Origin: Streptomyces griseochromogenes
GTDB lineage: Bacteria; Actinomycetota; Actinomycetes; Streptomycetales; Streptomycetaceae
Assembly (NCBI RefSeq): GCF_001542625.1
Contig: NZ_CP016279.1
Span: 3,906,001 to 3,970,000, forward strand
Direction: 5' to 3'
Length of the DNA stretch: 64,000 nucleotides
The first letter of the stretch is position 1; every line of letters starts with the position of its first letter. Made by a program: the position numbers and the translations under genes. Positions 1 through 64,000 of this stretch are shown here, in pieces. Under the pieces are notes generated by a model. It saw only the letters and a list, made by a program, of their open reading frames with translations. It did not search any database and was not told the DNA's origin.

Positions 1-1014
1 GTGATCGCGCCGTTCAACGCCCCGCTGATCCTCGCCATCCGCTCGGTCGCACCGGCGCTCGCGTTGGGCAACGCGGTCGTCCTGAAACCCGATCCGCGCA
101 CCGCGGTCTGCGGCGGACTGGCGCTCGCCGCCGTCCTCGCCGAGGCTGGCCTGCCTCAGGACGTGCTGCAGGTGCTGCCCGGCGGCGCGGAGGCCGGACG
201 GGCGCTGGTCGAGGACCCGCTCGTCCCCGTCATCTCCTTCACCGGGTCCACCACGGCGGGCCGCGCCGTCGGCGAGGCGGCCGGCCGCCACCTCAAGCGC
301 GCCCACCTCGAACTCGGCGGAAACTCGGCCCTGATCGTGCTGGAGGACGCCGACCTGGACACCGTGATCTCCGCGGCGGCCTGGGGATCCTTCTTCCACC
401 AGGGCCAGATCTGCATGACGACCGGCCGCCACCTGGTCCACGCCTCCCTGTACGAGGAGTACGTCGAACGGCTCGCCGCCAAGGCCGACTCGCTCGTCGT
501 CGGCGACCCGCACCGCGGACAGGTGCATCTGGGCCCGGTCATCGACGCGGGCCGGCGCGACAAGATCCACGCGCTGGTGGAGACGAGCACCGCCCGCGGC
601 GCGAAACTCGCCGCGGGCGGCACCTGCCAGGATCTCTTCTACCGGCCGACCGTCCTCGCCGGAGCCGACGACCGCGCCCCGGCCTACACCGAGGAGGTCT
701 TCGGCCCGGTCGCCCCGGTCCGCCCCTTCGCCACCGCCGAGGAGGCGGCCGCGCTCGCCGCGGACAGCGCCTACGGCCTCTCCCTCGGCATCGTCACCCG
801 GGACACCGCGCGCGGCCTCGACCTCGCCGAGCGGATCCCGACCGGCATCGTCCACATCAACGACCAGACGGTGAACGACGAGGCGGTGGCCCCCTTCGGC
901 GGCGTCGCGGCGTCCGGCACCGGCGCCCGCTTCGGCGGCGAGGCCAATCTGGAGGCCTTCACCGAGCTGCGCTGGACGACCGTGCGCGGCGACGTGGCAC
1001 CGTACCCCTTCTAG
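1..1014 (+). CDS. Aldehyde dehydrogenase, 5' end cut by window
   Basis: NAD(P)-dependent oxidation of an aldehyde to its acid. The visible 337 residues begin inside the Rossmann domain (N-P-F-x-x-P-like start IAPFNAPLILAI), so roughly the first 140 residues of a usual 480-residue enzyme lie upstream of the window; the GTG at base 1 is simply an in-frame codon and not a start. Catalytic features are present: the general-base Glu in LELGGN (visible residue 104), the nucleophile Cys in GQICMT (138), and EEVFGPVAPV and PFGGV near the end. The sequence style resembles benzaldehyde/vanillin-type dehydrogenases, but the substrate cannot be read from it. It converges on the thioredoxin gene 16 bases away. 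Confidence 0.92.
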   Translation: MIAPFNAPLILAIRSVAPALALGNAVVLKPDPRTAVCGGLALAAVLAEAGLPQDVLQVLPGGAEAGRALVEDPLVPVISFTGSTTAGRAVGEAAGRHLKRAHLELGGNSALIVLEDADLDTVISAAAWGSFFHQGQICMTTGRHLVHASLYEEYVERLAAKADSLVVGDPHRGQVHLGPVIDAGRRDKIHALVETSTARGAKLAAGGTCQDLFYRPTVLAGADDRAPAYTEEVFGPVAPVRPFATAEEAAALAADSAYGLSLGIVTRDTARGLDLAERIPTGIVHINDQTVNDEAVAPFGGVAASGTGARFGGEANLEAFTELRWTTVRGDVAPYPF

Positions 1015-1030
1015 GGGCCGCTGCCGGGAA

Positions 1031-1405
1031 CTACTCGCCCTGAGCCTGCTGGGCGGCGATGCTCTTGCGGACCTCGTCCATGTCCAGCTTCCGGGCCTGT
1101 CCGATGACGTCCGTGAGCGCGGCCTCGGGCAGGGCGCCCGGCTGGGCGAAGACCGCCACCTGGTCGCGGACGATCATCAGCGTCGGGATCGACTGGATAC
1201 CGAAGGCCTGCGCCAGCTCCGGCTGCGCCTCGGTGTCCACCTTGCCGAACACCAGGTCGGGATTGTCCTCGGCGGCCTTCTCGTAGACCGGCGCGAACTG
1301 GCGGCACGGTCCGCACCACGACGCCCAGAAGTCGATGAGAACGAACTCGTTCTCGGTGACCGTGCTGTCGAAGTTCTCCTTGGTCAGCTCCACAGTGCTG
1401 GTCAT
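1031..1405 (-). CDS. trxA: Thioredoxin
   Basis: Cytosolic dithiol-disulfide oxidoreductase of 124 residues, a little longer than the usual 105-110. The redox motif W-C-G-P-C is at residues 30-34 after FVLIDFWAS, and the cis-Pro segment is QSIPTLMI. I chose the ATG at 1405 because the thioredoxin fold begins directly after it and a purine-rich AGGAAGAGGAC site lies just upstream; the open frame extends further but is not thioredoxin-like. It is divergent from the flavin disulfide oxidoreductase at 1559, so the 150-base gap probably holds both promoters. A redox link between the two is plausible, though it rests on position only. Confidence 0.96.
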   Translation of the reverse strand: MTSTVELTKENFDSTVTENEFVLIDFWASWCGPCRQFAPVYEKAAEDNPDLVFGKVDTEAQPELAQAFGIQSIPTLMIVRDQVAVFAQPGALPEAALTDVIGQARKLDMDEVRKSIAAQQAQGE

Positions 1406-1558
1406 GGCGTGAGGTCCTCTTCCTGGTGTGGGGGTGGTGCCGACGGCGGAAACACGGCACCCCGGCTGCCTATTCCGTGCCCGCTCCGTGCGTGCACGGT
1501 CGTATCCCGCGCGCGTACCCGTGTGGCCCCCGCGCCAACCACCCACCAGACTGACCCC

Positions 1559-2989
1559 ATGACGGAAACGGAATCCATCGCGTACGACGTCGTGGTGCTC
1601 GGGGCCGGACCCGTGGGGGAGAACGTCGCCGACCGCACCCGCGCGGCCGGTCTCAGCACCGCGATCGTGGAGAGCGAGCTGGTCGGCGGCGAATGCTCCT
1701 ACTGGGCCTGCATGCCGAGCAAGGCGCTGCTCAGGCCTGTCATCGCCCGGGCGGACGCCCGCAGGCTGCCCGGCCTGAGCCAGTCGGTCCAAGGCCCCCT
1801 CGACACCCCCGCCGTCCTGGCCCGCCGGGACTACTTCACCGGCAACTGGCATGACGACGGCCAGGTCCGCTGGCTGGACGGCATCGGCGCCGACCTGTAC
1901 CGCGGCCACGGCCGCCTCGCCGGCCCCCGCACGGTCACGGTGACCGGCCCCGACGGCACCGTGACGACGCTGACCGCCCGACACGCCGTGGCCGTCAGCA
2001 CCGGCACCCGCGCCCAACTGCCCGACCTGCCCGGCCTCGCCGAGGTCAAGCCCTGGACCAGCCGCGAGGCCACCAGCGGCAAGGCGGCCCCCGGCCGGCT
2101 CATCGTCGTGGGCGGCGGTGTCGTCGCCACGGAGATGGCCACCGCCTGGCAGGCCCTCGGTTCACGGGTCACGATGCTGGTCCGGGGCAAGGGCCTGCTG
2201 GGCCGCATGGAGCCGTTCGCCGGCGAGCTGGTCGCCGAGGCCCTCACCCAGGTGGGTGTGGACGTCCGCACCGGCACCTCCGTCGAGTCCGTCTCCCGCG
2301 TGGACGGCACGGTCACGGTGGTCACCGCGGCCGGCGACCGCCTGGAGGCCGACGAGATCCTCTTCGCCACCGGCCGTGTCCCGCACACCGACGACATCGG
2401 CCTCGACACCGTCGGCCTGGAACCCGGCTCCTGGCTGGAGGCCGACGACAGCCTGCGCGTCACCGGCACGGACTGGCTGTACGCGGTCGGCGACGTCAAC
2501 CACCGTGCTCTCCTCACCCACCAGGGCAAGTACCAGGCCCGCGTCGCGGGCGCCGCCATCGCCGCCCGCGCCGCGGACGGCTCCCTGCAGGACGAGCCCT
2601 GGGGCGCCCACGCGGCCACGGCCGACCACTACGCCGTACCGCAGGTCGTCTTCACCGACCCCGAGGCCGCCGCGGTCGGTCTCTCCCTCGCCGAGGCGGA
2701 ACAGGCAGGCCACCGTGTCCGCGCCGTCGACGTCGAGTTCTCCTCCGTCGCCGGAGCCGGTCTGTACGGCGACGGCTACAAGGGCCGCGCCCGGATGGTG
2801 GTCGACCTGGAGGAGGAGATCCTGCGCGGCGTGACCTTCGTCGGCCCCGGCGTCGGCGAACTCATCCACTCGGCGACCATCGCCGTCGCCGGCCGTGTCC
2901 CGGTGGGCCGCCTGTGGCACGCGGTCCCGTCGTACCCGACGCTGAGCGAGGTGTGGCTGCGGCTGCTGGAGGCGTACCGGGACAACTGA
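1559..2989 (+). CDS. FAD-dependent pyridine nucleotide-disulfide oxidoreductase
   Basis: 476-residue flavoprotein of the dihydrolipoamide dehydrogenase / mercuric reductase / mycothione reductase family. It has an FAD-binding GxGxxG (VVVLGAGPVGE, residues 11-21), a redox-active disulfide in the GGECSYWAC segment (Cys46 and Cys51, the usual C-x4-C spacing), a second Rossmann motif (VVGGGVVATEMA) for NAD(P)H, the second FAD motif LYAVGDVN, and a C-terminal dimer-interface segment with His-x-Val-Pro-Ser-Tyr-Pro-Thr-Leu-Ser-Glu, a variant of the catalytic His-Glu region. I start at ATG 1559 because the FAD fold begins there; upstream in-frame codons look non-coding. There is no heavy-metal binding N-terminal domain. 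The true disulfide substrate is unknown. It converges on peptide deformylase 9 bases downstream. Confidence 0.92.
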   Translation: MTETESIAYDVVVLGAGPVGENVADRTRAAGLSTAIVESELVGGECSYWACMPSKALLRPVIARADARRLPGLSQSVQGPLDTPAVLARRDYFTGNWHDDGQVRWLDGIGADLYRGHGRLAGPRTVTVTGPDGTVTTLTARHAVAVSTGTRAQLPDLPGLAEVKPWTSREATSGKAAPGRLIVVGGGVVATEMATAWQALGSRVTMLVRGKGLLGRMEPFAGELVAEALTQVGVDVRTGTSVESVSRVDGTVTVVTAAGDRLEADEILFATGRVPHTDDIGLDTVGLEPGSWLEADDSLRVTGTDWLYAVGDVNHRALLTHQGKYQARVAGAAIAARAADGSLQDEPWGAHAATADHYAVPQVVFTDPEAAAVGLSLAEAEQAGHRVRAVDVEFSSVAGAGLYGDGYKGRARMVVDLEEEILRGVTFVGPGVGELIHSATIAVAGRVPVGRLWHAVPSYPTLSEVWLRLLEAYRDN

Positions 2990-2998
2990 GCGACCGGC

Positions 2999-3643
2999 TC
3001 AGGGCAGTTCGAAGCCCAGTGCCTCGGCCGCCGCCCGAGGGGTCGGCTGCCCCCAGCGGGCGGCCACCGCCTCATTCGTGGACAGGGAGCGCAACTCGGC
3101 GCGGTCGAGGTAGAGCACGCCGTCGAGGTGGTCCGTCTCGTGCTGCACGATCCGGGCCGGCCAGCCGGTGAACACCTCGTCCACGGCGCGGCCCCGTTCG
3201 TCCTGGCCGCGCAGCCGCACCTCGGTGTGCCGGGCCACGACCGCCTGCCAGCCCGGCACGCTGAGGCAGCCTTCGAAGAACGCGGCCCGCCCGGCGCCCA
3301 CGGGCTCGTACGACGGGTTCACCAGGACCCGGAACGGCTGCGGTACCCGCCCCCGGGCCAGCGCCACCTCCTCCGGCACGGGCGCCGGGTCCTCGATGAC
3401 CGCGATCCGCAGCGCCACGCCGACCTGCGGCGCGGCCAGGCCCACACCCGGGGCCGCGTGCATGGTGGCGCGCAGGGCCTCCACGAAACGGTCCAGCAGC
3501 GCCGGAGCGAGCTGACCGTCGTACGGCTCGGTGCCCTGGCGCAGGACCGGGAGGCCGGCCGCGACGATGGGCAAGGGGCCGCCGGCGGCGAGAAGTTCCT
3601 CGACCCGCTCGGCGACAGGTGCGCGATCCCTGGGAGATGCCAT
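2999..3643 (-). CDS. def: Peptide deformylase
   Basis: Removes the N-formyl group from nascent proteins in the cytosol. The 214-residue protein has all three family motifs: GVGLAAPQVG (66-75), EGCLS (124-128, metal-binding Cys126) and QHETDHLDG (167-175, metal ligands His168 and His172, catalytic Glu169). Streptomyces usually carries several def paralogues; this one stands alone, without the fmt gene that often accompanies the housekeeping copy, so it may be an accessory deformylase. ATG 3643 is chosen because the conserved N-terminal helix follows it; the Shine-Dalgarno match is poor, so a slightly different start is possible. Confidence 0.95.
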   Translation of the reverse strand: MASPRDRAPVAERVEELLAAGGPLPIVAAGLPVLRQGTEPYDGQLAPALLDRFVEALRATMHAAPGVGLAAPQVGVALRIAVIEDPAPVPEEVALARGRVPQPFRVLVNPSYEPVGAGRAAFFEGCLSVPGWQAVVARHTEVRLRGQDERGRAVDEVFTGWPARIVQHETDHLDGVLYLDRAELRSLSTNEAVAARWGQPTPRAAAEALGFELP

Positions 3644-3775
3644 CGCGTCAGCATGCCATGCCCGCCCGCCACCGCCGGTGGCGCAACTCACCAACACTCG
3701 GGGGAACTCCGGCGCTTCGCGCTCCGACCACTGGACCACCCACACCGTCGGCCCGGTCCCCGGAGAAGCCCGCCG

Positions 3776-3953
3776 ATGTCCACCGCTCCCTCACCCGCCA
3801 CCGACCGCACACCCCGACCACCCGCCCCGGCCCCCTCCCCGGGCCGCTGCGCCCCTCGTCCTGCGCCTGCACTGCTACGCGGGCGTCCTCCTCGGCGAGA
3901 TCGCGCACCGGCGCGGGCGGCGCACGTACAGGAGTACAGCCGCGGTGAAGTAG
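3776..3953 (+). pseudogene. Relic of a PepSY-type membrane protein N-terminus
   Basis: From ATG 3776 one frame reads a polar Thr/Pro-rich leader (MSTAPSPATDRTP). From about 3840 a different frame reads PLVLRLHCYAGVLLGE, which closely resembles the conserved start of the first membrane helix of actinobacterial PepSY-associated proteins (family pattern PLVLRLHFYAGVLVAPF). After that the sequence loses similarity and reaches a stop at 3953. A single-base shift would join the two parts. I read this as the first about 60 codons of a decayed gene, cut off before the helices. No other gene is visible in the 384 bases between deformylase and the BlaI-like regulator. Confidence 0.5.
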
Positions 3954-4027
3954 CGTGGTCCGACACGCTGCCGCCGGGCGGCGGGTGAACCGGAGGCGAA
4001 CCGAGCCGAAAAAGAGGGAGACGGGAC

Positions 4028-4441
4028 ATGGTGCGGCGGCGCGGCCAGGGCGAACTGGAGGGCCAGGTCCTCGGAGCGCTGCGCGAGGCGGACGGACCGG
4101 TCACCGCCGCCTGGGTGCAGGAACGCCTCGGCGGCGACCTCGCCTACACCACCGTCGTCACCATCCTCACCCGGCTGCTCGCCAAGGACGTCGTCGCCCG
4201 CGAACGGCAGGGCCGCTCCTTCCTGTGGACGCCCACCGCCGACGTGGCCCGGCTCGCAGCCCTGCGCATGCGCCGCCTGCTGGACGGCGAGCGGGACCGC
4301 GAGGCCGTCCTGGCGAGCTTCGTCACCGCCCTGCCGCCCGGCGACGAGCAGGTGCTGCGGGCGCTGCTGGAGGCCGCCGAGCCGGGCTCGGTGAACACCG
4401 GGAAGACCGCGCACACGCACGACGGCGGTACGGAAGACTGA
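4028..4441 (+). CDS. BlaI/MecI-family repressor
   Basis: Winged-helix repressor of 137 residues. The DNA-binding part spans residues 1-75 (ELEGQVLGALREADGPVTAAWVQERL, then YTTVVTILTRLLAKDVVARERQGRSF), where the T-T-V-V-T-I-L-T-R-L-x-x-K recognition helix is typical of BlaI. The C-terminal part (RLLDGERDREAVLASFV) matches the dimerisation and cleavage region. Ribosome site AGAGGGAG precedes ATG 4028. It is followed 6 bases later by an M56 peptidase, the classic arrangement in which a membrane peptidase relieves repression by the BlaI protein. No beta-lactamase gene is nearby, so the regulon is unknown. Confidence 0.93.
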   Translation: MVRRRGQGELEGQVLGALREADGPVTAAWVQERLGGDLAYTTVVTILTRLLAKDVVARERQGRSFLWTPTADVARLAALRMRRLLDGERDREAVLASFVTALPPGDEQVLRALLEAAEPGSVNTGKTAHTHDGGTED

Positions 4442-4447
4442 CCGCCC

Positions 4448-5377
4448 ATGGGGGTCTTCGTCTTCCTGCCGCTCGTGCTGCCGCTGTCCGCCTGGCCGGT
4501 CGCCCGGCTCGCCGAGGGGCATCTGCATCCACGCACCGCCACCCGGCTGCTCACCGCGGTCGCCGTGGTCATGGCCGTGTGCAGCACGCTCTGCCTCGCC
4601 CTGCTCATGGTGGTGGGCACCGCACAGCTTCCCGGCAACCCGCTCCCGGACGGCTGGTCCGACCCCGCGGTGCGGGCCGCCGTCCCGCACGACGAGGTCG
4701 CGGGCCGGGCCGCCATCCCCGCCCTCGGCATGGTCGCCGCCGCCTGCGGCCGCACCCTGTGGCGCCACCGCAGCGTCACCCGCCGGGCCCGCCGCGCACT
4801 GGCCGCCCTGCCCGGCCGGGCGGTGGCCGTCCTGCCCGACAGCACGCCGTACGCCTACGCCCTGCCCGGCGGCCGGGGACGGGTCGTCGTCACCACCGCG
4901 CTGCTGGCCGGGCTCACCCCCGCCGAGCGGCGCGCCCTGTTCGCCCACGAACGCGCCCACCTCGCCGCCCGCCACCACCGCCACCTGCTCGCCGCCCATC
5001 TGGCCGCCCGCGCCAACCCCTTCCTGCGCCCCCTGCGCACGGCCGCCGTCTACACGGCCGAACGCTGGGCGGACGAGGACGCGGCCGGCGCGGTCGGCGA
5101 CCGGCGCACGGTCGCCCGCGCGATCGGCAAGGCGGCACTGCTGTCCCGCGGCACCCCCGCCCCCACCCTCGCCGCGCTGGCGGCGACCGGCCCCGTCCCG
5201 CGCCGGGTGGCCGCCCTGCTGGCCCCCGCTCCCGCGGCCCTCACCTGGCCGTCGGCCTTCACCTCGGTCGGCCTGGCCGCCTGGGGCGCGGCCGCGGGCG
5301 CCCTGATGTCGGCCATGTCCTCGGCGAACTCGGCCGTCACCCTGTTCCGGATCCTGCACGCGGCGACCTCGCTGTGA
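4448..5377 (+). CDS. M56-family (BlaR1-like) membrane metallopeptidase
   Basis: 309-residue membrane protein with a zinc HExxH site (His167-Glu168-x-x-His171 in FAHERAHLAARHH) on the cytoplasmic side and hydrophobic segments at about 3-20, 34-57, 90-100 and a C-terminal one at about 275-300. It lacks the extracellular penicillin-binding sensor domain of true BlaR1, as most actinobacterial M56 proteins do. It is translationally close to the BlaI-like gene (6-base gap) and probably cleaves or controls that repressor. What signal it detects cannot be inferred. Confidence 0.9.
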   Translation: MGVFVFLPLVLPLSAWPVARLAEGHLHPRTATRLLTAVAVVMAVCSTLCLALLMVVGTAQLPGNPLPDGWSDPAVRAAVPHDEVAGRAAIPALGMVAAACGRTLWRHRSVTRRARRALAALPGRAVAVLPDSTPYAYALPGGRGRVVVTTALLAGLTPAERRALFAHERAHLAARHHRHLLAAHLAARANPFLRPLRTAAVYTAERWADEDAAGAVGDRRTVARAIGKAALLSRGTPAPTLAALAATGPVPRRVAALLAPAPAALTWPSAFTSVGLAAWGAAAGALMSAMSSANSAVTLFRILHAATSL

Positions 5378-5393
5378 CCCCGGGAGGACACCG

Positions 5394-5969
5394 ATGACGT
5401 TCGCTCTGCGGCCCCTGTCCCCGGCCACCTGGCCGGACTTCGCCCGGCTGGTCGAGGAGCACGAGGGCGTGTGGGGCGGCTGCTGGTGCATGGCCTTCCA
5501 CGAGGAGGGCGTCGGCCGGACGAAGACCCCGCGGCAGAACAGGTCCGAGAAGGAGCGGCGCGTGCGCGAGGGCCGGGCCCACGCGGCACTCGTGTACGAC
5601 GGCGCCGAGTGCGTGGGCTGGTGCCAGTTCGGGCCGGTCGCCGAACTGCCCCGCATCAAGCACCGCCGCGCCTACGAGGCCGGGGACCCGGTGCCGCCCG
5701 ACTGGCGGATCACCTGCTTCTTCGTGCACCGCGCCCACCGGCGCACCGGGGTGGCCTCCGCCGCGCTCGACGGCGCCCTGAGCGAGATCGCCCGGCTGGG
5801 CGGAGGCACCGTCGAGAGCTACCCGCAGGACACGGACGGCGGCCCGGTGTCGGTGTCCTTCCTGCACAACGGCACTCTGGCGATGTTCGAGAGCAGAGGC
5901 TTCACCCGCGGCCGCCGCCTCGGCAAGAACCACTGGGTGGTCACCCGCACGGTCCCTCGGCCGGCCTGA
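5394..5969 (+). CDS. GNAT-family N-acetyltransferase
   Basis: 191-residue cytosolic acetyltransferase. The acetyl-CoA binding core is the segment ITCFFVHRAHRRTGVASAAL (about 103-122), with the R/Q-x-x-G-x-A/G-type loop RRTGVA, and the fold ends with LHNGTLAMFESRGFTRGRRL. The N-terminal segment WGGCWCMAFHEEG is shared with a GNAT subgroup that has a conserved Trp/Cys-rich start. Good ribosome site GGGAGGACACC before ATG 5394. It follows the M56 gene by 16 bases and may be cotranscribed with it. The acceptor substrate is unknown. Confidence 0.88.
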   Translation: MTFALRPLSPATWPDFARLVEEHEGVWGGCWCMAFHEEGVGRTKTPRQNRSEKERRVREGRAHAALVYDGAECVGWCQFGPVAELPRIKHRRAYEAGDPVPPDWRITCFFVHRAHRRTGVASAALDGALSEIARLGGGTVESYPQDTDGGPVSVSFLHNGTLAMFESRGFTRGRRLGKNHWVVTRTVPRPA

Positions 5970-5980
5970 GACGCGCGAAA

Positions 5981-6007
5981 GGCCCGGCTCCTCACGGGAA
6001 CCGGGCC
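5981..6007. terminator. Bidirectional hairpin terminator
   Basis: Inverted repeat GGCCCGGxTCC / GGxAxCCGGGCC (7 perfect pairs, one mismatch, 3 more pairs) with a short loop. It lies exactly between the converging GNAT (ends 5969) and TPR (ends 6023) genes. There is no long T run, as is usual for Streptomyces terminators. Confidence 0.65.
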
Positions 6008-6022
6008 CCACTCACGGCGTTC

Positions 6023-6382
6023 TCACTCCTCGGGGAAGTCACCCGCCAGCGCCGAGGCGATCCGCAGGTGCTGCTCCGCCTCCTCGTGCCGTGCCTGCCG
6101 CTGGAGCGTGCGGCCCAGCATCAGCCGGGCGTAGTGCTCCACCGGGTCGCGCTCCACGATGATCCGCAACTGGGCCTCAGCGCGGCGCAGTTGGGCCGAG
6201 TGGTAGTAGGCGCGGGCCAGCAGCAGCCGCGGGCCGGTCTGCTCCGGAACCTCCTCGATCAGCCCGGCCAGGACCCGTGCCGCCCCCGCGTAGTCCCGGG
6301 CGTCGAAGAACAGCTGCGCGCGCTCCCAGCGCTCGGCGGGGGTGCCGTGCTCGTAGTACGTGGTCTCCATTCGCGTCTCCAC
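6023..6382 (-). CDS. Small tetratricopeptide-repeat protein
   Basis: 119 residues with about three consecutive TPR helix pairs (AERWERAQLFFDARDYAGAARVLA, then RLLLARAYYHSAQLRRAEAQL, then ARLMLGRTLQRQARHEEAEQHL), a soluble protein-interaction scaffold. I choose GTG 6382 because a clean AAGGAGG site sits 6 bases upstream; an ATG four codons later is the alternative. Similar stand-alone proteins are widespread in Streptomyces without assigned function. It lies downstream of, and on the same strand as, the MarR regulator. Confidence 0.85.
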   Translation of the reverse strand: METRMETTYYEHGTPAERWERAQLFFDARDYAGAARVLAGLIEEVPEQTGPRLLLARAYYHSAQLRRAEAQLRIIVERDPVEHYARLMLGRTLQRQARHEEAEQHLRIASALAGDFPEE

Positions 6383-6432
6383 TCGTGACCTCCTTCGACG
6401 GGCACAACGGAACGCGATAGTTCAATATTCCA

Positions 6433-6912
6433 CTACTGCTCGGGCGGGCCGGCCGCGGCCGGGTCGAGGGGTGTGTCGAGCAGTGCCGTCAGGTCGCGGG
6501 TCAGCTCCCGGGCCCGGTCGCCGTCCGGACCGCCGAGCGGCTCCAGCAGCTGGGCCAGCAGGCCCTGGACGATGCCGATCGCCCGCCGGGTGGTCTCCCG
6601 GCCCGCGTCGGTGAGCGCGAGCTGCACCGCGCGCGGGTCACGCGGGTCCTTGGCGCGCTCCAGGAGTCCGGCGGACTCCAGGCTGCGGGCGAGCTTGGAG
6701 ACGTACAGCGGTTCCAGTCCGGTGTGGTCGGCCAGGCGCCGCTGGCTGGGCCGCTCGCCCGCGCGCTGCATGCCGTACAGCGATGCCACCAGCGCGTACT
6801 GGGCGTGTGTGAGACCGAGTGGGGCCACCGCCCGGTCGACCGCGACCCGCCACTTCATCGACAGCCGCCACACCAGGAAACCGGGGGTGGCCCCTTCGGA
6901 TGCCTTGCTCAT
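6433..6912 (-). CDS. MarR-family transcriptional regulator
   Basis: 159-residue winged-helix dimer. The helical core (FLVWRLSMKWRVAVDRAVAPLGLTHAQYALVASL) leads into the DNA-binding part (PSQRRLADHTGLEPLYVSKLARSLESAGLLER) and the wing with KDPRDPRAVQLALT, the family's D-x-R-x-x-x-L pattern. It is divergent from the small membrane protein and ECF sigma genes starting at 7020, which makes that operon a candidate target. The 107-base gap contains TACTGTACATGG and a TACTAT box but no perfect palindrome. Confidence 0.93.
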   Translation of the reverse strand: MSKASEGATPGFLVWRLSMKWRVAVDRAVAPLGLTHAQYALVASLYGMQRAGERPSQRRLADHTGLEPLYVSKLARSLESAGLLERAKDPRDPRAVQLALTDAGRETTRRAIGIVQGLLAQLLEPLGGPDGDRARELTRDLTALLDTPLDPAAAGPPEQ

Positions 6913-7019
6913 GGCGGATACTGTACATGGCTACTATGGTGGGTGAATCCTTTTCGGGCCTCCCCGCCTCTTGTCCGTGCACCGGCCGTTCGGGCCGGCG
7001 GACAACAGGAGGAAACACC

Positions 7020-7106
7020 ATGATCCTTGGCATCGTCGTGGTCGGCGCGCTGCTCGTGTGCGCGTGCAGCGTGCACCTGATGCGGCGCAGGAAGAGCCGA
7101 GGCTGA
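7020..7106 (+). CDS. 28-residue single-pass membrane protein
   Basis: Begins ATGATCCTTGGC and encodes one hydrophobic helix (ILGIVVVGALLVCACSVHLM, residues 2-21) followed by a basic tail RRRKSRG, so the N-terminus is predicted outside and the C-terminus inside. A strong AGGAGG sits 8 bases before the ATG, which is what persuades me that it is translated. The gap to the ECF sigma gene is 45 bases. Two Cys (14, 16) lie in the helix. Function unknown; it could sense or anchor a partner for the sigma factor. Confidence 0.6.
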   Translation: MILGIVVVGALLVCACSVHLMRRRKSRG

Positions 7107-7151
7107 CCGGATGCCTGCGCACGTGGCACCTTCCGGGTACGAGTAGGACAC

Positions 7152-7793
7152 ATGAACCGACGCTTCCGCTGGCCGGACGAGCGGCTGATCAAGGCCGCCC
7201 AGAACGGCGACGTCACTTCGCTCACCACCGTCGTCATGGAATCGCAGCCCCATGTACGCAAGTTCGCCTTGACGCTGTGCGCCTCGCCGCAGGACGCGGA
7301 GGACGCTGCGCAGGAGGCGCTGATCATCCTCTACCGGAAGATCGGCACCCTGCGCGCCACCGGAGCCCTCGCCTCATGGATGTTCCGGATCGTCCGCAAC
7401 GAATGCCTGCGGCAGGCACGGCTGTTCGTCTCGCGCAGCGACGAAGCCGCGGCCGAGCCGGAGGCGGGCGCGCAGCCTTCGGCCGAGGACGCGGTGCTGC
7501 GCAGGCTGGAGGCGGAGCGGATCGCGGCCGCGGTCAGCGGCCTTCCCCACGACCAGCGCCAGGTCCTGATCATGCGGGACGTCCAGGGCCTGCCCGGCCA
7601 TGTCGTCGCCCGGTCGCTCGGGCTGAGCAACTCCGCGATGAAATCGCGGCTCCACAGAGCCCGCGCGGCACTGCGCCATTCACTGGCACAGACCGATCAG
7701 GCGCCGGAACAAGCGTCGGGCCAAGCGCCCGGCCCCACACCAGATCAAACATCCGATCGAGCAGTCGGTCGACCAGTCGGAGGAGGACCGTGA
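7152..7793 (+). CDS. ECF RNA polymerase sigma factor
   Basis: 213 residues. Region 2 is at about 35-95 (FALTLCASPQDAEDAAQEALIILYRKI, and the -10 recognition part LASWMFRIVRNECLRQARLF). Region 4 is at about 118-175 (LPHDQRQVLIMRDVQGLPGHVVARSLGLSNSAMKSRLHRARAALRHSL). A 35-residue disordered tail rich in Gln and Pro follows. No anti-sigma factor with a zinc motif is adjacent; instead a tiny membrane protein precedes it and a membrane protein with a Cys pair follows with coupled translation, so either could hold it. Confidence 0.93.
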   Translation: MNRRFRWPDERLIKAAQNGDVTSLTTVVMESQPHVRKFALTLCASPQDAEDAAQEALIILYRKIGTLRATGALASWMFRIVRNECLRQARLFVSRSDEAAAEPEAGAQPSAEDAVLRRLEAERIAAAVSGLPHDQRQVLIMRDVQGLPGHVVARSLGLSNSAMKSRLHRARAALRHSLAQTDQAPEQASGQAPGPTPDQTSDRAVGRPVGGGP

Positions 7794-7795
7794 GC

Positions 7796-8152
7796 GTGAA
7801 CACCGCATGGCCCACGATGAACACGAAGGACCCGGCGCCCGAAACGACCTTCGCCGGCAAGTCCGTCCCGCGCCATGTGGCGCGCGGCGTCATCGGCTTC
7901 GGGCTGATCATCGGATCGATCGCCCTGGTTCCGTTCGCCGGCCCGCTCGCCCTGCTGGCGGCCCCCCTGGGCCTGGTCGCCCTCCGTGGCTGCCCCACCT
8001 GCTGGATGATCGGCCTGGCCCAGACCATCTCCCGAGGCCGTCTGGAACGCGCGTGTGCGGACGGGGTCTGCACGCTCACCGAGGCGGCCCCGGCGCAGAT
8101 GGCCACGCACGAGCCGACGCCCGACGTCACCGTCGCGGCCACCTCCCGCTGA
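7796..8152 (+). CDS. Membrane protein of the DUF2892/YgaP type
   Basis: 118 residues with one hydrophobic hairpin (GVIGFGLIIGSIALVPFAGPL, then LLAAPLGLVALRGCPTCWMIGL), matching the small YgaP-like membrane domain that ends in a G-x-C-P-x motif, here RGCPTCW. Two further Cys lie in RACADGVC. GTG 7796 has AGGAGG at 9-base spacing; GTG 7790, which overlaps the sigma stop codon, is the alternative. It is translationally coupled to the ECF sigma gene. The Cys-rich loops make a redox- or metal-responsive partner of the sigma factor a reasonable idea, but nothing proves it. Confidence 0.72.
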   Translation: MNTAWPTMNTKDPAPETTFAGKSVPRHVARGVIGFGLIIGSIALVPFAGPLALLAAPLGLVALRGCPTCWMIGLAQTISRGRLERACADGVCTLTEAAPAQMATHEPTPDVTVAATSR

Positions 8153-8176
8153 CCCTGCTGGAAGGGCCCGCCCCCT

Positions 8177-9139
8177 CTACGGCCGCGGCCGCGTGCCGTG
8201 ACTCTCGAACCAGTGGCTGTCGAAGTGGCGGGCCAAGGAGAAAGGGTGCTGCCGGTCGGTGAGCATGCGGTAGACGAACTCGGTGGTCGTACCGTCGAAG
8301 CGCACCCAGGAATCAGGGATGTCTTCCGTGATGAGGATGGGCCACCGGTCGGGGTCGGCGCAGTCGGTGAGCCAGAAGAATTGGTCGGCCTGCTCGCTGC
8401 TCGCCCACTGCAGCAGCCCGCCGGGGGCCGGGTACAGCTCGTACGGCTCCCACAGGCCGCTCCGGCTGACGGTCTCCCACTCGCTCAGCCACTCGGTGTG
8501 CCGGACGATGTCGGAGCCCTTGAAGCCGGCGCCGGGTACGTGAATCCGGAGGTATTCGTCGAAGGCGCCTTCCCCGAACAGTTCGACGAGGTGTTTGTAG
8601 TCACCGGGAAGAGCGGTGCCGATCCGGGCCTCGGCCTGCGCCCAGTCGACCGTACGCGCGCTGGAGACGCCCCATCCCGTGACGGCGACGATCCCGTCCA
8701 GCCAGGAGGATCCCTCCGGTACCTCCGCCGCCGGGTCCTGCCCCTCCGCGACCAGCACCACGAGCCTTATGCCGTCGTCGAAACGGGCGGTGCCGCAGCC
8801 GATCCACCGGCCCCCGTGCGCCCACGCACGCATCTCGACGAGCCGTTCGCCGAAGGGAGCCAGGAGCGGCAGCCCCGTTCGCCCGGTCACGGTCGGATCC
8901 GCGTATCCGTCCGTCGCGAGGTTGCGCGCCCGCCCGTAGCGTCCGCTCAGCGCCTTCTGGAGGGTGGAGAGGCCGGTCCGGTCCGGGGGCGCGGGCAGAC
9001 ACACATGGCCCGCCGGGTGTCCGGCCTCTTCACACTGCAGATCACCCGTGCCCGGCCAGGCCAGGCGATGGACAGCCGCAAGGAGTTCTCGTTGTTCGTG
9101 CGGTCGGTTCCGCTCGCTCTGCTCGTCCATGGCAGGCAT
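8177..9139 (-). CDS. SMI1/KNR4 (SUKH) family protein
   Basis: About 320 residues. The SUKH domain begins near the middle with EARIGTALPGDYKHLVELFGEG, the family's helix and LP-x-D-Y motif, followed by hydrophobic strands and conserved Trp (LLQWASSEQADQFFWLT). The N-terminal 150 residues are an unrecognised domain with no toxin signature. SUKH proteins are often immunity proteins for polymorphic toxins, but no toxin gene is adjacent and the family also has housekeeping members. ATG 9139 is chosen; TTG 9160 and ATG 9130 are alternatives, none with a good ribosome site. Confidence 0.8.
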   Translation of the reverse strand: MPAMDEQSERNRPHEQRELLAAVHRLAWPGTGDLQCEEAGHPAGHVCLPAPPDRTGLSTLQKALSGRYGRARNLATDGYADPTVTGRTGLPLLAPFGERLVEMRAWAHGGRWIGCGTARFDDGIRLVVLVAEGQDPAAEVPEGSSWLDGIVAVTGWGVSSARTVDWAQAEARIGTALPGDYKHLVELFGEGAFDEYLRIHVPGAGFKGSDIVRHTEWLSEWETVSRSGLWEPYELYPAPGGLLQWASSEQADQFFWLTDCADPDRWPILITEDIPDSWVRFDGTTTEFVYRMLTDRQHPFSLARHFDSHWFESHGTRPRP

Positions 9140-9206
9140 TGAAGCGCATGCCTGTGACAATGAGCGCTCGGGCGACGAGGCCCGCCGCGGGCGTCAGCAC
9201 CTCACT

Positions 9207-10076
9207 TCACTTGAGGCCGCTGAGCATCACGCCGCGGATGTAGTACTTCTGGAGCAGCAGAAAGAGGATCAGGACCGGCAGGATGCTCAGGACGAGGCCG
9301 GCCATGACGATGGGCATCGTGCGGGTCGGGTCGACATAGTCCTGCAGGAGCTGGACGCCGACGGGCAGGGTCATCACGTCCGGGTCGGCGGTCGAGACGA
9401 GCAGTGCCCAGATGTACTCGTTCCAGGCGTCGACGAAGGTCAGCAGCCCTAGCGTCACCACGACCGGCTTGGTCTGCGGCACCACGATCCGCCACCACAG
9501 GGAGAACTCGCCTGCCCCGTCGATGCGCGCGGCCTCCAGGATCTCGTCCGGGATGGAGACCATGAACTGGCGCATCAGGAAGATCCCGAAGCCGTTGACG
9601 AGGAACGGCATGGCGAGCGCCACGATGCTGACGGTCAGACCCGCGCCGCCGCGCCCGAACAGGTCGTTGCCGCCCGCCAGCGGCCAGTGCACCAGGATCA
9701 GGAAGTGCGGGATGAAGAAGAGGAACGGGGGGAACATCATCGTCGACAGGACCAGGCGGAAGACGAAGTCCCGGCCCGGGAAACGGAGTTTGGCGAGCGC
9801 GTAGCCGGCGAGCGACGACGTGAGCAGCACCGATGCGGTGATCACGCCGGTGGCGATGACGCTGTTGCGGAAGAGCACCGGCAGATCGAGCTGGTGGATC
9901 GCGGCCCGGTAGTTGGAGAGGTCGAAGGCCTTGGGCAGGAACCGGTACGGCAGCGTGCCGGCCTCGCCGGGCCCCTTGAAGGACGTCATCACCATGTCGA
10001 GGAACGGCACCACCGTGAGCACGGCGCCGGTCACCACCAGCAGATATGACAGCCACGGGAAGCGGCGGCGGTTCAT
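9207..10076 (-). CDS. Carbohydrate ABC transporter permease (MalG type)
   Basis: 289-residue inner-membrane subunit with six helices, the first at about 9-29. The cytoplasmic EAA loop that docks the ATPase reads EAARIDGAGEFSLWWRIVVP (about 190-209). The C-terminal YYIRGVMLSGLK is typical of MalG/LacG proteins. Start ATG 10076 overlaps the stop of the partner permease (ATGA). No ATPase gene is in the operon, as is usual in Streptomyces, where the shared MsiK ATPase energises such importers. Confidence 0.95.
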   Translation of the reverse strand: MNRRRFPWLSYLLVVTGAVLTVVPFLDMVMTSFKGPGEAGTLPYRFLPKAFDLSNYRAAIHQLDLPVLFRNSVIATGVITASVLLTSSLAGYALAKLRFPGRDFVFRLVLSTMMFPPFLFFIPHFLILVHWPLAGGNDLFGRGGAGLTVSIVALAMPFLVNGFGIFLMRQFMVSIPDEILEAARIDGAGEFSLWWRIVVPQTKPVVVTLGLLTFVDAWNEYIWALLVSTADPDVMTLPVGVQLLQDYVDPTRTMPIVMAGLVLSILPVLILFLLLQKYYIRGVMLSGLK

Positions 10077-11035
10077 GTGTCCTCCCCCTTGCGCCGGAAG
10101 ATCCACAACTGCAGCAGGGTGACCACGAGGACCACCACGAACAGCACGAAGGCGGCGGCGCTCGCCGTGCCCCAGTCGCCGTACGAGAACGCCTGCCGGT
10201 ACATCTCCAGCGCGGCCACATCGGTCGCGTCGCCCGGCCCGCCCTTGGTCATCACGATGATCAGCGCGAACGACTGCAGACCGGTGAGGAACTGGGTGAT
10301 GCACACGAACAGCAGGGACGGCCGCAGCAGCGGCAGCGTGATCCTGAAGAAGACGGTGACGGGCCCGGCACCGTCGAGCGCGGCGGCCTCGTAGTACGAC
10401 TCGGGGACGGACTTCAGCCCGGCGGTCAGGATGAGGATCGCCGAGCCGACCGAGGCCCAGGCCTGGACGACCACCACGGCGGGCAGTGCGGTGTCCGGGT
10501 CCTGCAGGAACGCCACCGAGCCGATCCCGAGGGCGTTGAGGACACCGTTGACGAGGCCGCCCGGCTCGTACATGTACTTCCACACATTGCCGACGGCGAC
10601 GACGGTCGTGACGATCGGCAGGAAGTACAGGGTGCGCCACAGTCCCTGGAACCGCAGCTTGTCGATGCAGGTGGCGACGAGCACGGAGCCGGTGAGCGCG
10701 AGGGCCACGGTGCCCAGGGCGAACAGCAGGGTGTTGGTGAGGATCGGCGCCAGGAACGTCGATCCGTCCGCGAAGAGGCCGGTGAAGTTGTCCAGGCCGA
10801 CCGGATGGATGTCACCGAGGTCGAACCCGGCCCAGCGGGACATCGACAGCAGCAGCGCGAAGCCGAGCGGCAGGATCAGGAAGACCGCGAAGAACAGCAG
10901 CGTGGGTGCCAGGAAGAGATAGGCGACGACGACCTGGCGGCGCCGGGTCCGGCCGACGCCGTCGACGGCGCGCCCGGCGGATGGCGGCCTGCGCGCCGCC
11001 CGCTCGGCGGTCTCCGGCACCAGGGCGTTCACCAT
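10073..11035 (-). CDS. Carbohydrate ABC transporter permease (MalF type)
   Basis: 320-residue partner permease with six predicted helices (first at about 38-60, AYLFLAPTLLFFAVFLILPL) and the EAA loop EAAALDGAGPVTVFFRITLP. It overlaps the binding-protein gene by 7 bases upstream and the second permease by 4 downstream, so the three importer genes are translationally linked. Substrate probably follows from the muramidase in the same operon (amino sugars), as inference. Confidence 0.95.
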   Translation of the reverse strand: MVNALVPETAERAARRPPSAGRAVDGVGRTRRRQVVVAYLFLAPTLLFFAVFLILPLGFALLLSMSRWAGFDLGDIHPVGLDNFTGLFADGSTFLAPILTNTLLFALGTVALALTGSVLVATCIDKLRFQGLWRTLYFLPIVTTVVAVGNVWKYMYEPGGLVNGVLNALGIGSVAFLQDPDTALPAVVVVQAWASVGSAILILTAGLKSVPESYYEAAALDGAGPVTVFFRITLPLLRPSLLFVCITQFLTGLQSFALIIVMTKGGPGDATDVAALEMYRQAFSYGDWGTASAAAFVLFVVVLVVTLLQLWIFRRKGEDT

Positions 11036-12357
11036 GTGCGCGACACCTCCTGATCAACCTGACGACGGGTGGTGCGAAGTGCCTGGTCGACCGACTGCTG
11101 CCCGGTCCACAACGCCTCGATGTTCTTGCGCAGCAGCGACTTGGCCTGCTGGGCGCCCGGCACGTTCGGCTCCGGCACCGCGTATGCCAGCGCGTCCAGG
11201 AACGGGCGCAGATTCGGATCGCCGCCCTGCCGCAGCAGCGTCCGCATGTCGTCGGCGCGGCCGGTCAGGGAGCCGACCGACACCTGTAGGGAGCTCATCC
11301 GGGTCGCCGTCGCGCCCTTCACACGCACCCTCTCGGTGTTGAGCCAGCGCAGGAACTCCCAGGCCTCGCCCGGGTGTTCGCTGGTCGTGTTGACTCCCAG
11401 CATGAAGCCGGTGGAGAGCGTGGCGCGCCGGTCGTGCGTCTCGGGGACGGGTACGGGCGCGACACCGACGTCGCGGTAGTCCTTGCCCATCACGGCCTTC
11501 AGGCTCCCGGTCCACCAGCCGGCACTGATCACCATGGCCACCTGCCCGGACGGGAACGCCTTGTAGACGTTGACGCCGGGGGCGCTCGCGCCTTCGGCCA
11601 CGAGGCGGTGCTCCAGCTCGAACACGGCCCGGCCCGCCCGGGAGTCGATGGCGGTGCTCCTGCCGTCCGCGGAGACGAAGCTTCCGCCGGCCGCGTTGAG
11701 CAGGGCGAGCGTCTGGCCGACCGTGGTGGAGTCGTCGTAGGTCGAAAGGCCGAACCCCTGGACCAGCGTGTTGCCGTACGGGTCCCGCTCGGCGGTCCGG
11801 TGGGCGGCTTCCTCCAGCTCCCGCCAGGTGCGTGGAGGACCGTCGACGCCGGCCTCGCGCAGCAGCCGCTTGTTGTAGTAGAGGGCGTACGTCTGCACCT
11901 CGGTGGGGTAGCCGTAGACCTTGCCGGCCACCGACGCGGCGCCGACCGCGGCCTCGCCGTAGCCGCGCCTGATCTCCTCGGCGCACTCGGACGGGGCGGG
12001 CCGCAGGACTCCGGCCCGGACGAGCTGGCCGTTCCACAGGCAGTACGGGTGGAGGATGTCGGCGCCCTGGCCCGCCGCCTGCCGGACCATGAACGTGGTC
12101 AGCAGGTCGGTGAACTCGACGGCCTTGGTGCGCACCTTGACCCGGTCGTGCGTGGCGTTCCACTCGTCGACCGGGCCCTGCAGGGCCGACTTGAGCTCCC
12201 CGCTCGCGTAGTGGGAGAGCAGGGTGAGGACGATCGGATCACCGGGCCGCCCGGAGCCCTGGTGCGGGGCGGCGCATCCGGAGGCGAGCAGCGCCGAGGG
12301 GAGCGCGAGCACGAAGTGACGGCGGCTCGGGCCTCCGGTGCGGCGTGCCGCCGTCAT
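11029..12357 (-). CDS. Lipoprotein solute-binding protein of sugar ABC importer
   Basis: 442-residue extracytoplasmic binding protein (family 1, maltodextrin-like). The N-terminus has paired Arg before a hydrophobic run and a lipobox (LALPSALLASGC), so it is a lipoprotein, possibly Tat-exported. The mature part shows the usual segments LTLLSHYASGELKSALQGPV, YGYPTEVQTYALYYNKRLL and AMVISAGWWTGSL. Start ATG 12357 overlaps the stop of the GNAT gene (ATGA). It delivers an unknown sugar to the two following permeases. Confidence 0.94.
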   Translation of the reverse strand: MTAARRTGGPSRRHFVLALPSALLASGCAAPHQGSGRPGDPIVLTLLSHYASGELKSALQGPVDEWNATHDRVKVRTKAVEFTDLLTTFMVRQAAGQGADILHPYCLWNGQLVRAGVLRPAPSECAEEIRRGYGEAAVGAASVAGKVYGYPTEVQTYALYYNKRLLREAGVDGPPRTWRELEEAAHRTAERDPYGNTLVQGFGLSTYDDSTTVGQTLALLNAAGGSFVSADGRSTAIDSRAGRAVFELEHRLVAEGASAPGVNVYKAFPSGQVAMVISAGWWTGSLKAVMGKDYRDVGVAPVPVPETHDRRATLSTGFMLGVNTTSEHPGEAWEFLRWLNTERVRVKGATATRMSSLQVSVGSLTGRADDMRTLLRQGGDPNLRPFLDALAYAVPEPNVPGAQQAKSLLRKNIEALWTGQQSVDQALRTTRRQVDQEVSRTW

Positions 12358-13334
12358 CGGGCGGCCTCCCGGCGCATCACACGGAACACCCGGGTCGTGG
12401 TGAAACCGGCCTTGCGGTACAGGTGGCCCGCCGCGGACCGCTCGCCGGTCCACAGGAACCACGCCGAGTGCGCACCGCGCGCCCGCATCCGCTCCAGGAC
12501 CAGGTGGAGCAGGACCTTGCCCAATCCGGTGCCGCGCGTCTCCTCCAGCACACCGAACGGCCCGAACCGCTCGTCCACCGACTCGTACGCACCGTGCATC
12601 GCCCAGCCGACCAGGCGGCCCGAAGGGTTCCGGGCGACGACGATCCGGTCCAGCGGTGTGCCCGCGGCCAGACACTCCCGGATCGCGCGCGCCCAGTCCG
12701 GGTTGAAGTGGTTCCCGGCGAGCGCGACAAGCTCCACCAGGTCGTCGTCGGACGGGGTGACGAACCGGTGGCCCTGCGCCCTCAGTTCGTCCAGGCGGCA
12801 CGCGACATCCGCCGGGAAGCGGTAGCCGACCAGGCCACGATCCATCGCCGCCGCCTCGTACAGGGTGCGAAAGCCCAGCGACTCCAGGAGTCCTGCCGCC
12901 TCCGGGTACGCCCCGGCGTCCAGGCCGGGGAGGATGTAGTTCGGGGTGTACGAGGAGAAGTCCACCCGGGTACGGCCGTGGCCGTGCAGCCAGTCGAGGG
13001 CGTCGGTCAGCAGCCGGCGGCCGAGGCCGTGCCCGCGGGCGGCGGGGTCGACGAAGAAGAACGGGATCCAGCCCTGCCCCGGTTCCAGGTCGGTGCCGGT
13101 CACCGGCGTCAGACGGCGCACCGCGTAGGCCGCGCCGACGACACGGCCGCCCTCGACGGCGACCCGCAGTCCCTCCGGATCGAAGTTGGCGTCGAGCAGC
13201 ACCAGGGAGCGGAAGCGGTCCGGGGTGATCGGGTCGGCCGGCGCACTCCGGCGCCACGCCTCCACCACGTGCCGGCCGTCGCCCGCGCGAAAGCCGCGGA
13301 TCCCGGTCCGGTATGTCGCCGTGCGGTCGGTCAT
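12354..13334 (-). CDS. Tandem GNAT acetyltransferase
   Basis: 326 residues holding two GNAT folds, an arrangement seen in mycothiol synthase-like proteins. The first core is PFFFVDPAARGHGLGRRLL (R-x-x-G-x-G/A loop RGHGLG) and the second is FGVLEETRGTGLGKVLL, so both acetyl-CoA loops look intact. It lies between the muramidase and the importer genes and shares a 4-base overlap with the latter. It could acetylate an imported amino sugar or peptide, but that rests only on position. ATG 13334 has AAGGACG upstream. Confidence 0.87.
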   Translation of the reverse strand: MTDRTATYRTGIRGFRAGDGRHVVEAWRRSAPADPITPDRFRSLVLLDANFDPEGLRVAVEGGRVVGAAYAVRRLTPVTGTDLEPGQGWIPFFFVDPAARGHGLGRRLLTDALDWLHGHGRTRVDFSSYTPNYILPGLDAGAYPEAAGLLESLGFRTLYEAAAMDRGLVGYRFPADVACRLDELRAQGHRFVTPSDDDLVELVALAGNHFNPDWARAIRECLAAGTPLDRIVVARNPSGRLVGWAMHGAYESVDERFGPFGVLEETRGTGLGKVLLHLVLERMRARGAHSAWFLWTGERSAAGHLYRKAGFTTTRVFRVMRREAAR

Positions 13335-13474
13335 CGACGGGGTCGTCCTTCCATGCGCAGGTCGCGGGCCGCGTCGGACGTCGCTCGCGAGGCGCGGCCG
13401 AACCGGACCGCTGTCACGGCCGTCCGCTCCCGTCCGGGGCGAAGCGGCAGATCGCGGCGGTGGGGCAGGAGGTC

Positions 13475-14671
13475 TCAGGGGTAGAGCAGCACGCCGTCGC
13501 CGGCCCACCGGCCGGGCGGCGCCGGCGGATCGCACAGCGGCAGCGGGTCGTCGCCCGCGTCGACGGCGCGCCGCAACCGGTCGGACCCCCACAGCAGATC
13601 GATGAAGTGGCGGTGGCCGGTCCCCTCCGCGCCGCCGTCCGCGGTGCACCAGGCGAAGTCGTCCGGGTACAGCCGCCGCAGCGTGGCGAGCATCGCGACA
13701 GCGGTACGTACGGGGGCGAACGCCTCGCGGTCGGTGATGTGGAGCTGGACTCCGCGCAGCGGCCGTCCGGCGTGTTTGTGGAAGGTCGGTACGTACCGCA
13801 GATCACGGAAGTGCACTCCGGGCAGGGCGAGTTCGGCGAGCGAGGGGGCGAGCCGCGCGTCGATGTACGGGGCCCCGGCGATCTCGAAGGGCTGCGTGGT
13901 GCCGCGGCCCTCCGAGAGGTTCGTGCCCTCGAACAGGCAGGCGCCGGGGTAGACGGTGGCGGTGGCGGGCGTCGGGATGTTCGGCGAGGGTGCGATCCAC
14001 GGCAGGCCGGTCGCCTCGGCGGCCATGGCCCGTTGCCAGCCGATGGCCTCGATGACCGTCAAGTCGGCGGCTCTGCCCGCCACTTGGGGAACGGCCGAGG
14101 CGTTGAGATGCCGGGCCAGTTCGCCGCAGGTGAGGCCGTGCCGGACGGGTATCGGGGCACGCCCGACGAAGCTGGCCCAGGCCGGGTCGAGCAGCGGGCC
14201 CTCGCTGACGAGACCGCCGAGGGGATTCGGCCGGTCGGCGACCACGAACCGTACGCCCGTACGGGCCGCCGAGGCCATCAGGTCGAACATGGTCCACACA
14301 TAGGTGTAGAACCTGGCCCCGATGTCCTGTAGGTCGTACACCAGGGCGTCGACGCCGCTGTCGAGCAGCAACCGGTCGAGGCGCTCGCCGCTGCACCGGT
14401 AGGTGTCGTGGACGGGCAGGCCGGTGGTGGGGTCCGTCCGCGCGGCCTCGCTCGCGCCGGCCTGACCGGTCCCGTACAGCCCGTGCTCGGGACCGAACAG
14501 GGCGACCAGCCGCGCGCCGGCCTCGATCAGCGCGGGCGCGGCCGGGCGCAGGTCGGGGAGGACCCCGGTGTGGTTGGTCACCAGGCCGAGCCGGCCGGGC
14601 CCGGCGAGCCCGGGCGACGCGTGCAGTCGTGCGATCCCGGTCGTCACCGCGACGCGGTCGTCCGTGCTCAT
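13475..14671 (-). CDS. namZ: Exo-beta-N-acetylmuramidase NamZ family (DUF1343)
   Basis: 398 residues. The segments GLVTNHTGVLPDL, LFGPEHGLYGTGQAG, VDALVYDLQDIGARFYTYVWTM, ADRPNPLGG and FEGTNLSEGRGTTQPFE are hallmarks of the DUF1343/NamZ family, whose characterised members release terminal MurNAc from peptidoglycan fragments. I see no signal peptide, so this copy probably acts in the cytosol, or is exported by an unusual route, on imported muropeptide sugars. It heads the operon with GNAT and ABC importer genes, which fits a cell-wall sugar recovery role. GTG or ATG starts slightly upstream are possible. Confidence 0.88.
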   Translation of the reverse strand: MSTDDRVAVTTGIARLHASPGLAGPGRLGLVTNHTGVLPDLRPAAPALIEAGARLVALFGPEHGLYGTGQAGASEAARTDPTTGLPVHDTYRCSGERLDRLLLDSGVDALVYDLQDIGARFYTYVWTMFDLMASAARTGVRFVVADRPNPLGGLVSEGPLLDPAWASFVGRAPIPVRHGLTCGELARHLNASAVPQVAGRAADLTVIEAIGWQRAMAAEATGLPWIAPSPNIPTPATATVYPGACLFEGTNLSEGRGTTQPFEIAGAPYIDARLAPSLAELALPGVHFRDLRYVPTFHKHAGRPLRGVQLHITDREAFAPVRTAVAMLATLRRLYPDDFAWCTADGGAEGTGHRHFIDLLWGSDRLRRAVDAGDDPLPLCDPPAPPGRWAGDGVLLYP

Positions 14672-14714
14672 CCTGTGGCCCCGTCTGCCGGTGACATCTC
14701 GAAGCGGTTGTCCG

Positions 14715-14740
14715 AAATTTACTGGCATGCCTTGGAATTT
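14715..14740. promoter_or_regulatory. 26-bp palindromic operator candidate
   Basis: AAATT, 4 bases, GGCATGCC, 4 bases, AATTT: an interrupted but otherwise perfect palindrome in an unusually A/T-rich patch of the 102-base gap. It lies 44 bases upstream of the namZ start, where a repressor site for the whole operon would be expected. No regulator gene is adjacent. Confidence 0.5.
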
Positions 14741-14773
14741 GGCAATTATCCACCAGGGGGTGCCGGAAAGCCT

Positions 14774-16009
14774 TCACGTACCCGCGCGGGCGCAGCTCCG
14801 CACGGCACGGACCAGGGCGGTGATCTCCTCCTCCGTGTTGTAGTAGTGCACGGACGCCCTGACGACCTCTTCGAGGCCGCGCCGTTCCATGTCCAACCGG
14901 GTCGAGGTCGTCCGGGACACACTGACGTTGACCCTTTGGGCGGCCGACACCGACGCGATCTGATCGGCCGTCACCCCGTCCAGGGTGAAGGTGGTGATGC
15001 CGCACCGCCGTATCCCCAGATCGCGCAGGCGGACGCCGGGGATCGCGCCGAGCCGCTCCCGGAGCGTCTCGGCCAGCCAGGTCACCCGGCCCTGGATCTT
15101 CGGCAGGCCCCACTCCAGCGCGTGGTCGATGGCGGCGCCGAGGCCGAGTCGTGCGGCGTAGTTGGCTTCCCAGGTCTCGAACCGGCGTGCGTCCGGCCGC
15201 ATTTCGTACCGGTCGGGCGCGGTCCAGGTCGCGCCGCGCAGATCGAGCGCCGGGGGAACGATTCGGTCGAGTGCCTCTCTGCGGACGTAGAGCAGTCCGG
15301 TTCCGCGTGGACCGCGCAGGTACTTGCGGCCGGTGGTGGAGAGCATGTCGCAGCCGATGTCCCGTACGTCGACCGCGAGCTGGCCCACCGACTGGCAGGC
15401 GTCCAGCAGATACAGCACACCCGCCTCGCGGGCGACCTTGCCCACCTCGGCGGCGGGGTTCACCAAGCCCCCGTTGGTCGGGACATGGGTCACCGAGACG
15501 AGCCGTACTCGCTCGTCCATCGCCTCGCGCAGGGCGTCCACCGAGATCTGTCCGTGCTCGTCGTCGGGAACGACCTCGATCCGGACGTCGTCCCGCTCGG
15601 CGATCCGCAAGTAGGCGATGAAGTTGCTGCCGTACTCGGCCATGCTGGTCAGGACGCGGTCCCCCGGGCGGAATCCGATGCCGTGGAAGGCCATGTCCCA
15701 GGCCCGGGTGGCGTTGTCGACCAGAGCAATCTCGTCGCGGTCGCAGCCCAGCAACCGCGCCGCGGAGCCGTACACCGACCCGATGGCCTCAGCGGCATGG
15801 GCGGCCGCCTCGTAACCGCCCATGGCGGCCTCCAGGCGAAGGTGGCGTACCGACGCGTCGAGGACCTGGCGGGGCATCAGGGCGGCGCCCGCGTTGTTGA
15901 AGTGCGCGACCTCGGTGCATCCCGGGGTGTCAAGGCGCGCCTGAGCGACCTCTTCGGGAGTGAATCCGCTGTGCGGCACGCTCTGTTCCGCGCCGGGGAT
16001 CTGCGTCAC
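14774..16009 (-). CDS. Class V aminotransferase-fold PLP enzyme
   Basis: 411-residue fold-type I enzyme of the cysteine desulfurase / isopenicillin N epimerase-like group. Visible are FNNAGAALMPRQV near residue 38, the PLP-stacking region, DACQSVGQ containing the PLP pyridine-binding Asp, and the Schiff-base Lys in STTGRKYLRGPRGTG (about 227). A cysteine desulfurase would carry a catalytic Cys loop near the end; here the corresponding region reads IRRCGITTFTLDG, which is not diagnostic. Start GTG 16009 has GGGAGAGGACGA upstream. It sits before namZ on the same strand, separated by about 100 bases with an operator, so it may be transcribed separately. Substrate unknown. Confidence 0.87.
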   Translation of the reverse strand: MTQIPGAEQSVPHSGFTPEEVAQARLDTPGCTEVAHFNNAGAALMPRQVLDASVRHLRLEAAMGGYEAAAHAAEAIGSVYGSAARLLGCDRDEIALVDNATRAWDMAFHGIGFRPGDRVLTSMAEYGSNFIAYLRIAERDDVRIEVVPDDEHGQISVDALREAMDERVRLVSVTHVPTNGGLVNPAAEVGKVAREAGVLYLLDACQSVGQLAVDVRDIGCDMLSTTGRKYLRGPRGTGLLYVRREALDRIVPPALDLRGATWTAPDRYEMRPDARRFETWEANYAARLGLGAAIDHALEWGLPKIQGRVTWLAETLRERLGAIPGVRLRDLGIRRCGITTFTLDGVTADQIASVSAAQRVNVSVSRTTSTRLDMERRGLEEVVRASVHYYNTEEEITALVRAVRSCARAGT

Positions 16010-16119
16010 TCGTCCTCTCCCTCATGTCGGCCTGGTCGCGTTCTCCCTCGCCGTTCCGTGGTTCGAGCATCTCCCGTCCGCCGGGCCACGGAAACGCCCT
16101 TGACCGAGATGTACCGCCA

Positions 16120-16584
16120 TCAGGAGCCGGCAGCGGACGCATGCCCGGACAGATCGGCCGCCAGGCGCCGCATGACCTTGCGGTTGGCGCGCCGCATCGT
16201 GGCCCGGACGGCGGGTGCCAGCAGGCGGTCGGTGAGAGGGGCGCGCGCCCAGGCGTAGGTGAACGAGACGCGGCTCCCACCGGTCGGCAGCGGATCGATG
16301 GTGTAGGTGCCGTGGGCCAGGCGCCGGCCGGCCGCGCCGACGTTGCGTTCCACGATGCGCCGCGGTGATTCGGCCTCGACGACCTCTATGGTGACGTCGG
16401 TCTTCGTGCCGCCCAGCGAGGCGGTGACCGTGGCCCCCGATCCGATGCCGCGGCCGGGGCCGCTGTATCTCCAGTCGCTCAGAAAGTGGTTGGTGAATCG
16501 CTCGTGGTGAGCCATGACATCGAGGAAGTCGTAGACCTGCTCGGGCGTCTGCGGTACGTCGGTCGACACGGTGACAGACTTCAT
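16120..16584 (-). CDS. SRPBCC (START-like) lipid/ligand-binding protein
   Basis: 154 residues with the helix-grip start VTVSTDVPQTPEQVYDFLDVMAH (slightly altered family consensus for polyketide cyclase/dehydrase proteins), a central strand region GSGATVTASLGGTKTDVTIEV, and a long basic C-terminal helix RRANRKVMRRLAADL. It binds a hydrophobic ligand in such families. Its start codon lies inside the first TGTACC-N4-GGTACA operator and there is no ribosome site, so it may be read from a leaderless transcript. It is divergent from, and probably repressed by, the TetR gene at 16631. Confidence 0.82.
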   Translation of the reverse strand: MKSVTVSTDVPQTPEQVYDFLDVMAHHERFTNHFLSDWRYSGPGRGIGSGATVTASLGGTKTDVTIEVVEAESPRRIVERNVGAAGRRLAHGTYTIDPLPTGGSRVSFTYAWARAPLTDRLLAPAVRATMRRANRKVMRRLAADLSGHASAAGS

Positions 16585-16622
16585 GTACCACACGGTACAT
16601 GCGGGATGTACCAATTGGTACA
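16584..16622. promoter_or_regulatory. Twin TetR operators, TGTACC-N4-GGTACA
   Basis: Two 16-bp inverted repeats of identical arms, at 16584-16599 (spacer ACAC) and 16607-16622 (spacer AATT, a perfect palindrome), centre-to-centre 23 bases. Together they fill almost the whole 46-base gap between the divergent SRPBCC and TetR genes. This is the expected layout for an autoregulating TetR repressor that controls both directions. Confidence 0.82.
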
Positions 16623-16630
16623 CTCGCGAC

Positions 16631-17242
16631 GTGGTGAAGGACGCGGTGCATACGGACGACTCGCAGGCCAAGGGCGAGGCCGCCCACGGTGACCGGCGCG
16701 CCCAGCTGGTGGACGCGGCCGTCGATCACGTCGCGGCACACGGCATCGCGGACCTGAGCCTGCGCCGCCTGGGCGCCGCGATCGGCGTCAGTCACCGCAT
16801 GCTGATCCACTATTTCGGCTCCAAGGAGCAGCTGCTCGTCGAGATCGTCCGGACGTCGGAACGGCGCCAGCGTGACCTGCTCTCCCGGCTCCGCCAGGAG
16901 CCCGGCCGCTCACCCGCCGACGTCGCGCGAGTGCTGTGGCGGCAGTTGACGGACCCGGGGCTGGCCGGTCAGGAGCGGCTCTTCTTCGAGATCTGTGGGC
17001 AGGCGCTGCGGGGCCGCCCCGAGGCCGTCCCGGTCCTCGAAGGCCTGGTGACGGACTGGCTGGAGCCGCTCGTCGCCGCCGAGACGGCCGCCGGGGCGGA
17101 TCCTGCCACAGCCAGGAACCGCGCCAGACTGGGGCTCGCCACCGTCCGCGGTCTGCTGCTCGACCTGCTCGCCACCGGTGACCGCGCCGGCGTCGACGCG
17201 GCGATGGAGGAATTCCTGCGGCTGTACTACGGCTCCGAGTGA
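16631..17242 (+). CDS. TetR-family repressor
   Basis: About 203 residues. The helix-turn-helix is GIADLSLRRLGAAIGVSHRM followed by LIHYFGSKEQLL, the standard TetR N-terminal signature. The rest is an all-helical ligand domain with a typical C-terminal dimer part. GTG 16631 (or 16634) is chosen because longer starts would translate the operator itself; neither has a clear ribosome site. It probably binds the twin operators just upstream and controls the SRPBCC gene, perhaps releasing on the ligand that the SRPBCC protein handles. Confidence 0.9.
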   Translation: MVKDAVHTDDSQAKGEAAHGDRRAQLVDAAVDHVAAHGIADLSLRRLGAAIGVSHRMLIHYFGSKEQLLVEIVRTSERRQRDLLSRLRQEPGRSPADVARVLWRQLTDPGLAGQERLFFEICGQALRGRPEAVPVLEGLVTDWLEPLVAAETAAGADPATARNRARLGLATVRGLLLDLLATGDRAGVDAAMEEFLRLYYGSE

Positions 17243-17522
17243 GGCGGCCGCCGGCAGGCCGAGCCGCACCGGCGATGTGGAGCTGTCTCACCGGGGACGG
17301 TGAGCTCTGTGGCAGGCTCGAAGCATGACGATCAAGAATGAGCCGTCGCCTGTGCCCGACGGCTGCTCACGGGTCGAGAGGGCTCTCGCCCGCGGCGCCA
17401 AGAAGCCATGACCCACGTGCAGACCACTCTTGCGGATGAGTTGGGGAGCCACGTCCCGTAGCCGGCCCGAGGCCGGCTGTCGTCGGCCGTGTGCCGCCGA
17501 CCGGGGGATCGGAACGAAGCGC
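17243..17522. other. Intergenic gap between converging TetR genes
   Basis: No convincing gene. Two tiny overlapping frames exist (17325-17411, 28 codons, and 17408-17461, 17 codons, ATGA overlap) without recognisable content or good ribosome sites. The only clear structure is the hairpin listed separately at 17460-17478. Confidence 0.5.
17460..17478. terminator. Hairpin terminator between converging genes
   Basis: Perfect 8-bp stem AGCCGGCC / GGCCGGCT with a 3-base loop, placed between two converging TetR genes. It has no T tail, so termination strength is uncertain. Confidence 0.5.
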
Positions 17523-18152
17523 CTAGCCGCGGGGCCCCAGGCCGTCGCGCAGGAGGTCGAACGCCTGCTGGGCCGCTCGCACGGCCTCCGGGTAGCGGGC
17601 GTCGGCGGACTCGCCGCCCGTCAGGCACGCGTGGTTCAGCTCGGCCAGTTCCCGCTGCACCACGATCACCTGGCAGGCCACGAGGCGCGCGACGAGCGGA
17701 TCGGCACCGGCCTCCCGGAGTGCTTCGGCCAGTGCGTCGATCCCGCGTGACATATAGCGCATCAGCCGCGCCGCCAGACTCTCGGTGCTGAGGATCAGGC
17801 GGAGGAAGGCCATGAACTCGGGGTCGTCGTTCAGGCCGGTGTTCGGATCCCGCTGCGCCAAAGCCTTCAGCATGGCCTCTCGCAGCGCGTCCAGCGGCGG
17901 CTGACCGGCCGGTCGGGTGCGCACGATGCGAGCCGCTTCGCTCTCGTGGTCGGCGAACCGTTGCAGTACGAGGTCTTCCTTCGTCGGGAAGTACGTGAAG
18001 AGGGTCCGCCGGGAGACCTCCGCCGCCTCCGCGATCTCGGTGATCGACACCCGGTCGAAGCCCTTGTCCAGGAACAGACGGATCGCCGTCTCCGCGATCG
18101 TCTCCCGGGTGCGTTCCTTCTTGCGTTCCCGCAGGCCCATCGGCTGATTCAT
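17523..18152 (-). CDS. TetR/AcrR-family repressor of the adjacent monooxygenase
   Basis: 209 residues. The DNA-binding domain (residues 8-60) reads RERKKERTRETIAETAIRLF, then FDRVSITEIAEAAEVSRRTL and FTYFPTKEDLV. The ligand-binding helices follow (MRYMSRGIDALAEALREAGADP). Start ATG 18152 abuts a 34-bp palindrome shared with the FAD monooxygenase promoter, so the protein very likely represses both itself and that enzyme, with an aromatic drug or metabolite as inducer by analogy to similar pairs. Confidence 0.93.
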   Translation of the reverse strand: MNQPMGLRERKKERTRETIAETAIRLFLDKGFDRVSITEIAEAAEVSRRTLFTYFPTKEDLVLQRFADHESEAARIVRTRPAGQPPLDALREAMLKALAQRDPNTGLNDDPEFMAFLRLILSTESLAARLMRYMSRGIDALAEALREAGADPLVARLVACQVIVVQRELAELNHACLTGGESADARYPEAVRAAQQAFDLLRDGLGPRG

Positions 18153-18185
18153 GCACTCAGTCTATCTCCTGGTAGACTGAGTGCA
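18152..18185. promoter_or_regulatory. 34-bp palindromic TetR operator
   Basis: Perfect inverted repeat with 13-base arms TGCACTCAGTCTA and TAGACTGAGTGCA around an 8-base spacer, beginning at the TetR start codon and ending 31 bases before the monooxygenase ATG. Arm length and position make it a very strong operator candidate. Confidence 0.88.
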
Positions 18186-18216
18186 GATTTGCATCGAGTG
18201 TACTTCAGGAGGCGTC

Positions 18217-19653
18217 ATGCGAACCGAGGTCATCGTGGTGGGGGCAGGCCCGACCGGGCTGATGCTGGCCCATGAGCTGACACTGGCCGGCGTACCGGTC
18301 GTGGTCCTGGAAAAACAGCGCACGCGCAGCACGCAGTCCCGGGCGGGCGCGCTGCAGCCGCGCACCGCCGAAGTACTCGACCTGCGGGGGCTGCTGGACC
18401 CCCTGCTCGCGGACGCGCCGTCCCACAACACGTCCGGTGGGCATTTCGCCATGCTGCCCGTCGAGCTGGACTGCCGCCCTTGGCGCACCCGCCACCCGCA
18501 TCCGGTCACCCTCCCGCAGGCCAGGCTCGAGGCCTTCCTCGAGCAGCGCCTCGTCGACCGGGGCGTTCCGGTGCTGCGCGGACACGAGGTGTCGGCGGTC
18601 GAACAGGACGAGCACGGCGTCTCGGTCGGAGAGATCCGCGGCAGCCACCTCGTCGCGTGCGACGGCGCACACAGCACAGTCCGTACGCTGCTGGGCGTCC
18701 CCTTCCCCGGCAGGCCGGGCAGCATGTCCGCGGTAGTCGCGGACCTCACCCTCGCGTCCCGGTCCGACGCGGTCCCCACCGCGCGCGGACACTTCAGCGA
18801 GTACCCCAGGTCCGCCGACGGCTTCTTCAGCATCCTGCACCCCCTCGACGGCGACCTCTACCGGTTGATCTTCGGCAAGCTCTCCGGTGACGGCCCGGGG
18901 CGTCAGGTACCCGTCGCCGCCGACGAAGTCCGCGAGGTGCTCCACGCCGTGTACGGGCCGGAGACGGAACTGGGCGAGCTGCGCGCGGCATCCCGGTTCA
19001 GCGACGCCGTGCGGCAGGTCGAGCGGTACCGCAAGGGCCGGGTGTTCTTCGCCGGAGACGCCGCACACATCCATGCGCCGATCGGCGGCCAGGGCGTGAA
19101 CCTGGGCGTCCAGGACGCGGTCAACCTGGGCTGGAAGCTCGCCGCCGCGATACGCGGCTGGGCACCCGCAGGCCTGCTGGACAGCTATCACGACGAGCGG
19201 CACCCGGTCGCCGCGCGGGTACTGCGGCACACCCGCGCCCAGGCCGTGATCATGAACCCCGCCCGGGACGAGGAGGTCAATGAGGTCCGCGACCTCATGA
19301 CCCACCTGCTGCGGCTGCCCGATACCAACCGCCACGTCTCGGGCATGATGTCCGGTCTCGACATCCAGTACCCCGGCCTCGGCCCTCGGATGATCGACCT
19401 GGACCTGACCACCGAGGACGGTCCGACCCGGGCGAGCCGGCTGATGCACTCCGGCCGGGGCCTGCTGCTCTCCCTCGACGGCAGGCAGAGGTCCGTGGGC
19501 GCCCGGTCCGACCGGGTCGACCACGTCACGGCGAAGACCGACGAGGACGTCGAGGGCGCCGAGGCCCTGCTGATCCGGCCCGACGGCTATGTCGCCTGGT
19601 CCGGTTCCGACGGCACCCCGCTCGAGACCGCCCTTGCCCGGTGGTTCGGCTGA
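18217..19653 (+). CDS. FAD-dependent aromatic monooxygenase, Rox-like
   Basis: 478-residue PHBH-fold flavin hydroxylase. It has the FAD motif VIVVGAGPTGLMLAHEL (5-21), the DG motif region CDGAHSTVRTLLG and the GD motif GDAAHIHAPIGGQGVNLGVQDAVNLGWKLA, followed by a C-terminal thioredoxin-like remnant ending RPDGYVAWSGSDGTPLETAL. Length and C-terminus resemble rifampicin monooxygenases (Rox/RIFMO), enzymes that hydroxylate and inactivate rifamycins; tetracenomycin and other polyketide hydroxylases are the alternative. Ribosome site TCAGGAGGCGTC precedes ATG 18217. The paired TetR and long operator suggest induction by a xenobiotic or by an antibiotic. Confidence 0.88.
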   Translation: MRTEVIVVGAGPTGLMLAHELTLAGVPVVVLEKQRTRSTQSRAGALQPRTAEVLDLRGLLDPLLADAPSHNTSGGHFAMLPVELDCRPWRTRHPHPVTLPQARLEAFLEQRLVDRGVPVLRGHEVSAVEQDEHGVSVGEIRGSHLVACDGAHSTVRTLLGVPFPGRPGSMSAVVADLTLASRSDAVPTARGHFSEYPRSADGFFSILHPLDGDLYRLIFGKLSGDGPGRQVPVAADEVREVLHAVYGPETELGELRAASRFSDAVRQVERYRKGRVFFAGDAAHIHAPIGGQGVNLGVQDAVNLGWKLAAAIRGWAPAGLLDSYHDERHPVAARVLRHTRAQAVIMNPARDEEVNEVRDLMTHLLRLPDTNRHVSGMMSGLDIQYPGLGPRMIDLDLTTEDGPTRASRLMHSGRGLLLSLDGRQRSVGARSDRVDHVTAKTDEDVEGAEALLIRPDGYVAWSGSDGTPLETALARWFG

Positions 19654-19684
19654 GCCCGCGATGGAGTCGAGGGAGGCGAGCAAA

Positions 19685-19711
19685 GCCCCACTCCATGGGG
19701 AGGGGTGGGGC
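19685..19711 (+). terminator. Hairpin terminator after monooxygenase gene
   Basis: Ten-pair stem GCCCCACTCC / GGGGTGGGGC (one T-G wobble) with a 7-base loop, 31 bases after the monooxygenase stop codon. No T run. Confidence 0.5.
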
Positions 19712-20313
19712 CGGGCCCGGGTACTTCATCGGTGGCGATCGGTCCATCGGCACTCGCCCGGACCCCGTGCCCGACCGCATGCGCCGCCGTTGAGTCCGTA
19801 CACGGGTCTGGGGGCTACGGACGGCCCGCTCCGGGGCGTACTCCCTGGGTTCGCCGTACCCGCGGGCCACTCCGTGGCCGTGGGCGCCGAGGACGTCGTC
19901 GTCAGCTCCGTCCGAGGCGCCGAGGTGTGCCACGCGATCGCGTCGAGTCGGGGGCCCGGAGCCTGACCGAATCCGTTCGCAGCCGCAAGCGAGTCCGACT
20001 GCGGGTGTGCCGCGCCGACTCGGAGCGGCACACCCGCGCGGAGCGGACGGGCTGAGCGGCTGCCCCGGCGCTCCCATCCCCGTCGCCGAGGCCCGCTGAC
20101 CCTGCGTTGCCTCGAAACCGTGGGAGCAGCGACTACCGCGCCATGAGAAGAACCTTCTTCGAGAAGGTCCGCAGCCCGCGTCGGCCGGTCGCTCCGCGTC
20201 CGTCCGCATCCCGTGTGCCTGGGACGGCTGTCACCCGGAACTCGAGCCCATCGTCGCCGCAGGAGTCCGCCCGCGGCTTCGACGACGAGACCCGCGCGAC
20301 ACCTCGCTCCGGA
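19712..20313. other. 602-base gap without recognisable gene
   Basis: All six frames are either short or have the composition of antisense shadows. It separates the converging monooxygenase and peptidoglycan-binding genes. I see no repeats, RNA gene or coding relic that I can name. Confidence 0.4.
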
Positions 20314-20766
20314 TCAGCAGCCGGTGGCGTTGAAGGCCCGGAACGCGTCCTTGGTCTTCGTTCCGACGACACCGTCGACGACAAGGTCGTAGCCGGAGTC
20401 GTTCAGGAAGCGCTGCAGCGCCTTGATCGTGTTGGGTCCGACGATTCCGTCGGGGGTACCGGCGTGGTAGCCGAGGTCGTTGAACAGCTTCTGCGCGGCC
20501 TTCCAGCTCGCGGGGCCCAACAGCCCGTCGATCGCACCGCTGTAATAGCCGGTGTCACGCAGGTAGCACTGCCAGTTCTTGGCCTGGGTGGTGTTCAGGC
20601 CGAGGTTGTTCGTTGCGAGGACGGAGACACCCGGGGCGCTCACCGCGGGCTTGGCGGCCGGCTGGGACGCCGCGAAGCCGGCGCTTGCGCCCGCCAGGCT
20701 CCCGGCGGCAATACCGACGACGGCGGCAGCGCTGACGAGTGTCCTCGCTAAAGCATTGGGTCGCAT
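20314..20766 (-). CDS. Secreted peptidoglycan-binding domain protein
   Basis: 150 residues. A Sec signal peptide (residues 1-33, ending GFAAS) is followed by a short linker and a peptidoglycan_binding_1-like domain made of repeating units: YYSGAIDGLLGPASWKAAQK, YHAGTPDGIVGPNTIKALQR and YDLVVDGVVGTKTKDAFRAF. The D-G-x-x-G-x-x-T/S motif recurs three times. Two Cys (in NWQCYL and the last residue) could form a disulfide. No catalytic domain is attached, so it may be a wall-binding or inhibitor protein. ATG 20766 has a GGAGAGAGGGA site. Confidence 0.87.
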   Translation of the reverse strand: MRPNALARTLVSAAAVVGIAAGSLAGASAGFAASQPAAKPAVSAPGVSVLATNNLGLNTTQAKNWQCYLRDTGYYSGAIDGLLGPASWKAAQKLFNDLGYHAGTPDGIVGPNTIKALQRFLNDSGYDLVVDGVVGTKTKDAFRAFNATGC

Positions 20767-21256
20767 TTTCCCTCTCTCCAGTGTCGTGGGAAGTGGCACG
20801 CGCTCGGCCACGTGCAATCAGCGTGCCGTCGGACCCCCGTGTTCGTCATTGGCCATCAGCGCAGTCGACTTGGCGCGCAGCGCACGGCGGCGGCAAGGGG
20901 CCGCGACCCATGCACAAGGTCCTGTCCGCGAGCCGGTGACGACGCCCTGCGGTCGGGCTTGAGGGGGGCGGCGGACACGTTTGCGCCCGGCGCGGAGATG
21001 TCCGTGCCTCTCCCGCTCGGCGCCCGTCGGAGCGGCGAGGCGGGCATGCGCAGCAGTCGGAGGCAGAGGGCAACGGATCCTCGGGTTCCCATGATGCGCC
21101 GACAGCGGCCCAACGCCTCGTCGCTTCCGCGTGGGCCACTCGGCGGACGACCGGTCCGGGACGGTGCATCGGCCCTATGGGCAGGTCGGATCCGGTGCTA
21201 CCGGCTCTTGCCGAGCCGGCTCGTCTCCGGGATCTTCCGGCGACTTCGGGCGCCGC
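20767..21256. other. 490-base gap, promoter side of secreted gene
   Basis: Carries the promoter of the peptidoglycan-binding gene near 20770-20900. Nothing else recognisable: frames here lack coding signatures and there is no hairpin that stands out. Confidence 0.4.
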
Positions 21257-21862
21257 TCATGCCGCCTGGAGGACATCGCAGGAACAGTGGCGGAACTCCA
21301 GGCCGAGTTCGTGGTCGACGGCCTCGTTCGAGCGTGTGGCGGCTTCGCCGACCTTCTCCCAGGAGCCGTACTTGAGGTACAGCTGGTCCGCCGTCGGGCC
21401 CAGTGGGTTGCCGTACTTCTTGCGATTGCGGGCTTCCAGCTCCGCGACCTGTTCCCGCGTCATGCCCGCGCGGACGATGTCCTTGGCGTCGTTGCGCATC
21501 TGAACCAGGGTGCGGGCGATGTCTTCTTCCGAGCGGCCTTCGGCGCGCATGTCGCATGCCTTGCGCTCCATGTCCTCCAGCAGGTCGTGGTAGCGCATCC
21601 GCTGTCCACGGGCGATCTCACGCTCGTGCGGTGTCTCGCTTCGGATCTGGCACACGACGGGTTCCGGGCTGGTGCAGGGGCCGTGGTCCGGGGGCGCCTG
21701 GGAGACAGGGCCCACCATGACCGAGCCGCAGCCGGCCGACACACGGCAGACGTGAGCCGATGGCACGGCGAATACGGGGTGAGCGGGGGCGAGTACGGCG
21801 TGAGCGACCAGCACGGCGGGAAGGATGCGGCGGGCCAGAGAGCGCAGACGGGGACGTGACAT
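21257..21862 (-). CDS. Secreted hypothetical protein
   Basis: 201 residues, not recognised by function. A signal peptide is visible (basic RPRLRSLARR, hydrophobic core ILPAVLVAHAVLAP, cleavage near VFA). The mature part has Cys in VCRVSAGCGS, PCTSPEPVVCQ, KACDM and a C-terminal RHCSCDV, suggesting disulfides, plus a charged helical middle (MRYHDLLEDMERKACDMRAE, then EDIARTLVQMRNDAKDIVRA). Such helix-plus-NPLGPTADQLYLKYGSW proteins recur in Streptomyces, to my recollection as uncharacterised. ATG 21862 has only a weak AAGG site. Confidence 0.72.
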   Translation of the reverse strand: MSRPRLRSLARRILPAVLVAHAVLAPAHPVFAVPSAHVCRVSAGCGSVMVGPVSQAPPDHGPCTSPEPVVCQIRSETPHEREIARGQRMRYHDLLEDMERKACDMRAEGRSEEDIARTLVQMRNDAKDIVRAGMTREQVAELEARNRKKYGNPLGPTADQLYLKYGSWEKVGEAATRSNEAVDHELGLEFRHCSCDVLQAA

Positions 21863-22136
21863 GCGCCTTATCGTCGATCGTGGTCACGGAGCCATACGCG
21901 CATCACGGCCCTGAACGCCCCTTGCGGGTAACGGATTCCACTCCACGGGGTGAAACGGACGCGCGAGGAGTGCCGACGTTCACTTTGCCGCTGAGCAGTG
22001 AGGTGCCGGGGACCCGCGGACCCCGGCGGCAGAGTCGGTGTCTCCAGGCCGTCGGGTCGGCCGGGCGCATGCCGAGGGTGATTCCGTCGGCCGGTTGTGT
22101 GTCCGCCCGTGCCCTCGTTCTGATCCTCTGAGCGGG

Positions 22137-23228
22137 TCACTCACCCTGGGTGCGCCGTACGCACTCGGCGACGAGGTCCCGCAGACTGCCCGTGCGTTCC
22201 ATGAGCAGCCGCTGTTCGCGGGCGCCGTTGCCCCGGCTCAGCAGCTCGGCCACGGCCCCTTCGACGAGGGGCGCGTCGCCGCTCTCGACCAGCACGTCCC
22301 CGAGGTGCTCCAGCAACGAGCGCACCACGGCCGCGGCGGGCCGGGGCCGCATGGTCGCGGGGTCGAGCAGCTCTTGGTCCAGGCCCGACCGGGCGGCTTG
22401 CCAGGCGGCCAGCCTCAGCACGCTGACACTGTGGTCGAGCGGCGGTCTGCCCGCCCGCCACTCGCGGGCCGCCGTCTCCACCAGGGCCCGGGTCAGCGCG
22501 GCGACGAGGACGGCGGTGTCCGCGCGCAGGCACACGTCCGCCACCCGGATCTCCACCGTCGGGTAACGCGCGGACGGGCGTGCGTCGAAGTACACCATCG
22601 CCTCGTCCAGGATGACCCCGGTGGCCACCATGTCCGCCACGCGCCGGTGATACCGCTCGGCGGACCCGAACAGCTCGGTCGGTCCCGCCGACGGCCAGCG
22701 TCCCCACACCCGGCTGCGGTAGGCGGCGTAGCCGGTGTCCCGGCCCTGCCAGAACGGCGAGTTGGCGCTGAGCGCGCACAGCACGGCGAGCCATGGACGC
22801 AGTCGGTCGACCACGGCCACGCCCTCCTCGTCGGACTCCACCGACACGTGCACATGACAGCCACACACCAGTTGTTCCTGGGCGGCGATCCCGTACCGCT
22901 CGGCCATCCACTGGTAGCGCTCGTTCATGCTGATCGACGGGCTGACCGGCAGCGGGGACGTGGCGAGCGCGGCCACCGAGCACCCGATCTCGCCGGCGTG
23001 CCGCGCGGCCTCCTCGCGGCAGCGCACGATCTCGGCGCCGAGGGCCGCCATCTCCGACCGCGGGTGGGTGGCGAACTCCAGCATCTGCCCGAACAACTCC
23101 TTCTCGAAGACGTCCTGTCCGGGGTCGTCGTGAGCCGCACGGGCGAGGACGGCGGCCGACAGCGCCTTCGGCTCCCCGCTGTCCGGGTCGACCAGGAGGA
23201 GTTCCTCCTCCACTCCTACGGTGCGCAC
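22137..23228 (-). CDS. YbdK-type carboxylate-amine ligase
   Basis: 363-residue member of glutamate-cysteine ligase family 2. Visible are the N-terminal TVGVEEELLLVDPDSGEPKA, VFEKELFGQMLEFATHPRSE, the core VCGCHVHVSVESDEEGVAVV and PTVEIRVADVCLRADTAVLV, together making the ATP/amino-acid active site. The YbdK branch has weak gamma-glutamylcysteine synthetase activity in E. coli; actinobacteria use mycothiol rather than glutathione, so the physiological substrate is uncertain. GTG 23228 is chosen because AGGAGG lies 10 bases upstream and the family starts there; the frame continues upstream without homology. Confidence 0.88.
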   Translation of the reverse strand: MRTVGVEEELLLVDPDSGEPKALSAAVLARAAHDDPGQDVFEKELFGQMLEFATHPRSEMAALGAEIVRCREEAARHAGEIGCSVAALATSPLPVSPSISMNERYQWMAERYGIAAQEQLVCGCHVHVSVESDEEGVAVVDRLRPWLAVLCALSANSPFWQGRDTGYAAYRSRVWGRWPSAGPTELFGSAERYHRRVADMVATGVILDEAMVYFDARPSARYPTVEIRVADVCLRADTAVLVAALTRALVETAAREWRAGRPPLDHSVSVLRLAAWQAARSGLDQELLDPATMRPRPAAAVVRSLLEHLGDVLVESGDAPLVEGAVAELLSRGNGAREQRLLMERTGSLRDLVAECVRRTQGE

Positions 23229-23596
23229 CTCGTGCCGCCCTCCTGCCCGTGCCGCCAGGGGCGTCCGGCACCCACGGGGCCGACGCGGGTCTGCACCACC
23301 CGACTGCCCCGAGGAGAACCGTCGACACGTGCGGGAGTCAGGGCGCGGTGCCGGGGTCCCCGAACGCCGGGTGCGGTTGACCGGTTCTCGGGTACCACCC
23401 GGTCGTCCGACAGCCGGCCGGCGTCCAGGAGGCCATGCCACGGCGTCCTCCACCGACTCCCGCATGCCCCGGGAGCGCGCTTCCGCGGGCCCGGCACGCG
23501 GGCGGCGTCCGCCGCGCCGCGGTCAGTTGCCGCCCACGGCACCGCGGCCGCCCGGCGCTGCCGACCGCAGGCTCCGCCCCCAGCCGCACTCCGGTC
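23229..23596. other. Gap before ybdK-like gene
   Basis: 368 bases holding the ybdK promoter and the 3' side of the gas vesicle accessory operon. No gene, terminator or repeat that I can support. Confidence 0.4.
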
Positions 23597-24553
23597 TCAC
23601 TCCTTCTCGTCTTCGTACTCGCCTTCGTCCTCGTCCTCGTCCTCCGTTTCGTCCTCCGGATACTCGCCCTCCGACGACTCTTCCTCTTCCTCGTCGAATT
23701 CTTCCCCGGGCCCCTCATCCTCGTACTCGGCCTCTTCCTCCTCCAGCGCTTCCTCGTGGGTGCGCACCACTTCGCCGTCACGGATCTCACCGCGCCACCC
23801 ATCGGCGGCCTCGTCGGAGAGCGTGACGTAGCGCTGGAAATGCTTGGCGTCGAGCCGCAGTCGGCGTCCTTGGGCGCGCCAGAGGTTGCCGGTCTTCTCG
23901 AAGAAGCCGGAGGGGTAGTACTCGACGACGAGCACGATGCGCGTGAGGGTGGGTGTCAGTTCGTGGAAGCTGACGCAGCCGCGGGTGCTGCCCTTGGCTC
24001 CGTCCGAGGTCCACATGATCCGTTCGTCCGGGATCTGTTCCTGCACGGTGGCCTTCCAGGAACGGGTGGAGGGCCCCACCTTCACCTTCCAGTCGCTGCT
24101 GGTCTCGTCCCCCTGGGACACCCCGCGCACGCCTTTGGTGAAGGAGCTGAACTTCTCGAACCGGGTCCAGTGGTCGTAGGCGACGCGGACGGGGACGCCT
24201 ACATCCAGGTGCTCGATGATGGTCGTGACCTTGGGATTTCCGGACTTGCGGCCTTTGCCGCCACCGAACAGGCTCGAAGCCTTTTCGGTCACGCTGTCTT
24301 TGATACGCGTCGCCTTCTCGCCGAGCAGAGCCTTGAGCGGCGATTCCCCTTGAAGGACGCGTGCGCCGACTTTCGGGAGAACCCCGCCGTTCTCGGCCAC
24401 ATCCAACAACTGGTCGGTGAGGTCTTCGACTTTGTCCCCCGCCACGTCCGCGAGATGCTCCATCTGCGCGCCGAGGTAGTCGACGAACTCGTCCCGCAAC
24501 CGGTCGAGGCCGGAGAGCTCGTCCCGCTCGGATTTCTGTGCCGCCCTGGCCAT
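23597..24553 (-). CDS. SRPBCC protein of the gas vesicle locus (GvpZ-like)
   Basis: 318 residues: a helical N-terminus (DRLRDEFVDYLGAQMEHLAD), an SRPBCC fold at about 105-245 (VTTIIEHLDVGVPVRVAYDHW, then FEKFSSFTKGVRGV), and an extreme acidic tail of about 65 residues, mostly Glu with Asp and Tyr. Streptomyces gas vesicle loci carry such a protein, described as gvpZ as I recall. Start ATG 24553 has GGAGG at 6 bases; the preceding gene's stop is 3 bases away, so the two are cotranscribed. The acidic tail could interact with the Lys-rich partner encoded just upstream. Confidence 0.82.
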   Translation of the reverse strand: MARAAQKSERDELSGLDRLRDEFVDYLGAQMEHLADVAGDKVEDLTDQLLDVAENGGVLPKVGARVLQGESPLKALLGEKATRIKDSVTEKASSLFGGGKGRKSGNPKVTTIIEHLDVGVPVRVAYDHWTRFEKFSSFTKGVRGVSQGDETSSDWKVKVGPSTRSWKATVQEQIPDERIMWTSDGAKGSTRGCVSFHELTPTLTRIVLVVEYYPSGFFEKTGNLWRAQGRRLRLDAKHFQRYVTLSDEAADGWRGEIRDGEVVRTHEEALEEEEAEYEDEGPGEEFDEEEEESSEGEYPEDETEDEDEDEGEYEDEKE

Positions 24554-24556
24554 GGC

Positions 24557-25417
24557 CTACCTCCGCCGTGTGGACGCCCTTTTGGCCGTCGTCTTCTTCG
24601 GGGCGGTCTTCTTCGGCGCGGTCTTCCTGGGGGCGGTCTTCTTCGCCGCGGACTTCCTTGCGGGCGCTGCGGTCTTCTTCGTGGCGGTCTTCCGAGCCGG
24701 TGCAGCGGTCTTCTTCGCGGCGGTCTTCCGAGCCGGTGCCGCGGTCTTCTTCGCAGCGGTCTTCCTGGGCGGTGCCGCGCTCTTCTTGGCCGTCTTCTCC
24801 GCCGGCTGCGCCTTCTCGGCGGCGGACTTGCGGGCCGGTGCCTTGCGCGGCGCGGGCCGCATGGACCGACGCTTGGCCGCGCGACGACGCCTCGGGGACT
24901 CCTCCTCCGGCTCCTCCCCGGCCTCCTCGGCCGGGCGGCCGGGGTGCCTGCGCCCGGACGTACGCCTCTTCGACCGCGGTTCCCCCGCCTCCTCAGGCTC
25001 CTCCTCGTACTCTCCCTCTTCAGGTTCCGCTTCCTCGTCCTCGAACTCCTCCTCTTCGCCCTCCGGCGCGTACTCCTCCTCGTCCCCCTCTTCCTCTTCC
25101 TCCTCCCTGCCGATACGAGCGGTCCGTTCGTGCAAGGCGTCCGCGAGATCGGCGAGTTTGCGGTCGGCCGCGGCGGCGAGCGCCTTGCGGCCCGCATCCT
25201 TGAGCTCGCCGCGTACCTGCTCGTTGAGGTCGGCGACCTGCGGCAACTCCTGGAGCCTGCGCAGCCCTTCGGTGAGCAGTTGCTGGGGTTCGAGGCCGAA
25301 CCGCCGCCCGGCGAGGTAGGTGGCCACTCCGAAGGCGAGCCGCCCCTTCTTGGCGCGGCCGAGGAGATAGCCTCCGGCGACTGCGGCAGCGAGAGCGATC
25401 TTCGTCGTTTCGTTCAT
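24557..25417 (-). CDS. Gas vesicle locus protein with acidic and Lys-rich repeats (GvpY-like)
   Basis: 286 residues in three blocks: a folded N-terminus (KIALAAAVAGGYLLGRAKKG, then QLLTEGLRRLQELPQV, about 1-85), an acidic Glu block (about 100-150), and a basic tail built of repeated K-K-T-A-A-P-A-R-K-T-A units. The first hydrophobic helix may be membrane-associated. Basic histone-H1-like tails of this kind bind acidic partners or nucleic acid; here the acidic SRPBCC partner is the obvious candidate. It corresponds in position and type to gvpY of Streptomyces, as I recall it. GGAGG precedes ATG 25417 at 9 bases. Confidence 0.78.
   Translation of the reverse strand: MNETTKIALAAAVAGGYLLGRAKKGRLAFGVATYLAGRRFGLEPQQLLTEGLRRLQELPQVADLNEQVRGELKDAGRKALAAAADRKLADLADALHERTARIGREEEEEEGDEEEYAPEGEEEEFEDEEAEPEEGEYEEEPEEAGEPRSKRRTSGRRHPGRPAEEAGEEPEEESPRRRRAAKRRSMRPAPRKAPARKSAAEKAQPAEKTAKKSAAPPRKTAAKKTAAPARKTAAKKTAAPARKTATKKTAAPARKSAAKKTAPRKTAPKKTAPKKTTAKRASTRRR
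24669..24776 (-). repeat. Three tandem 36-bp coding repeats
   Basis: Three copies of a 36-base unit beginning GCGGTCTTCTTCG on the plus strand, at 24669, 24705 and 24741, each encoding one basic KKTAAPARKTAA-like module of the gas vesicle accessory protein. Copies differ at a few positions. Confidence 0.8.
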
Positions 25418-25563
25418 CGATCATTCCCTCCGGCGAGCCGCGCGCGGTCGCAGGGCGGCGCGGGGCCGCCAGCAGCCCGTCGCAGCGCACTTTCAAGGTG
25501 TATATGGTGAAATACTACGTTTGAGTGACAGGTGGGCGCCGCTCCAGCGACGGAGTTGGGAAC
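25418..25563. promoter_or_regulatory. Divergent gas vesicle promoter region
   Basis: 145 bases between the divergent accessory operon and gvpO. A distinctly A/T-richer patch at 25490-25525 (AGGTGTATATGGTGAAATAC and following) contains TATATG- and TACTAC-like -10 boxes. No clear inverted repeat. Promoter assignment is by position and composition only. Confidence 0.45.
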
Positions 25564-25929
25564 ATGGCCGCGTCAGAAAAGGACGGCACAGGGAGTGGCA
25601 GGCGGCCCTCCCAGGGTGACGACACGGCACGCCGGGCACGCCGCAGCGGCAGGGCCACGAAGCCCGGCAAGCACTCGGCGGCATGGGCCATGCGCCGCGC
25701 CGCGGGGCAACTGGAGGAACTCCTCGGACGTGTCCCCGAATCCGTGTCGGCAATAAAGCCGACCGAAGAGGGCTGGGAAGCGGATGTCGAGGTACTCGAA
25801 CTGGAGCGAGTGCCCGAGACCACCAGCGTGCTGGGCACCTACCACGTGACGCTGGACGAGGAGGGCGACCTGCTGGCGTACGAGCGGACCCGCCGCTACA
25901 CACGCGGCCAGATCGACCGGCGCCACTGA
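25564..25929 (+). CDS. gvpO: Gas vesicle protein GvpO
   Basis: 121 residues. The C-terminal 80 residues match the GvpO family (MRRAAGQLEELLGRVPESVS, then EADVEVLELERVPETTSVLG, and TYHVTLDEEGDLLAYERTRRY). A basic, disordered 40-residue N-terminus precedes it. GvpO is a required minor protein in haloarchaea and heads the Streptomyces gvp operon. ATG 25564 has a GGAGTTGGGA site. It is the first gene of the plus-strand gvp operon. Confidence 0.93.
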   Translation: MAASEKDGTGSGRRPSQGDDTARRARRSGRATKPGKHSAAWAMRRAAGQLEELLGRVPESVSAIKPTEEGWEADVEVLELERVPETTSVLGTYHVTLDEEGDLLAYERTRRYTRGQIDRRH

Positions 25930-25961
25930 TACGCATGAGGGGGTGGTGATGGGGAGGCACC

Positions 25962-26459
25962 ATGACTGTGGTGCCACAGGGCGGTAGCGGCAGCCTCTCG
26001 CGCGCAAGCACCAGCAGCCTGTACGACGTCCTGGATCTGATCCTCGACCGCGGCCTCGTCATCGACGTCTTCGTCCGCGTGTCCCTCGTCGGCATCGAGA
26101 TCCTCAAGATCGACGCCCGCATCGTCGTGGCCAGCGTAGACACCTATCTGCGCTTCGCCGAGGCGTGCAACCGCCTCGACCTCGAAACCGGCAGCAAGCA
26201 GCCCACGCAGCTCACCGACCTGGTCGGCGAGATCACCGAGGGCGGGGCCGAGGGCAGGACCAAGGGGGCCCTGACCGGCGCGGTCGAGGCCGTCAAGGAC
26301 TCCCTGACCGGCGGCGACGGCGAAGAGGAGGACGAGGACGAAGAGGAGTACGAGCAGAACGGGGAAGGCGAACAGGAGGAGCCCGAGTTCGAGGAGGAGC
26401 CCAGGCGGCAGCGCCGTCGCCGACCGGCCGGAAGGGCTTCCCGGCGGCAGAGGGAGTGA
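25962..26459 (+). CDS. gvpA: Gas vesicle structural protein GvpA
   Basis: 165 residues. Residues 12-75 are the GvpA shell fold ([20 protein letters not shown], then [20 protein letters not shown], then [16 protein letters not shown]), the amphipathic helix-strand-strand-helix subunit that polymerises into the rib wall. The remaining 90 residues are an acidic Glu-rich stretch followed by a basic end, an extension typical of actinobacterial GvpA and absent from the 70-80 residue classical protein. GGGGAGG ribosome site before ATG 25962. Intact. Confidence 0.95.
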
Positions 26460-26461
26460 CC

Positions 26462-27175
26462 ATGGCCGTCTACGTCTACTCGATCACCTCGAAGGACCAC
26501 CCGATGCGGCTGGACGACCTCCATGGCGTCGGCGACCCACCCGGTCGGCTGCGCACGGTGACCGCCGGAGTGCTGTGCGCGGTCGTCAGTGACGCGCCCG
26601 AGGAACTGCGCCCCAGACGCCGCGACGTCCAGGCACACCAGGAGGTCCAGGAGCGGCTGATGGCCGACGGAGCGGTACTCCCGCTGCGGTTCGGCATGAC
26701 GGCCGAGGACGACGAAGCCGTTCGCGGAGCCCTGGAGGACAACGCGGGCGAATATCAGGAACAGCTGCAGAACCTGGACGGCGCCACCGAGTACAACCTG
26801 AAGGTCTCCTGGGAGGAGGAGGCGCTGTTGCGCCAGATCCTTCTGGAGTCGGATGAGATCCGCGAACTCAACACCGCCACCCGTGGTGGCTCCGGTACCC
26901 CCGAGATGTCACTCACGCTCGGCGAACTGGTCGCGCAGGAGGCCGAGGCACGGCAGCAGGCGCTCGCCGCGGGTGTCGTCGAGGCGCTGCGCCCGTACGC
27001 GCGCGACGAAAGCGTCTCGCCGCCCGGCGGCCGTGACTTCCTCAACGTCTCCTTCCTGGTCCAGGATGACGAGGAGGAAATGTTCCTGGCCACGGGGATC
27101 AGCCTGGCCAACCAACTGGGCGAGGACTGCGAGTTCCGGCTGCGCGGACCGCTGCCCCCGTACAGTTTCGTCTGA
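26462..27175 (+). CDS. gvpF: Gas vesicle protein GvpF
   Basis: 237-residue GvpF/L family member with both subdomains: N-terminal VYVYSITSKDHPMRL and RDVQAHQEVQERLMADGAVLPLRFGM, and C-terminal EEMFLATGISLANQLGEDCE ending PYSFV, the family's conserved terminus (P-P-Y-S-F). GvpF nucleates vesicle assembly at the interior surface. Two bases after the gvpA stop. Intact, in contrast to its paralogue gvpL downstream. Confidence 0.95.
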   Translation: MAVYVYSITSKDHPMRLDDLHGVGDPPGRLRTVTAGVLCAVVSDAPEELRPRRRDVQAHQEVQERLMADGAVLPLRFGMTAEDDEAVRGALEDNAGEYQEQLQNLDGATEYNLKVSWEEEALLRQILLESDEIRELNTATRGGSGTPEMSLTLGELVAQEAEARQQALAAGVVEALRPYARDESVSPPGGRDFLNVSFLVQDDEEEMFLATGISLANQLGEDCEFRLRGPLPPYSFV

Positions 27176-27187
27176 GAGGCGCTGCTC

Positions 27188-27440
27188 ATGGGCCTGCTGA
27201 CCCATCCTCACTTTTCCGCTGGCGCCCGTGCGGGGCGTGACCTGGGTCGTCGACCGCGTGCTCGAGGCCGCCGAGCGGGAGTACTACGACCCCGAGCCCG
27301 TGGAGCGTGAACCGGCCGCGCTGGAGAGGGCACTGATCGAGGGCCGCATCGGCCAGAAGACCTTCGACGAGCACGAGGACCGGCTCCTCGACCGCCTGGA
27401 GGAGATCGCGGCCCACCGGCGGGGCGACACCGCTCCCTGA
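27188..27440 (+). pseudogene. gvpG: gvpG with a +1 frameshift near codon 6
   Basis: From ATG 27188 the frame reads MGLLTH and then leaves the family. From about 27207 the +1 frame reads LTFPLAPVRGVTWVVDRVLE and continues to EEIAAHRRGDTAP at the stop 27440, a complete GvpG. Removing one base near 27205 restores MGLLTHLTFPLAPVRGV. The downstream frame is closed by a TGA at 27198, so it cannot be extended upstream. A 70-residue product could start at GTG 27228 but would lack the hydrophobic N-terminus. Either a real frameshift or a single-base sequence error. Confidence 0.82.
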
Positions 27441-27508
27441 GCTGGAACAGAGGTGCCTGCCGCGTCGGAACCCGCAGCCAGCGGCTGAGCTCGTACCCCT
27501 CCAGGGCC

Positions 27509-27891
27509 ATGACCCCGTACGGCTACGGACAGGGCTCTTCGGCGAACCTGGCCGACATCCTCGAGCGCGTATTGGACAAGGGGATCGTCATCGCGGGGAC
27601 ATCCGGATCAACCTCCTCGACGTCGAGCTGCTCACCATCGAACTGCGGCTCATCGTCGCCTCGGTCGACAAGGCCAGGGAGATGGGAATCGACTGGTGGG
27701 AACACGATCCGTCGCTGTCGACGCGTGCCGGCGACCGTGCGCTGGCCGAGGAGAACAGACGCCTGCAGGCCGGGATCGAGGCGCTGAGGAAGGAACGGGA
27801 GCTGTCGCCGGGCGAGGAGCGGCGGACCGCCGGCCGGCGCAGCACCTCGCGGTCCTCCACCAGGCGCGGGAGCGGTGCGGCCGATGACTGA
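27509..27891 (+). pseudogene. gvpJ: gvpJ (GvpA paralogue) with a -1 frameshift
   Basis: Frame one reads SANLADILERVLDKGIVIAG and then becomes Ser/Thr nonsense. One base lower the frame reads DIRINLLDVELLTIELRLIV and then ASVDKAREMGIDWWEHDPSL on to the stop at 27891. Joined, this is a normal minor shell protein of the GvpJ/M type. The junction is in a G run at 27595-27598, where one G appears to be missing, so slippage (biological or technical) is the simplest cause. As written the product loses its second half and the vesicle lacks this minor protein. Confidence 0.85.
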
Positions 27892-28713
27892 TCGGGTCAC
27901 CTACGCCTACGCCGTACTGCGGGACCACGAGGGACTCACCGCGGTCCTGGAGGGCGTGGAAGGCGTAGCGGGGGCACCGGTCCGCCTGCTGCCGGCGGGC
28001 CCTGGGAGCGAGCTCGCCGCCGTCGTCGGCTCAGTTCCCGCCCAGGACTTCCAGGAGAGCGCCCTGCGACGCCATCTCGAGGACCTGGACTGGCTGGAGG
28101 CGGTCGCCCGCGCCCACCACGCCGTGATCGAGGCCCTGGCCGCGCACATCACGATGCTGCCGCTGCGGCTCGCCACGGTGTACCTGGACGATGGACGTGT
28201 GGAGGCGATGCTGCGCGCGGACGCCGAGCAGTTCTCGCAGGCCGTGCGGCGACTGGTGGGCCACCTCGAATGGGGCGTCAAGATCTACGTGGAGCCGCAG
28301 CCGGACACGCGGGTGAGCGGCGAGGAGGGCACGTCCGGCGCGGCCGACGGGCTCAGCCCCGGCCGGGCCTATCTGCGCGCCCGCCGTTCCCAGCGGCACT
28401 CGCGCGACGAGTCCTACCGGTCCGCCAGGCAGGCCGCCGAGCGCGTCGAGGCGGTCGGCCGCGCCATGGCGGCCGATCACGCCCGGCACCGGGTGCAGCA
28501 GGGGGTGCTCGCCGCCGGTGCCGGGGAGAACGTCGTCAACGACGCCTATCTCGTGGCGCAGGAGACGGCGGCGGAATTCCGCACGCGGGTCCTCGAAGCC
28601 GGCCGGGGACTGCCCGGCGTGCGCATCGACGTCACCGGCCCGGCCCCTGGGCGCCGTACTCCTTCGCGGCTCCGCCCGGCGCCGAGGGTCCGGCACCGGA
28701 CCCGGCGCCATGA
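27884..28713 (+). pseudogene. gvpL: gvpL, C-terminus frameshifted by 5-bp duplication
   Basis: GvpF/L family. ATG 27884 overlaps the gvpJ end. The body is intact: VTYAYAVLRDHEGLTAVLEG, HHAVIEALAAHITMLPLRLA and GENVVNDAYLVAQETAAEFR. After VRIDVTGP the frame should read W-A-P-Y-S-F, the family's fixed end, but a GGCCC duplication at 28637-28646 shifts it. The correct tail WAPYSFAAPPGAEGPAPDPAP stays in the +2 frame to a TGA at 28713 overlapping the gvpS ATG. As written, translation runs on out of frame through gvpS and re-enters the gvpK frame, giving a 490-residue fusion. Confidence 0.85.
28637..28646. repeat. Five-base tandem duplication disrupting gvpL
   Basis: GGCCCGGCCC immediately before CTGGGCGCCG. 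Removing one copy restores GGC CCC TGG GCG CCG TAC TCC, that is G-P-W-A-P-Y-S, the expected GvpL terminus. A 5-base duplication is less likely than a homopolymer indel to be a sequencing artefact. Confidence 0.8.
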
Positions 28714-28943
28714 ACGGGGTGGAGCGACGGCCCGGGGCCGAGCCGCTGGCACAGCGCCAGGTGGCCCTCGTCGATCTGCTCGACCGCCTGCTGAGCGGCG
28801 GCGTCGTCCTCACCGGGGATGTGGTGCTGTCGATCGCCGACATCGACCTGGTACGCATCTCCTTGCGGGCCCTGATCGTGTCCGTGAGCGCCCGGAACCC
28901 GTCGCCGTGGGAGGCCGCCGCGCGCCCCGAGGACGAGCCGTGA
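28710..28943 (+). CDS. gvpS: Gas vesicle protein GvpS (GvpA paralogue)
   Basis: 77 residues with a GvpA-type core: VALVDLLDRLLSGGVVLTGD, then VVLSIADIDLVRISLRALIV, then SVSARNPSPW. Starts at ATG 28710 overlapping the intended gvpL stop (ATGA) and ends overlapping the gvpK start (GTGA), so translation was coupled to gvpL. The gvpL frameshift makes ribosomes read through this region in another frame, which could lower its expression. Confidence 0.92.
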   Translation: MNGVERRPGAEPLAQRQVALVDLLDRLLSGGVVLTGDVVLSIADIDLVRISLRALIVSVSARNPSPWEAAARPEDEP

Positions 28944-29365
28944 CGGGCGCGCACGGCGGCGGGCGCCCCGATCCGTCCGGCCGCCTGCGCGAGGTCGCCG
29001 ACGCGGCGGCCCGGGCGTTCCGGCTGCTGCCCGCCGTACCCGACGACATCACACCGGCCGGACGGCCCGGGCCGCCGCGTCCGGCCCGCCGTGTCAGCGC
29101 CGATCCCGACACCGTCGAACGCGACCTGATCAGACTTGTCCTCACCCTGGTCGAGCTGTTGCGGCAGCTCATGGAGCGGCAGGCGCTGCACCGCGTCGAC
29201 CAGGGCGACCTCACCGAGGAGGAGGAAGAGCGCTTGGGCGCCACCCTGATGATCCTCCACGACCGCATGAGCGACCTGTGCGCCCGCTACGGCCTGACCA
29301 TGGACGATCTCAACCTGGACCTCGGCCCGCTCGGCCCGCTCCTGCCGCCCGATCGCCTGGACTGA
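28940..29365 (+). CDS. gvpK: Gas vesicle protein GvpK
   Basis: 141 residues. The family core is RRVSADPDTVERDLIRLVLT, then LVELLRQLMERQALHRVDQG, then MILHDRMSDLCARYGLTMDD with DLNLDLGPLGPLL. GTG 28940 overlaps the gvpS stop. Last gene of the operon. Because of the upstream 5-base insertion it is now also in frame with gvpL and could be made as the end of a long fusion. Confidence 0.92.
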   Translation: MTGAHGGGRPDPSGRLREVADAAARAFRLLPAVPDDITPAGRPGPPRPARRVSADPDTVERDLIRLVLTLVELLRQLMERQALHRVDQGDLTEEEEERLGATLMILHDRMSDLCARYGLTMDDLNLDLGPLGPLLPPDRLD

Positions 29366-29668
29366 CGGTGCGCAACATGAACACGCACATCTGCGCCGCC
29401 GCCGAAGCACCTCTGCACAGGTAGCGGGCTCAGAGTTCGCGCAACGCGGGCAGCGGTGTCCTCTCCGCGTCTTCTCCGCGCGATCGCCCGGATGATTCCG
29501 ATCGGCTCGGCGGGCATGTCGTGGGCGTACGTCGACGGCGGGCCGAAGTCCGCCGCCGACATGCCCGTTGATGTTCTCTCGGAGCCCGGCCCCAGCCGTA
29601 AGCGGCCGTCGGACAGCGGCCGCACGGTCGCCGCCCATCGATTCCGGTCCGCTCCGGAAACCGCGGGC
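29366..29668. other. Gap between gvpK and the csbD promoter
   Basis: About 300 bases with no gene or hairpin I can support. No terminator for the gvp operon is recognisable here. Confidence 0.35.
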
Positions 29669-29693
29669 GCGTTTTCCGGCCGCACATGGGTAC
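29669..29693 (+). promoter_or_regulatory. SigB-type stress promoter of csbD-like gene
   Basis: GCGT, 15 bases, GGGTAC. This matches the Streptomyces SigB-family consensus (G-N-N-T, 14-16 bases, GGGTA plus C or T). It ends 50 bases before the CsbD start codon. An inverted repeat GTTTTCC / GGAAAAC surrounds the -10 box. CsbD genes are classic SigB targets, which strengthens the call. Confidence 0.7.
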
Positions 29694-29743
29694 CCAGAGT
29701 GGGTGGAAAACGACGCCGCATTCGGTGAGGAGAGTGAACGACC

Positions 29744-29917
29744 ATGGCCGGAAACCAAAAGGCAAAGGCCAAGATGGAGCAGGCCAAGGGAAAGGCCAAG
29801 GCGACGGTCGGCCGCACGCTGGGCAATGAGCGGATGGCGGCCGAGGGGCAGGCCGAGAAGTCGAAGGGCGATGCGCGTCAGGCGAAGGAGAAGGCGAAGG
29901 ACATGTTCAAGCACTGA
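29744..29917 (+). CDS. CsbD-family general stress protein
   Basis: 57 residues, almost all Lys, Ala, Gly, Glu and Gln: NQKAKAKMEQAKGKAKATVG and GNERMAAEGQAEKSKGDARQ, the standard CsbD pattern, predicted helical and soluble. Small enough to be missed by length cut-offs. AGGAGAGTG precedes ATG 29744, a SigB-like promoter lies upstream and a perfect terminator follows, so it is a single-gene stress-induced transcript. Molecular role unknown in the family. Confidence 0.92.
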   Translation: MAGNQKAKAKMEQAKGKAKATVGRTLGNERMAAEGQAEKSKGDARQAKEKAKDMFKH

Positions 29918-29931
29918 CGTGCCACGCTCCG

Positions 29932-29971
29932 AGCGGGATCCCGTTTCCTGTGCCACTGGGATCCCGCTTTT
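29932..29971 (+). terminator. Strong intrinsic terminator after csbD
   Basis: Perfect 11-bp stem AGCGGGATCCC / GGGATCCCGCT with a 15-base loop and a TTTT tail, 14 bases after the stop codon. The cleanest Rho-independent terminator in the window. Confidence 0.9.
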
Positions 29972-30174
29972 GGTGTGCCGTCAGGCTGATGCGATGTGCC
30001 GATGCCGGCCCGCTCGACGGGAATGCGCTCCTCGCTCGGCCATTTGCCCGAGTGACTGAGTATGCGCTGGTCCGCAAGATGCGGGGGCGATCGTTTCGGG
30101 GCACCGTGGTGGGGCCGGGCCGGCCGTATGCCGGTCCGGTTCTTGCGAGCATCGCACTAGCCGAAGGAAACGTG

Positions 30175-31149
30175 ATGGCCGTAGCCACAGACATGCTCGT
30201 TCCGGCGCTGCGTGAGGTCCGTAAGGCCGAAGCCGCGCTCGCCGACCGCTTCAGAACCCATGTCACCGTGACGCCTGCCGGGGAGTACCGGGAGATCCTG
30301 GAACGCCGCATGGGGGACGCCAGGGGCCACATGTACCTCATCGACGAACGGCTGAATTCACTGAAGCCCCATGGGCTGGCGGATACGGTCGCCGGGAATG
30401 TCTGGCACTTCACCAAGCAGGCGGCCCTGCTGCCTCTGGAGGTGGGCAGAGCTGTTCCGGGCGTCCTGATGCGGGGCCGGGGAACGGCAACGGCGCATCA
30501 GATGCTCAAGAACGTCGAGGAGGAGTACGCGCTCACCGCTTTCGCGGTGGCGATCTGCCGGGTGGCCGAACGGATCGCGCAAAAAGCCCAGGACGGCGTC
30601 AGTTCGGATCTGCTGTGCTCCATTCGCCATGACGGCGAGGAGACCCTGGAAGAACTCGGCCGCAGCCTCGAGCAGCACGCCGAGTCGGCGGTCGTGGCCG
30701 CCGAGGGCCTGGGCGCCGGCGGCGCCGCCCGGGCGATGCGCGAATGGGGCAACTGGCTACGGGAAACGGCCGAGCGCATGCCAGGGGTTCACCGGCTTTC
30801 GGGCGCACCGGCCGGAGCCCTCATGTCGGACATGGAACTCCCCATTTCCGACTACCGACGGCTCGGCACCAGAATGATCCTCGACCGGCTGCCGCAGCTG
30901 TCCCAGACGGATCTCGCCACGGTCGGTGTCTATGAGCGTTCTCATGCGGCCCGTCCCGCGGTCCTGGGCAGGATCGCGGACCTGCTCGGGCCCGAACCCT
31001 GGCCCGGCTACGACGCCATGCACGAGGACGAGATCCTCAAGCGGCTCGGTGAGGCCACCGAGCGCGTCACCCGGCGGGTGCTGGAGTACGAGCGCCGCCA
31101 TCAGGCACGCTCCACCGTCCTCATGACGGCCGAAGGAGTCCCTGCCTGA
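30175..31149 (+). CDS. Unknown protein with two copies of a YER-H motif
   Basis: 324 residues, not recognised. The N-terminal 215 residues are mostly helical, with an ALTAFAVAICRVAERIAQKA segment. The C-terminus holds two related units of about 45 residues: DYRRLGTRMILDRLPQLSQT with VGVYERSHAARPAVLGRI, and GYDAMHEDEILKRLGEATER with VLEYERRHQARSTVL. Such Y-E-R-x-H-x-A-R units are found at the ends of several actinobacterial helical proteins. ATG 30175 has an AAGGAAA site. It stands alone after the csbD terminator. Confidence 0.75.
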   Translation: MAVATDMLVPALREVRKAEAALADRFRTHVTVTPAGEYREILERRMGDARGHMYLIDERLNSLKPHGLADTVAGNVWHFTKQAALLPLEVGRAVPGVLMRGRGTATAHQMLKNVEEEYALTAFAVAICRVAERIAQKAQDGVSSDLLCSIRHDGEETLEELGRSLEQHAESAVVAAEGLGAGGAARAMREWGNWLRETAERMPGVHRLSGAPAGALMSDMELPISDYRRLGTRMILDRLPQLSQTDLATVGVYERSHAARPAVLGRIADLLGPEPWPGYDAMHEDEILKRLGEATERVTRRVLEYERRHQARSTVLMTAEGVPA

Positions 31150-31277
31150 CCCTTGCCGGACCGACCGACCGACCGTCGGAGCCGCGTGCCGGGCCGGGTT
31201 CGGACGGCCCCCACGCCCTCGGGTTCACGCGCTGGGCCGCGTGGCTCGGGGGCGTCGGTGCGGCATTGCCGACGTGA

Positions 31278-31559
31278 TCACAAGCGGCGAGTGCGCAGCG
31301 CCCGCAGAGCCTCAGGACCCGCATCACTGTGCCGGCGTGAGGGATCGGCAGGGCGGCGTCCCCGGACGAGAAGGGCACGAACGGCCGCATCGCTCTCGAT
31401 CGCGGCCTGCCCCTTCTGGGCGACCAGCCGCATGCTGCTGCCGTCCGCGTCGGCCGTGACCAGGATGTCGTCGGTCCCCGGGACACGCAGGCGCGCTTCG
31501 ATCCGGTACGCCTGGACATGCCGGAGGAGGCGGTTCCCGGAAGCACGGCCGTTCGCGCA
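31278..31559 (-). pseudogene. Possible coding relic without a start codon
   Basis: Minus-strand frame with coding-like residues HVQAYRIEARLRVPGTDD, ILVTADADGSSMRLVAQKGQ and AAIESDAAVRALLV, ending at a TGA at 31278. The frame opens after a stop near 31560 with no ATG or GTG at a sensible place, so it is probably the end of a decayed gene. Family not recognised. The rest of the 467-base gap around it shows nothing. Confidence 0.3.
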
Positions 31560-31616
31560 TCACTGCGCGAGCCGCCGCCGTCCCCGTGACCGGCCCGGTC
31601 GACGCGCGATTCCCCG

Positions 31617-32489
31617 TCAGTCGAGGCCGAGGACGATCGCGGCGCGCTCGGCCATGCGCTGCTCGCCGAGGGCGTTCGGGTGGACCGGGACGATGTTCTG
31701 TCCGAACAGGAGTGGCTCGATCCAGCGGCTGCCGGTGGGTTGGCACGCGTCGTGGCCGGCGGACGCCTGGGCGAAGTCGACGTAGGTGGCGCCCGTCTCC
31801 TGGGCGGCGCGCTCGACGACGGCGTTGAGGTGCGCCTGGAGCGCGTGCACGTAGGGCACGTCGCCGGAGGCGATGGGCAGCCGGACGAAGCACGACGGGT
31901 CGGCCGTGGGAGGCGTGATCCACGGGTAACCGAGCACCGCCACACGGGCGTTCGGTGCTTTGGCGCGGACGCTGCGCAGGGCGGACTCCAGCGCGGGATA
32001 GGTGTTCGCGTCGATCGCGTCGTCGAAGGAGGTGCCGTACCTGTCCTTGCAGGGGCTGCCCTTGCCACCGCTGAGGACACCCGCCGTGCCGCAGGCGAGC
32101 ATCGCGTTGATGAAGGTGCCGTTGTCATTGCCGCCGATGGTGAGCGTCACCAGGTCGGTGTCCCGGGTGACCGCGTTCACCTGGGGCGCGACTCCGGGGT
32201 ACTGGGACTGGGTGAAGTCCTTGGTCTGGGCGGCTCCGCAGGTGACGTCCTTCAGGCGGGCTCCCGTGCGGGCGGCGATGAGGTGGGGGTAGTTGGCGGT
32301 GGAGCGCAGGCAGAGCAGGTTGGTGAGGTCCACGGGGAGGACGCCCGAGGCGGCGCTGTAACTGTCGCCGAGGGCGGCGTAGTTCAGGGGCGCGGACGCG
32401 TGGGCGGTGGTGCCGGCGACGCCGAGGGCCAGGGCGCCGACCGTTGCGACTGTCGTGCTCATGACACGTTGGAATCCGTGCAAGGGCAT
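31617..32489 (-). CDS. Secreted SGNH/GDSL esterase-lipase
   Basis: 290 residues with a signal peptide (to about residue 33, THAS-A). Block I is YAALGDSYSAASG (nucleophile Ser43), block III is TIGGNDNGTF, and the C-terminal catalytic His is in VHPNALGEQRM. This resembles the Streptomyces extracellular GDSL lipases with disulfides (Cys in NLLCLRST, DVTCGAAQ, LACGT, SPCKD, PSCFVR and DACQP). It hydrolyses ester lipids or polysaccharide esters outside the cell. GAGAGAG ribosome site. Faces the TetR at 32788 divergently. Confidence 0.93.
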   Translation of the reverse strand: MPLHGFQRVMSTTVATVGALALGVAGTTAHASAPLNYAALGDSYSAASGVLPVDLTNLLCLRSTANYPHLIAARTGARLKDVTCGAAQTKDFTQSQYPGVAPQVNAVTRDTDLVTLTIGGNDNGTFINAMLACGTAGVLSGGKGSPCKDRYGTSFDDAIDANTYPALESALRSVRAKAPNARVAVLGYPWITPPTADPSCFVRLPIASGDVPYVHALQAHLNAVVERAAQETGATYVDFAQASAGHDACQPTGSRWIEPLLFGQNIVPVHPNALGEQRMAERAAIVLGLD

Positions 32490-32711
32490 GATGCTCTCTC
32501 TTCTCGGGACGGGTGCGCGGCGTGCGGGCAGGGCGATACCTGCGGGCGTGCCGGGATACGAGAATGCGGCGGCTCGGAGCAGGGGGAGGTGTCGGCCGGG
32601 GGGTACGGGCGAGACGGCGCACGCCGGCGGCCGGAGAGGATCGGTCGCGGGTCTGTCGCGGATTACTACGCGGTTCTACTGCTAGGTAATGTGCGGGCGC
32701 CGAGCGGCCCA

Positions 32712-32726
32712 GTCAACATTGTTGAC
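32712..32726. promoter_or_regulatory. 15-bp palindrome, operator candidate
   Basis: GTCAACA-T-TGTTGAC, perfect 7-bp arms around a single base. It lies 62 bases before the TetR gene and within the divergent region with the esterase, so it probably binds that TetR. Confidence 0.6.
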
Positions 32727-32787
32727 CGAACTTCTTGAAACGCTCACCAGCCGCCGGCGCGAACCGGAGGCGGTCGGAGCGCCGCCT

Positions 32788-33354
32788 ATGCTGTGCCGCA
32801 TGTTGCCGACCGGATCCGGTTCGACCACCCGCGATGCCATCCACACCGCCGCCGCCCAGCTGTTCCGGGACCAGGGATTCGCCAGGACCACCGTCCGGCG
32901 GATCGCGGCGGACGCCGGGACCGACCCGGCGCTGGTGATCCGTCACTTCAAGACAAAGGAACTGCTGTTCCTGGAGACGATGCATCTGACCATCGACGAC
33001 GCGCCGCTGCTCGACGTCCCGCTGGAGCAGCTGGGCGAACGGCTCGCCGAACTCCTTCTCGATCTCGACGGTTCCGCCCGGGGCATCTTCCTCGCCCTGG
33101 TCCATGGCAGCAATGAACCGCAGATCCTCGATCGACTGCGGAAGACGCACGAGGACGTGTTCATCGTGCCCCTGCGCAGCCGACTGTCGGGCCCCGACGC
33201 CGACCTGCGCGCACGGCTGGCGGCGTCGATGGCGGGCGGACTGCTGTACGCCCTCTGGGTGGCAGGGGACGAGCGCCTGCTGCGGACGGACCGCAAGGAA
33301 CTCATCACGCGCTACGGCGCCCTCCTCCAGGAAGTCCTGACACCGCGTGGCTGA
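32788..33354 (+). CDS. TetR-family regulator
   Basis: 188 residues. The DNA-binding part is TRDAIHTAAAQLFRDQGFAR, then TTVRRIAADAGTDPALVIRH and FKTKELLF. The remainder is the TetR_C helical domain (PLEQLGERLAELLLDLDGSA). ATG 32788 with GGAG 8 bases upstream; ATG 32800 is the alternative. Divergent from the secreted esterase; a palindrome lies between. Confidence 0.9.
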   Translation: MLCRMLPTGSGSTTRDAIHTAAAQLFRDQGFARTTVRRIAADAGTDPALVIRHFKTKELLFLETMHLTIDDAPLLDVPLEQLGERLAELLLDLDGSARGIFLALVHGSNEPQILDRLRKTHEDVFIVPLRSRLSGPDADLRARLAASMAGGLLYALWVAGDERLLRTDRKELITRYGALLQEVLTPRG

Positions 33355-33678
33355 CGCCCGGCATCGACGCGGCGGACGCCGCCTGTGCCGTGCATCGTGC
33401 GCAGGTCAAGGTCCCTTCTCCGGGTACTCGTGGTGTTGCGCTCCTCGTGAGCCGACGCCGGCGGTGGCAGTCGGGAACAGAGAGCCGGTAACTCGATGGG
33501 TCCGCCTGCCATCCAGCCGCGGTCTCGCTGGCCATGCGGACGTCAGGTAGGTCGCGGCCCTCATCCGGGGTGAGACTGGTGTCATGCCCGCACCCGTGAT
33601 CGTCCGTCCGCCATCGCCGACAGGCCGTCTCCGGGTACGGGCTCGTGAGGAGAACCGGAACTGGGTGAAGGTCGGGCC
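33355..33678. other. Gap between TetR and small conserved gene
   Basis: 324 bases. Promoter for the 75-residue gene must lie here. No gene or hairpin stands out. Confidence 0.35.
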
Positions 33679-33906
33679 ATGACCGAGAGTCGCGTGATGG
33701 TGTTTGCGCCGTCGGAGCGCGGTGGCCGGCGGGTTCAGGTGGACGACGAGATCCTCGGCACGGCGTTCAGCCTGCACGATCTGGCGGCGTTCTTGCGGCG
33801 GGCCGGGCTGGAGGGCGTGGACGAGCTGGACGTCGCCGAGTCGTCGGTGATCGAGTGGTACGGGGGTGGACCGGAGGAGTGGCGGGGGACACCGTGGACG
33901 CCGTGA
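33679..33906 (+). CDS. 75-residue conserved hypothetical
   Basis: Soluble protein, function unknown. The pattern RRVQVDDEILGTAFSLHDLAAFLRRAGLE then VAESSVIEWYGGGPEEW is, as far as I recall, conserved among Streptomyces short proteins (a strand pair, a helix, then an I-E-W-x-G-G-G-P end). GAAGGTCGGG ribosome site. No informative neighbours. Confidence 0.68.
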   Translation: MTESRVMVFAPSERGGRRVQVDDEILGTAFSLHDLAAFLRRAGLEGVDELDVAESSVIEWYGGGPEEWRGTPWTP

Positions 33907-34307
33907 GGTACAGGTGGCCGCATTCGGCCACACTTGACCTACGGGGACCGGGGCGCCGGCGCTGACCGCATCGCGTCGGACGAGGCCGTTTCCGGACCAC
34001 CCATGGCCGCCAGGACGCCGGTGTCCTCCAGTGCCGCGCTGCCGGGAGTACGACCGGCTCGTCGGGCCGGGGCTGCCGTGGCTGACCAGGGCGAACGCGA
34101 CCGAGGGGCGTGTCGGCAGCATGTACGGGCAGCTCGCCGCAAGGCGCGGACGGATGCGTCCGCCGCGCGCTCGGGGCGGCGGCTTACGGCACTCGGGCGC
34201 GACCGCGGCCCAGCGGGGATTCGCGGCTGGTGCGCGCGGGTACCCGGCAGCCGCTGACCGGACACGGACAGGGGCATCGGCGCGCACGCGAGAAGGGGCG
34301 CGACACC
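33907..34307. other. Gap upstream of alcohol dehydrogenase
   Basis: 401 bases, no supported gene. The dehydrogenase frame is open upstream for about 66 codons but without family similarity. Confidence 0.35.
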
Positions 34308-35498
34308 ATGAAGGCAGTCACTTGGCAGGGCAGGCGGGACGTGCGCGTCGAGGACGTGCCCGATCCACGGATCGAGGAGCCCACCGACGCCGTCATCCGC
34401 ATCACGTCCAGCGGGCTGTGCGGCTCGGATCTTCATCTGTACGAGGTGCTCACCCCCTTCATGACCCCGGGCGACATCCTCGGCCACGAACCGATGGGAA
34501 TCGTCGAGGAAGTCGGCGCAGGGGTGCCCGACCTGGTCGCGGGGGACCGTGTCGTGGTGCCGTTCCAGATCGCCTGCGGAGCCTGCTGGATGTGTCTGTC
34601 GGGATTGCCGACGCAGTGCGAGACGACCCAGGTCACCGGGGAGAGCATGGGCGCCGCCCTGTTCGGCTACACCCGCCTGTACGGTGCGGTGCCTGGCGCC
34701 CAGGCCGAATACCTGCGCGTCCCGCAGGCCCAATACGGCCCGATCAAGGTGCCCGAGGGCCCGCCGGACGACCGTTTCGTCTACCTCTCCGATGTGCTGC
34801 CCACCGCCTGGCAGGCCGTCGAGTACGCCTCCGTACCGCCCGGCGGCACCCTGGCCGTTCTCGGCCTCGGCCCGATCGGTGACATGGCCTGTCGTATCGC
34901 GTTGGCCCGCGGTGCCGAGCGGGTGTTCGGTGTCGACCTGGTGCCCGAGCGGCTGGCCCGGGCGAGTCGGCGTGGTGTCATGACGTACGACCTCAGGGCC
35001 TTCGACGACGAGAAGGCACTCGTCACCGCGATCCGCGACGCGACCGCCGGCCGGGGGCCGGACGCCGTGATCGATGCCGTCGGCACCGAGGCTCATGGCA
35101 GCGCCGCGGCCAGGCTCGCCCAGACGGCGTCCGCCCTTCTGCCCCGCAAGCTCAGCGGGCCCCTCGCGGAGCGCTTCAGCGTCGACCGGCTCGGCGCCCT
35201 CCACATGGCCATCGACCTGGTCCGGCGCGGCGGCACGATCTCACTCAGCGGCATGTACGGCGGCACGGCCGACCCGATTCCGCTGATCACCCTTTTCGAC
35301 AAGCAGATCCAGCTGCGGATGGGGCAGGCGAACGTCCGCCGGTGGACCGATCGGATCATGCCTTACCTCACCGACGAGGACCCGCTCGGCGTCGAGGACT
35401 TCGCCACGCACCGGCTGCCGCTCGACGAGGCGCCGCACGCCTACGAGATGTTCCAGCGCAAGGAAGACGGCGCGATCAAGATCCTGATGCGGCCTTAG
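34308..35498 (+). CDS. Zinc-dependent alcohol dehydrogenase (MDR, formaldehyde-dehydrogenase-like)
   Basis: 396 residues, medium-chain dehydrogenase. The catalytic zinc site is SSGLCGSDLHLYE (Cys43) with GHEPMGIVEEVGAGV. The structural zinc loop ACGACWMCLSGLPTQCE holds four Cys. The NAD motif is LAVLGLGPIGDMACRIALARG, with an Asp after the second strand (VFGVDLV) indicating NAD over NADP. The long insertion after the zinc loop resembles glutathione-independent formaldehyde dehydrogenases. The physiological substrate is uncertain. AAGGGG precedes ATG 34308. Converges on the phosphatase gene. Confidence 0.92.
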   Translation: MKAVTWQGRRDVRVEDVPDPRIEEPTDAVIRITSSGLCGSDLHLYEVLTPFMTPGDILGHEPMGIVEEVGAGVPDLVAGDRVVVPFQIACGACWMCLSGLPTQCETTQVTGESMGAALFGYTRLYGAVPGAQAEYLRVPQAQYGPIKVPEGPPDDRFVYLSDVLPTAWQAVEYASVPPGGTLAVLGLGPIGDMACRIALARGAERVFGVDLVPERLARASRRGVMTYDLRAFDDEKALVTAIRDATAGRGPDAVIDAVGTEAHGSAAARLAQTASALLPRKLSGPLAERFSVDRLGALHMAIDLVRRGGTISLSGMYGGTADPIPLITLFDKQIQLRMGQANVRRWTDRIMPYLTDEDPLGVEDFATHRLPLDEAPHAYEMFQRKEDGAIKILMRP

Positions 35499-35611
35499 CC
35501 CGGTCACGGCCAAAGGGACAGGCCTCGGACCCTCACCGCGGAACCTGGCGACAGGCGTCCGGTGAACGGCGACCTATGCACCTTGCGTCCTGTCTCCGTC
35601 TCCACGTCGGC

Positions 35612-38410
35612 TCACAGATCGGGATCGTCGAACTGGTCGAGCAGGAAGTCGACCGGTGCGAGGCCCGAGGCGGCGGATGAGTCGTGAAGAGGCTGCTCCG
35701 TCCAGATGACCTTGCCGTGGGTGGTGTACCGCGTGCCCCATCGCTGAGCGAACTGCGCCACCAGGAACAGCCCCCGCCCGCCTTCGTCGGTGGTCGCCGC
35801 CCGCCGCAGGCGCGGCGAGGTGCTGCTCGCGTCCGACACCTCGCAGATCAGACTGCGTCCGTGCAGCAGCCGTACGCCGACCGGCGGCGAGCCGTACCGG
35901 ATCGCGTTCGTGACCAACTCGCTGACGATGAGCTCCGTGGCGAATGCGGTCTCCTCCAGTCCCCACTCCAGCAAGGTCTCCCGGCAACGCGCCCGCACCG
36001 AGGGAACCAGCGCGGGGTCCGGCGGCACGTCCCACATGGCCACACCCGAGGGCGGGAACCTCCGGGTACGTGCCGTCAACAGCGCGATGTCGTCGCTGGA
36101 GTGCGACGGCTTCAGCGCGTCGATCACCGCCTGACACGTCTCCTCCGGCGTGCGGCCCCCGGACCCGTCCAGCGCCCGGCGCAGCCTCTCCAGCCCGACG
36201 TCGATGTCGTGGGTGCGGTCCTCCACGAGGCCGTCGGTGTACAGCACCAGTTGTGAACCCTCCGGCAAGGACAGCTCCACGGTCTCGAAGGGGTAGCCGC
36301 CCAGGCCGAGCGGCGCCGAGGCCGGCACGCCGGGACAGATGACGGTCCCGTCCGGGCGCACCACCACCGGCTCCGGATGCCCCGCACGGGCCATCGTGCA
36401 AGCCTGCGCCACCGGGTCGTAGACCGCGTAGAGACAGGTCGCGCCCGTCACGCCCTCCCCCTCGTGGCCTTCCGTGGCATCGCCCGTGTCCTCCTCGTTG
36501 TCCATGCGGACGACCAGGTCGTCCAGGTTCCCGAGCACCTCGTCCACGGGTAGATCGAGGGTGGAGAAGTTGTGCACCGCGGTACGCAGCCGGCCCATCG
36601 TCGCCGCCGCGTGCAGCCCGTGACCGACGACGTCACCCATCACCAGAGCCACTCGCGCGCACGGAAGCGGGATCACGTCGAACCAGTCCCCGCCCACCCC
36701 CGCCTCCGCGGGCAGATACCGCCAGGCCACCTCCAGCGCGTCCTGCTCGGGCTGCCCCCGCGGCAGCAGGCTGCGCTGCAGCGTCACCGCCATCGCGTGC
36801 TCCCGGGTGAACCTCCGGGCGTTGTCGATGGCCACCGCCGCCCGCGCGGCCAGTTCCTCCGCGAAGGTGAGATCCTCCGGCTCGAACGCCGGGGAATCCA
36901 CCGTCCGGTAGAAGTTCGCCACGCCCAGCGGTACGTTCCGCGCCCGCAGCGGCACGGCCACCAGCGAACGCAGCCCGCACTCCAGGGCCTTCCTGGCGCG
37001 CTCCGGATCCTGTTCCCGCCAGCCATGTGCCTGCCGCAGGTCCGCCTCCAGCATGACCCGTCGTTCCTGCAGCGTCCGCATCTGCGGCGTTCGGCGCGAG
37101 AACGTGATCACTTCGCCCAGCGGATACACCGGGATCATCCGCTGCTCGCCGCCGATCGCAGCCCGGCGCAGATGCCGCCAGCCCTCCGCCGTGGGCTCCC
37201 ACCCCCGCAGCACCGCTTCGAGCAGATCCACCGTCACGAGGTCGGCGAACTGCGGCACCGCCACGTCGGCCAGCTCCTGGGCGGTACGCTCCACATCCAG
37301 CGTGGTTCCGATCCCGACCCCGGCCTCGTACAGCAGCTTCAGCCGCTCCCGAGCGACCTCGGCCCGCCCCGAGACCGCCGCCAGCTCCGTGGTGTCCCGC
37401 AGGGTCACCACGCTGCCTCCCCGGTCGGCCTGCGGGTACGTCGGCCGCTTGTTCACCACCAGCAACCGGTCCCCTGCGAGATGCACCTCATCGGTGACCG
37501 CCTCCGGCGCCGACAGCAGACGCATGATCGGCTCCGGCAGTCCCAGCTCCCGCACCGGGCGCCCCCGGGCGTCCGCCGGCAGTCCCAGCAGCCGTGTCGC
37601 CTCGTCGTTGGCCAGCAGGAGTCGTCCGTCGGCGCTGGTGATCAGCACTCCTTCCCGCACCGCGTGCAGGACCGCGTCGTGGTGCTCGTACAGCTGCGCC
37701 AGCTCCTCCGGGGCCAGTCCCTGCGTCTGCCGCCGCAGCCGCCGGGACACCAGCGTCGTTCCCGTCACGGCCAGCGTCAGCGCCGCCGCGCCGCTGGCCA
37801 GGATGATCGGCAGCTGTGGCATCCACAGTCCCGCCACGTTCTTGACCGTGATTCCGGCGGAGACCAGGCCGACCACCTTTCCGTGCGAGTCGGTCACCGG
37901 GACCACCGCCTGCACGTCCGTCCCCTTGCCGGCGGGCAGAGGCGGCCCACCGGCCTGCTCGACGACGGTCCGGCCCTTCAGCGCCGGTGCGATGGTGCCG
38001 ACGAACTTCTTTCCGATCTCGCTCGGGTAGGGATACGTGTAACGAATGCCCTCCGTGCTCATGGCGATGACGAAATCCACGCCCGCACGCTTCCGCGCCT
38101 CCTCGGCCCGAGGCTGGAGCACGGCTGTCGGATCCGGGCTCTGCAGCGCCTCGGCCACGCCGGGAGCGCTCGCGAACGACCGCGCCGCGACGATCGCCTC
38201 CCTACGTCCCTGCTGCACCGCGTCGTTTGCCGCCTGGAGCACCATGGCTCCCATCGCGGCCATGACCAGCAGGACCACGATCACGACCTGGAGGAGGAAC
38301 ACCTGACCGGCCGCACTACGCAGGTCCAGCAGGGGGGCGCTACGTCCGCGCGAGCGTCCGACGGGCGGATGATGTTCCGGGCCCCGACGGCGCCCGGAAA
38401 ATACTTCCAT
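35612..38410 (-). CDS. Membrane SpoIIE phosphatase with sensor, PAS, GAF and HATPase
   Basis: 932 residues. TM1 about 36-58 (LLQVVIVVLLVMAAMGAMVL), an extracellular single-Cache-like sensor about 60-195 (GIRYTYPYPSEIGKKFVGTI), TM2 about 200-222, PAS about 240-345 (AVREGVLITSADGRLLLAND), GAF about 370-535, PP2C/SpoIIE about 560-780 (GVGGDWFDVIPL, VMGDVVGHGLHAAATM, LYTDGLVEDR, SSDDIALL), and an RsbW-like HATPase about 800-915 (ELIVSELVTNAIRYG, DEGGRGLFLVAQFAQRWG). It can thus both dephosphorylate an anti-anti-sigma and phosphorylate one. Paralogue of the gene at 44025. Confidence 0.94.
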   Translation of the reverse strand: MEVFSGRRRGPEHHPPVGRSRGRSAPLLDLRSAAGQVFLLQVVIVVLLVMAAMGAMVLQAANDAVQQGRREAIVAARSFASAPGVAEALQSPDPTAVLQPRAEEARKRAGVDFVIAMSTEGIRYTYPYPSEIGKKFVGTIAPALKGRTVVEQAGGPPLPAGKGTDVQAVVPVTDSHGKVVGLVSAGITVKNVAGLWMPQLPIILASGAAALTLAVTGTTLVSRRLRRQTQGLAPEELAQLYEHHDAVLHAVREGVLITSADGRLLLANDEATRLLGLPADARGRPVRELGLPEPIMRLLSAPEAVTDEVHLAGDRLLVVNKRPTYPQADRGGSVVTLRDTTELAAVSGRAEVARERLKLLYEAGVGIGTTLDVERTAQELADVAVPQFADLVTVDLLEAVLRGWEPTAEGWRHLRRAAIGGEQRMIPVYPLGEVITFSRRTPQMRTLQERRVMLEADLRQAHGWREQDPERARKALECGLRSLVAVPLRARNVPLGVANFYRTVDSPAFEPEDLTFAEELAARAAVAIDNARRFTREHAMAVTLQRSLLPRGQPEQDALEVAWRYLPAEAGVGGDWFDVIPLPCARVALVMGDVVGHGLHAAATMGRLRTAVHNFSTLDLPVDEVLGNLDDLVVRMDNEEDTGDATEGHEGEGVTGATCLYAVYDPVAQACTMARAGHPEPVVVRPDGTVICPGVPASAPLGLGGYPFETVELSLPEGSQLVLYTDGLVEDRTHDIDVGLERLRRALDGSGGRTPEETCQAVIDALKPSHSSDDIALLTARTRRFPPSGVAMWDVPPDPALVPSVRARCRETLLEWGLEETAFATELIVSELVTNAIRYGSPPVGVRLLHGRSLICEVSDASSTSPRLRRAATTDEGGRGLFLVAQFAQRWGTRYTTHGKVIWTEQPLHDSSAASGLAPVDFLLDQFDDPDL

Positions 38411-38471
38411 ACACCCTTGATAACACCGTTGCGAGGATGCCGACGCTGATCACGTCCGTCGCGCGGGTTGC

Positions 38472-38910
38472 AGTGTCCATGGCTCATCCCAGGACATCCT
38501 GACCTGGGCAGGAGCTTCCTGGGGGTGAATGGGTGCCGCCCGGAAGCGGAATCCTGAAGGCCGTATCCCGCTCCCCAGTTGGGATGAGGCGAGCGGCGCA
38601 CTCGGCGTCGCTGGAGACGTCGCTGACCAGCAGGTCGGCCACGCTGAAGCAGGCGTAGACGGTCGGCCCCCGTGATGATGCGGTGCTCCCACGCGGGGAA
38701 CGACGCCCAGTACGCGGCCTGCCAGGCGGCGGTCGCGGCGGCCATGACCGCGGTCCGGCCGTGTTCCGGGGCCGTGCCGCCTGCGCCCTGGCATCAAGCG
38801 CAGCGGCAGCATGCCGACGGTGCCACCGCCCCGAGCGGGTCCTGTTCCTTGATGCGGATCAGGCCGGTCACCAGGAGAAGGTCCCGGACGACCTGGTGCC
38901 AAGGGATGCA
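38472..38910 (-). pseudogene. Relic resembling a CDP-glycerol glycerophosphotransferase
   Basis: Minus strand shows pieces in different frames: LLLVTGLIRIKEQDPLGAVA, then AYWASFPAWEHRIITG, then after a one-base shift at about 38668 PTVYACFSVADLLVSDVSSD. The last piece matches the A-D-x-L-V-S-D-V-S-S-V motif of glycerophosphotransferase-type wall enzymes of actinobacteria, and HRIITG precedes it as in the family. Stops and frame changes on both sides. I judge it a degenerate C-terminal fragment; the rest of the gap 38411-38970 holds nothing else. Confidence 0.42.
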
Positions 38911-38970
38911 GACCTGACCGCGGTGTGCGGTAGCAGGCCGGCCGTCCGACGAGTCGGCTCCCGGCCTGAC

Positions 38971-39453
38971 TCAGGGCCTGTCAGGCCCTACGAACGCCGA
39001 GGGCCCATCGTTTCCGTTCGTTCCCTGAAGGGATGGGACGGACGCGGCGTCGCAAGACATGACGACCACGAGCCTGCCGAGTTCGATGCCCTCGGGGCGC
39101 TGTGTGTAAGACCAGTACTGTCCGGCCCGAAACAGGGTCTCGAAGAGCAGCCGCCGTCCGGAGGCATCGCCCGGCAGCGCCTGATCTGCGGCATCGATGA
39201 TCAGTACGTAGTGGTCCGCGGACAGCCACTTCAGATCGCGGAGACAGTCGGCGAGGGCATCCCAGTTCCACCCGAAGTGATCAGGCAGCCGGAGCCCGTC
39301 GTAGAACTGCTGGAAGACGGCATCCACGTCGCGCATCCTCCGGCCGTCGAGACGCGCCACATACGTCCTGCCGGTCACGGGAAGCAGCAGATCCACAGGC
39401 AGGGCGCCCCGCTCCGCCACCACATGCAGCCAAGGCACAGCGTGCGCCTCCAC
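38971..39453 (-). CDS. Barstar-family ribonuclease inhibitor
   Basis: 160 residues. The barstar fold begins with YVARLDGRRMRDVDAVFQQF and continues LPDHFGWNWDALADCLRDLK, the conserved N-W-D-A-L signature, then SADHYVLIIDAADQAL. Intracellular barstars neutralise secreted barnase-like nucleases. No nuclease gene is next to it, so it is an orphan inhibitor or a member of the large uncharacterised barstar group. GTG 39453 (AGGGAGG upstream) or GTG 39438 may be the start. Confidence 0.87.
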   Translation of the reverse strand: MEAHAVPWLHVVAERGALPVDLLLPVTGRTYVARLDGRRMRDVDAVFQQFYDGLRLPDHFGWNWDALADCLRDLKWLSADHYVLIIDAADQALPGDASGRRLLFETLFRAGQYWSYTQRPEGIELGRLVVVMSCDAASVPSLQGTNGNDGPSAFVGPDRP

Positions 39454-39834
39454 TGCGCCTCCCTATCCCGTCCATCGACCGACCCGGCAGCGGCGGCAGC
39501 CCAGCTGCGGAGTATAGATCGCAGCTGGCCGGGATCGAAGGCGTCATCGGTCAAGGTGGGCTCGGGCGAGGGGGCGGGCGCCGTGGTCCGTTCCGAGCCT
39601 TCGGGGAAGGGCGGTGACGGTCTGTCGGGGCAGTGCGCCTCCTCCGCGACGCCCCTCCGATGAAGGTGTTGCGGCCCGCCATCGCGTTGTCCCGCCACTT
39701 CGCAGGGTGTCGGCGGATTCGGGGTGCGGCCCTCGAAGATGGCGCGTGAAGCGACGCGGCTGCGGGATCGCCGGATCGCCCCGCGCCGAAGCACCTGCCG
39801 GGCCGGGCGAGCAGCGCATCCTGGCCGGGCGCGG
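39454..39834. other. Gap between barstar and LuxR genes
   Basis: 381 bases, both neighbours on the minus strand. No gene supported. The promoter for the barstar gene should be near 39460-39550. Confidence 0.35.
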
Positions 39835-42684
39835 CTAGCTGACGGCTTCCGGTGAAGGCGGCCCGCTCCGAGGACTGGGGCGTCGGGCGGCCGGCGAGCC
39901 CTGTGGGGGGATGTGGCCGGCGGCCAGTGCGGTGCTCAGATCGGCTCTGCCGTCGATGGCGAGCTTGCGGTAGACGTGCGTGAGGTGGAACTCCACGGTC
40001 CGTCGGCTGACGAACAAGCTGGTGGCGATGGTTTGGTTGTCCATGCCGTCGGCGGCGAGGGCAGCGATCCGTCGCTCGCGCTCGGTGAGGGCCCTCAGAC
40101 CCGATTGACGTTTGCGGCGCGGGCGGGCTCCGGTGGCCAGCAGCGCGCGGTAGGCGCGTTCCGACAGCGGGGCGGCGCCCGACGCGTCCGCGAGGTCGAG
40201 GGCTTGGCGCAGTGCCGTCCGTGCCTCTGCGCGACGGTCGGTGGCGTGCAGCGCTTCGCCGAGGGCGGTGAGAGTCCGGGCGAGGTCGTGCCGGGCCGGT
40301 GTGTTCTGGAGGAGTGCGGCGGCCTCGGACAGGGTGGTCACGGCTTCGAGACCGGTCTGCAGGCGGCCGATGGTGCGCAGGCTCGTGGCGATGGCGCGGG
40401 GGCTGCCCCAGCGCCGTGCGAGCGCGAGTTCCGCGTCGGCCAGTTCCATGGCGGTGCCGTCGTCGCCGAGACGCTGGTGGACGCGTGCCGCGTGGGAGCG
40501 CCAGGGAACGAGAGCGGGGTTGTCGTAACCGCCGTTCCGCATCTGCCGCGCGCAGACGTCGAGTTCTTCCAGTGCCGTGTGATGGCGGTCGTGGGCGTAG
40601 TGGGTTCGAGCGCGTGCGGCGTAGAGAACCGCCCAGCTCCAGTGGTTGCCTGCGGGGCCCTGGTAGGAGGTGCTGCGAAGACGCTCGGCCTCTTCGGTCT
40701 CGCCCAGGTCGATCAGGGCGTTGATGACCTGAGCCGTGACATAGGGCTGATACCGCTGCCCGGGAGGTGTCAGGGCGAGAGCCTGTCTGCTGAGAGTCAG
40801 AGCCGAAGCCAGGTCGCCCATCCGGTGGGCGATTTTGGCGCGCATGGCCATGAAGAGGGACCGCAGGGGAGCCGGCTGGTCGTGGATGTCGTCGCCCAGG
40901 AGCTGGTCGCAGCAGTGTGCCGCGTCGGTGAGGCGGTCGGCGTGCAGCAGGGCGGTCGCCGCGAACGCGGTCGTGAGGGCGGGTTCCTCCCTCGGCCCGG
41001 GGCGGGCCAGCGCCCGGTCGGCGTATCCAGCGGCGGTGTGGGCGCACTGTCCGGTCAGGGTGGTTTTGAGAGCGAGGGCGGCCAGCAGCAGGCGCTGCCC
41101 GGGGCTGGAGCCGGCCAGGTCGTCGGCTATGCGGGCGCGGGCGACCCAGGCGTCGGCCATGTGCGGAGTCTCCTCCAGAAGGACCAGGAGACCCTGGGCC
41201 CACAGGCGGTACAGCGTCTCGCGGTCGTCCTCGCCGATCCGGCCGGCGAGCCTGTCCAGCAGGGCTACGGCTTCCTCGGCACGGCCGGTGCGGGCCAGCG
41301 CCTCGGCCAGATGAGGCACCAATGCCGTCTGTACGCCGATGTCCTGCTCCCCCTCAAGGACCGTGCGCAGGTGGTCGACGGCTGAGCCGGGAGCGAGGTG
41401 GACCTCGGTGATGCCCAGCACGGTCAGGAGTTGCGGGCGGTCGCCGGCTGCCGGCGGCTCCGCCAGGGCGCGGCGCAGGTACGCGCGCGCGGCGGGCGGA
41501 TCGGGACGCTCACCTGCGACGCGGGCTGCCTCACGCAGGACCGGCACACGCCAGTCCTGGCCGTCCGGGGTGGTGCGCAGAAGCATGTCCGCGATCTCCG
41601 CCGGACCGGCGTCGAGATCGCGCAGTGCCTCGGCTGCCCGGGAACGCAGCTTGTCGAGAGTGTGCTCGCCGGCCTGTGCGGTGAGCGACTGCGCGATGAC
41701 CGCACCGGTCAGCTGCCAGGGCGGGCCTGCGTGCAGCAGTCCGGCGTCTTCCAAGGCGGTGACCGCTTGGTCCGCGGTCGGCAGATCGATCCCGGTGGTG
41801 CGGGCCAGCAGCGGCAGGCCGGCAACACGGTCGAGGGCTGTGACCGCGGTGGCTGCCGCGGCCACCGCGGGAGCATGACGGTTCAACAACAGCGGCAGGG
41901 CTCGCAGCAGGGCGCGGTCGCAGACGCCGACCGCTTGCTCTCCCGTGATCCGCGCGGGCGGCGTGCCGGTACGGGAGAGGGCCTCGGACACGGCGTCGAG
42001 CAGTGCGGGGTTGCCCCCGGTGGCCTTGTGGCACAGCGCCGCGGCCCCTTCCCCGAGGCCCTGGCCGAGCCTGTCGGTCAGGTACTGCGCGGTGCCCTGC
42101 TCCGACAGCGGCAGCGGGTGCAGCCGGGGGAATTCCGGGCACGCCACCAGCTCGGCCGTCAGCACACCGCCCGGGGCGCCGGAGGCGGTACGGGTGGCCA
42201 CGGCCAAGGCGATGCAGACGCCGTGCAGACGGCGGGCCAGGTAGGCCAGCCATTGCTGAGACAGATCGTCGGCGTGCTGGGCGTCGTCCACCAGCAGGGC
42301 CAGGGGAGCGCGGCGGGACAGACGCAGAAGCGCCAGGTACAGGTCATGGAACCGGTGGACGGGCGGGGCGTCGCCGTCATGTCCGGTGGGCGGCCGCACG
42401 GCGTGATGCCCGTCCAGCAGGCTGCGGTCCTCGTCGCTCAGGTGCGGGTCGAGCAACTGCCGCACCGTCGCCCACGGCACCTGGGCCTCCCGGGGACAGC
42501 AGCGGGCCCGCAGCACCCGCGCCTCCTGCATCCGGGCCAGTGCGGCGGCCTCCGCCAGAAGTGTGCTCTTCCCGGTGCCCGCGGGCGCTTCGATCAGTAC
42601 GGCCGTGCCGTTCCCTTCGAAGGCCTGGCCGAGGACGAAATCCAGGGCTCGCAGCTCAGCGGCGCGTTCCACGAGAGGCGTCAT
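39835..42684 (-). CDS. Large AAA-LuxR (LAL) transcriptional regulator
   Basis: 949 residues. N-terminal ATPase with Walker A EAPAGTGKSTL and Walker B LALLVDDAQHAD, a long helical TPR-like middle (many A-x-x-L-A-R-G pairs) and a C-terminal LuxR helix-turn-helix LTERERRIAALAADGMDNQT with IATSLFVSRRTVEFHLTHVY. LAL regulators usually activate pathway-specific or degradative genes. AGGAGG precedes ATG 42684 at 6 bases. It is divergent from the phospholipase gene at 43143, a natural target candidate. Confidence 0.94.
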   Translation of the reverse strand: MTPLVERAAELRALDFVLGQAFEGNGTAVLIEAPAGTGKSTLLAEAAALARMQEARVLRARCCPREAQVPWATVRQLLDPHLSDEDRSLLDGHHAVRPPTGHDGDAPPVHRFHDLYLALLRLSRRAPLALLVDDAQHADDLSQQWLAYLARRLHGVCIALAVATRTASGAPGGVLTAELVACPEFPRLHPLPLSEQGTAQYLTDRLGQGLGEGAAALCHKATGGNPALLDAVSEALSRTGTPPARITGEQAVGVCDRALLRALPLLLNRHAPAVAAAATAVTALDRVAGLPLLARTTGIDLPTADQAVTALEDAGLLHAGPPWQLTGAVIAQSLTAQAGEHTLDKLRSRAAEALRDLDAGPAEIADMLLRTTPDGQDWRVPVLREAARVAGERPDPPAARAYLRRALAEPPAAGDRPQLLTVLGITEVHLAPGSAVDHLRTVLEGEQDIGVQTALVPHLAEALARTGRAEEAVALLDRLAGRIGEDDRETLYRLWAQGLLVLLEETPHMADAWVARARIADDLAGSSPGQRLLLAALALKTTLTGQCAHTAAGYADRALARPGPREEPALTTAFAATALLHADRLTDAAHCCDQLLGDDIHDQPAPLRSLFMAMRAKIAHRMGDLASALTLSRQALALTPPGQRYQPYVTAQVINALIDLGETEEAERLRSTSYQGPAGNHWSWAVLYAARARTHYAHDRHHTALEELDVCARQMRNGGYDNPALVPWRSHAARVHQRLGDDGTAMELADAELALARRWGSPRAIATSLRTIGRLQTGLEAVTTLSEAAALLQNTPARHDLARTLTALGEALHATDRRAEARTALRQALDLADASGAAPLSERAYRALLATGARPRRKRQSGLRALTERERRIAALAADGMDNQTIATSLFVSRRTVEFHLTHVYRKLAIDGRADLSTALAAGHIPPQGSPAARRPSPRSGPPSPEAVS

Positions 42685-43142
42685 GGTTCCTCCTGGCCGT
42701 TGCGCGAACCGTGCCCGCATCGAGGGGAAGCACGCCGGCCAGTGCGCACGCTGCGGGAAATCCCAAGCGTCGCAGCGTCGGCGGCCGTTCATGTACGCCG
42801 CCTTTGGCGTCGGGCCCGGTGGCTGCCCATCGTCACCCGTCAGGGCGTGCCACCAGAAGTAGCCAAGAGCCTTGACTAACCCAAGAAATGGTAAAGCGCG
42901 GGCAAATTTCGGAAGTCCCCTGCGGAATGCGGGCGCCATGGCCACGCGGGAGTTCCGCAGCTCGCTCCGTAGCTGTCCGGACCGGCCTCCGTAGGTCTGG
43001 GAAAGCGGCCGCACAGGATCTGCCGCAGGGTCGGACCGTATTCCTTGATGTGGCACTGACCTGCGACTTCTCATGCTTCTACGCCACTTTGGGGAGTCGT
43101 CCCGGCGGCCTTGCCGGCCGGCTCCAGTAAGGAGACACATTC
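42685..43142. other. 458-base divergent promoter region
   Basis: Between the LAL regulator and the phospholipase gene. A locally A/T-richer patch (CCTTGACTAACCC followed by AAATGGTAAAG near 42870-42895) contains a TTGACT -35-like box. No perfect inverted repeat. A small GC hairpin GCCGGCC precedes the phospholipase ribosome site. Confidence 0.4.
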
Positions 43143-43805
43143 ATGCCAAAGCACCGTGCCGTGCGACAGCACCGTGCGGCCGCCGTGAGCGCTGCCCGGC
43201 GGGTTTCCGCCGGTGCCGCCGTCGCCGCCCTCGGCATCACCGGCCTCGTCGGGTTCGCGTCCACCGCTTACGCGGACGACGGCTCTTCTTCCGGCAGCGT
43301 CGAATTCCCCGACGACTCGCTCAACACCGAGGCGTTCAACCGCATCATGCACGAGCCCCTCGACGAATTCGCGCAGGAGGAACAGGCGAACAACCCCGCC
43401 GGTTCGAACGATCCCATCGTCGACGCCAACGGAATTCGCTGGGACACCGACGGCTGCTCCGACCCCACCGGCGAGTTCGGAGGCGGGGACGCGCGCATCG
43501 CCTGCGAGCGGCACGACGTCGCCTACCGCACCCTCGAGCAGAACGACCTGTGGAACGCGGACAGCATGAACGACGCCAACAGGAATTTCACCGACGACCT
43601 GAGCACACTCCAGCAGCAGGGAAGAATCAGTGAAACCCAGGAAGTCGGTCTCGGTGTCGGCGCCGGGGTCGGCTCCAATCTCCCGAGCTCGGCCTTCGGC
43701 TATGAGATCAACGGTCTACCCCAGTACGACGGCAGTACAGGCAGTCCCTTCGACGGTCAGGCCGACGCCGACGGCGTCTTCCAGCCTTCGGAAGGCGCAC
43801 GGTAG
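43143..43805 (+). CDS. Secreted prokaryotic phospholipase A2
   Basis: 220 residues. Sec signal peptide (about 1-44, ending AYA) with a basic start. The active site is CERHDVAYR (catalytic His124-Asp125), preceded by WDTDGCSDPTGEF, whose Cys105 probably pairs with Cys121, as in the Streptomyces violaceoruber enzyme (there CARHDFGYR). A long N-terminal polar segment and Gly/Asp-rich end are extra to the about 120-residue catalytic domain. It hydrolyses the sn-2 ester of phospholipids outside the cell. AAGGAG precedes ATG 43143. Confidence 0.85.
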   Translation: MPKHRAVRQHRAAAVSAARRVSAGAAVAALGITGLVGFASTAYADDGSSSGSVEFPDDSLNTEAFNRIMHEPLDEFAQEEQANNPAGSNDPIVDANGIRWDTDGCSDPTGEFGGGDARIACERHDVAYRTLEQNDLWNADSMNDANRNFTDDLSTLQQQGRISETQEVGLGVGAGVGSNLPSSAFGYEINGLPQYDGSTGSPFDGQADADGVFQPSEGAR

Positions 43806-43832
43806 GCAGGGACCGGCATAGCGTCGGCATCC

Positions 43833-43850
43833 TCCGCCGGCTGCGGCGGA
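43833..43850 (+). terminator. Weak hairpin after phospholipase gene
   Basis: Seven-pair stem TCCGCCG / CGGCGGA with a GCTG loop, 28 bases after the stop codon. No T run. Confidence 0.35.
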
Positions 43851-44024
43851 CGTCATGACCCGCCGCACCCGGCTTCTGTCCGCCCCTGACGACCAGCTGC
43901 GCACAGGAGATTCCCGGCCAGTCACAGGAGAAGGGCCTGGTCGGGCGAGTTCGTCCGTTACCCCACGGGCGAATGGCCGCGTGGTGTGGATTCACTGCCC
44001 AAAGCGCCCGGTAAACAGATCGGC

Positions 44025-46802
44025 ATGGGCTGCAATCCACGCCGCGTGCACATTCCCGTCATCCGCTGGAGCGCAGGCGGGCGCTGCGTGGGCCGATGGC
44101 TCGGCGCCGTGCGGGCGCGCCGGAGTGTCGCCGGTCAGATGTTCATTCTTCAAGTGCTCATCGTCGTCGTGCTGGTCGCGGCGGCAGTGGTCGCCCTGGT
44201 CCTGCAAGCGCGGAACAGCCGCATGCGCGAAGCACGCGCCCAGGCGCTGGGCACGGCCGAAGCGTTCAGCCACGCCCCCGGACTGGCTGCCCTGCTGCGA
44301 GGCCCTGATCCGACGTCGAAGCTGCAGCCGCTCGCCGAGGAGATCCGCGGACACGGTGACATCGACTTCCTCGAGGTGACGAACGTGGACGGCATCCGCT
44401 ACACCTACCCCCGCCCCAGTGGGATCGGGAAGAAGCTCCAAGGCTCCATCGAAACAGCGCGCAGGGGGCACCGGGTCATCGAGAGCGTCCACGAGCCGGT
44501 CGGAGAGGTCGTCCAAGCCGTGGTCGTCGTCAAGGACGGCGGCGACAAGGTCGTCGGCTTCGTGTCGGCCGGAATCACACTCGGCCATCTCAGCAGTGCC
44601 TTCAAGCGCCAACTGCCGGTTGTTCTCGGTGCCGGGGCCCTGGCACTGGCCCTGGCGACCGCCGGAACAGCACTGGCCGTCCGCCGGCTACGACGCCAGA
44701 CCCACGGGCTCGGGCCGGAGGAGATGACCCGGATGTACGAACACCACGACGCGGTCCTGCACACCGTCCGCGAAGGCGTGGTGATCGTCGACGAAACCGG
44801 CACCGTTCTGCTCGTCAACGACGAAGCCCGCCGGCTCCTGGAACTGCCCCCGGACGCCGAGGGCCACCGCGTCGACGACCTCCCGCTCACTCCCCGGATG
44901 AAGCGGCTGATCCTCACCCGGGATCCCGTCGACGACGAGGTGACCCCCACCGACGACCGGCTGCTGGCCGTCAACAGTCGGCCCACCGACAGCGCCGGAG
45001 GCCCGCCCGGCAGCGCGACCACCCTGCGTGACACCACGGAACTGCGCACACTCGCCGGACGCGCGGAAGTAGCCCGAAGCCGCCTCAAACTGCTGCACGA
45101 AGCCAGCGTGACCATCGGCACCACCCTCGACGTCGAACGTACCGCCGACGAACTCGCGCAAGCCGCCACACCCGGCTTCGCCGACTACACCACCGTCGAC
45201 CTCGCGGAGCCGGTCCTCGACGGCGACGAGCCCGCACCCGCCGCACTCGGCGCCGCGGTCAAGCTGCGCCGGGTGGCCCTGCGGGGCATCAGCGACGATC
45301 ACCCCCTCTACCGCAAGGGCGAACTCGTCAGCTTCGCCGCACCCAGCCCTCCCGCCCGGGGCTTCTCCGGCGGTTCCTCGGTCCTCGTGGCCGACCTGCG
45401 CACCGACGCACACTGGCAGATGCAGGACTCCCAACGGGCACAGGGCATCCTCGACCACGGCTGCCATTCCCTGATCACCGTTCCTCTGCAGGCGCGCGGA
45501 ATCCTGATAGGAGTCGCCAACTTCTGGCGCACACGGGAAGGCGGCCGCTTCGAGGAGGACGACCTGGCCCTGGCACAGGAGCTCGCCGCGCGCGCGTCGA
45601 TCTGCATCGACAACGCCCGCCGGTACACCCGCGAACACAACACCGCGGTCACACTCCAGCACAGCCTCCTGCCTGGCAGCGTGCCCGAGCAGAACGCCCT
45701 CGACATCGCTCACCGCTACCTGCCCGCCCAGGCAGGCGTCGGGGGTGACTGGTTCGATGTCATCCCGCTGCCCGGCGCTCGCGTCGCCCTCGTCGTCGGC
45801 GATGTCGTCGGCCACGGCCTGCACGCCGCCGCCACCATGGCCCGCCTGCGCACCGCCGTACAGAACTTCGCGGCCCTCGACGTGCCACCCGACGAGCTCC
45901 TCGCCCGCCTCGACGATCTCGTCATGCGCCTCGACCAGGAAAACACCGCGGCCGGACGTGAACCCGTCGTGATGGGCGCCACCTGCCTCTATGCCATCTA
46001 CGACCCCACCACCGGCATGTGCGACCTCGCACGCGCAGGCCACCCCTTGCCCGCCCTCGTCCGCCCCGACGGCACCGCGGACTTCCCCGGCCTCCCCGCC
46101 GGCCCCCCGCTCGGCCTCGGCGGCATGCCCTTTCAGGCCGCAAGGCTCAGCCTGCCCGAAGGGAGCAGCCTCATCCTCTACACCGACGGTCTCGTCCAGG
46201 GCCGCCACCGCGACATCACCACCGGCCTGACCGCCCTGCGCACCGCGCTCGCCCACGCCGGGCGCACACCACAGCAAACCTGCCGGGCCGTCCTGGACGC
46301 CCTGCCACCCACACAAGACAGCGACGACATCACCCTGCTCGTCGTCCGTACCCACCGCCTCGCACCGGACCGCATCGCCCACTGGGACGTCCCCACCGAT
46401 CCCGCCACCGTCTCCGTCGCCCGCGCCAACGTCACCCGGCAGCTCGCCGAGTGGGGTGTCCCGGAAGCCGTATCGGCCGGCATCGAGCTCATCATCAGCG
46501 AACTGGTCACCAACGCCATCCGCTACGGCACCTCCCCGATCACCATGCGCCTGCTCTACGACCGTGTCCTCACCTGCGAAGTCTCCGACGCCAGCAGCAC
46601 CGCACCTCATCTGCGCTATGCGGCCGACGACGACGAGGGCGGCCGGGGCCTCTTCCTCGTCGCACGCCTCTCCGAACGCTGGGGCACGCGCTACCCGCCC
46701 AACGGCAAGGTCATCTGGGCCGAATGCTCCCCGCACACCACCGAGGAACGGCCGCCGCACGGGGGACCGCTGATCGACGTCGATGACATCCCCGCGATCT
46801 GA
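44025..46802 (+). CDS. Membrane SpoIIE phosphatase paralogue with sensor, PAS, GAF and HATPase
   Basis: About 925 residues with the same five-part order as the gene at 35612: TM1 (FILQVLIVVVLVAAAVVALV), sensor with GIRYTYPRPSGIGKKLQGSI, TM2 (LPVVLGAGALALALATAGTA), PAS (TVREGVVIVDETGTVLLVND), GAF, PP2C (GVGGDWFDVIPL, VVGDVVGHGLHAAATM, LYTDGLVQGR, DSDDITLL) and HATPase (ELIISELVTNAIRYG, DEGGRGLFLVARLSERWG). The GAF region is the most diverged. Start uncertain: ATG 44025, GTG 43986 and GTG 44046 all lack a ribosome site. Gene duplication with intervening genes is clear. Confidence 0.93.
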   Translation: MGCNPRRVHIPVIRWSAGGRCVGRWLGAVRARRSVAGQMFILQVLIVVVLVAAAVVALVLQARNSRMREARAQALGTAEAFSHAPGLAALLRGPDPTSKLQPLAEEIRGHGDIDFLEVTNVDGIRYTYPRPSGIGKKLQGSIETARRGHRVIESVHEPVGEVVQAVVVVKDGGDKVVGFVSAGITLGHLSSAFKRQLPVVLGAGALALALATAGTALAVRRLRRQTHGLGPEEMTRMYEHHDAVLHTVREGVVIVDETGTVLLVNDEARRLLELPPDAEGHRVDDLPLTPRMKRLILTRDPVDDEVTPTDDRLLAVNSRPTDSAGGPPGSATTLRDTTELRTLAGRAEVARSRLKLLHEASVTIGTTLDVERTADELAQAATPGFADYTTVDLAEPVLDGDEPAPAALGAAVKLRRVALRGISDDHPLYRKGELVSFAAPSPPARGFSGGSSVLVADLRTDAHWQMQDSQRAQGILDHGCHSLITVPLQARGILIGVANFWRTREGGRFEEDDLALAQELAARASICIDNARRYTREHNTAVTLQHSLLPGSVPEQNALDIAHRYLPAQAGVGGDWFDVIPLPGARVALVVGDVVGHGLHAAATMARLRTAVQNFAALDVPPDELLARLDDLVMRLDQENTAAGREPVVMGATCLYAIYDPTTGMCDLARAGHPLPALVRPDGTADFPGLPAGPPLGLGGMPFQAARLSLPEGSSLILYTDGLVQGRHRDITTGLTALRTALAHAGRTPQQTCRAVLDALPPTQDSDDITLLVVRTHRLAPDRIAHWDVPTDPATVSVARANVTRQLAEWGVPEAVSAGIELIISELVTNAIRYGTSPITMRLLYDRVLTCEVSDASSTAPHLRYAADDDEGGRGLFLVARLSERWGTRYPPNGKVIWAECSPHTTEERPPHGGPLIDVDDIPAI

Positions 46803-47127
46803 CTCGGTGCCGTGAAGGATGGTCGCAGGGAGCCGTGCGCGCGGAATGTCCCTTGAACAGTCGGCCCCACGGCGTTCGGATGCCGGAGGTCAGCAGACTT
46901 GAGGAAGTCCGGTGCAGTACCGCGTCCCCGAAGCGGCGGGGAGCCGCGCGACCAACCATCCACGGCCCGAGGTCGAACGACCGTACCTCCCGCGGAGCGC
47001 CGAGCGCTCCGGTGGACCTCCGTCTCCGCCGTGCGGCGGAGACGGACCCTGCCGGCGAACGATGCCCGGGAGCACGGGCGTTGACGACGATCAGTGGGTG
47101 ATCCAACGCCTCCGATCGGAGCCCCGC
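46803..47127. other. Gap before secreted hypothetical gene
   Basis: 325 bases without a supported gene. One open frame joins into the downstream gene but has no start signals. Confidence 0.35.
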
Positions 47128-47682
47128 ATGTTGAACAGGACCCTGCAGGCCACCGCCCTCCTCGCCCTCGTGGCCGCCGTCGCCGCGCCCGTCGCCGTCG
47201 CCGCGCCCGCCCCACCCTCACCGCCCGCACCGAAGACCGTCGCCGTCTCCTCGCTCAAAGGTGACGCGCGCATGGACTACCCCGTCGCGGACCAGGAGAT
47301 ACGGGTGTCCGTCGACGCCCGCTCCACGTACACCGTGGGCAGCATCCCGGGGCGCTCCTGGGGCACCTTCCGTATCTCGCACGCCCAGGACGGCAAGCTC
47401 TACTGGGGCGAGTTCAAGGTCGACTGCCTCACCACCGGCGGCCCCACCGCCACCGTCACCGGCCGTCTGGTCCGCACCAGCCCTGGCCACCCCTGGCTCA
47501 CCATGCTGGCTCCGCACACCCGCATGGGCGTGAGCTTCTTCGTACCGGAGAAGGGCGAGGCCCGCATCGGGCTCTCCGGGGCCACCAAGAAGGGTGAGCC
47601 GCCGCTCACCAAGTGCATGGCACCCGCCGCCGACGCGAAGGTCGTCGACGGCGGGTACACCCTGCGCGACCGCATCAGCTAA
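47128..47682 (+). CDS. Secreted hypothetical protein
   Basis: 184 residues. Signal peptide with core TALLALVAAVAAPVAVAAPA, then a beta-rich mature domain with the pattern YPVADQEIRVSVDARSTYTV, WGTFRISHAQDGKLYWGEFK, and Cys in VDCLTT and TKCMAP, likely a disulfide. No catalytic motif. Function unknown. ATG 47128 with a weak GGAG site. Confidence 0.78.
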   Translation: MLNRTLQATALLALVAAVAAPVAVAAPAPPSPPAPKTVAVSSLKGDARMDYPVADQEIRVSVDARSTYTVGSIPGRSWGTFRISHAQDGKLYWGEFKVDCLTTGGPTATVTGRLVRTSPGHPWLTMLAPHTRMGVSFFVPEKGEARIGLSGATKKGEPPLTKCMAPAADAKVVDGGYTLRDRIS

Positions 47683-47785
47683 GAGGGCCTCGCCGCGATC
47701 GCCGCGCAGGCGCGATCGGTGCTGTGGACCTACGGTGGTCGAAGTGACGCCGATGAGCCGAACCGGCACAGCGGAGGAGGCTGGG

Positions 47786-48082
47786 ATGGAGGAGTACTTC
47801 GTCTGGGTGACGACGCGCCGCATCCGGCCGGGCACCCTGGCGGACTTCGAGAAGACCTGGCGGCCCGCCACCCACCCGCACGGGATGCGCCGCGCCTTCG
47901 CCTACTGGTCCGACGACGGACAGCAGATCACCGGAGTGTCGTTCTGGGACACCAAGGAGGCGTGCGACTCCTGGCGGGTCTCCGAGCCGGAGACGCAGCG
48001 GCGCGCCGGCATGGCTCCGTACGTCGTCGAGGAGCGGGAAGGCTTCTACCGCGGCCGGGAACTCGCTGTTCCCCAGCGGTAG
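47786..48082 (+). CDS. 98-residue protein of the dimeric alpha-beta barrel type
   Basis: Starts EEYFVWVTTRRIRPGTLADFEKTW and continues GMRRAFAYWSDDGQQITGVS then FWDTKEACDSWRVSE, the strand-helix-strand pattern of ABM-like small monooxygenases and related ligand-binding proteins. The haem- or flavin-linked residues cannot be identified, so no activity is claimed. GGAGGAGG ribosome site precedes ATG 47786. Confidence 0.72.
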   Translation: MEEYFVWVTTRRIRPGTLADFEKTWRPATHPHGMRRAFAYWSDDGQQITGVSFWDTKEACDSWRVSEPETQRRAGMAPYVVEEREGFYRGRELAVPQR

Positions 48083-48175
48083 CCACGGGGGAGCGGGGTC
48101 CTCGCAAGCCGCGCATACATCCAGTGTCCGCAGGTCAGGCCACCGGCGGCCAAGGAGATCCGCCCGGCCTGCCGT

Positions 48176-49507
48176 TCACGGGTGTGGCGCGACGCCTTCG
48201 TCGACCGGCAGGGCCACGGGCTGGTCCGCTTGCGCCGGCCGCGCCTCGTCCGCTCTCCTCAGACCCAGCCGGTGCAAGGCGAGATGCAGGACCGGTATCA
48301 GCACGCAGGTCACCGCGGCGCTCTGCCACAGCAGCGCGTCGAGGCGGCCCGCCGCCAGGTACGCTCCGGCGGCGACCGCGGCCAGCGCGCACACGCCGCG
48401 GTCGACGATGCTCTCCACCGACAGCAGCGTGGCGCGCGGCGCGTTCGCCGGGATGGCGTCGTTGACCAGCTTGCGCTGCACGGGATAGACGAATCCGGTG
48501 ATCGCGGCGAAGGCGCACAGCAGTCCCACCACGAGCCAGGGCCCGCCGAGTACGGTGCCCGCGAGTGCCGCGGCGAGGGCCACGCTCAGCACGGACACCC
48601 ACACGGCCGGCGACACCCGGCGACTCAGCCACTGAGGGCGGGCCGAGGCCACCGCTTCGGCCACCGTCATGGCCGCGAGCACCGTGCCGTGCGTGCTCTC
48701 CCCGATCCCGTGTTCCAGGAGGACCGGCTGGAAGAGGTTGACCTGGCAGATGCGCGAGAGCGTGAACACCGCCACGCCCTGCAGCATGAGCAGCGGCAGC
48801 CATGGCGATGTGCGCAGGGCACGGAGAGCGGCGCCGGTGTCACGGAGGAGAGTTCCGTCGCGCCGCCCGGGCCCGCCCGGCCCGGTGCTCCCACCGCGCG
48901 GCGCGAGGCGCGGCAGCGCGAGCGCACAGCCCAGGGACCCGGCCGCGCTCGCCGCGCTGAGCACGTACGGGGTCTGCGGAGCGAGCGCCATCAGCGGGCC
49001 GACGAGCGGCCAGCAGATCACCTTGGCGGCCAGGCCGAGGGACCGAGCGGTGCCCTCGGCCCTCAGATAGTGGGCATCGGCCCCTTCGGCGCGCAGACCG
49101 TCGTAGAGGTAGGCGCTCGCCGCGCCCGACGTGAGTGAGCGTCCGGCCGCTATGGCGAGGAAGTGCACGAGGAAGCCCGTGTACGAGGGGGCCAGCACCG
49201 GCGCCATGTTCGCCGCCGTCATGACGACCGCGCCCGCGCGCAGGCAGTTGAGGGCGCCGATGCGGTCGGCGACGACACCCGTCGGTATCTCGAACAGACA
49301 GAACGCTATGTAGTAGATGCTCTGGATGCCGAAGATCTGGCTGTCGGACAGACCTGCGTCGCGCTGGTAGGCGTAGAAGACGGGCATCCACCACAGCAGG
49401 TTGAACAGCAGCTGGAACCCGTTGTTGAGACGGATGATGCGCCGGGCGGCCGGGGAGGAGACCGGCCGCGCACGCCGGGGCCACAGGGCGGGCATACGGC
49501 GGCTCAC
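48176..49507 (-). CDS. MFS transporter
   Basis: 443 residues with about 12 hydrophobic helices. The first cytoplasmic loop reads CLFEIPTGVVADRIGALNCL, a close form of the G-x-x-x-D-R/K-x-G-R MFS motif A. The style resembles small-molecule exporters. GTG 49507 overlaps the stop of the PEP-synthase-like gene (GTGA); ATG 49495 is the alternative. Third gene of the ATP-grasp operon, likely exporting its product. Confidence 0.9.
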   Translation of the reverse strand: MSRRMPALWPRRARPVSSPAARRIIRLNNGFQLLFNLLWWMPVFYAYQRDAGLSDSQIFGIQSIYYIAFCLFEIPTGVVADRIGALNCLRAGAVVMTAANMAPVLAPSYTGFLVHFLAIAAGRSLTSGAASAYLYDGLRAEGADAHYLRAEGTARSLGLAAKVICWPLVGPLMALAPQTPYVLSAASAAGSLGCALALPRLAPRGGSTGPGGPGRRDGTLLRDTGAALRALRTSPWLPLLMLQGVAVFTLSRICQVNLFQPVLLEHGIGESTHGTVLAAMTVAEAVASARPQWLSRRVSPAVWVSVLSVALAAALAGTVLGGPWLVVGLLCAFAAITGFVYPVQRKLVNDAIPANAPRATLLSVESIVDRGVCALAAVAAGAYLAAGRLDALLWQSAAVTCVLIPVLHLALHRLGLRRADEARPAQADQPVALPVDEGVAPHP

Positions 49508-51516
49508 CGGGCGTAGGGGCGGATCTGGACCAGGTGGAAGACCCCTTGGTCCGCCATCAGCCACTCGATGTCCAGCGCGTCGTCGGCGTCGTCCTCGCTG
49601 AAATGGGACTGCAAGAGGCGTCCGGTGAAGGCCAGCCGGGCGAGCGCCGAGCGAGTCTCCGACGGCAGGTCCTTGCCCGCGGAACCGATGTCCACCGTAC
49701 GTCCGCCGCCCTCGACGGTGTTGTACAGGTACTGCTGCGGCAGGACGGTGCCGTCCACCACCCGCTCCGGCGAACCGGGCGTGCAGTTGAGGTACACGTT
49801 GCGGAAGTCCTCCCGGCGGGTCGGATTGCAGGTCACCAGCACACCGCCGAGACGAGCGGGCACGTACTCCTGGACGATCACTCCCATGTAGGTGTCGTCC
49901 AGGGAGATGCCGGCCTGGTGCCGCAGACGCACGCTGCGCGGTGACAGCAGGGACGCCCACACGTGCCGCACGGCGTCCATGAGCCGTTCGGCCCCGCGCA
50001 CGGTGGTCACCGAGTCGTAGATCCCCGCCGCGGAGAAGCCCGGCAGGTCCTCGGCGTTGGAGGAGGAGCGCACCACCATCCTGCGGCCGTCGGACAGCAG
50101 GTCCGGCACCGCTGCCGTGACCGCCCGGGTCACCTCGTCCGGCATCGGCGTGCCGCGCACGAGGTGCTGGAGGGTCAGGCACAGCGGGTCCACGAGGTCG
50201 AATGCCTCCAGCTCCAGGGCCATCTTCAGCTTGCCGATGCCCTGTTGGAGCGCGGGGGAAGAGGTCAGGAACAGGTGGTGGAGGTGGAACGGCAGCGCCA
50301 CGCCCTCGGGGGCGCGGACGGTCCGGGCCACGTGTTCGGCAGCCGCGGCGCGCAGTCGCTCCGGCGAGGCTCCCCCTTCGCCGAGGCGAGTGCTCAGGTG
50401 GCCGAGGAGATGGGGGCGCGGCGGGCGCCGGCGCGCGTAGAACACCGTCAGGTCGGCGGTGCGGCTGTCCAGGACGTGGTGCAGTTCCCCGAGGTTGGCG
50501 GCCTTGGTGCCGTAACTGTCGCGGTCGGTGCGCCGCAGCCGGTCGAGCGGCAGAACCGGGGCCTGGTGCAGCAGCGGCGTCCCTATGCGGATGCGCTGCT
50601 GGTGCCAGGCCGGCTTCTTCAGAGCCGGCGGTCCGGGCAGCGGCTCCAGCGTGACGGAGTCCTCACGGACCCGGTAGCGCACCCAGGCGCCGTCCAGGCC
50701 GTCGTGCCGCACGAGGGCGTCGAGGTCGCGGACGATCGCGTTCGGGATGCCCCAGCCCGAGGCCAGCACGTTGGTGTGCGAAAGCGGTGTGGTGGGCGCG
50801 GTGTTGACGAATCCGGCGACTCTGGGCACGTCGTCGGGGAGGCGGGGCATCGCGACGATGTCCGACCAGCCGAGATCCGCGGCGGCTGCCGCGTACTCGG
50901 CCATGGTGCGGAAGTGACGCAGCCGGCCCTCGGCCTCTCCGGGGTTGAGGCAGGTGCGGGTCCGGTCGCCGAACAGCTCGTGGCTGAGGATGCGGGGTAC
51001 GTCCGCCTCGCCGACCGAGGCCAGTTCGTTCTCCTGGCCGTGGTTGGCGGGCTTGAGCAGCAGCGGGAGACGTCCGTCCACCCGCTCGCGCACATAGCGG
51101 TAGAACTCCTCCAGCAGGGAGCCCTGCATGGTGTCCGCCTCGGTGGTCTCCAGCACCAGGAAGGGACGCTCGGTGCCGTCCGGGTCCTCCTCGGTGTGGA
51201 GGGACAGCACCCCGAGGAGGAAGCGGCGTTCGGGGTCCATGTAGACGGACGCGTTGAACGCGTCCAGGCCCTCGTCGAGTTCGGCCAGGGTCATGCCGAG
51301 GACGCGGGTGGCGATGTAGTCGACGTGGAAGGGGTGCGCCTGCGTGTCGAGCAGGTGCCAGGTGCTGTCGGCGCGGTCCACCACGATCTTCAGGTACGGG
51401 TGTCCGGCCAGCACTCCGGACAGCGTCCGGAACAGGGGCAGCGACAGATTGGCGCCGACGACGGTGCGGTCGCCCGCGGCCCCGGTCGCGCCGTCCTCGT
51501 CCAGGGCGAGGGTCAT
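49504..51516 (-). CDS. PEP-synthase/PPDK-like protein with non-standard domain order
   Basis: 670 residues. Residues 1-235 are an unrecognised domain. At about 245-262 lies TPLSHTNVLASGWGIPNAI, matching the phosphohistidine (swivel) segment of PEP-utilising enzymes. The nucleotide-binding domain follows: YGTKAANLGELHHVL (about 340), VVRSSSNAEDLPGFSAAG (about 485), MGVIVQEYVPARLGGVLVT, and DIEWLMADQGVFHLVQIRP at the very end. The swivel His precedes the ATP domain, unlike PEP synthase, where it follows. No PEP/pyruvate TIM barrel. It may phosphorylate a small molecule through a phospho-His. ATGA overlap with the ATP-grasp gene. Confidence 0.82.
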   Translation of the reverse strand: MTLALDEDGATGAAGDRTVVGANLSLPLFRTLSGVLAGHPYLKIVVDRADSTWHLLDTQAHPFHVDYIATRVLGMTLAELDEGLDAFNASVYMDPERRFLLGVLSLHTEEDPDGTERPFLVLETTEADTMQGSLLEEFYRYVRERVDGRLPLLLKPANHGQENELASVGEADVPRILSHELFGDRTRTCLNPGEAEGRLRHFRTMAEYAAAAADLGWSDIVAMPRLPDDVPRVAGFVNTAPTTPLSHTNVLASGWGIPNAIVRDLDALVRHDGLDGAWVRYRVREDSVTLEPLPGPPALKKPAWHQQRIRIGTPLLHQAPVLPLDRLRRTDRDSYGTKAANLGELHHVLDSRTADLTVFYARRRPPRPHLLGHLSTRLGEGGASPERLRAAAAEHVARTVRAPEGVALPFHLHHLFLTSSPALQQGIGKLKMALELEAFDLVDPLCLTLQHLVRGTPMPDEVTRAVTAAVPDLLSDGRRMVVRSSSNAEDLPGFSAAGIYDSVTTVRGAERLMDAVRHVWASLLSPRSVRLRHQAGISLDDTYMGVIVQEYVPARLGGVLVTCNPTRREDFRNVYLNCTPGSPERVVDGTVLPQQYLYNTVEGGGRTVDIGSAGKDLPSETRSALARLAFTGRLLQSHFSEDDADDALDIEWLMADQGVFHLVQIRPYAR

Positions 51517-52886
51517 GCCCGCACCCCCTCGGTGACGTCCGCGGGCAGGATGTGCGGCAGCGCGTCCACCAGGGCGGTGAGGTCGCGGACGACGGTCTGC
51601 GGCCGGTCGGCGGACAGCAGGCACATCCCCGCCATGGTGTTGGCGCCCGCGGCCGGATCGTAGACCGGCACGGGTGTGCCGTCCGGCAGGGAACTCTCGC
51701 GGACGACGGACAGTGTGCTGCCCGCGCCGACCGGGGCGGAGCGGATCACCGACGCGGAGTCCCACAGATGCCGGCGTGGCCATGGGGCGCCCGCGCCGTC
51801 CACGGCGAGGACGACGAGGGACCCGGCCGCGCCCTCGGCGTCCGCGGGCGTGAGCGCCCGTGACGGCCAGCGGGCCGGCCGGCCGAGCAACTGGTCGGTG
51901 AACATGGCGACCATGTCGAGCCCGAAGACCTCCTCGATCTGGGGCACCGTCATCGCGCCGCCGAACCGCGCCGCCGTCTCGATCACCCACATGCGGCCGT
52001 CCGCCCCGAGCTTGATCTCCGTGTGGATGCCGCAGTTCTCCAGCCCGAGCGCCTCCACGGCCCGCCGGGCCAGCTCGACGATCCGGGCCTGGGCCCCCGT
52101 ACCGACCGCTGCGGGGGTGATACCGGCCCGTTCGGTGAACGGCGCCACCGTCGGCATCCGGCCGCTCAGACACACCGGCCGGAAGACACCGTCCACGACC
52201 ACGCCCTCGACGCTGACGTAGTCACCCCACCCCGAGCCGTCGAACCACTCCTCGGCACGGCCGGTGACGATCTCCTCGACGATGAAGTCCTCACCGGCGC
52301 CGCCGACATGGAGCTCCGCGTAGCCGAGCCGCGCCGACTCGGTCATCACCGCGCGCGACCGTTCCCAGGCGTCCCGCACGTCCTCGGGCCCCTCGATGAT
52401 CTGGTGCGCGGTCGAGCCGGCGCTCCAGGCCGCCTTCAGCAGCAGCGGACAGGGCAACTCGGTGGCCGCGGCCCGTAGTTGCCGTTCCGTGGCGACGGCA
52501 GTGAAGCGGGGCTGGGGTATGCCCCGGCCTTCCCAGGCCGCGCGCATCAGGCGCTTGTCGCGGGCGAGCGCCGCGGCCGGTCCGGCGCCCCGCAGCCCGA
52601 GCAGCCGGGAGGCTTCCGCGACCGCGACCACCGCGTACTCCGAGAAGGTGATGACGGCGTCCGCGCCGACCTCGCGGGCACGCGACGCGATGAGTTCGAC
52701 CAGGTCGCGTTCGTCCGCGTCGCCGCGTGCGACGACCGAGGCGCACAGCCGCGCCGGGTCCGCCGCCACGTCGACGGGCAGATCGCTGAGTGCCAGCAGG
52801 TGCACGGCTGACCTCGCGGCCACCCGAGGCAGCGCGTACCCCATCGGGGGACCGCCCTTGGCATGCACGTACAGCACCTTCGTCAC
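51513..52886 (-). CDS. ATP-grasp ligase
   Basis: 457 residues. N-terminal Rossmann-like part with KVLYVHAKGGPPMGYALPRV, then the ATP-grasp core: LARDKRLMRAAWEGRGIPQP (about 115-135), CPLLLKAAWSAGSTAHQI, EDFIVEEIVTGRAEEWF, and the metal/ATP end GIHTEIKLGADGRMWVIETAARFGGA. This is the layout of amino-acid or peptide ligases (carboxylate plus amine, ATP to ADP) such as BacD-like enzymes. Substrates unknown. GTG 52886 is chosen from the AAGGAG site at 10 bases and the fold start. First gene of a three-gene operon. Confidence 0.9.
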   Translation of the reverse strand: MTKVLYVHAKGGPPMGYALPRVAARSAVHLLALSDLPVDVAADPARLCASVVARGDADERDLVELIASRAREVGADAVITFSEYAVVAVAEASRLLGLRGAGPAAALARDKRLMRAAWEGRGIPQPRFTAVATERQLRAAATELPCPLLLKAAWSAGSTAHQIIEGPEDVRDAWERSRAVMTESARLGYAELHVGGAGEDFIVEEIVTGRAEEWFDGSGWGDYVSVEGVVVDGVFRPVCLSGRMPTVAPFTERAGITPAAVGTGAQARIVELARRAVEALGLENCGIHTEIKLGADGRMWVIETAARFGGAMTVPQIEEVFGLDMVAMFTDQLLGRPARWPSRALTPADAEGAAGSLVVLAVDGAGAPWPRRHLWDSASVIRSAPVGAGSTLSVVRESSLPDGTPVPVYDPAAGANTMAGMCLLSADRPQTVVRDLTALVDALPHILPADVTEGVRA

Positions 52887-53057
52887 GAAATCCCAACTCC
52901 TTTGTCTTCCGGGCGAGTTCTCATTGAGGCGCGGTGGTTCGCGCGGCGCGCGGAGCGGTGTGTCGGGGTGCGCCGGCCGGTCGTCCACCGTTCCGCGGTC
53001 TCGTTTCAAGCGAAGCAGCCCGGTTGCCCGTTTCCGGGAGTGCGAAGCCTCGACGTC

Positions 53058-53220
53058 TCAGGCAAATGCCTGACTCATGACGGCGATTGACGTTCCGTGA
53101 AGGTCCCGTGATGGGTTAGTGCCCCGCCTGGGTGCACACGCATGGTGCACGGGCTGATCCCGGGCCGTCCTGCATGCCGCCCGCGCCTACGGGACACGCA
53201 TGAGGTGTTACTCAAAGTAA
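53058..53220. promoter_or_regulatory. Divergent control region with three palindromes
   Basis: Between the ATP-grasp operon (starts 52886) and the PAS-LuxR gene (starts 53249): TCAGGCA-AA-TGCCTGA at 53058-53073; two GTGCAC half-sites 7 bases apart at 53132-53150, themselves forming an inverted repeat; and TTACT-CAA-AGTAA at 53208-53220, 28 bases before the regulator start. No other 360-base gap here has as many. Confidence 0.55.
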
Positions 53221-53248
53221 TGTCGTGGAATGTTGAAGGAGTCGAGTC

Positions 53249-54535
53249 GTGGACGAGGCCGATCTCAAGACGCTGCTGGCGCCCCTCCCGGTGTCCTGGT
53301 GGGAAGCCGACGGCGGCTCGGAACTGGTCGAGAGCGGGGGCGGTGCCTTCGCCGACGAGCGCACCGCCCGCCGGTTCCTGCGGGCCCTGTGCGCCGATCA
53401 CGGCGGTCCGTCGCGGTTATCCGGAGACGGTCCCTACCAGGCGCGGTTCGAGGGCCGCATGTTCGACGTCAACTGGCCGGCCCGTGGCGGTGGCGCGCCC
53501 TGCGGCCGCAGCAGAGGAGTCGCGGTCGAGGTGGGCGGCGTGGCAGCCGGGACGGGACCGTACGCGTCCTTCGCCGACCTGAGCCCGGCCGCGGTGTTCG
53601 TCCGCGACGCCGACGGCCGCTATGTCTGGGCGAACCACGCCTACGCCCATCTGTACGGAACCACGCGCGACACCTTGATCGGCCGGCACCTCGCGGAGAT
53701 CGACGGACCCGATGACGTGGCGCGGTTCCTCGCCCTCGACGAGGAGGTCCTCACCGGCGGGCACTCCGTACGGCACACGCTCGTCTACCGGCGTGCGGAC
53801 GGTTCCCGCGGGCACGCGGCCGGTTACCGCTTCCCCGTCCGCTGGGGCCGGCTGCGCTGCGTGTCGGGCATCTACGTCGACATCACCGACTACACCCGTG
53901 CGCTGGACCAGCGGCGTCAGGCCGAGGCGGATCTGCGCGCGCTGAGGGACCACAGTGGCCTCGCCTGCCTGCGCCTGTCCGCGGACGGTGTGGTCAGGGA
54001 CGCGGGCACCGCCGCCGCCGAACTGCTGCACGTCCGCCTCGGCGACCTGGTCGGATCGCCCGCCGACACCCTGCTGGCCCGCACACCCGAACGGACGGCG
54101 CTGCACCGGATCTGGGACGACCTCATCACCGGCCGGCGCAGAAGCGCGCGCACCAGTGCCGTGCTCGCCGACGGTGACCTCCGGCGCCGAGCCTGGATCC
54201 ACTTGAGCGCCGTGCACCACGCCACGGAACCGCTGCCCGGTGTCTGGGCGGTCATCACCCGGCTCGGCCTGAGCCACGAGGCGCGCCCACCGCTGACGGC
54301 CGCCCAGGTGCGGATACTCGCCCTGCTGGCCGCAGGGCACAGCAATGCGGACATCGCCGCAACCCTGCATCTCTCGCGGCAGACCGTCGACTACCACCTG
54401 AGCCGCCTGCGGCATCTCCTGGGGGTCGCGACCCGGCCGGCACTGGTCGCCCGCGCCTACGTGCTCGGCATCCTCTCTCCGCACTCCTGGCCGCCGCGCT
54501 CCACCACGGCGGCACATCCGCTCAGCCCTGCCTGA
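53249..54535 (+). CDS. PAS-domain LuxR-type regulator
   Basis: 428 residues. An N-terminal part without clear family, a PAS domain at about 105-215 (FADLSPAAVFVRDADGRYVW, then ANHAYAHLYGTTRDTLIGRH), a second PAS-like domain at about 230-345, and a C-terminal LuxR helix-turn-helix at about 350-410 (LTAAQVRILALLAAGHSNAD, IAATLHLSRQTVDYHLSRLR). No receiver domain, so it senses a ligand or redox state directly. GTG 53249 has AAGGAG at 8 bases. Divergent from, and presumably controlling, the ATP-grasp operon. Confidence 0.9.
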   Translation: MDEADLKTLLAPLPVSWWEADGGSELVESGGGAFADERTARRFLRALCADHGGPSRLSGDGPYQARFEGRMFDVNWPARGGGAPCGRSRGVAVEVGGVAAGTGPYASFADLSPAAVFVRDADGRYVWANHAYAHLYGTTRDTLIGRHLAEIDGPDDVARFLALDEEVLTGGHSVRHTLVYRRADGSRGHAAGYRFPVRWGRLRCVSGIYVDITDYTRALDQRRQAEADLRALRDHSGLACLRLSADGVVRDAGTAAAELLHVRLGDLVGSPADTLLARTPERTALHRIWDDLITGRRRSARTSAVLADGDLRRRAWIHLSAVHHATEPLPGVWAVITRLGLSHEARPPLTAAQVRILALLAAGHSNADIAATLHLSRQTVDYHLSRLRHLLGVATRPALVARAYVLGILSPHSWPPRSTTAAHPLSPA

Positions 54536-54896
54536 CCGGTCGAGCCCCGTCGCCCGGTACGGCGCCACGCTCCCGGATGCGCGCGTACGCCCCCTGGGGC
54601 GTCGGTTCTTTCCCCGGACAGGCCCGCGACGCCGTCAGGGAGGCGGCATTCACGGTCCTGGGTCTCATGCTTCAGGAACGCCCGGCTTTCTCCAACGGCT
54701 CAGGCTTCGCTCCAAGACGCCTGCGGGGCTTCGACCGAGCGGGAGCCTTCCGACGCGCCGGAAGGTGACCTGCCGCGCCGTCCGCACTATTCATCCTCGG
54801 TGGGTGGGCACTGCGTCCGTGGTGCAGAGGGTGTCCGAGGGCCCGGGTTCCAGCGACGATGAATCCGGCGAGCCGGCCGGCATGCGGAAGGCCGGT
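54536..54896. other. Gap with a terminator-like hairpin
   Basis: 361 bases between converging genes. A perfect 7-bp stem CCTTCCG / CGGAAGG with a 6-base loop lies at 54746-54765. Short frames here are not supported as genes. Confidence 0.4.
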
Positions 54897-55748
54897 TCAG
54901 TCCCCGGTGGCCCAGGTGCGCCGCGCCCAGTCGGCGAAGCCGGTCCAGCGGATCTCCGGGTGGGCATCGTGAAGTGCGCGGATGTCGACGCGATAGCCAG
55001 GGCCGTTCAGAAACGACCACATCGCGTGCATGTCCGGATTGCCGATGGCCGTCAGGGGGACGTACTCATGGCGGACCTCCCGTCCCAGCGCCGCGCCGAG
55101 CGCGGCCGCCATCTGCGAGGGAGTCGGTGCGTCACCGGCCAGTTCGATGCGCTGCCCGACGTACGGAGCCGGGTTCAGCAGTACTTCCGCCGCGAACGCG
55201 CCGAGGTCCGGCCGGGCGAGCTGCTGCAACGGCCGGTCCGGCGGCAGCGGTAGATCGAGAACACCGTCGAGGATGCGTTCCGCCCCGCCCAGTGCGTTGT
55301 CGAAGAAGTAGGTCGGCCCCAGAATCGTGTACGGCACATCACCCGCGGCCAGTTCCGCCTCGATGCGCGCCTTGCTCTCGAAGTGCGGTACCCCGCTGTC
55401 CTGGTCGGCCCCGGCGACCGAGCTGAACACGAGATGCGGAACGCGTTCCCGCGCCGCGGCGGCGAGGATCGCCCGTCCCTGTTCCACCTCCGCCTCGACA
55501 CCGGCCTCGAAGGGCGTGGTGAACGCGAAGACCCCGGCAACCCCTTTCATGGCCGCGGCGAGCGACCCGGGATCGCTCAGGGAACCCGCCACCACCTCGA
55601 CACCCCGGTCGGCCAGCTGCCGCGCGGCACTGCGGCCCGGGTCGCGGACCAGCGCCCTGATCCGGGCCCCGTGGACGAGCAGCGCGTCGGTCACGGCGCC
55701 GCCCTGCCCGCCCGTCGCGGCAAGCACCAGGATCGGCTCGTGCGTCAT
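54897..55748 (-). CDS. NmrA-like NAD(P)-binding oxidoreductase
   Basis: 283 residues of the atypical short-chain dehydrogenase group. The Rossmann motif is ILVLAATGGQGGAVTDALL (TGxxGxxG, residues 5-23), followed by RALVRDPGRSAARQL, with an Arg after the second strand favouring NADP(H). The C-terminus EIRWTGFADWARRTWAT is typical. These proteins reduce quinones or sense redox state. ATG 55748 has GGGAG upstream. Confidence 0.9.
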   Translation of the reverse strand: MTHEPILVLAATGGQGGAVTDALLVHGARIRALVRDPGRSAARQLADRGVEVVAGSLSDPGSLAAAMKGVAGVFAFTTPFEAGVEAEVEQGRAILAAAARERVPHLVFSSVAGADQDSGVPHFESKARIEAELAAGDVPYTILGPTYFFDNALGGAERILDGVLDLPLPPDRPLQQLARPDLGAFAAEVLLNPAPYVGQRIELAGDAPTPSQMAAALGAALGREVRHEYVPLTAIGNPDMHAMWSFLNGPGYRVDIRALHDAHPEIRWTGFADWARRTWATGD

Positions 55749-55828
55749 GGATGAACTCCCTTCCCTGCGACGGGGCATCGGAACTGAGGTCGGCCCCGAC
55801 GGCAACCATCCGTCACGAACGACAGCGC

Positions 55829-56119
55829 ATGACGCAGACTCGCCCGAGACGGGCGCTGGAGGACTCGATTCGCCCGGGAGAACCACGGGCTGTGGACCGT
55901 CTCGGCGAGATGGAGGAGCCGCTGCGGCGCACGGCTCGCGGCGGACTGAGCGGACAGAACATCTTCCCCGCCATCCAAGCCTCGTTCCTGTGGAGCGGTC
56001 ATGCCTGGTTCACCGGCCGGTGGCCGGAGCTTCGACAGGTGGCCGAGCAGGGTCTGCGCTGGTGTGAGGAGCGCGACTTGCCGATGGACGCGGCGACACG
56101 CATCTGCTCGGGGCAGTAG
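55829..56119 (+). pseudogene. Fragment of a large LuxR-type ATPase regulator
   Basis: 96 codons with segments LSGQNIFPAIQASFLWSGHA and WFTGRWPELRQVAEQGLRWC, which look like an internal piece of the TPR-like middle region of large regulators. There is no ATPase or helix-turn-helix on either side, no ribosome site, and an early stop at 56119. Read as a relic with moderate confidence. Confidence 0.4.
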
Positions 56120-56166
56120 CGGCCGAAGAGCTCGGCGGACTGGCCGAGGTCGCTGGTCCATCCGCC

Positions 56167-56516
56167 TCATCGGGGCATGATCAGGGTGAACCCTGTGCGG
56201 ACGATGCGACGGCCGACGAGACGGCCGAGGGGCCGGCGATCGGCGTCCGTGGTGGCTTCGGCCGCTGCGGCAACAAGAGCAGCCTCGGCCGGCGCGATGC
56301 GCCGGCCGAGGCCGTAGGTGCCGTTGGTGCTGTTCAGGGCCACCAGGACCCAACGTGTACCGCCCCAGTGGATGCGACGGTGCCGCCAGGAGACGAAGTT
56401 CTCTGGAACACCACGTCCGACTGCGGAGCACGGTCCATGGTGTACGTCCTGGCGGGAGCGAGTCTCAGGAAGCTTCCGGCCACCGACAGGAACAGAGGTG
56501 GTGTTCCGTACTCCAC
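56167..56516 (-). pseudogene. FHA-domain gene with a frameshift
   Basis: One minus-strand frame gives FLRLAPARTYTMDRAPQSDVVF, the start of an FHA domain (G/D-R-x-x-x-S-D-V). A second frame, from about 56400, gives NFVSWRHRRIHWGGTRWVLV then ALNSTNGTYGLGRRI, the family's S-x-R-H and N-S-T-N-G-T motifs. Together they form one phosphothreonine-binding FHA domain broken by an indel. The C-terminal continuation to 56167 is unremarkable. Confidence 0.6.
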
Positions 56517-56543
56517 GGGTGGTGCCTCCTGCGGCGGGCCGAA

Positions 56544-58499
56544 TCAGGAAAGACGGATCACCGCCCGGTCGCCGTCGACGCTGATGATGTCGACCACGAG
56601 GTCGTCGATCTGTGACCGGCCCGGGGCGGTCTGGCTGTCGCTGGACTGCTGCGCGCCGTCGCCGGACGACGCCGTGAAGGCCACCGTGTTGTCGGAGACG
56701 CTGTCGATCCTGAGCTCGTCCACGCCTGCCGCGCCGTCGAGGTCGATCGTGTCCCCAGTGGTCACCTCGACCTGACAGGCGTTGTGGCGGCAGGCGCCGA
56801 GGTCTGTGCCGGTCGCCGCCTCTCCAGTTCCGTCCCCCGCTCCGGTCCCGTCCGACGGGGAGTCCGAGGGAGAGTCCGAGGGGGAGTCCGACGGGGAGTC
56901 CGAAGAGGAGTCCGAGGGAGGCGCCGAGGGCGAGCCGGTCGCCGCGGAAGACCCACTCTTGGCGACGGCCTCGACCGTCTTGGCGGCGTCGGCGAGCCCG
57001 GCGCCGCAACCGCCTGCGCACGTGCCGGGAATCGGTCGGGCGTTGGCCTGGATGGCCGACTCGATCTCCGCAGGCGTCAGCTGGGGGTTCGCGGAGAGCA
57101 TCAGGGCGGCGAGTCCGGATATCTCCGGGGCGGCCTGGCTGGTTCCCTGCTCGAAACGGAAGTTCTCCGCAGCGGGGACGGTCTTGCCGGAGTTCATGGT
57201 GGAGAGGATGCCGTCCTCGAAGCGGCCGTTCCTCGTGTCACCACCAGGGGCCGAGATGTCCACGGCATGGCCGAAGTTGGAGTAGAACGCCTTGTTGCCC
57301 GCTCGGTCGGTCGCGGCGACGGTGATGACGTGGTCGCAGCTGGCGAAGTCGAACTTGCCGGCATCCAGCGGCGCGGGACGGGTGCCCTGATTGCCGGCGG
57401 CGACGACGATCGTCGAGCCGCGCCGGACGGCTTGGTCGATGGCCGTCTGCATAGGCGGAGTGCACGGTCCCTCCGAGCCCAGGCTCATGTTGATGACCTG
57501 GGCCGGGGTCTTGTTGTCGGGTACGCCGGCGACGCTCCCACCGGACGCCCAGGTGATGGCGTCGATGATGTCGGAGGCCGGAGTGATGCAGCTGCCCAGC
57601 ACACGTATCGGCTGTACCTTCGCGTCGGGCGCGACGCCCACGGTCCCCTTCCCGTTGTCGGCGGCTGCCACGATCCCAGCGACGTGTGTGCCGTGCCACG
57701 AGGATTCCGGGGAAGTGGCCTCGTCCGGAGGGCACTGGCCCTCTTTCGCGAAATCACCAGGGTCGGAGGGGTCGCTGTCGCGGCCGTCACCGTCGTTCGC
57801 GTTGTCCTTGTTCTGTCCGTTCTGCCCGTTCTTGTCGGGGTCATGGTCGGAGATGAAGTCGAATCCCGGGACGATGTTGGCGTCGAGGTCGGAGTGCTTG
57901 GTGATTCCCGTGTCGAGGACGGCGACCGTCACCCCCTTGCCGGTGGACGTACGCCATGCGTCGGGCACGTCCAGGCCGGCCTTGGGGTCCGACAGGTTCC
58001 ACTGCTTGGAGGTGAGGTCCGTGCCGTCGGACGGCAGGATGTCGTCGTCGGCTTCAACACGCGGTTCGATGTCCGAGGTCGGCACCTGGCTGTCCGGTAC
58101 GACGTAGGCGACGTCCGAGTCGGACCGCAACTGGTTCATGACCTTGATGACGTCCTTGGCAGGTCGTACTCCGCCCAGACTCACCAGCGCCGCGCCGGTG
58201 CCCAGGCGGCGTTCGTACGACAGCTTCTCGCCGGTCTTCGCGGCCGCGGCGCTGATGCCCGTGCGTACCGCGTGCTCCGAATGCGCCTCCTGTGCCTTGG
58301 ACTTGTAGCCGACGATCAGGCCGGACACGGGCCCGATCGCCGTCGTCGCGGCCTTGGGCAACGCGGAGGCCGCGGACTTCCCGGACCCGGGGGAGTCCTC
58401 CCCGGCCATGGCGGTGGCTACGGCGCCGGCGAGCAGTGTCGTGCCCAGCGCGGTGGCGACGAGTATGCGCCCGCGCCGGGATTTGCGGTGTGTATGCAC
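56544..58499 (-). CDS. Secreted S8 subtilisin-family serine protease
   Basis: 651 residues. Signal peptide (about 1-32), an N-terminal pro-region (about 40-150), and the catalytic triad Asp196 (AVLDTGI), His269 (HGTHVAG) and Ser454 (GTSQAAPEISGLAAL). The catalytic domain carries an Asp/Asn-rich insertion before the His and Cys pairs in GSCITP and EGPCTPP and ASCDH and PGTCAGGCGAG. A repeat of S-x-S-D-S-P-S-D units links to a C-terminal beta domain of about 75 residues with two more Cys. GTG 58499 with AAGG upstream. Minus-strand neighbour of the LAL gene upstream. Confidence 0.94.
   Translation of the reverse strand: MHTHRKSRRGRILVATALGTTLLAGAVATAMAGEDSPGSGKSAASALPKAATTAIGPVSGLIVGYKSKAQEAHSEHAVRTGISAAAAKTGEKLSYERRLGTGAALVSLGGVRPAKDVIKVMNQLRSDSDVAYVVPDSQVPTSDIEPRVEADDDILPSDGTDLTSKQWNLSDPKAGLDVPDAWRTSTGKGVTVAVLDTGITKHSDLDANIVPGFDFISDHDPDKNGQNGQNKDNANDGDGRDSDPSDPGDFAKEGQCPPDEATSPESSWHGTHVAGIVAAADNGKGTVGVAPDAKVQPIRVLGSCITPASDIIDAITWASGGSVAGVPDNKTPAQVINMSLGSEGPCTPPMQTAIDQAVRRGSTIVVAAGNQGTRPAPLDAGKFDFASCDHVITVAATDRAGNKAFYSNFGHAVDISAPGGDTRNGRFEDGILSTMNSGKTVPAAENFRFEQGTSQAAPEISGLAALMLSANPQLTPAEIESAIQANARPIPGTCAGGCGAGLADAAKTVEAVAKSGSSAATGSPSAPPSDSSSDSPSDSPSDSPSDSPSDGTGAGDGTGEAATGTDLGACRHNACQVEVTTGDTIDLDGAAGVDELRIDSVSDNTVAFTASSGDGAQQSSDSQTAPGRSQIDDLVVDIISVDGDRAVIRLS
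56851..56914 (-). repeat. Ser-Pro-Ser-Asp coding repeat in protease linker
   Basis: Five or so 12-base copies of a unit like GGGGAGTCCGAC on the plus strand, encoding repeated D-S-P-S between the catalytic and C-terminal domains. A flexible low-complexity linker. Confidence 0.75.
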
Positions 58500-58916
58500 T
58501 GTCTGCCTTTCGAGCGGACCGGATTCGGGCACACCGAAACCGGTCGGGAGATGGTGAGGTCCGGCCTGGGACGACTCCTGGCCGCCCGGAGCGGTCGGGC
58601 CTCCGCCGTTACCGGCGGACATGGGGGATGGCCGTGACCGCACCGGGCGGGTGTGTTCCCGCCCTGCGCCGCGAGAGGCGGCGAACACACGAGCCGCGCC
58701 CTGCGTGCCGCGGCCGTACGGTGTCTGCTTCTCCTTCTCGCACCGCACGACCCCGGGACAACAGCACGCTTGGCCGTGCTCCGAACTTAGGCCAGCCGAA
58801 AGGGAGTTACCTATCCTTAATGTCGGATCACGGGTACCTACTTAAATGCGCGGACCACGGGTGGCCGACCCCCGATGTGCCCCGGGCACTGCCGCGGCGG
58901 AAAGTCGGCCCCTGGA
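58500..58916. promoter_or_regulatory. Protease promoter region with TACCTA direct repeats
   Basis: 417 bases between the LAL regulator's stop and the protease start. Near 58805-58845 is the only A/T-rich patch, with TACCTATCCTTAA and TACCTACTTAAA at 58808 and 58835 (27 bases apart). On the minus strand these read as TTAAG-x-x-AGGTA-like boxes upstream of the protease. Candidate promoter or activator repeats, low confidence. Confidence 0.35.
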
Positions 58917-61769
58917 TCAGTTGGTTCGCCGACCCGGCTTGTCGTGGGCCTTCAGCGCCAGTTCATTGCGCGAGACCACGCCCAGTTTCCTGAGGGCGCG
59001 GGCGACATGCTGTTCCACCGTTCGCGGGGACAGGTGCAGTGTGGCCGCGATCTCGCGGTTGCTCAGGCCGGCACCTGCGAGCTCCGCGACCTCCTGCTCG
59101 CGCGGCGACAGCCGCTCGTCGTATCGGGGACGGCCCCGGGCAGGCCGTTCGGCGCCGGGATGAGCCCGCAGTTCCGCACGCACCCTGGCCACGTCCCGTG
59201 ACGCTCCCAGTGCTTCCAACTCCATTGCGGCATCGGCCAGTTCCGAAAGCCCCGCAGTGGTCGACGGACTGCTCGCCAGGGCGCATCGTCCGGCGGCCTC
59301 GGCCATGAGAGCCGCGTCGTAGGGCCGGGGAAGCGACTGGTAGCGGGTACGGGCATGCCGGAAGTGCTCAGCTGCTTCCGGGAATGCACCATCCGCCTCG
59401 GCCAGCAGTGCGTGGCACCGCACGAGTGCCGCGGTGGCCGTGGGCGCCTGTCGCTCCTCGATACCGGCCGCGAACTCGACCACCAGCTCTCGCGCGGTGG
59501 CAGGCTCTCCGGCCCGGATCGTCGCTTCGACAGCCCATGGCGCCAGTTCGGCCGCCCATACCCAGACGCCTTTGGCGCGTAGCGCGGCCCATCCGTCGGA
59601 CGCCTCCCGGGCCGCGGTCTCCAGGTCCTCGCGGGCGAGGGCGAGCCTGATCCGGCCGCCCGCGGCCGCCGCCGTCAACGGTACGGGGCCGCTCGCCTCG
59701 GACGAGCCGACGGCGGCCGAGAGCCAGGTGCCGGCCTGGGCCCAGTCCCCCTTCGCCATGGCGAGGACGCCCAGTACCAGCATGGCGTCGCCCGCGGCGA
59801 AGGGCGTGTCGCCGACCTCTGCCACATAGGCGCGGGCCCGGGAGGCGAGGCCCGCCCAGCGGCCGGTCACCATGTCCAGGTGCAGTTCGGTACCCCGCAC
59901 CATCTGCTCCTGGTACACGGAGCCACTGCGCAGAGCCAGCCTCGGGCCCTCGACGAGCAACGCGCGCGCTCGTGTGTACTCGCCCAGCCAGGTGGCCGCG
60001 TCGACGGCGTTGCACACACCGCGTGCGACATGCTGGAGAACCTCCGGGTCGACGTGTTCCCGGGGGAGCCGCTCCAACTGCCGCCACCCCTCCGCGTCGC
60101 CCACGCTGAGCAGTACGGTCACCTGGTTCGCCGCGACGGCGGCCCGGACCACCGGGTCCCCGCTCTCCACCGCGGTCGTCTCGGCCCGCGTCAGCCAGGA
60201 GAGATTGTCGGCGAGGGGACCATCGGGCCAATAGGGCAGCGCCAAGGCCGCCATGGCCCGGGCCGCCAGCCTCGCGTGGCCGCGTAACTCCTCGACGGAT
60301 TTCATGAGGTCGGCGCGTCCTTCGGCCGCCTGCCCCAGGTGGTTGCCGAGGAGCAGCCCGAGGTCGAGGCGGATCTCGCCGCGCACGGCAGCGGGCAGCT
60401 CGGGGTCCTCGACGAGTCTGCGCAGCACCTGAACCGTCTGGTCGGAGCGCAGTGCGCTGTACGCGCTGCGGGCGAGCATCAGAGCAAGCCGAGCCCGGTT
60501 CGGATGAGCGACCAACGGGTTGGCGAGCGTGTCCTCCAGCAACGCGATCGCCGACTCGTGATCCCCGGCCTCCACGGCCTCACGCGCGGCTTTCTCCACG
60601 CTCCCCAGCCAGTCGTTCGTCCGGCCGGAGGCGAGCTGGTGGCGGGCCAGCCGCGCCCACGGCGTGGGGCGCCGGGCCTCCAGGACCGCGGCCGCGCGAC
60701 CGTGCAGCTCCCGTCGTACCGGGCCGGCCAGCAGCTGGTACACGGCCGCGGCCTCCATCGGCATCCGGAACCCGTACTGACCGAGACCCAGTTCGTGCAG
60801 CACCGCCTCGCACAGCGCGGCCGTCAGCGCGGAGCGGCCGCTGTCCACCGACAGGTCCGCCACCGATGACAACTCGTCCTCCGTAGCGGCCTCGTCCAGT
60901 ACGGCCGCCGCCCACGCCAGGCGTCGTGTCTCCTCGTCCAGCGCCGCCATCCGGCCGACGACCAGCTCGGTGAGCCGGACCGGTACCGCGGCCTCGTCCA
61001 CATGCCGGGCGGTGAGCCGGTCCCGGCCGACCATCGTGGGTCTGGCGCCCGGAAGGGGTCCGGCGGTCTTCAATTCGGTCAGGAGGTCGGCCACCGCCTG
61101 GGCGATGCCGCCCGAACGCTCGTAGAGCCGGGTGAGGAACCGGGCCGAACAGCGGTCCTCGCCCAGTGCCTTCACCGCCATCTCGTGGACCGTGGCCTCG
61201 TCGAGCGGCCCGAGCCGCAGTCGCAGGAGGTTCATCTCGGCGGGGTAAGCCACGGGGGCACCCAGCACCAGCCCGGGGCTCGCCAACTCCTCGGGACGGT
61301 AGGTCAGCACGGCACGCAATCCCGCCGGAGGGTGCTCCAGGAAGGTCCGCAGAGCGCGCGCGTCCTGCTCGCCCGCGCGCTGCACGTCCTCGGCCACCAG
61401 CAGCATCGGAACGTCCCTGCCGAACGAGGCGGTCAGCTCGCTCAGCGAGGAGACGGGGGACTGCTCCAGCCCCGGCTGCACCAGGACAGTCCCCCGGGTG
61501 TCCGTGGGACACCGCGGAGCCGCACTCTTCGCCGCCGCGGGCGCACTCCCTTGCGGTCGGGTGAACTCCTGGTGAATGTCGGCACCCGAGGATCTGAATG
61601 TCACTTTCAGACGGGGCAAGCCGCCGAGTTCCGGGAGTGTGAGAAGCCACCTCACAAAGCGAGTCTTACCCGTACCGGCCGCTCCGTCGACGAGTACCAG
61701 CACCGTCGCATCCGTCGCGGCCGACGCCAGTGGCTCGTGTACCGATGTCTCCCACTCGCGTTCACGCAT
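58917..61769 (-). CDS. Large AAA-LuxR (LAL) regulator
   Basis: 950 residues. Walker A VDGAAGTGKTRF (near residue 28-39), Walker B PMLLVAEDVQRA, a helical middle, and a C-terminal LuxR helix-turn-helix (LSPREQEVAELAGAGLSNRE then IAATLHLSPRTVEQHVARAL). The N-terminus is shorter than in most LAL proteins, but the ATP loop is intact. ATG 61769 with only a weak purine site. It lies upstream of the secreted protease on the same strand and is divergent from the HATPase gene at 62018. Possible activator of the protease. Confidence 0.93.
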   Translation of the reverse strand: MREREWETSVHEPLASAATDATVLVLVDGAAGTGKTRFVRWLLTLPELGGLPRLKVTFRSSGADIHQEFTRPQGSAPAAAKSAAPRCPTDTRGTVLVQPGLEQSPVSSLSELTASFGRDVPMLLVAEDVQRAGEQDARALRTFLEHPPAGLRAVLTYRPEELASPGLVLGAPVAYPAEMNLLRLRLGPLDEATVHEMAVKALGEDRCSARFLTRLYERSGGIAQAVADLLTELKTAGPLPGARPTMVGRDRLTARHVDEAAVPVRLTELVVGRMAALDEETRRLAWAAAVLDEAATEDELSSVADLSVDSGRSALTAALCEAVLHELGLGQYGFRMPMEAAAVYQLLAGPVRRELHGRAAAVLEARRPTPWARLARHQLASGRTNDWLGSVEKAAREAVEAGDHESAIALLEDTLANPLVAHPNRARLALMLARSAYSALRSDQTVQVLRRLVEDPELPAAVRGEIRLDLGLLLGNHLGQAAEGRADLMKSVEELRGHARLAARAMAALALPYWPDGPLADNLSWLTRAETTAVESGDPVVRAAVAANQVTVLLSVGDAEGWRQLERLPREHVDPEVLQHVARGVCNAVDAATWLGEYTRARALLVEGPRLALRSGSVYQEQMVRGTELHLDMVTGRWAGLASRARAYVAEVGDTPFAAGDAMLVLGVLAMAKGDWAQAGTWLSAAVGSSEASGPVPLTAAAAGGRIRLALAREDLETAAREASDGWAALRAKGVWVWAAELAPWAVEATIRAGEPATARELVVEFAAGIEERQAPTATAALVRCHALLAEADGAFPEAAEHFRHARTRYQSLPRPYDAALMAEAAGRCALASSPSTTAGLSELADAAMELEALGASRDVARVRAELRAHPGAERPARGRPRYDERLSPREQEVAELAGAGLSNREIAATLHLSPRTVEQHVARALRKLGVVSRNELALKAHDKPGRRTN

Positions 61770-62017
61770 AACGGTCCCGTTCCCCTGCGTTCGTGCGCAC
61801 TTGCCAGAACAGTGCCCCGACTCCGGCGGGGTCATGGCGCCGTCGCAATTGCGCACCGTCCGCGTCTCATCGAACCAGAGGACGGGGTGACATTGTGCGT
61901 ACTCAGCGTTATTGCGTATCCGTAAGTCGGTTTCCCTGCTTGTCGCGGCACTTCGAGGGCGGCACGGTCGAAAGCGATGCCTCGCACAACTCATCAGCGA
62001 CCCCAGGAGAAATCGGC

Positions 62018-62503
62018 ATGGCCATCACGGACGGCTTTCCCACCCTCACAGCCGACCGCCGGCGGCCACACCCGACACCACCGCCAAGGCCGCCTCGCTT
62101 CCGGGCGCTGCGCGTCACCGAAGCGGTGGCCGCCGCCGTTCCGGAGTTACGTCACTTCGCGCGCCGTGCGGCACAGCGGTGGGCCGTTCCGGAGGATGCG
62201 AGCGACACCCTGGTACTCGTCGTCAGCGAACTGGTGACCAACGCCGTGCTCCACAGCGGCAGTGCGGACGTCACACAACTGATCGTGTTCGACGGCGTCG
62301 CCGTGACCGTCGAGGTCGCCGACTCCGGCCGGTGGCTGGTGCGTGACGCCAACCGCAGGGTGACGGAGGACGCGGGCGCCGAGTTCGGACGCGGACTGGA
62401 CCTGGTCAGGGCCTGCAGCAGTTGGTTCACGATCCACCCGTCTGCCGTGGGAACCAAGGCCGTGGCCCGTATTTCCGTCAGGGTGTCCGGAGCCCATCGG
62501 TGA
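62018..62503 (+). CDS. RsbW-like HATPase (ATP-binding) protein
   Basis: 161 residues with a GHKL ATPase fold: VAAAVPELRHFARRAAQRWA, the N-box VLVVSELVTNAVLHSGS (E-L-V-T-N-A), VEVADSGRWLV (D-x-G) and FGRGLDLVRACSSWF (G-box G-R-G-L). Such small single-domain proteins act as anti-sigma kinases or switch proteins. AGGAGAAAT precedes ATG 62018. Its stop overlaps the start of the sigma-like fusion gene (GTGA), so the two are translationally coupled and probably work together. Confidence 0.93.
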   Translation: MAITDGFPTLTADRRRPHPTPPPRPPRFRALRVTEAVAAAVPELRHFARRAAQRWAVPEDASDTLVLVVSELVTNAVLHSGSADVTQLIVFDGVAVTVEVADSGRWLVRDANRRVTEDAGAEFGRGLDLVRACSSWFTIHPSAVGTKAVARISVRVSGAHR

Positions 62504-64000
62504 CCAACGCACCGGACACTGTGCCCACCGACGCCGATCTCACCGAACTGTTGAGCACCCCGGCGTCCGATGCCGCGGTCGAAGAACTGCACCGGCGCCA
62601 CCGTCAAGCGGTCTTCTCCTACGCGTACGTCTGCTGCCGCACGGTGCACAGCGCCGAGGACCTCACCTCGGAAGTGTTCGCCCGTGCCCTGCGAGCCGTC
62701 CGGTCCGGCAGCGGACCTCAGCACGCCTGGCGCCCTCATCTCCTCACCGTTGTCCGCCGTACCGCCGTCGCCTGGGCGGATTCCGGACGCCGCACCGACC
62801 TGTCGCCCGAACTCGTGCGCTGGCTCGCCGACCTGCCCCAGAGCCCGGACACCAGGAGCTGCGATGCGCGCATGCGTCTCCTTGAGGACAGCAGCCTTGT
62901 CCTGCGTGCGTTCCGCTCCCTGCCCGAGCGCTGGCAGACCGTCCTGTGGCACACCGGGGTGGAGGGGGACCAGGCCCGGTCGGTCGGTCGCCTGCTCGGC
63001 CTGGACGACGGTGGTGTCTCCTTGCTCGCCTCCCGAGCCAGGGAAGGCCTGCGCGAGGCCTGTCTTGCCGAACTCGCCGACAACCCCCGCACGGACGAAT
63101 GCCACCGCTACAGCCCCATACTCGGAGCTGTCGTGCGTCGCACGGGACGCCGCGGCTCCGACGACTTCGACCGGCACCTGTCGGGGTGCTGGCGCTGCCG
63201 CAGTGCGCTGACCGAGCTCGCCGAACTCGAAGAGGGGCTGCGCTCGGTGCTGTCGGCCGCGGTCCTGCTGTGGGGCAGCGGGGCGTATCTGGCGGCCAGA
63301 ACGACCGAAGCCGGCGTAGGAGCGGCCGGTACGGCGAGGAATTTCGAGATGCCGCGAGGCGGCATCTCCGCGGACCGCGACCGTGACCCGGCATGGCGGG
63401 CATGGGCCACGGGCGCCCCGCTCCGCTCCGCCGCGGTCGCCGGAGCCATGGTCGCCGCCGTCGGGCTCGCCGTCCTCGCCCTGCCGACTCGGTCGCACGG
63501 TCAGGGCGAGGTTCCCCCGTCCGCGCGGGCGGGCGCCATCCGCGCGAGTACGGTTCTCGCTGATCCGCCATCCGCCGCCAGCACGGCCGAGCCCTCCCCG
63601 CGCACGTCGTCGCGCCCGGCCGGACCGTCCCCCGCGGCGCCGTCCCGTACGGCATCGGCCAGACCGCCCGACCACCATCGGACTCACCTCGGATCCGTCA
63701 CATGGACGGGCACTCTCCGCAACGAGGGACTCAGAACTCAGTGTCTCGAGCATGTCGGCGCGACGGTCGTCCACACCAGGTGCAACGGCAGCGAGACCCA
63801 GCTCTGGGAAACCCTGTCCTTCGCTCCGAAACCGGGCTACGGCCTACTGCGCAACGCCGCCTCCGGCGAGTGTGTCGACTACCGTGCGGCAATCCGCAGC
63901 GCGGAATATCAGGACGTATTCGACATCGGAATGCGCCCGTGCCGTGCGGACGGCGACGGGCAGCTTTTCCGCTTCGCCCCGTACTCGGCTCCCGGCACAG
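62500..64000 (+). CDS. Sigma-like protein fused to zinc motif, TM helix and ricin-like domain, 3' end cut
   Basis: 500 visible codons, running off the window. Region 2 of an ECF-type sigma is at about 29-70 (HRQAVFSYAYVCCRTVHSAE, then DLTSEVFARALRAV). Region 4 is at about 140-190 (LRAFRSLPERWQTVLWHTGV, LLGLDDGGVSLLASRAREGL). Next come a His/Cys motif resembling zinc anti-sigma domains (CHRYSPILGAVVRR then DDFDRHLSGCWRCRS), a TM helix near 315 (AAVAGAMVAAVGLAVLALPT), a Pro/Ser linker and a ricin B-type piece (CLEHVGATVVHTRCNGSETQ, ETQLWE, then QLFRFAPYS). GTG 62500 overlaps the HATPase stop. Confidence 0.82.
   Translation, partial: MTNAPDTVPTDADLTELLSTPASDAAVEELHRRHRQAVFSYAYVCCRTVHSAEDLTSEVFARALRAVRSGSGPQHAWRPHLLTVVRRTAVAWADSGRRTDLSPELVRWLADLPQSPDTRSCDARMRLLEDSSLVLRAFRSLPERWQTVLWHTGVEGDQARSVGRLLGLDDGGVSLLASRAREGLREACLAELADNPRTDECHRYSPILGAVVRRTGRRGSDDFDRHLSGCWRCRSALTELAELEEGLRSVLSAAVLLWGSGAYLAARTTEAGVGAAGTARNFEMPRGGISADRDRDPAWRAWATGAPLRSAAVAGAMVAAVGLAVLALPTRSHGQGEVPPSARAGAIRASTVLADPPSAASTAEPSPRTSSRPAGPSPAAPSRTASARPPDHHRTHLGSVTWTGTLRNEGLRTQCLEHVGATVVHTRCNGSETQLWETLSFAPKPGYGLLRNAASGECVDYRAAIRSAEYQDVFDIGMRPCRADGDGQLFRFAPYSAPGT

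Follow-up and report, generated by a model that had tools for sequence, protein, structure and literature searches.

Frameshifted gvpG, gvpJ and gvpL in the native gas vesicle cluster of Streptomyces griseochromogenes: probable recent loss of function beside a second, open cluster

The gvp operon

The window, a stretch of 64,000 nucleotides (G000:C1:3906001-3970000), lies on the chromosome of Streptomyces griseochromogenes, which is closed in a single contig of 10.76 Mb (completeness 100, contamination 0.82). Between positions 25564 and 29365, the forward strand carries eight gas vesicle genes in the order gvpO-A-F-G-J-L-S-K (Table 1). All eight are arranged as in a Streptomyces-type gvp cluster, in order and on one strand, and each had a Pfam match, whole or in pieces. 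The genes gvpO, gvpA, gvpF, gvpS and gvpK were open and scored above the Pfam cut-offs; no single open frame was present for gvpG, gvpJ or gvpL. A megablast search of the operon against plasmids gave no match.

Table 1. Features of the gvp operon and its upstream flank (positions are those of the window)
Feature	Position	Strand	Observation
Two divergent genes upstream of the operon	23597..25417	-	first PF03364 (polyketide_cyc/SRPBCC); second lysine/alanine-rich by eye
gvpO, open	25564..25929	+	Pfam GvpO PF05800, 116 bits
gvpA, open	25962..26459	+	Pfam Gas_vesicle PF00741, 45 bits
gvpF, open	26462..27175	+	Pfam GvpL_GvpF PF06386, 216 bits, profile 1-244 of 245
gvpG, broken	27188..27440	+	-2 after 27204 (codon 6) relative to each of the four relatives, by alignment
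gvpJ, broken twice	27453..27891	+	-1 near 27482 (N-terminal part) and -1 in G run 27595-27598, by alignment
gvpL, broken near 3' end	27884..28713	+	5-base tandem duplication 28637-28646, by alignment
By-product ORF, 493 aa	27884..29365	+	GvpL minus its C-terminus, gvpS in another frame, GvpK in frame
gvpS, open	28710..28943	+	PF00741, 49.5 bits
gvpK, open	28940..29365	+	PF05121, 118 bits

Comparison with relatives

The operon was aligned with five rows (G033, MMG1121, S. monashensis, G302 and G255). The G302 and S. monashensis rows were identical in sequence, which leaves four independent relatives. DNA identity to the window operon was 88% for G033, 84% for MMG1121, 83% for S. monashensis and 82% for G255, so that all four reached the level of at least 80% that we used for orthologues. 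Each of the eight genes was at full length in all four relatives (32 of 32 gene copies, each read from its aligned start), whereas the aligned starts in the window gave products of 40 aa for gvpG, 11 aa for gvpJ and 493 aa for gvpL. Four coding indels were private to the window among the five genomes compared: a loss of two bases in gvpG, two losses of one base in gvpJ, and a gain of five bases in gvpL. Judged by a frame disrupted relative to intact orthologues, gvpG, gvpJ and gvpL would count as pseudogenes against all four relatives. The alignment is blind to indels private to S. monashensis (G302 being the same sequence), and the gene-by-gene reading of every relative covered these. A further private indel, the gain of one base at 25950, fell between gvpO and gvpA, and 3-base insertions private to the window were present in both of these genes. 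The initial annotation of the locus, made from the window sequence, had described gvpG, gvpJ and gvpL as out of frame and gvpO, gvpA, gvpF, gvpS and gvpK as intact; the alignment with the four relatives, the reading frames and the Pfam matches agreed with this description.

Lesions in gvpG, gvpJ and gvpL

The gvpG frame that begins at ATG 27188 stopped after 40 aa, and the remainder of the gene was open only from GTG 27228, as an ORF of 70 aa covering positions 9-67 of the 67 in the GvpG profile. All four relatives have a GvpG of 84 aa, and 67 of the 69 listed GvpG proteins are 80-89 aa long, the exceptions being that of the window (70 aa) and one of 68 aa. The protein collection has the 70-aa form on 3 contigs, the same count as for the intact GvpF, although these contigs may copy one record. 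The lesion had been read in the initial annotation as one extra base near 27205. The frame is indeed broken there, but two bases are missing relative to every relative; as a loss of two shifts the frame in the same way as a gain of one, the earlier reading was wrong in kind.

The gvpJ gene is damaged at two sites. MMG1121, S. monashensis and G255 lack the ATG that the window has at 27509. Upstream of this position, each of the four relatives carries a GTG or ATG in frame, and a conserved N-terminus follows it (ANRLSAYPSRA in MMG1121, ANRLGSYPSRA in the second cluster described below). The start of gvpJ is probably located upstream of ATG 27509, at a GTG or ATG. From the aligned GTG 27453, the window frame ended after 11 aa, compared to 143-146 aa in the four relatives. 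From ATG 27509 it gave 92 aa, of which about 30 are GvpJ. The PF00741 matches were split accordingly into profile positions 1-18 and 17-39. The run of G at 27595-27598 has one base less than the G5 of two relatives, in line with the missing G that had been proposed at this place, but the private 1-base loss near 27482 had been overlooked. We considered an intergenic position for the indel near 27482 and ruled it out, as the site falls inside gvpJ of the relatives.

In gvpL, the motif GGCCC forms a perfect tandem pair at 28637-28641 and 28642-28646. The alignment confirmed the 5-base duplication noted earlier and placed it in the window only. The window gvpL followed the PF06386 profile over positions 2-239 of 245 and then went out of frame; the protein is 274-280 aa long in the four relatives. 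As for an intact allele from the same species, the matches listed contained no GvpL of more than 84% identity.

Beyond the duplication, the gvpL frame runs on into the 493-aa ORF, in which Pfam recognised both GvpL_GvpF and GvpK. It is hardly credible that this ORF represents a new functional GvpL-GvpK fusion, with the truncated GvpG used from GTG 27228. Both domains do sit in one frame, but the linker between them is gvpS read out of frame, and no GvpL homologue longer than 324 aa occurred among the best 120 listed of the 391 found. Moreover, the frame of gvpK also stays open upstream in G033, so a GvpL-GvpK fusion needs no selection or special cause. What the truncated GvpG lacks corresponds to the beginning of the Pfam profile, which argues against its function.

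Background of broken genes and assembly quality

As a control, we compared G000 with G033 over a core stretch of about 400 kb distant from the window, and applied a filter that asked for a coding signal on both sides of each frame change. Only 1 of 190 comparable genes was broken after the filter and 8 of 190 before it; in the reverse direction, G033 had 0 of 200 and 9 of 200 broken genes, respectively. The filter set aside seven of the eight and all nine flagged genes, which had no coding signal on one side of the frame change. The sole gene of the 190 that looked genuinely frameshifted relative to G033 lies at G000:C1:1309941-1311244. With three of eight genes broken, the gvp operon exceeded the background of 1/190 with P of about 8e-6, the upper 95% bound of that background (2.9%) with P of 0.001, and the unfiltered 8/190 with P of 0.004; all three values are uncorrected for the choice of a region that looked broken. 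Local controls outside the operon were few (e.g. four genes of G033 C23 and one of C34), and none of them was flagged.

Single-base indels between the two genomes were balanced over 278 kb, with 190 bases missing in G000 and 183 in G033. In homopolymers of at least 4 bases, 14 were missing in each. Together with the low background of broken genes, this balance indicates that G000 neither loses homopolymer bases nor breaks genes clearly more than its draft relative, and genome-wide assembly noise is an unlikely cause of the gvp lesions.

A codon-phase hidden Markov model used to scan for frameshifts detected the shift in gvpL and the second of those in gvpJ, and missed that of gvpG. Its strict candidates numbered 6 per 400 kb of the G000 core, 10 per 420 kb of G033 and 13 per 400 kb in the surroundings of the window. 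Three of these 13 fell in the operon, one of them junction-like; the other strict candidates were mostly gene-junction-like, and two of the six in the core stretch recurred in G033. The scan thus lends weak support to the frameshifts, and the higher count near the window is mild evidence that the local background is not clean. We also surveyed 34 fetched clusters with tblastn and observed split frames in three, one gene in each (gvpJ of the window, gvpA of G134 and gvpF of G119). This survey is blind near gene ends, where it missed gvpG and gvpL of the window, and some of the loci were cut at their ends.

A second gvp cluster

A whole-genome Pfam search returned the GvpA-family genes of the window and three more at 5.052-5.055 Mb. 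The latter belong to a second gvp cluster at about 5,052,128-5,055,877 of G000:C1 (L038 6129-9878), about 1.1 Mb from the window operon. All eight of its genes were open, and GvpG, GvpJ, GvpL and GvpS, the four that were scanned, scored above the Pfam cut-offs. The DNA of the two clusters is 71% identical. The spacer between gvpG and gvpJ (27441-27452 in the window; L038 7979-8017 in the second cluster) holds no gvpY or gvpZ in either.

Searches of G033, G302 and G255 at E<=1e-100 gave no orthologue of the second cluster and found only orthologues of the window cluster. The best match to the second cluster in the seven genomes searched came from a less closely related genome, G157, at 75%. When the limit was relaxed, G255:C1:9456079-9460776 gave pieces that share 71-82% identity with the gvpA, gvpJ and gvpK genes of the second cluster. 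These pieces, near 9.456-9.461 Mb, are probably another, diverged gvp cluster beside the intact native one. It follows that a genome may carry some kind of second gvp cluster and yet keep its native one unbroken.

A tree of GvpF (24 rows) grouped the window copy in a 5-row clade (100/100) together with G033, MMG1121, S. monashensis and G255. The copy from the second cluster was placed outside this native clade, among G157, G034 and others, a part of the tree that did not resolve the finer and deeper forks. The second cluster was thus not found in close relatives and is phylogenetically apart, as judged from three relatives and a single-gene tree. Its right flank was common to G255 at 85%, and the left flank was absent from the compared stretch. 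On the evidence of those three relatives and that one tree, the second cluster was probably acquired horizontally; differential loss of an old duplicate is a less likely origin. Transposase-like and recombinase-like ORFs, judged by eye, were seen within about 20 kb of the second cluster. A tRNA search around it found none.

Selection and age of the loss

Codon changes private to the window amounted to 65 nonsynonymous and 69 synonymous, compared to 56 and 67 in G033 (P = 0.71 for the whole comparison). For gvpG, gvpJ and gvpL alone, the ratios were 28:25 in the window and 28:23 in G033, with a neutral expectation of about 2.5:1. The share of the branch that was neutral was best estimated at 0, with an upper bound of 0.58. 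As there is no detectable relaxation at the codon level, the loss looks young.

The indels were set against the same range, with an intergenic indel rate that came from 2.5 kb only. If 10% of the branch were neutral, 0.38 non-triplet indels would be expected, and the probability of at least three would be 0.007 (about 0.0006 for four, calculated by hand). At 58%, the expectation rises to 2.2, with P = 0.37 for at least three and, again by hand, about 0.18 for four. Several indels in genes with no relaxed substitution thus appear to exceed what a very short neutral period should give. The codon and indel data are compatible with decay, and also with local error or with selection for loss.

Interpretation

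On balance, we consider it probable that the native cluster of this genome has recently lost its function, having been made redundant by the second, probably horizontally acquired cluster. The window operon would be the vertically inherited copy, in which four small indels would recently have put gvpG, gvpJ and gvpL out of frame. This copy would yield no GvpG, GvpJ or GvpL of normal form, and the broken cluster alone should not suffice. The lesions may also be polar and lower the translation of the next gene, because stop and start codons overlap at gvpJ-gvpL and gvpL-gvpS. The second cluster, presumably gained by horizontal transfer, would supply the function and thereby lift selection on the native one; it is from these relations that we infer redundancy to be the cause of the decay. 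From the second cluster, the cell may still be able to form gas vesicles or to maintain whatever other function gvp clusters have in Streptomyces. Of the three options offered in the initial annotation (recent decay, phase-variation-like slippage and assembly error), recent decay is the best supported, by the private indels, the four relatives with full-length genes and the lack of measurable relaxation. The loss of gas vesicle formation that it had suggested does not follow, since a second gvp cluster with eight open genes is present in the same genome.

The lesions could be real and the second cluster still have no part in them, if the organism can do without gas vesicles in soil or in laboratory culture, their loss being neutral or selected. 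This reading differs from redundancy in cause only and shares with it the reality of the lesions. Precedents can be found in a natural gvpG truncation with buoyancy loss in culture in Anabaena sp. 90 (in passages of PMC3542288) and in a Streptomyces gvp disruption with no effect on buoyancy, cited in the text of PMC5839063. We hold it possible but doubtful, as the open second cluster offers a ready explanation, the decay is limited to the native copy, and the native cluster is full length in four relatives. That most of the indels are instead local sequencing or assembly errors, and that the cell has an intact native cluster, strikes us as rather unlikely. The private non-triplet indels within 4 kb (four coding, one intergenic), the unrelaxed codon changes and the G run at one of the sites would fit such errors. 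Broken genes are, however, not in excess genome-wide, homopolymer deletion bias relative to G033 is absent, and the 2-base loss in gvpG and the 5-base duplication in gvpL are not homopolymer slips; the recurrence of the 70-aa GvpG on as many contigs as the intact GvpF points the same way, unless these are copies of one record. Assembly error is therefore disfavoured at the scale of the genome and conceivable at this locus.

Reversible slippage that toggles the operon by phase variation can be given almost no credence. A G run of 4 to 5 bases does occupy one of the sites, and the 2-copy 5-base repeat in gvpL could in principle contract; nevertheless, none of the seven tandem-repeat rows in 25500-29400 (score of at least 30) lay over a lesion site, one switch cannot reset four different lesions in three genes, and the frames are full length in four relatives. 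It is also very unlikely that gvpO, gvpA, gvpF, gvpS and gvpK of the window work with GvpG, GvpJ and GvpL provided in trans by the second cluster. Were such a mosaic real, the organelle pathway would have been built through loss of exactly the parts that are complemented.

Returning to a redundant native cluster in recent decay, several known systems invite comparison. As described in passages of PMC5839063, S. coelicolor has two gvp clusters, SCO6499-6508 and SCO0649-0657, with gvpY and gvpZ standing between G and J; gas vesicles had not been seen in this species, according to passages of PMC5839063 and PMC4982088. S. griseochromogenes resembles it, as far as those passages describe it, in having two clusters per genome with the order O-A-F-G-...-J-L-S, and differs in the lack of gvpY and gvpZ between G and J and in the frameshifts that affect three genes of one cluster. 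The case of Anabaena sp. 90, as given in passages of PMC3542288, is likewise a natural loss-of-function lesion in the gvpG of a gvp operon; there, a single gene was affected and loss of buoyancy was seen, whereas here three genes are broken and a second cluster is open. As in the bacterial pseudogenes of redundant or transferred genes treated in PMC522871, small lesions would have disabled a copy. There, failed transferred genes are named as a large source of pseudogenes, while in our case it is the native copy that decays and the probable newcomer that is open. Pseudogene formation in a redundant cluster would thus be of an already known kind, and the window operon a further example. Among titles and abstract openings, we found no report of frameshifted gvp clusters in Streptomyces.

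The genome can be regarded as a small natural experiment on the purpose of two gvp clusters in one Streptomyces. For annotation, we must also note that neither should the window operon be called functional nor the strain incapable of gas vesicles.

Neighbouring genes

The stretch upstream of the operon that holds the two divergent genes matched G033 C105, which in turn matched the stretch beside the second cluster. A Pfam scan of the lysine/alanine-rich gene gave no match. The pairing of an SRPBCC/polyketide_cyc gene with a lysine/alanine-rich gene adjoins both gvp clusters as well as the clusters of relatives, and suggests a conserved gvp-associated unit. On the 3' side of the operon lies a gene for a CsbD-like stress protein (29744-29917; PF05532), in a stretch that is 80-83% identical in relatives.
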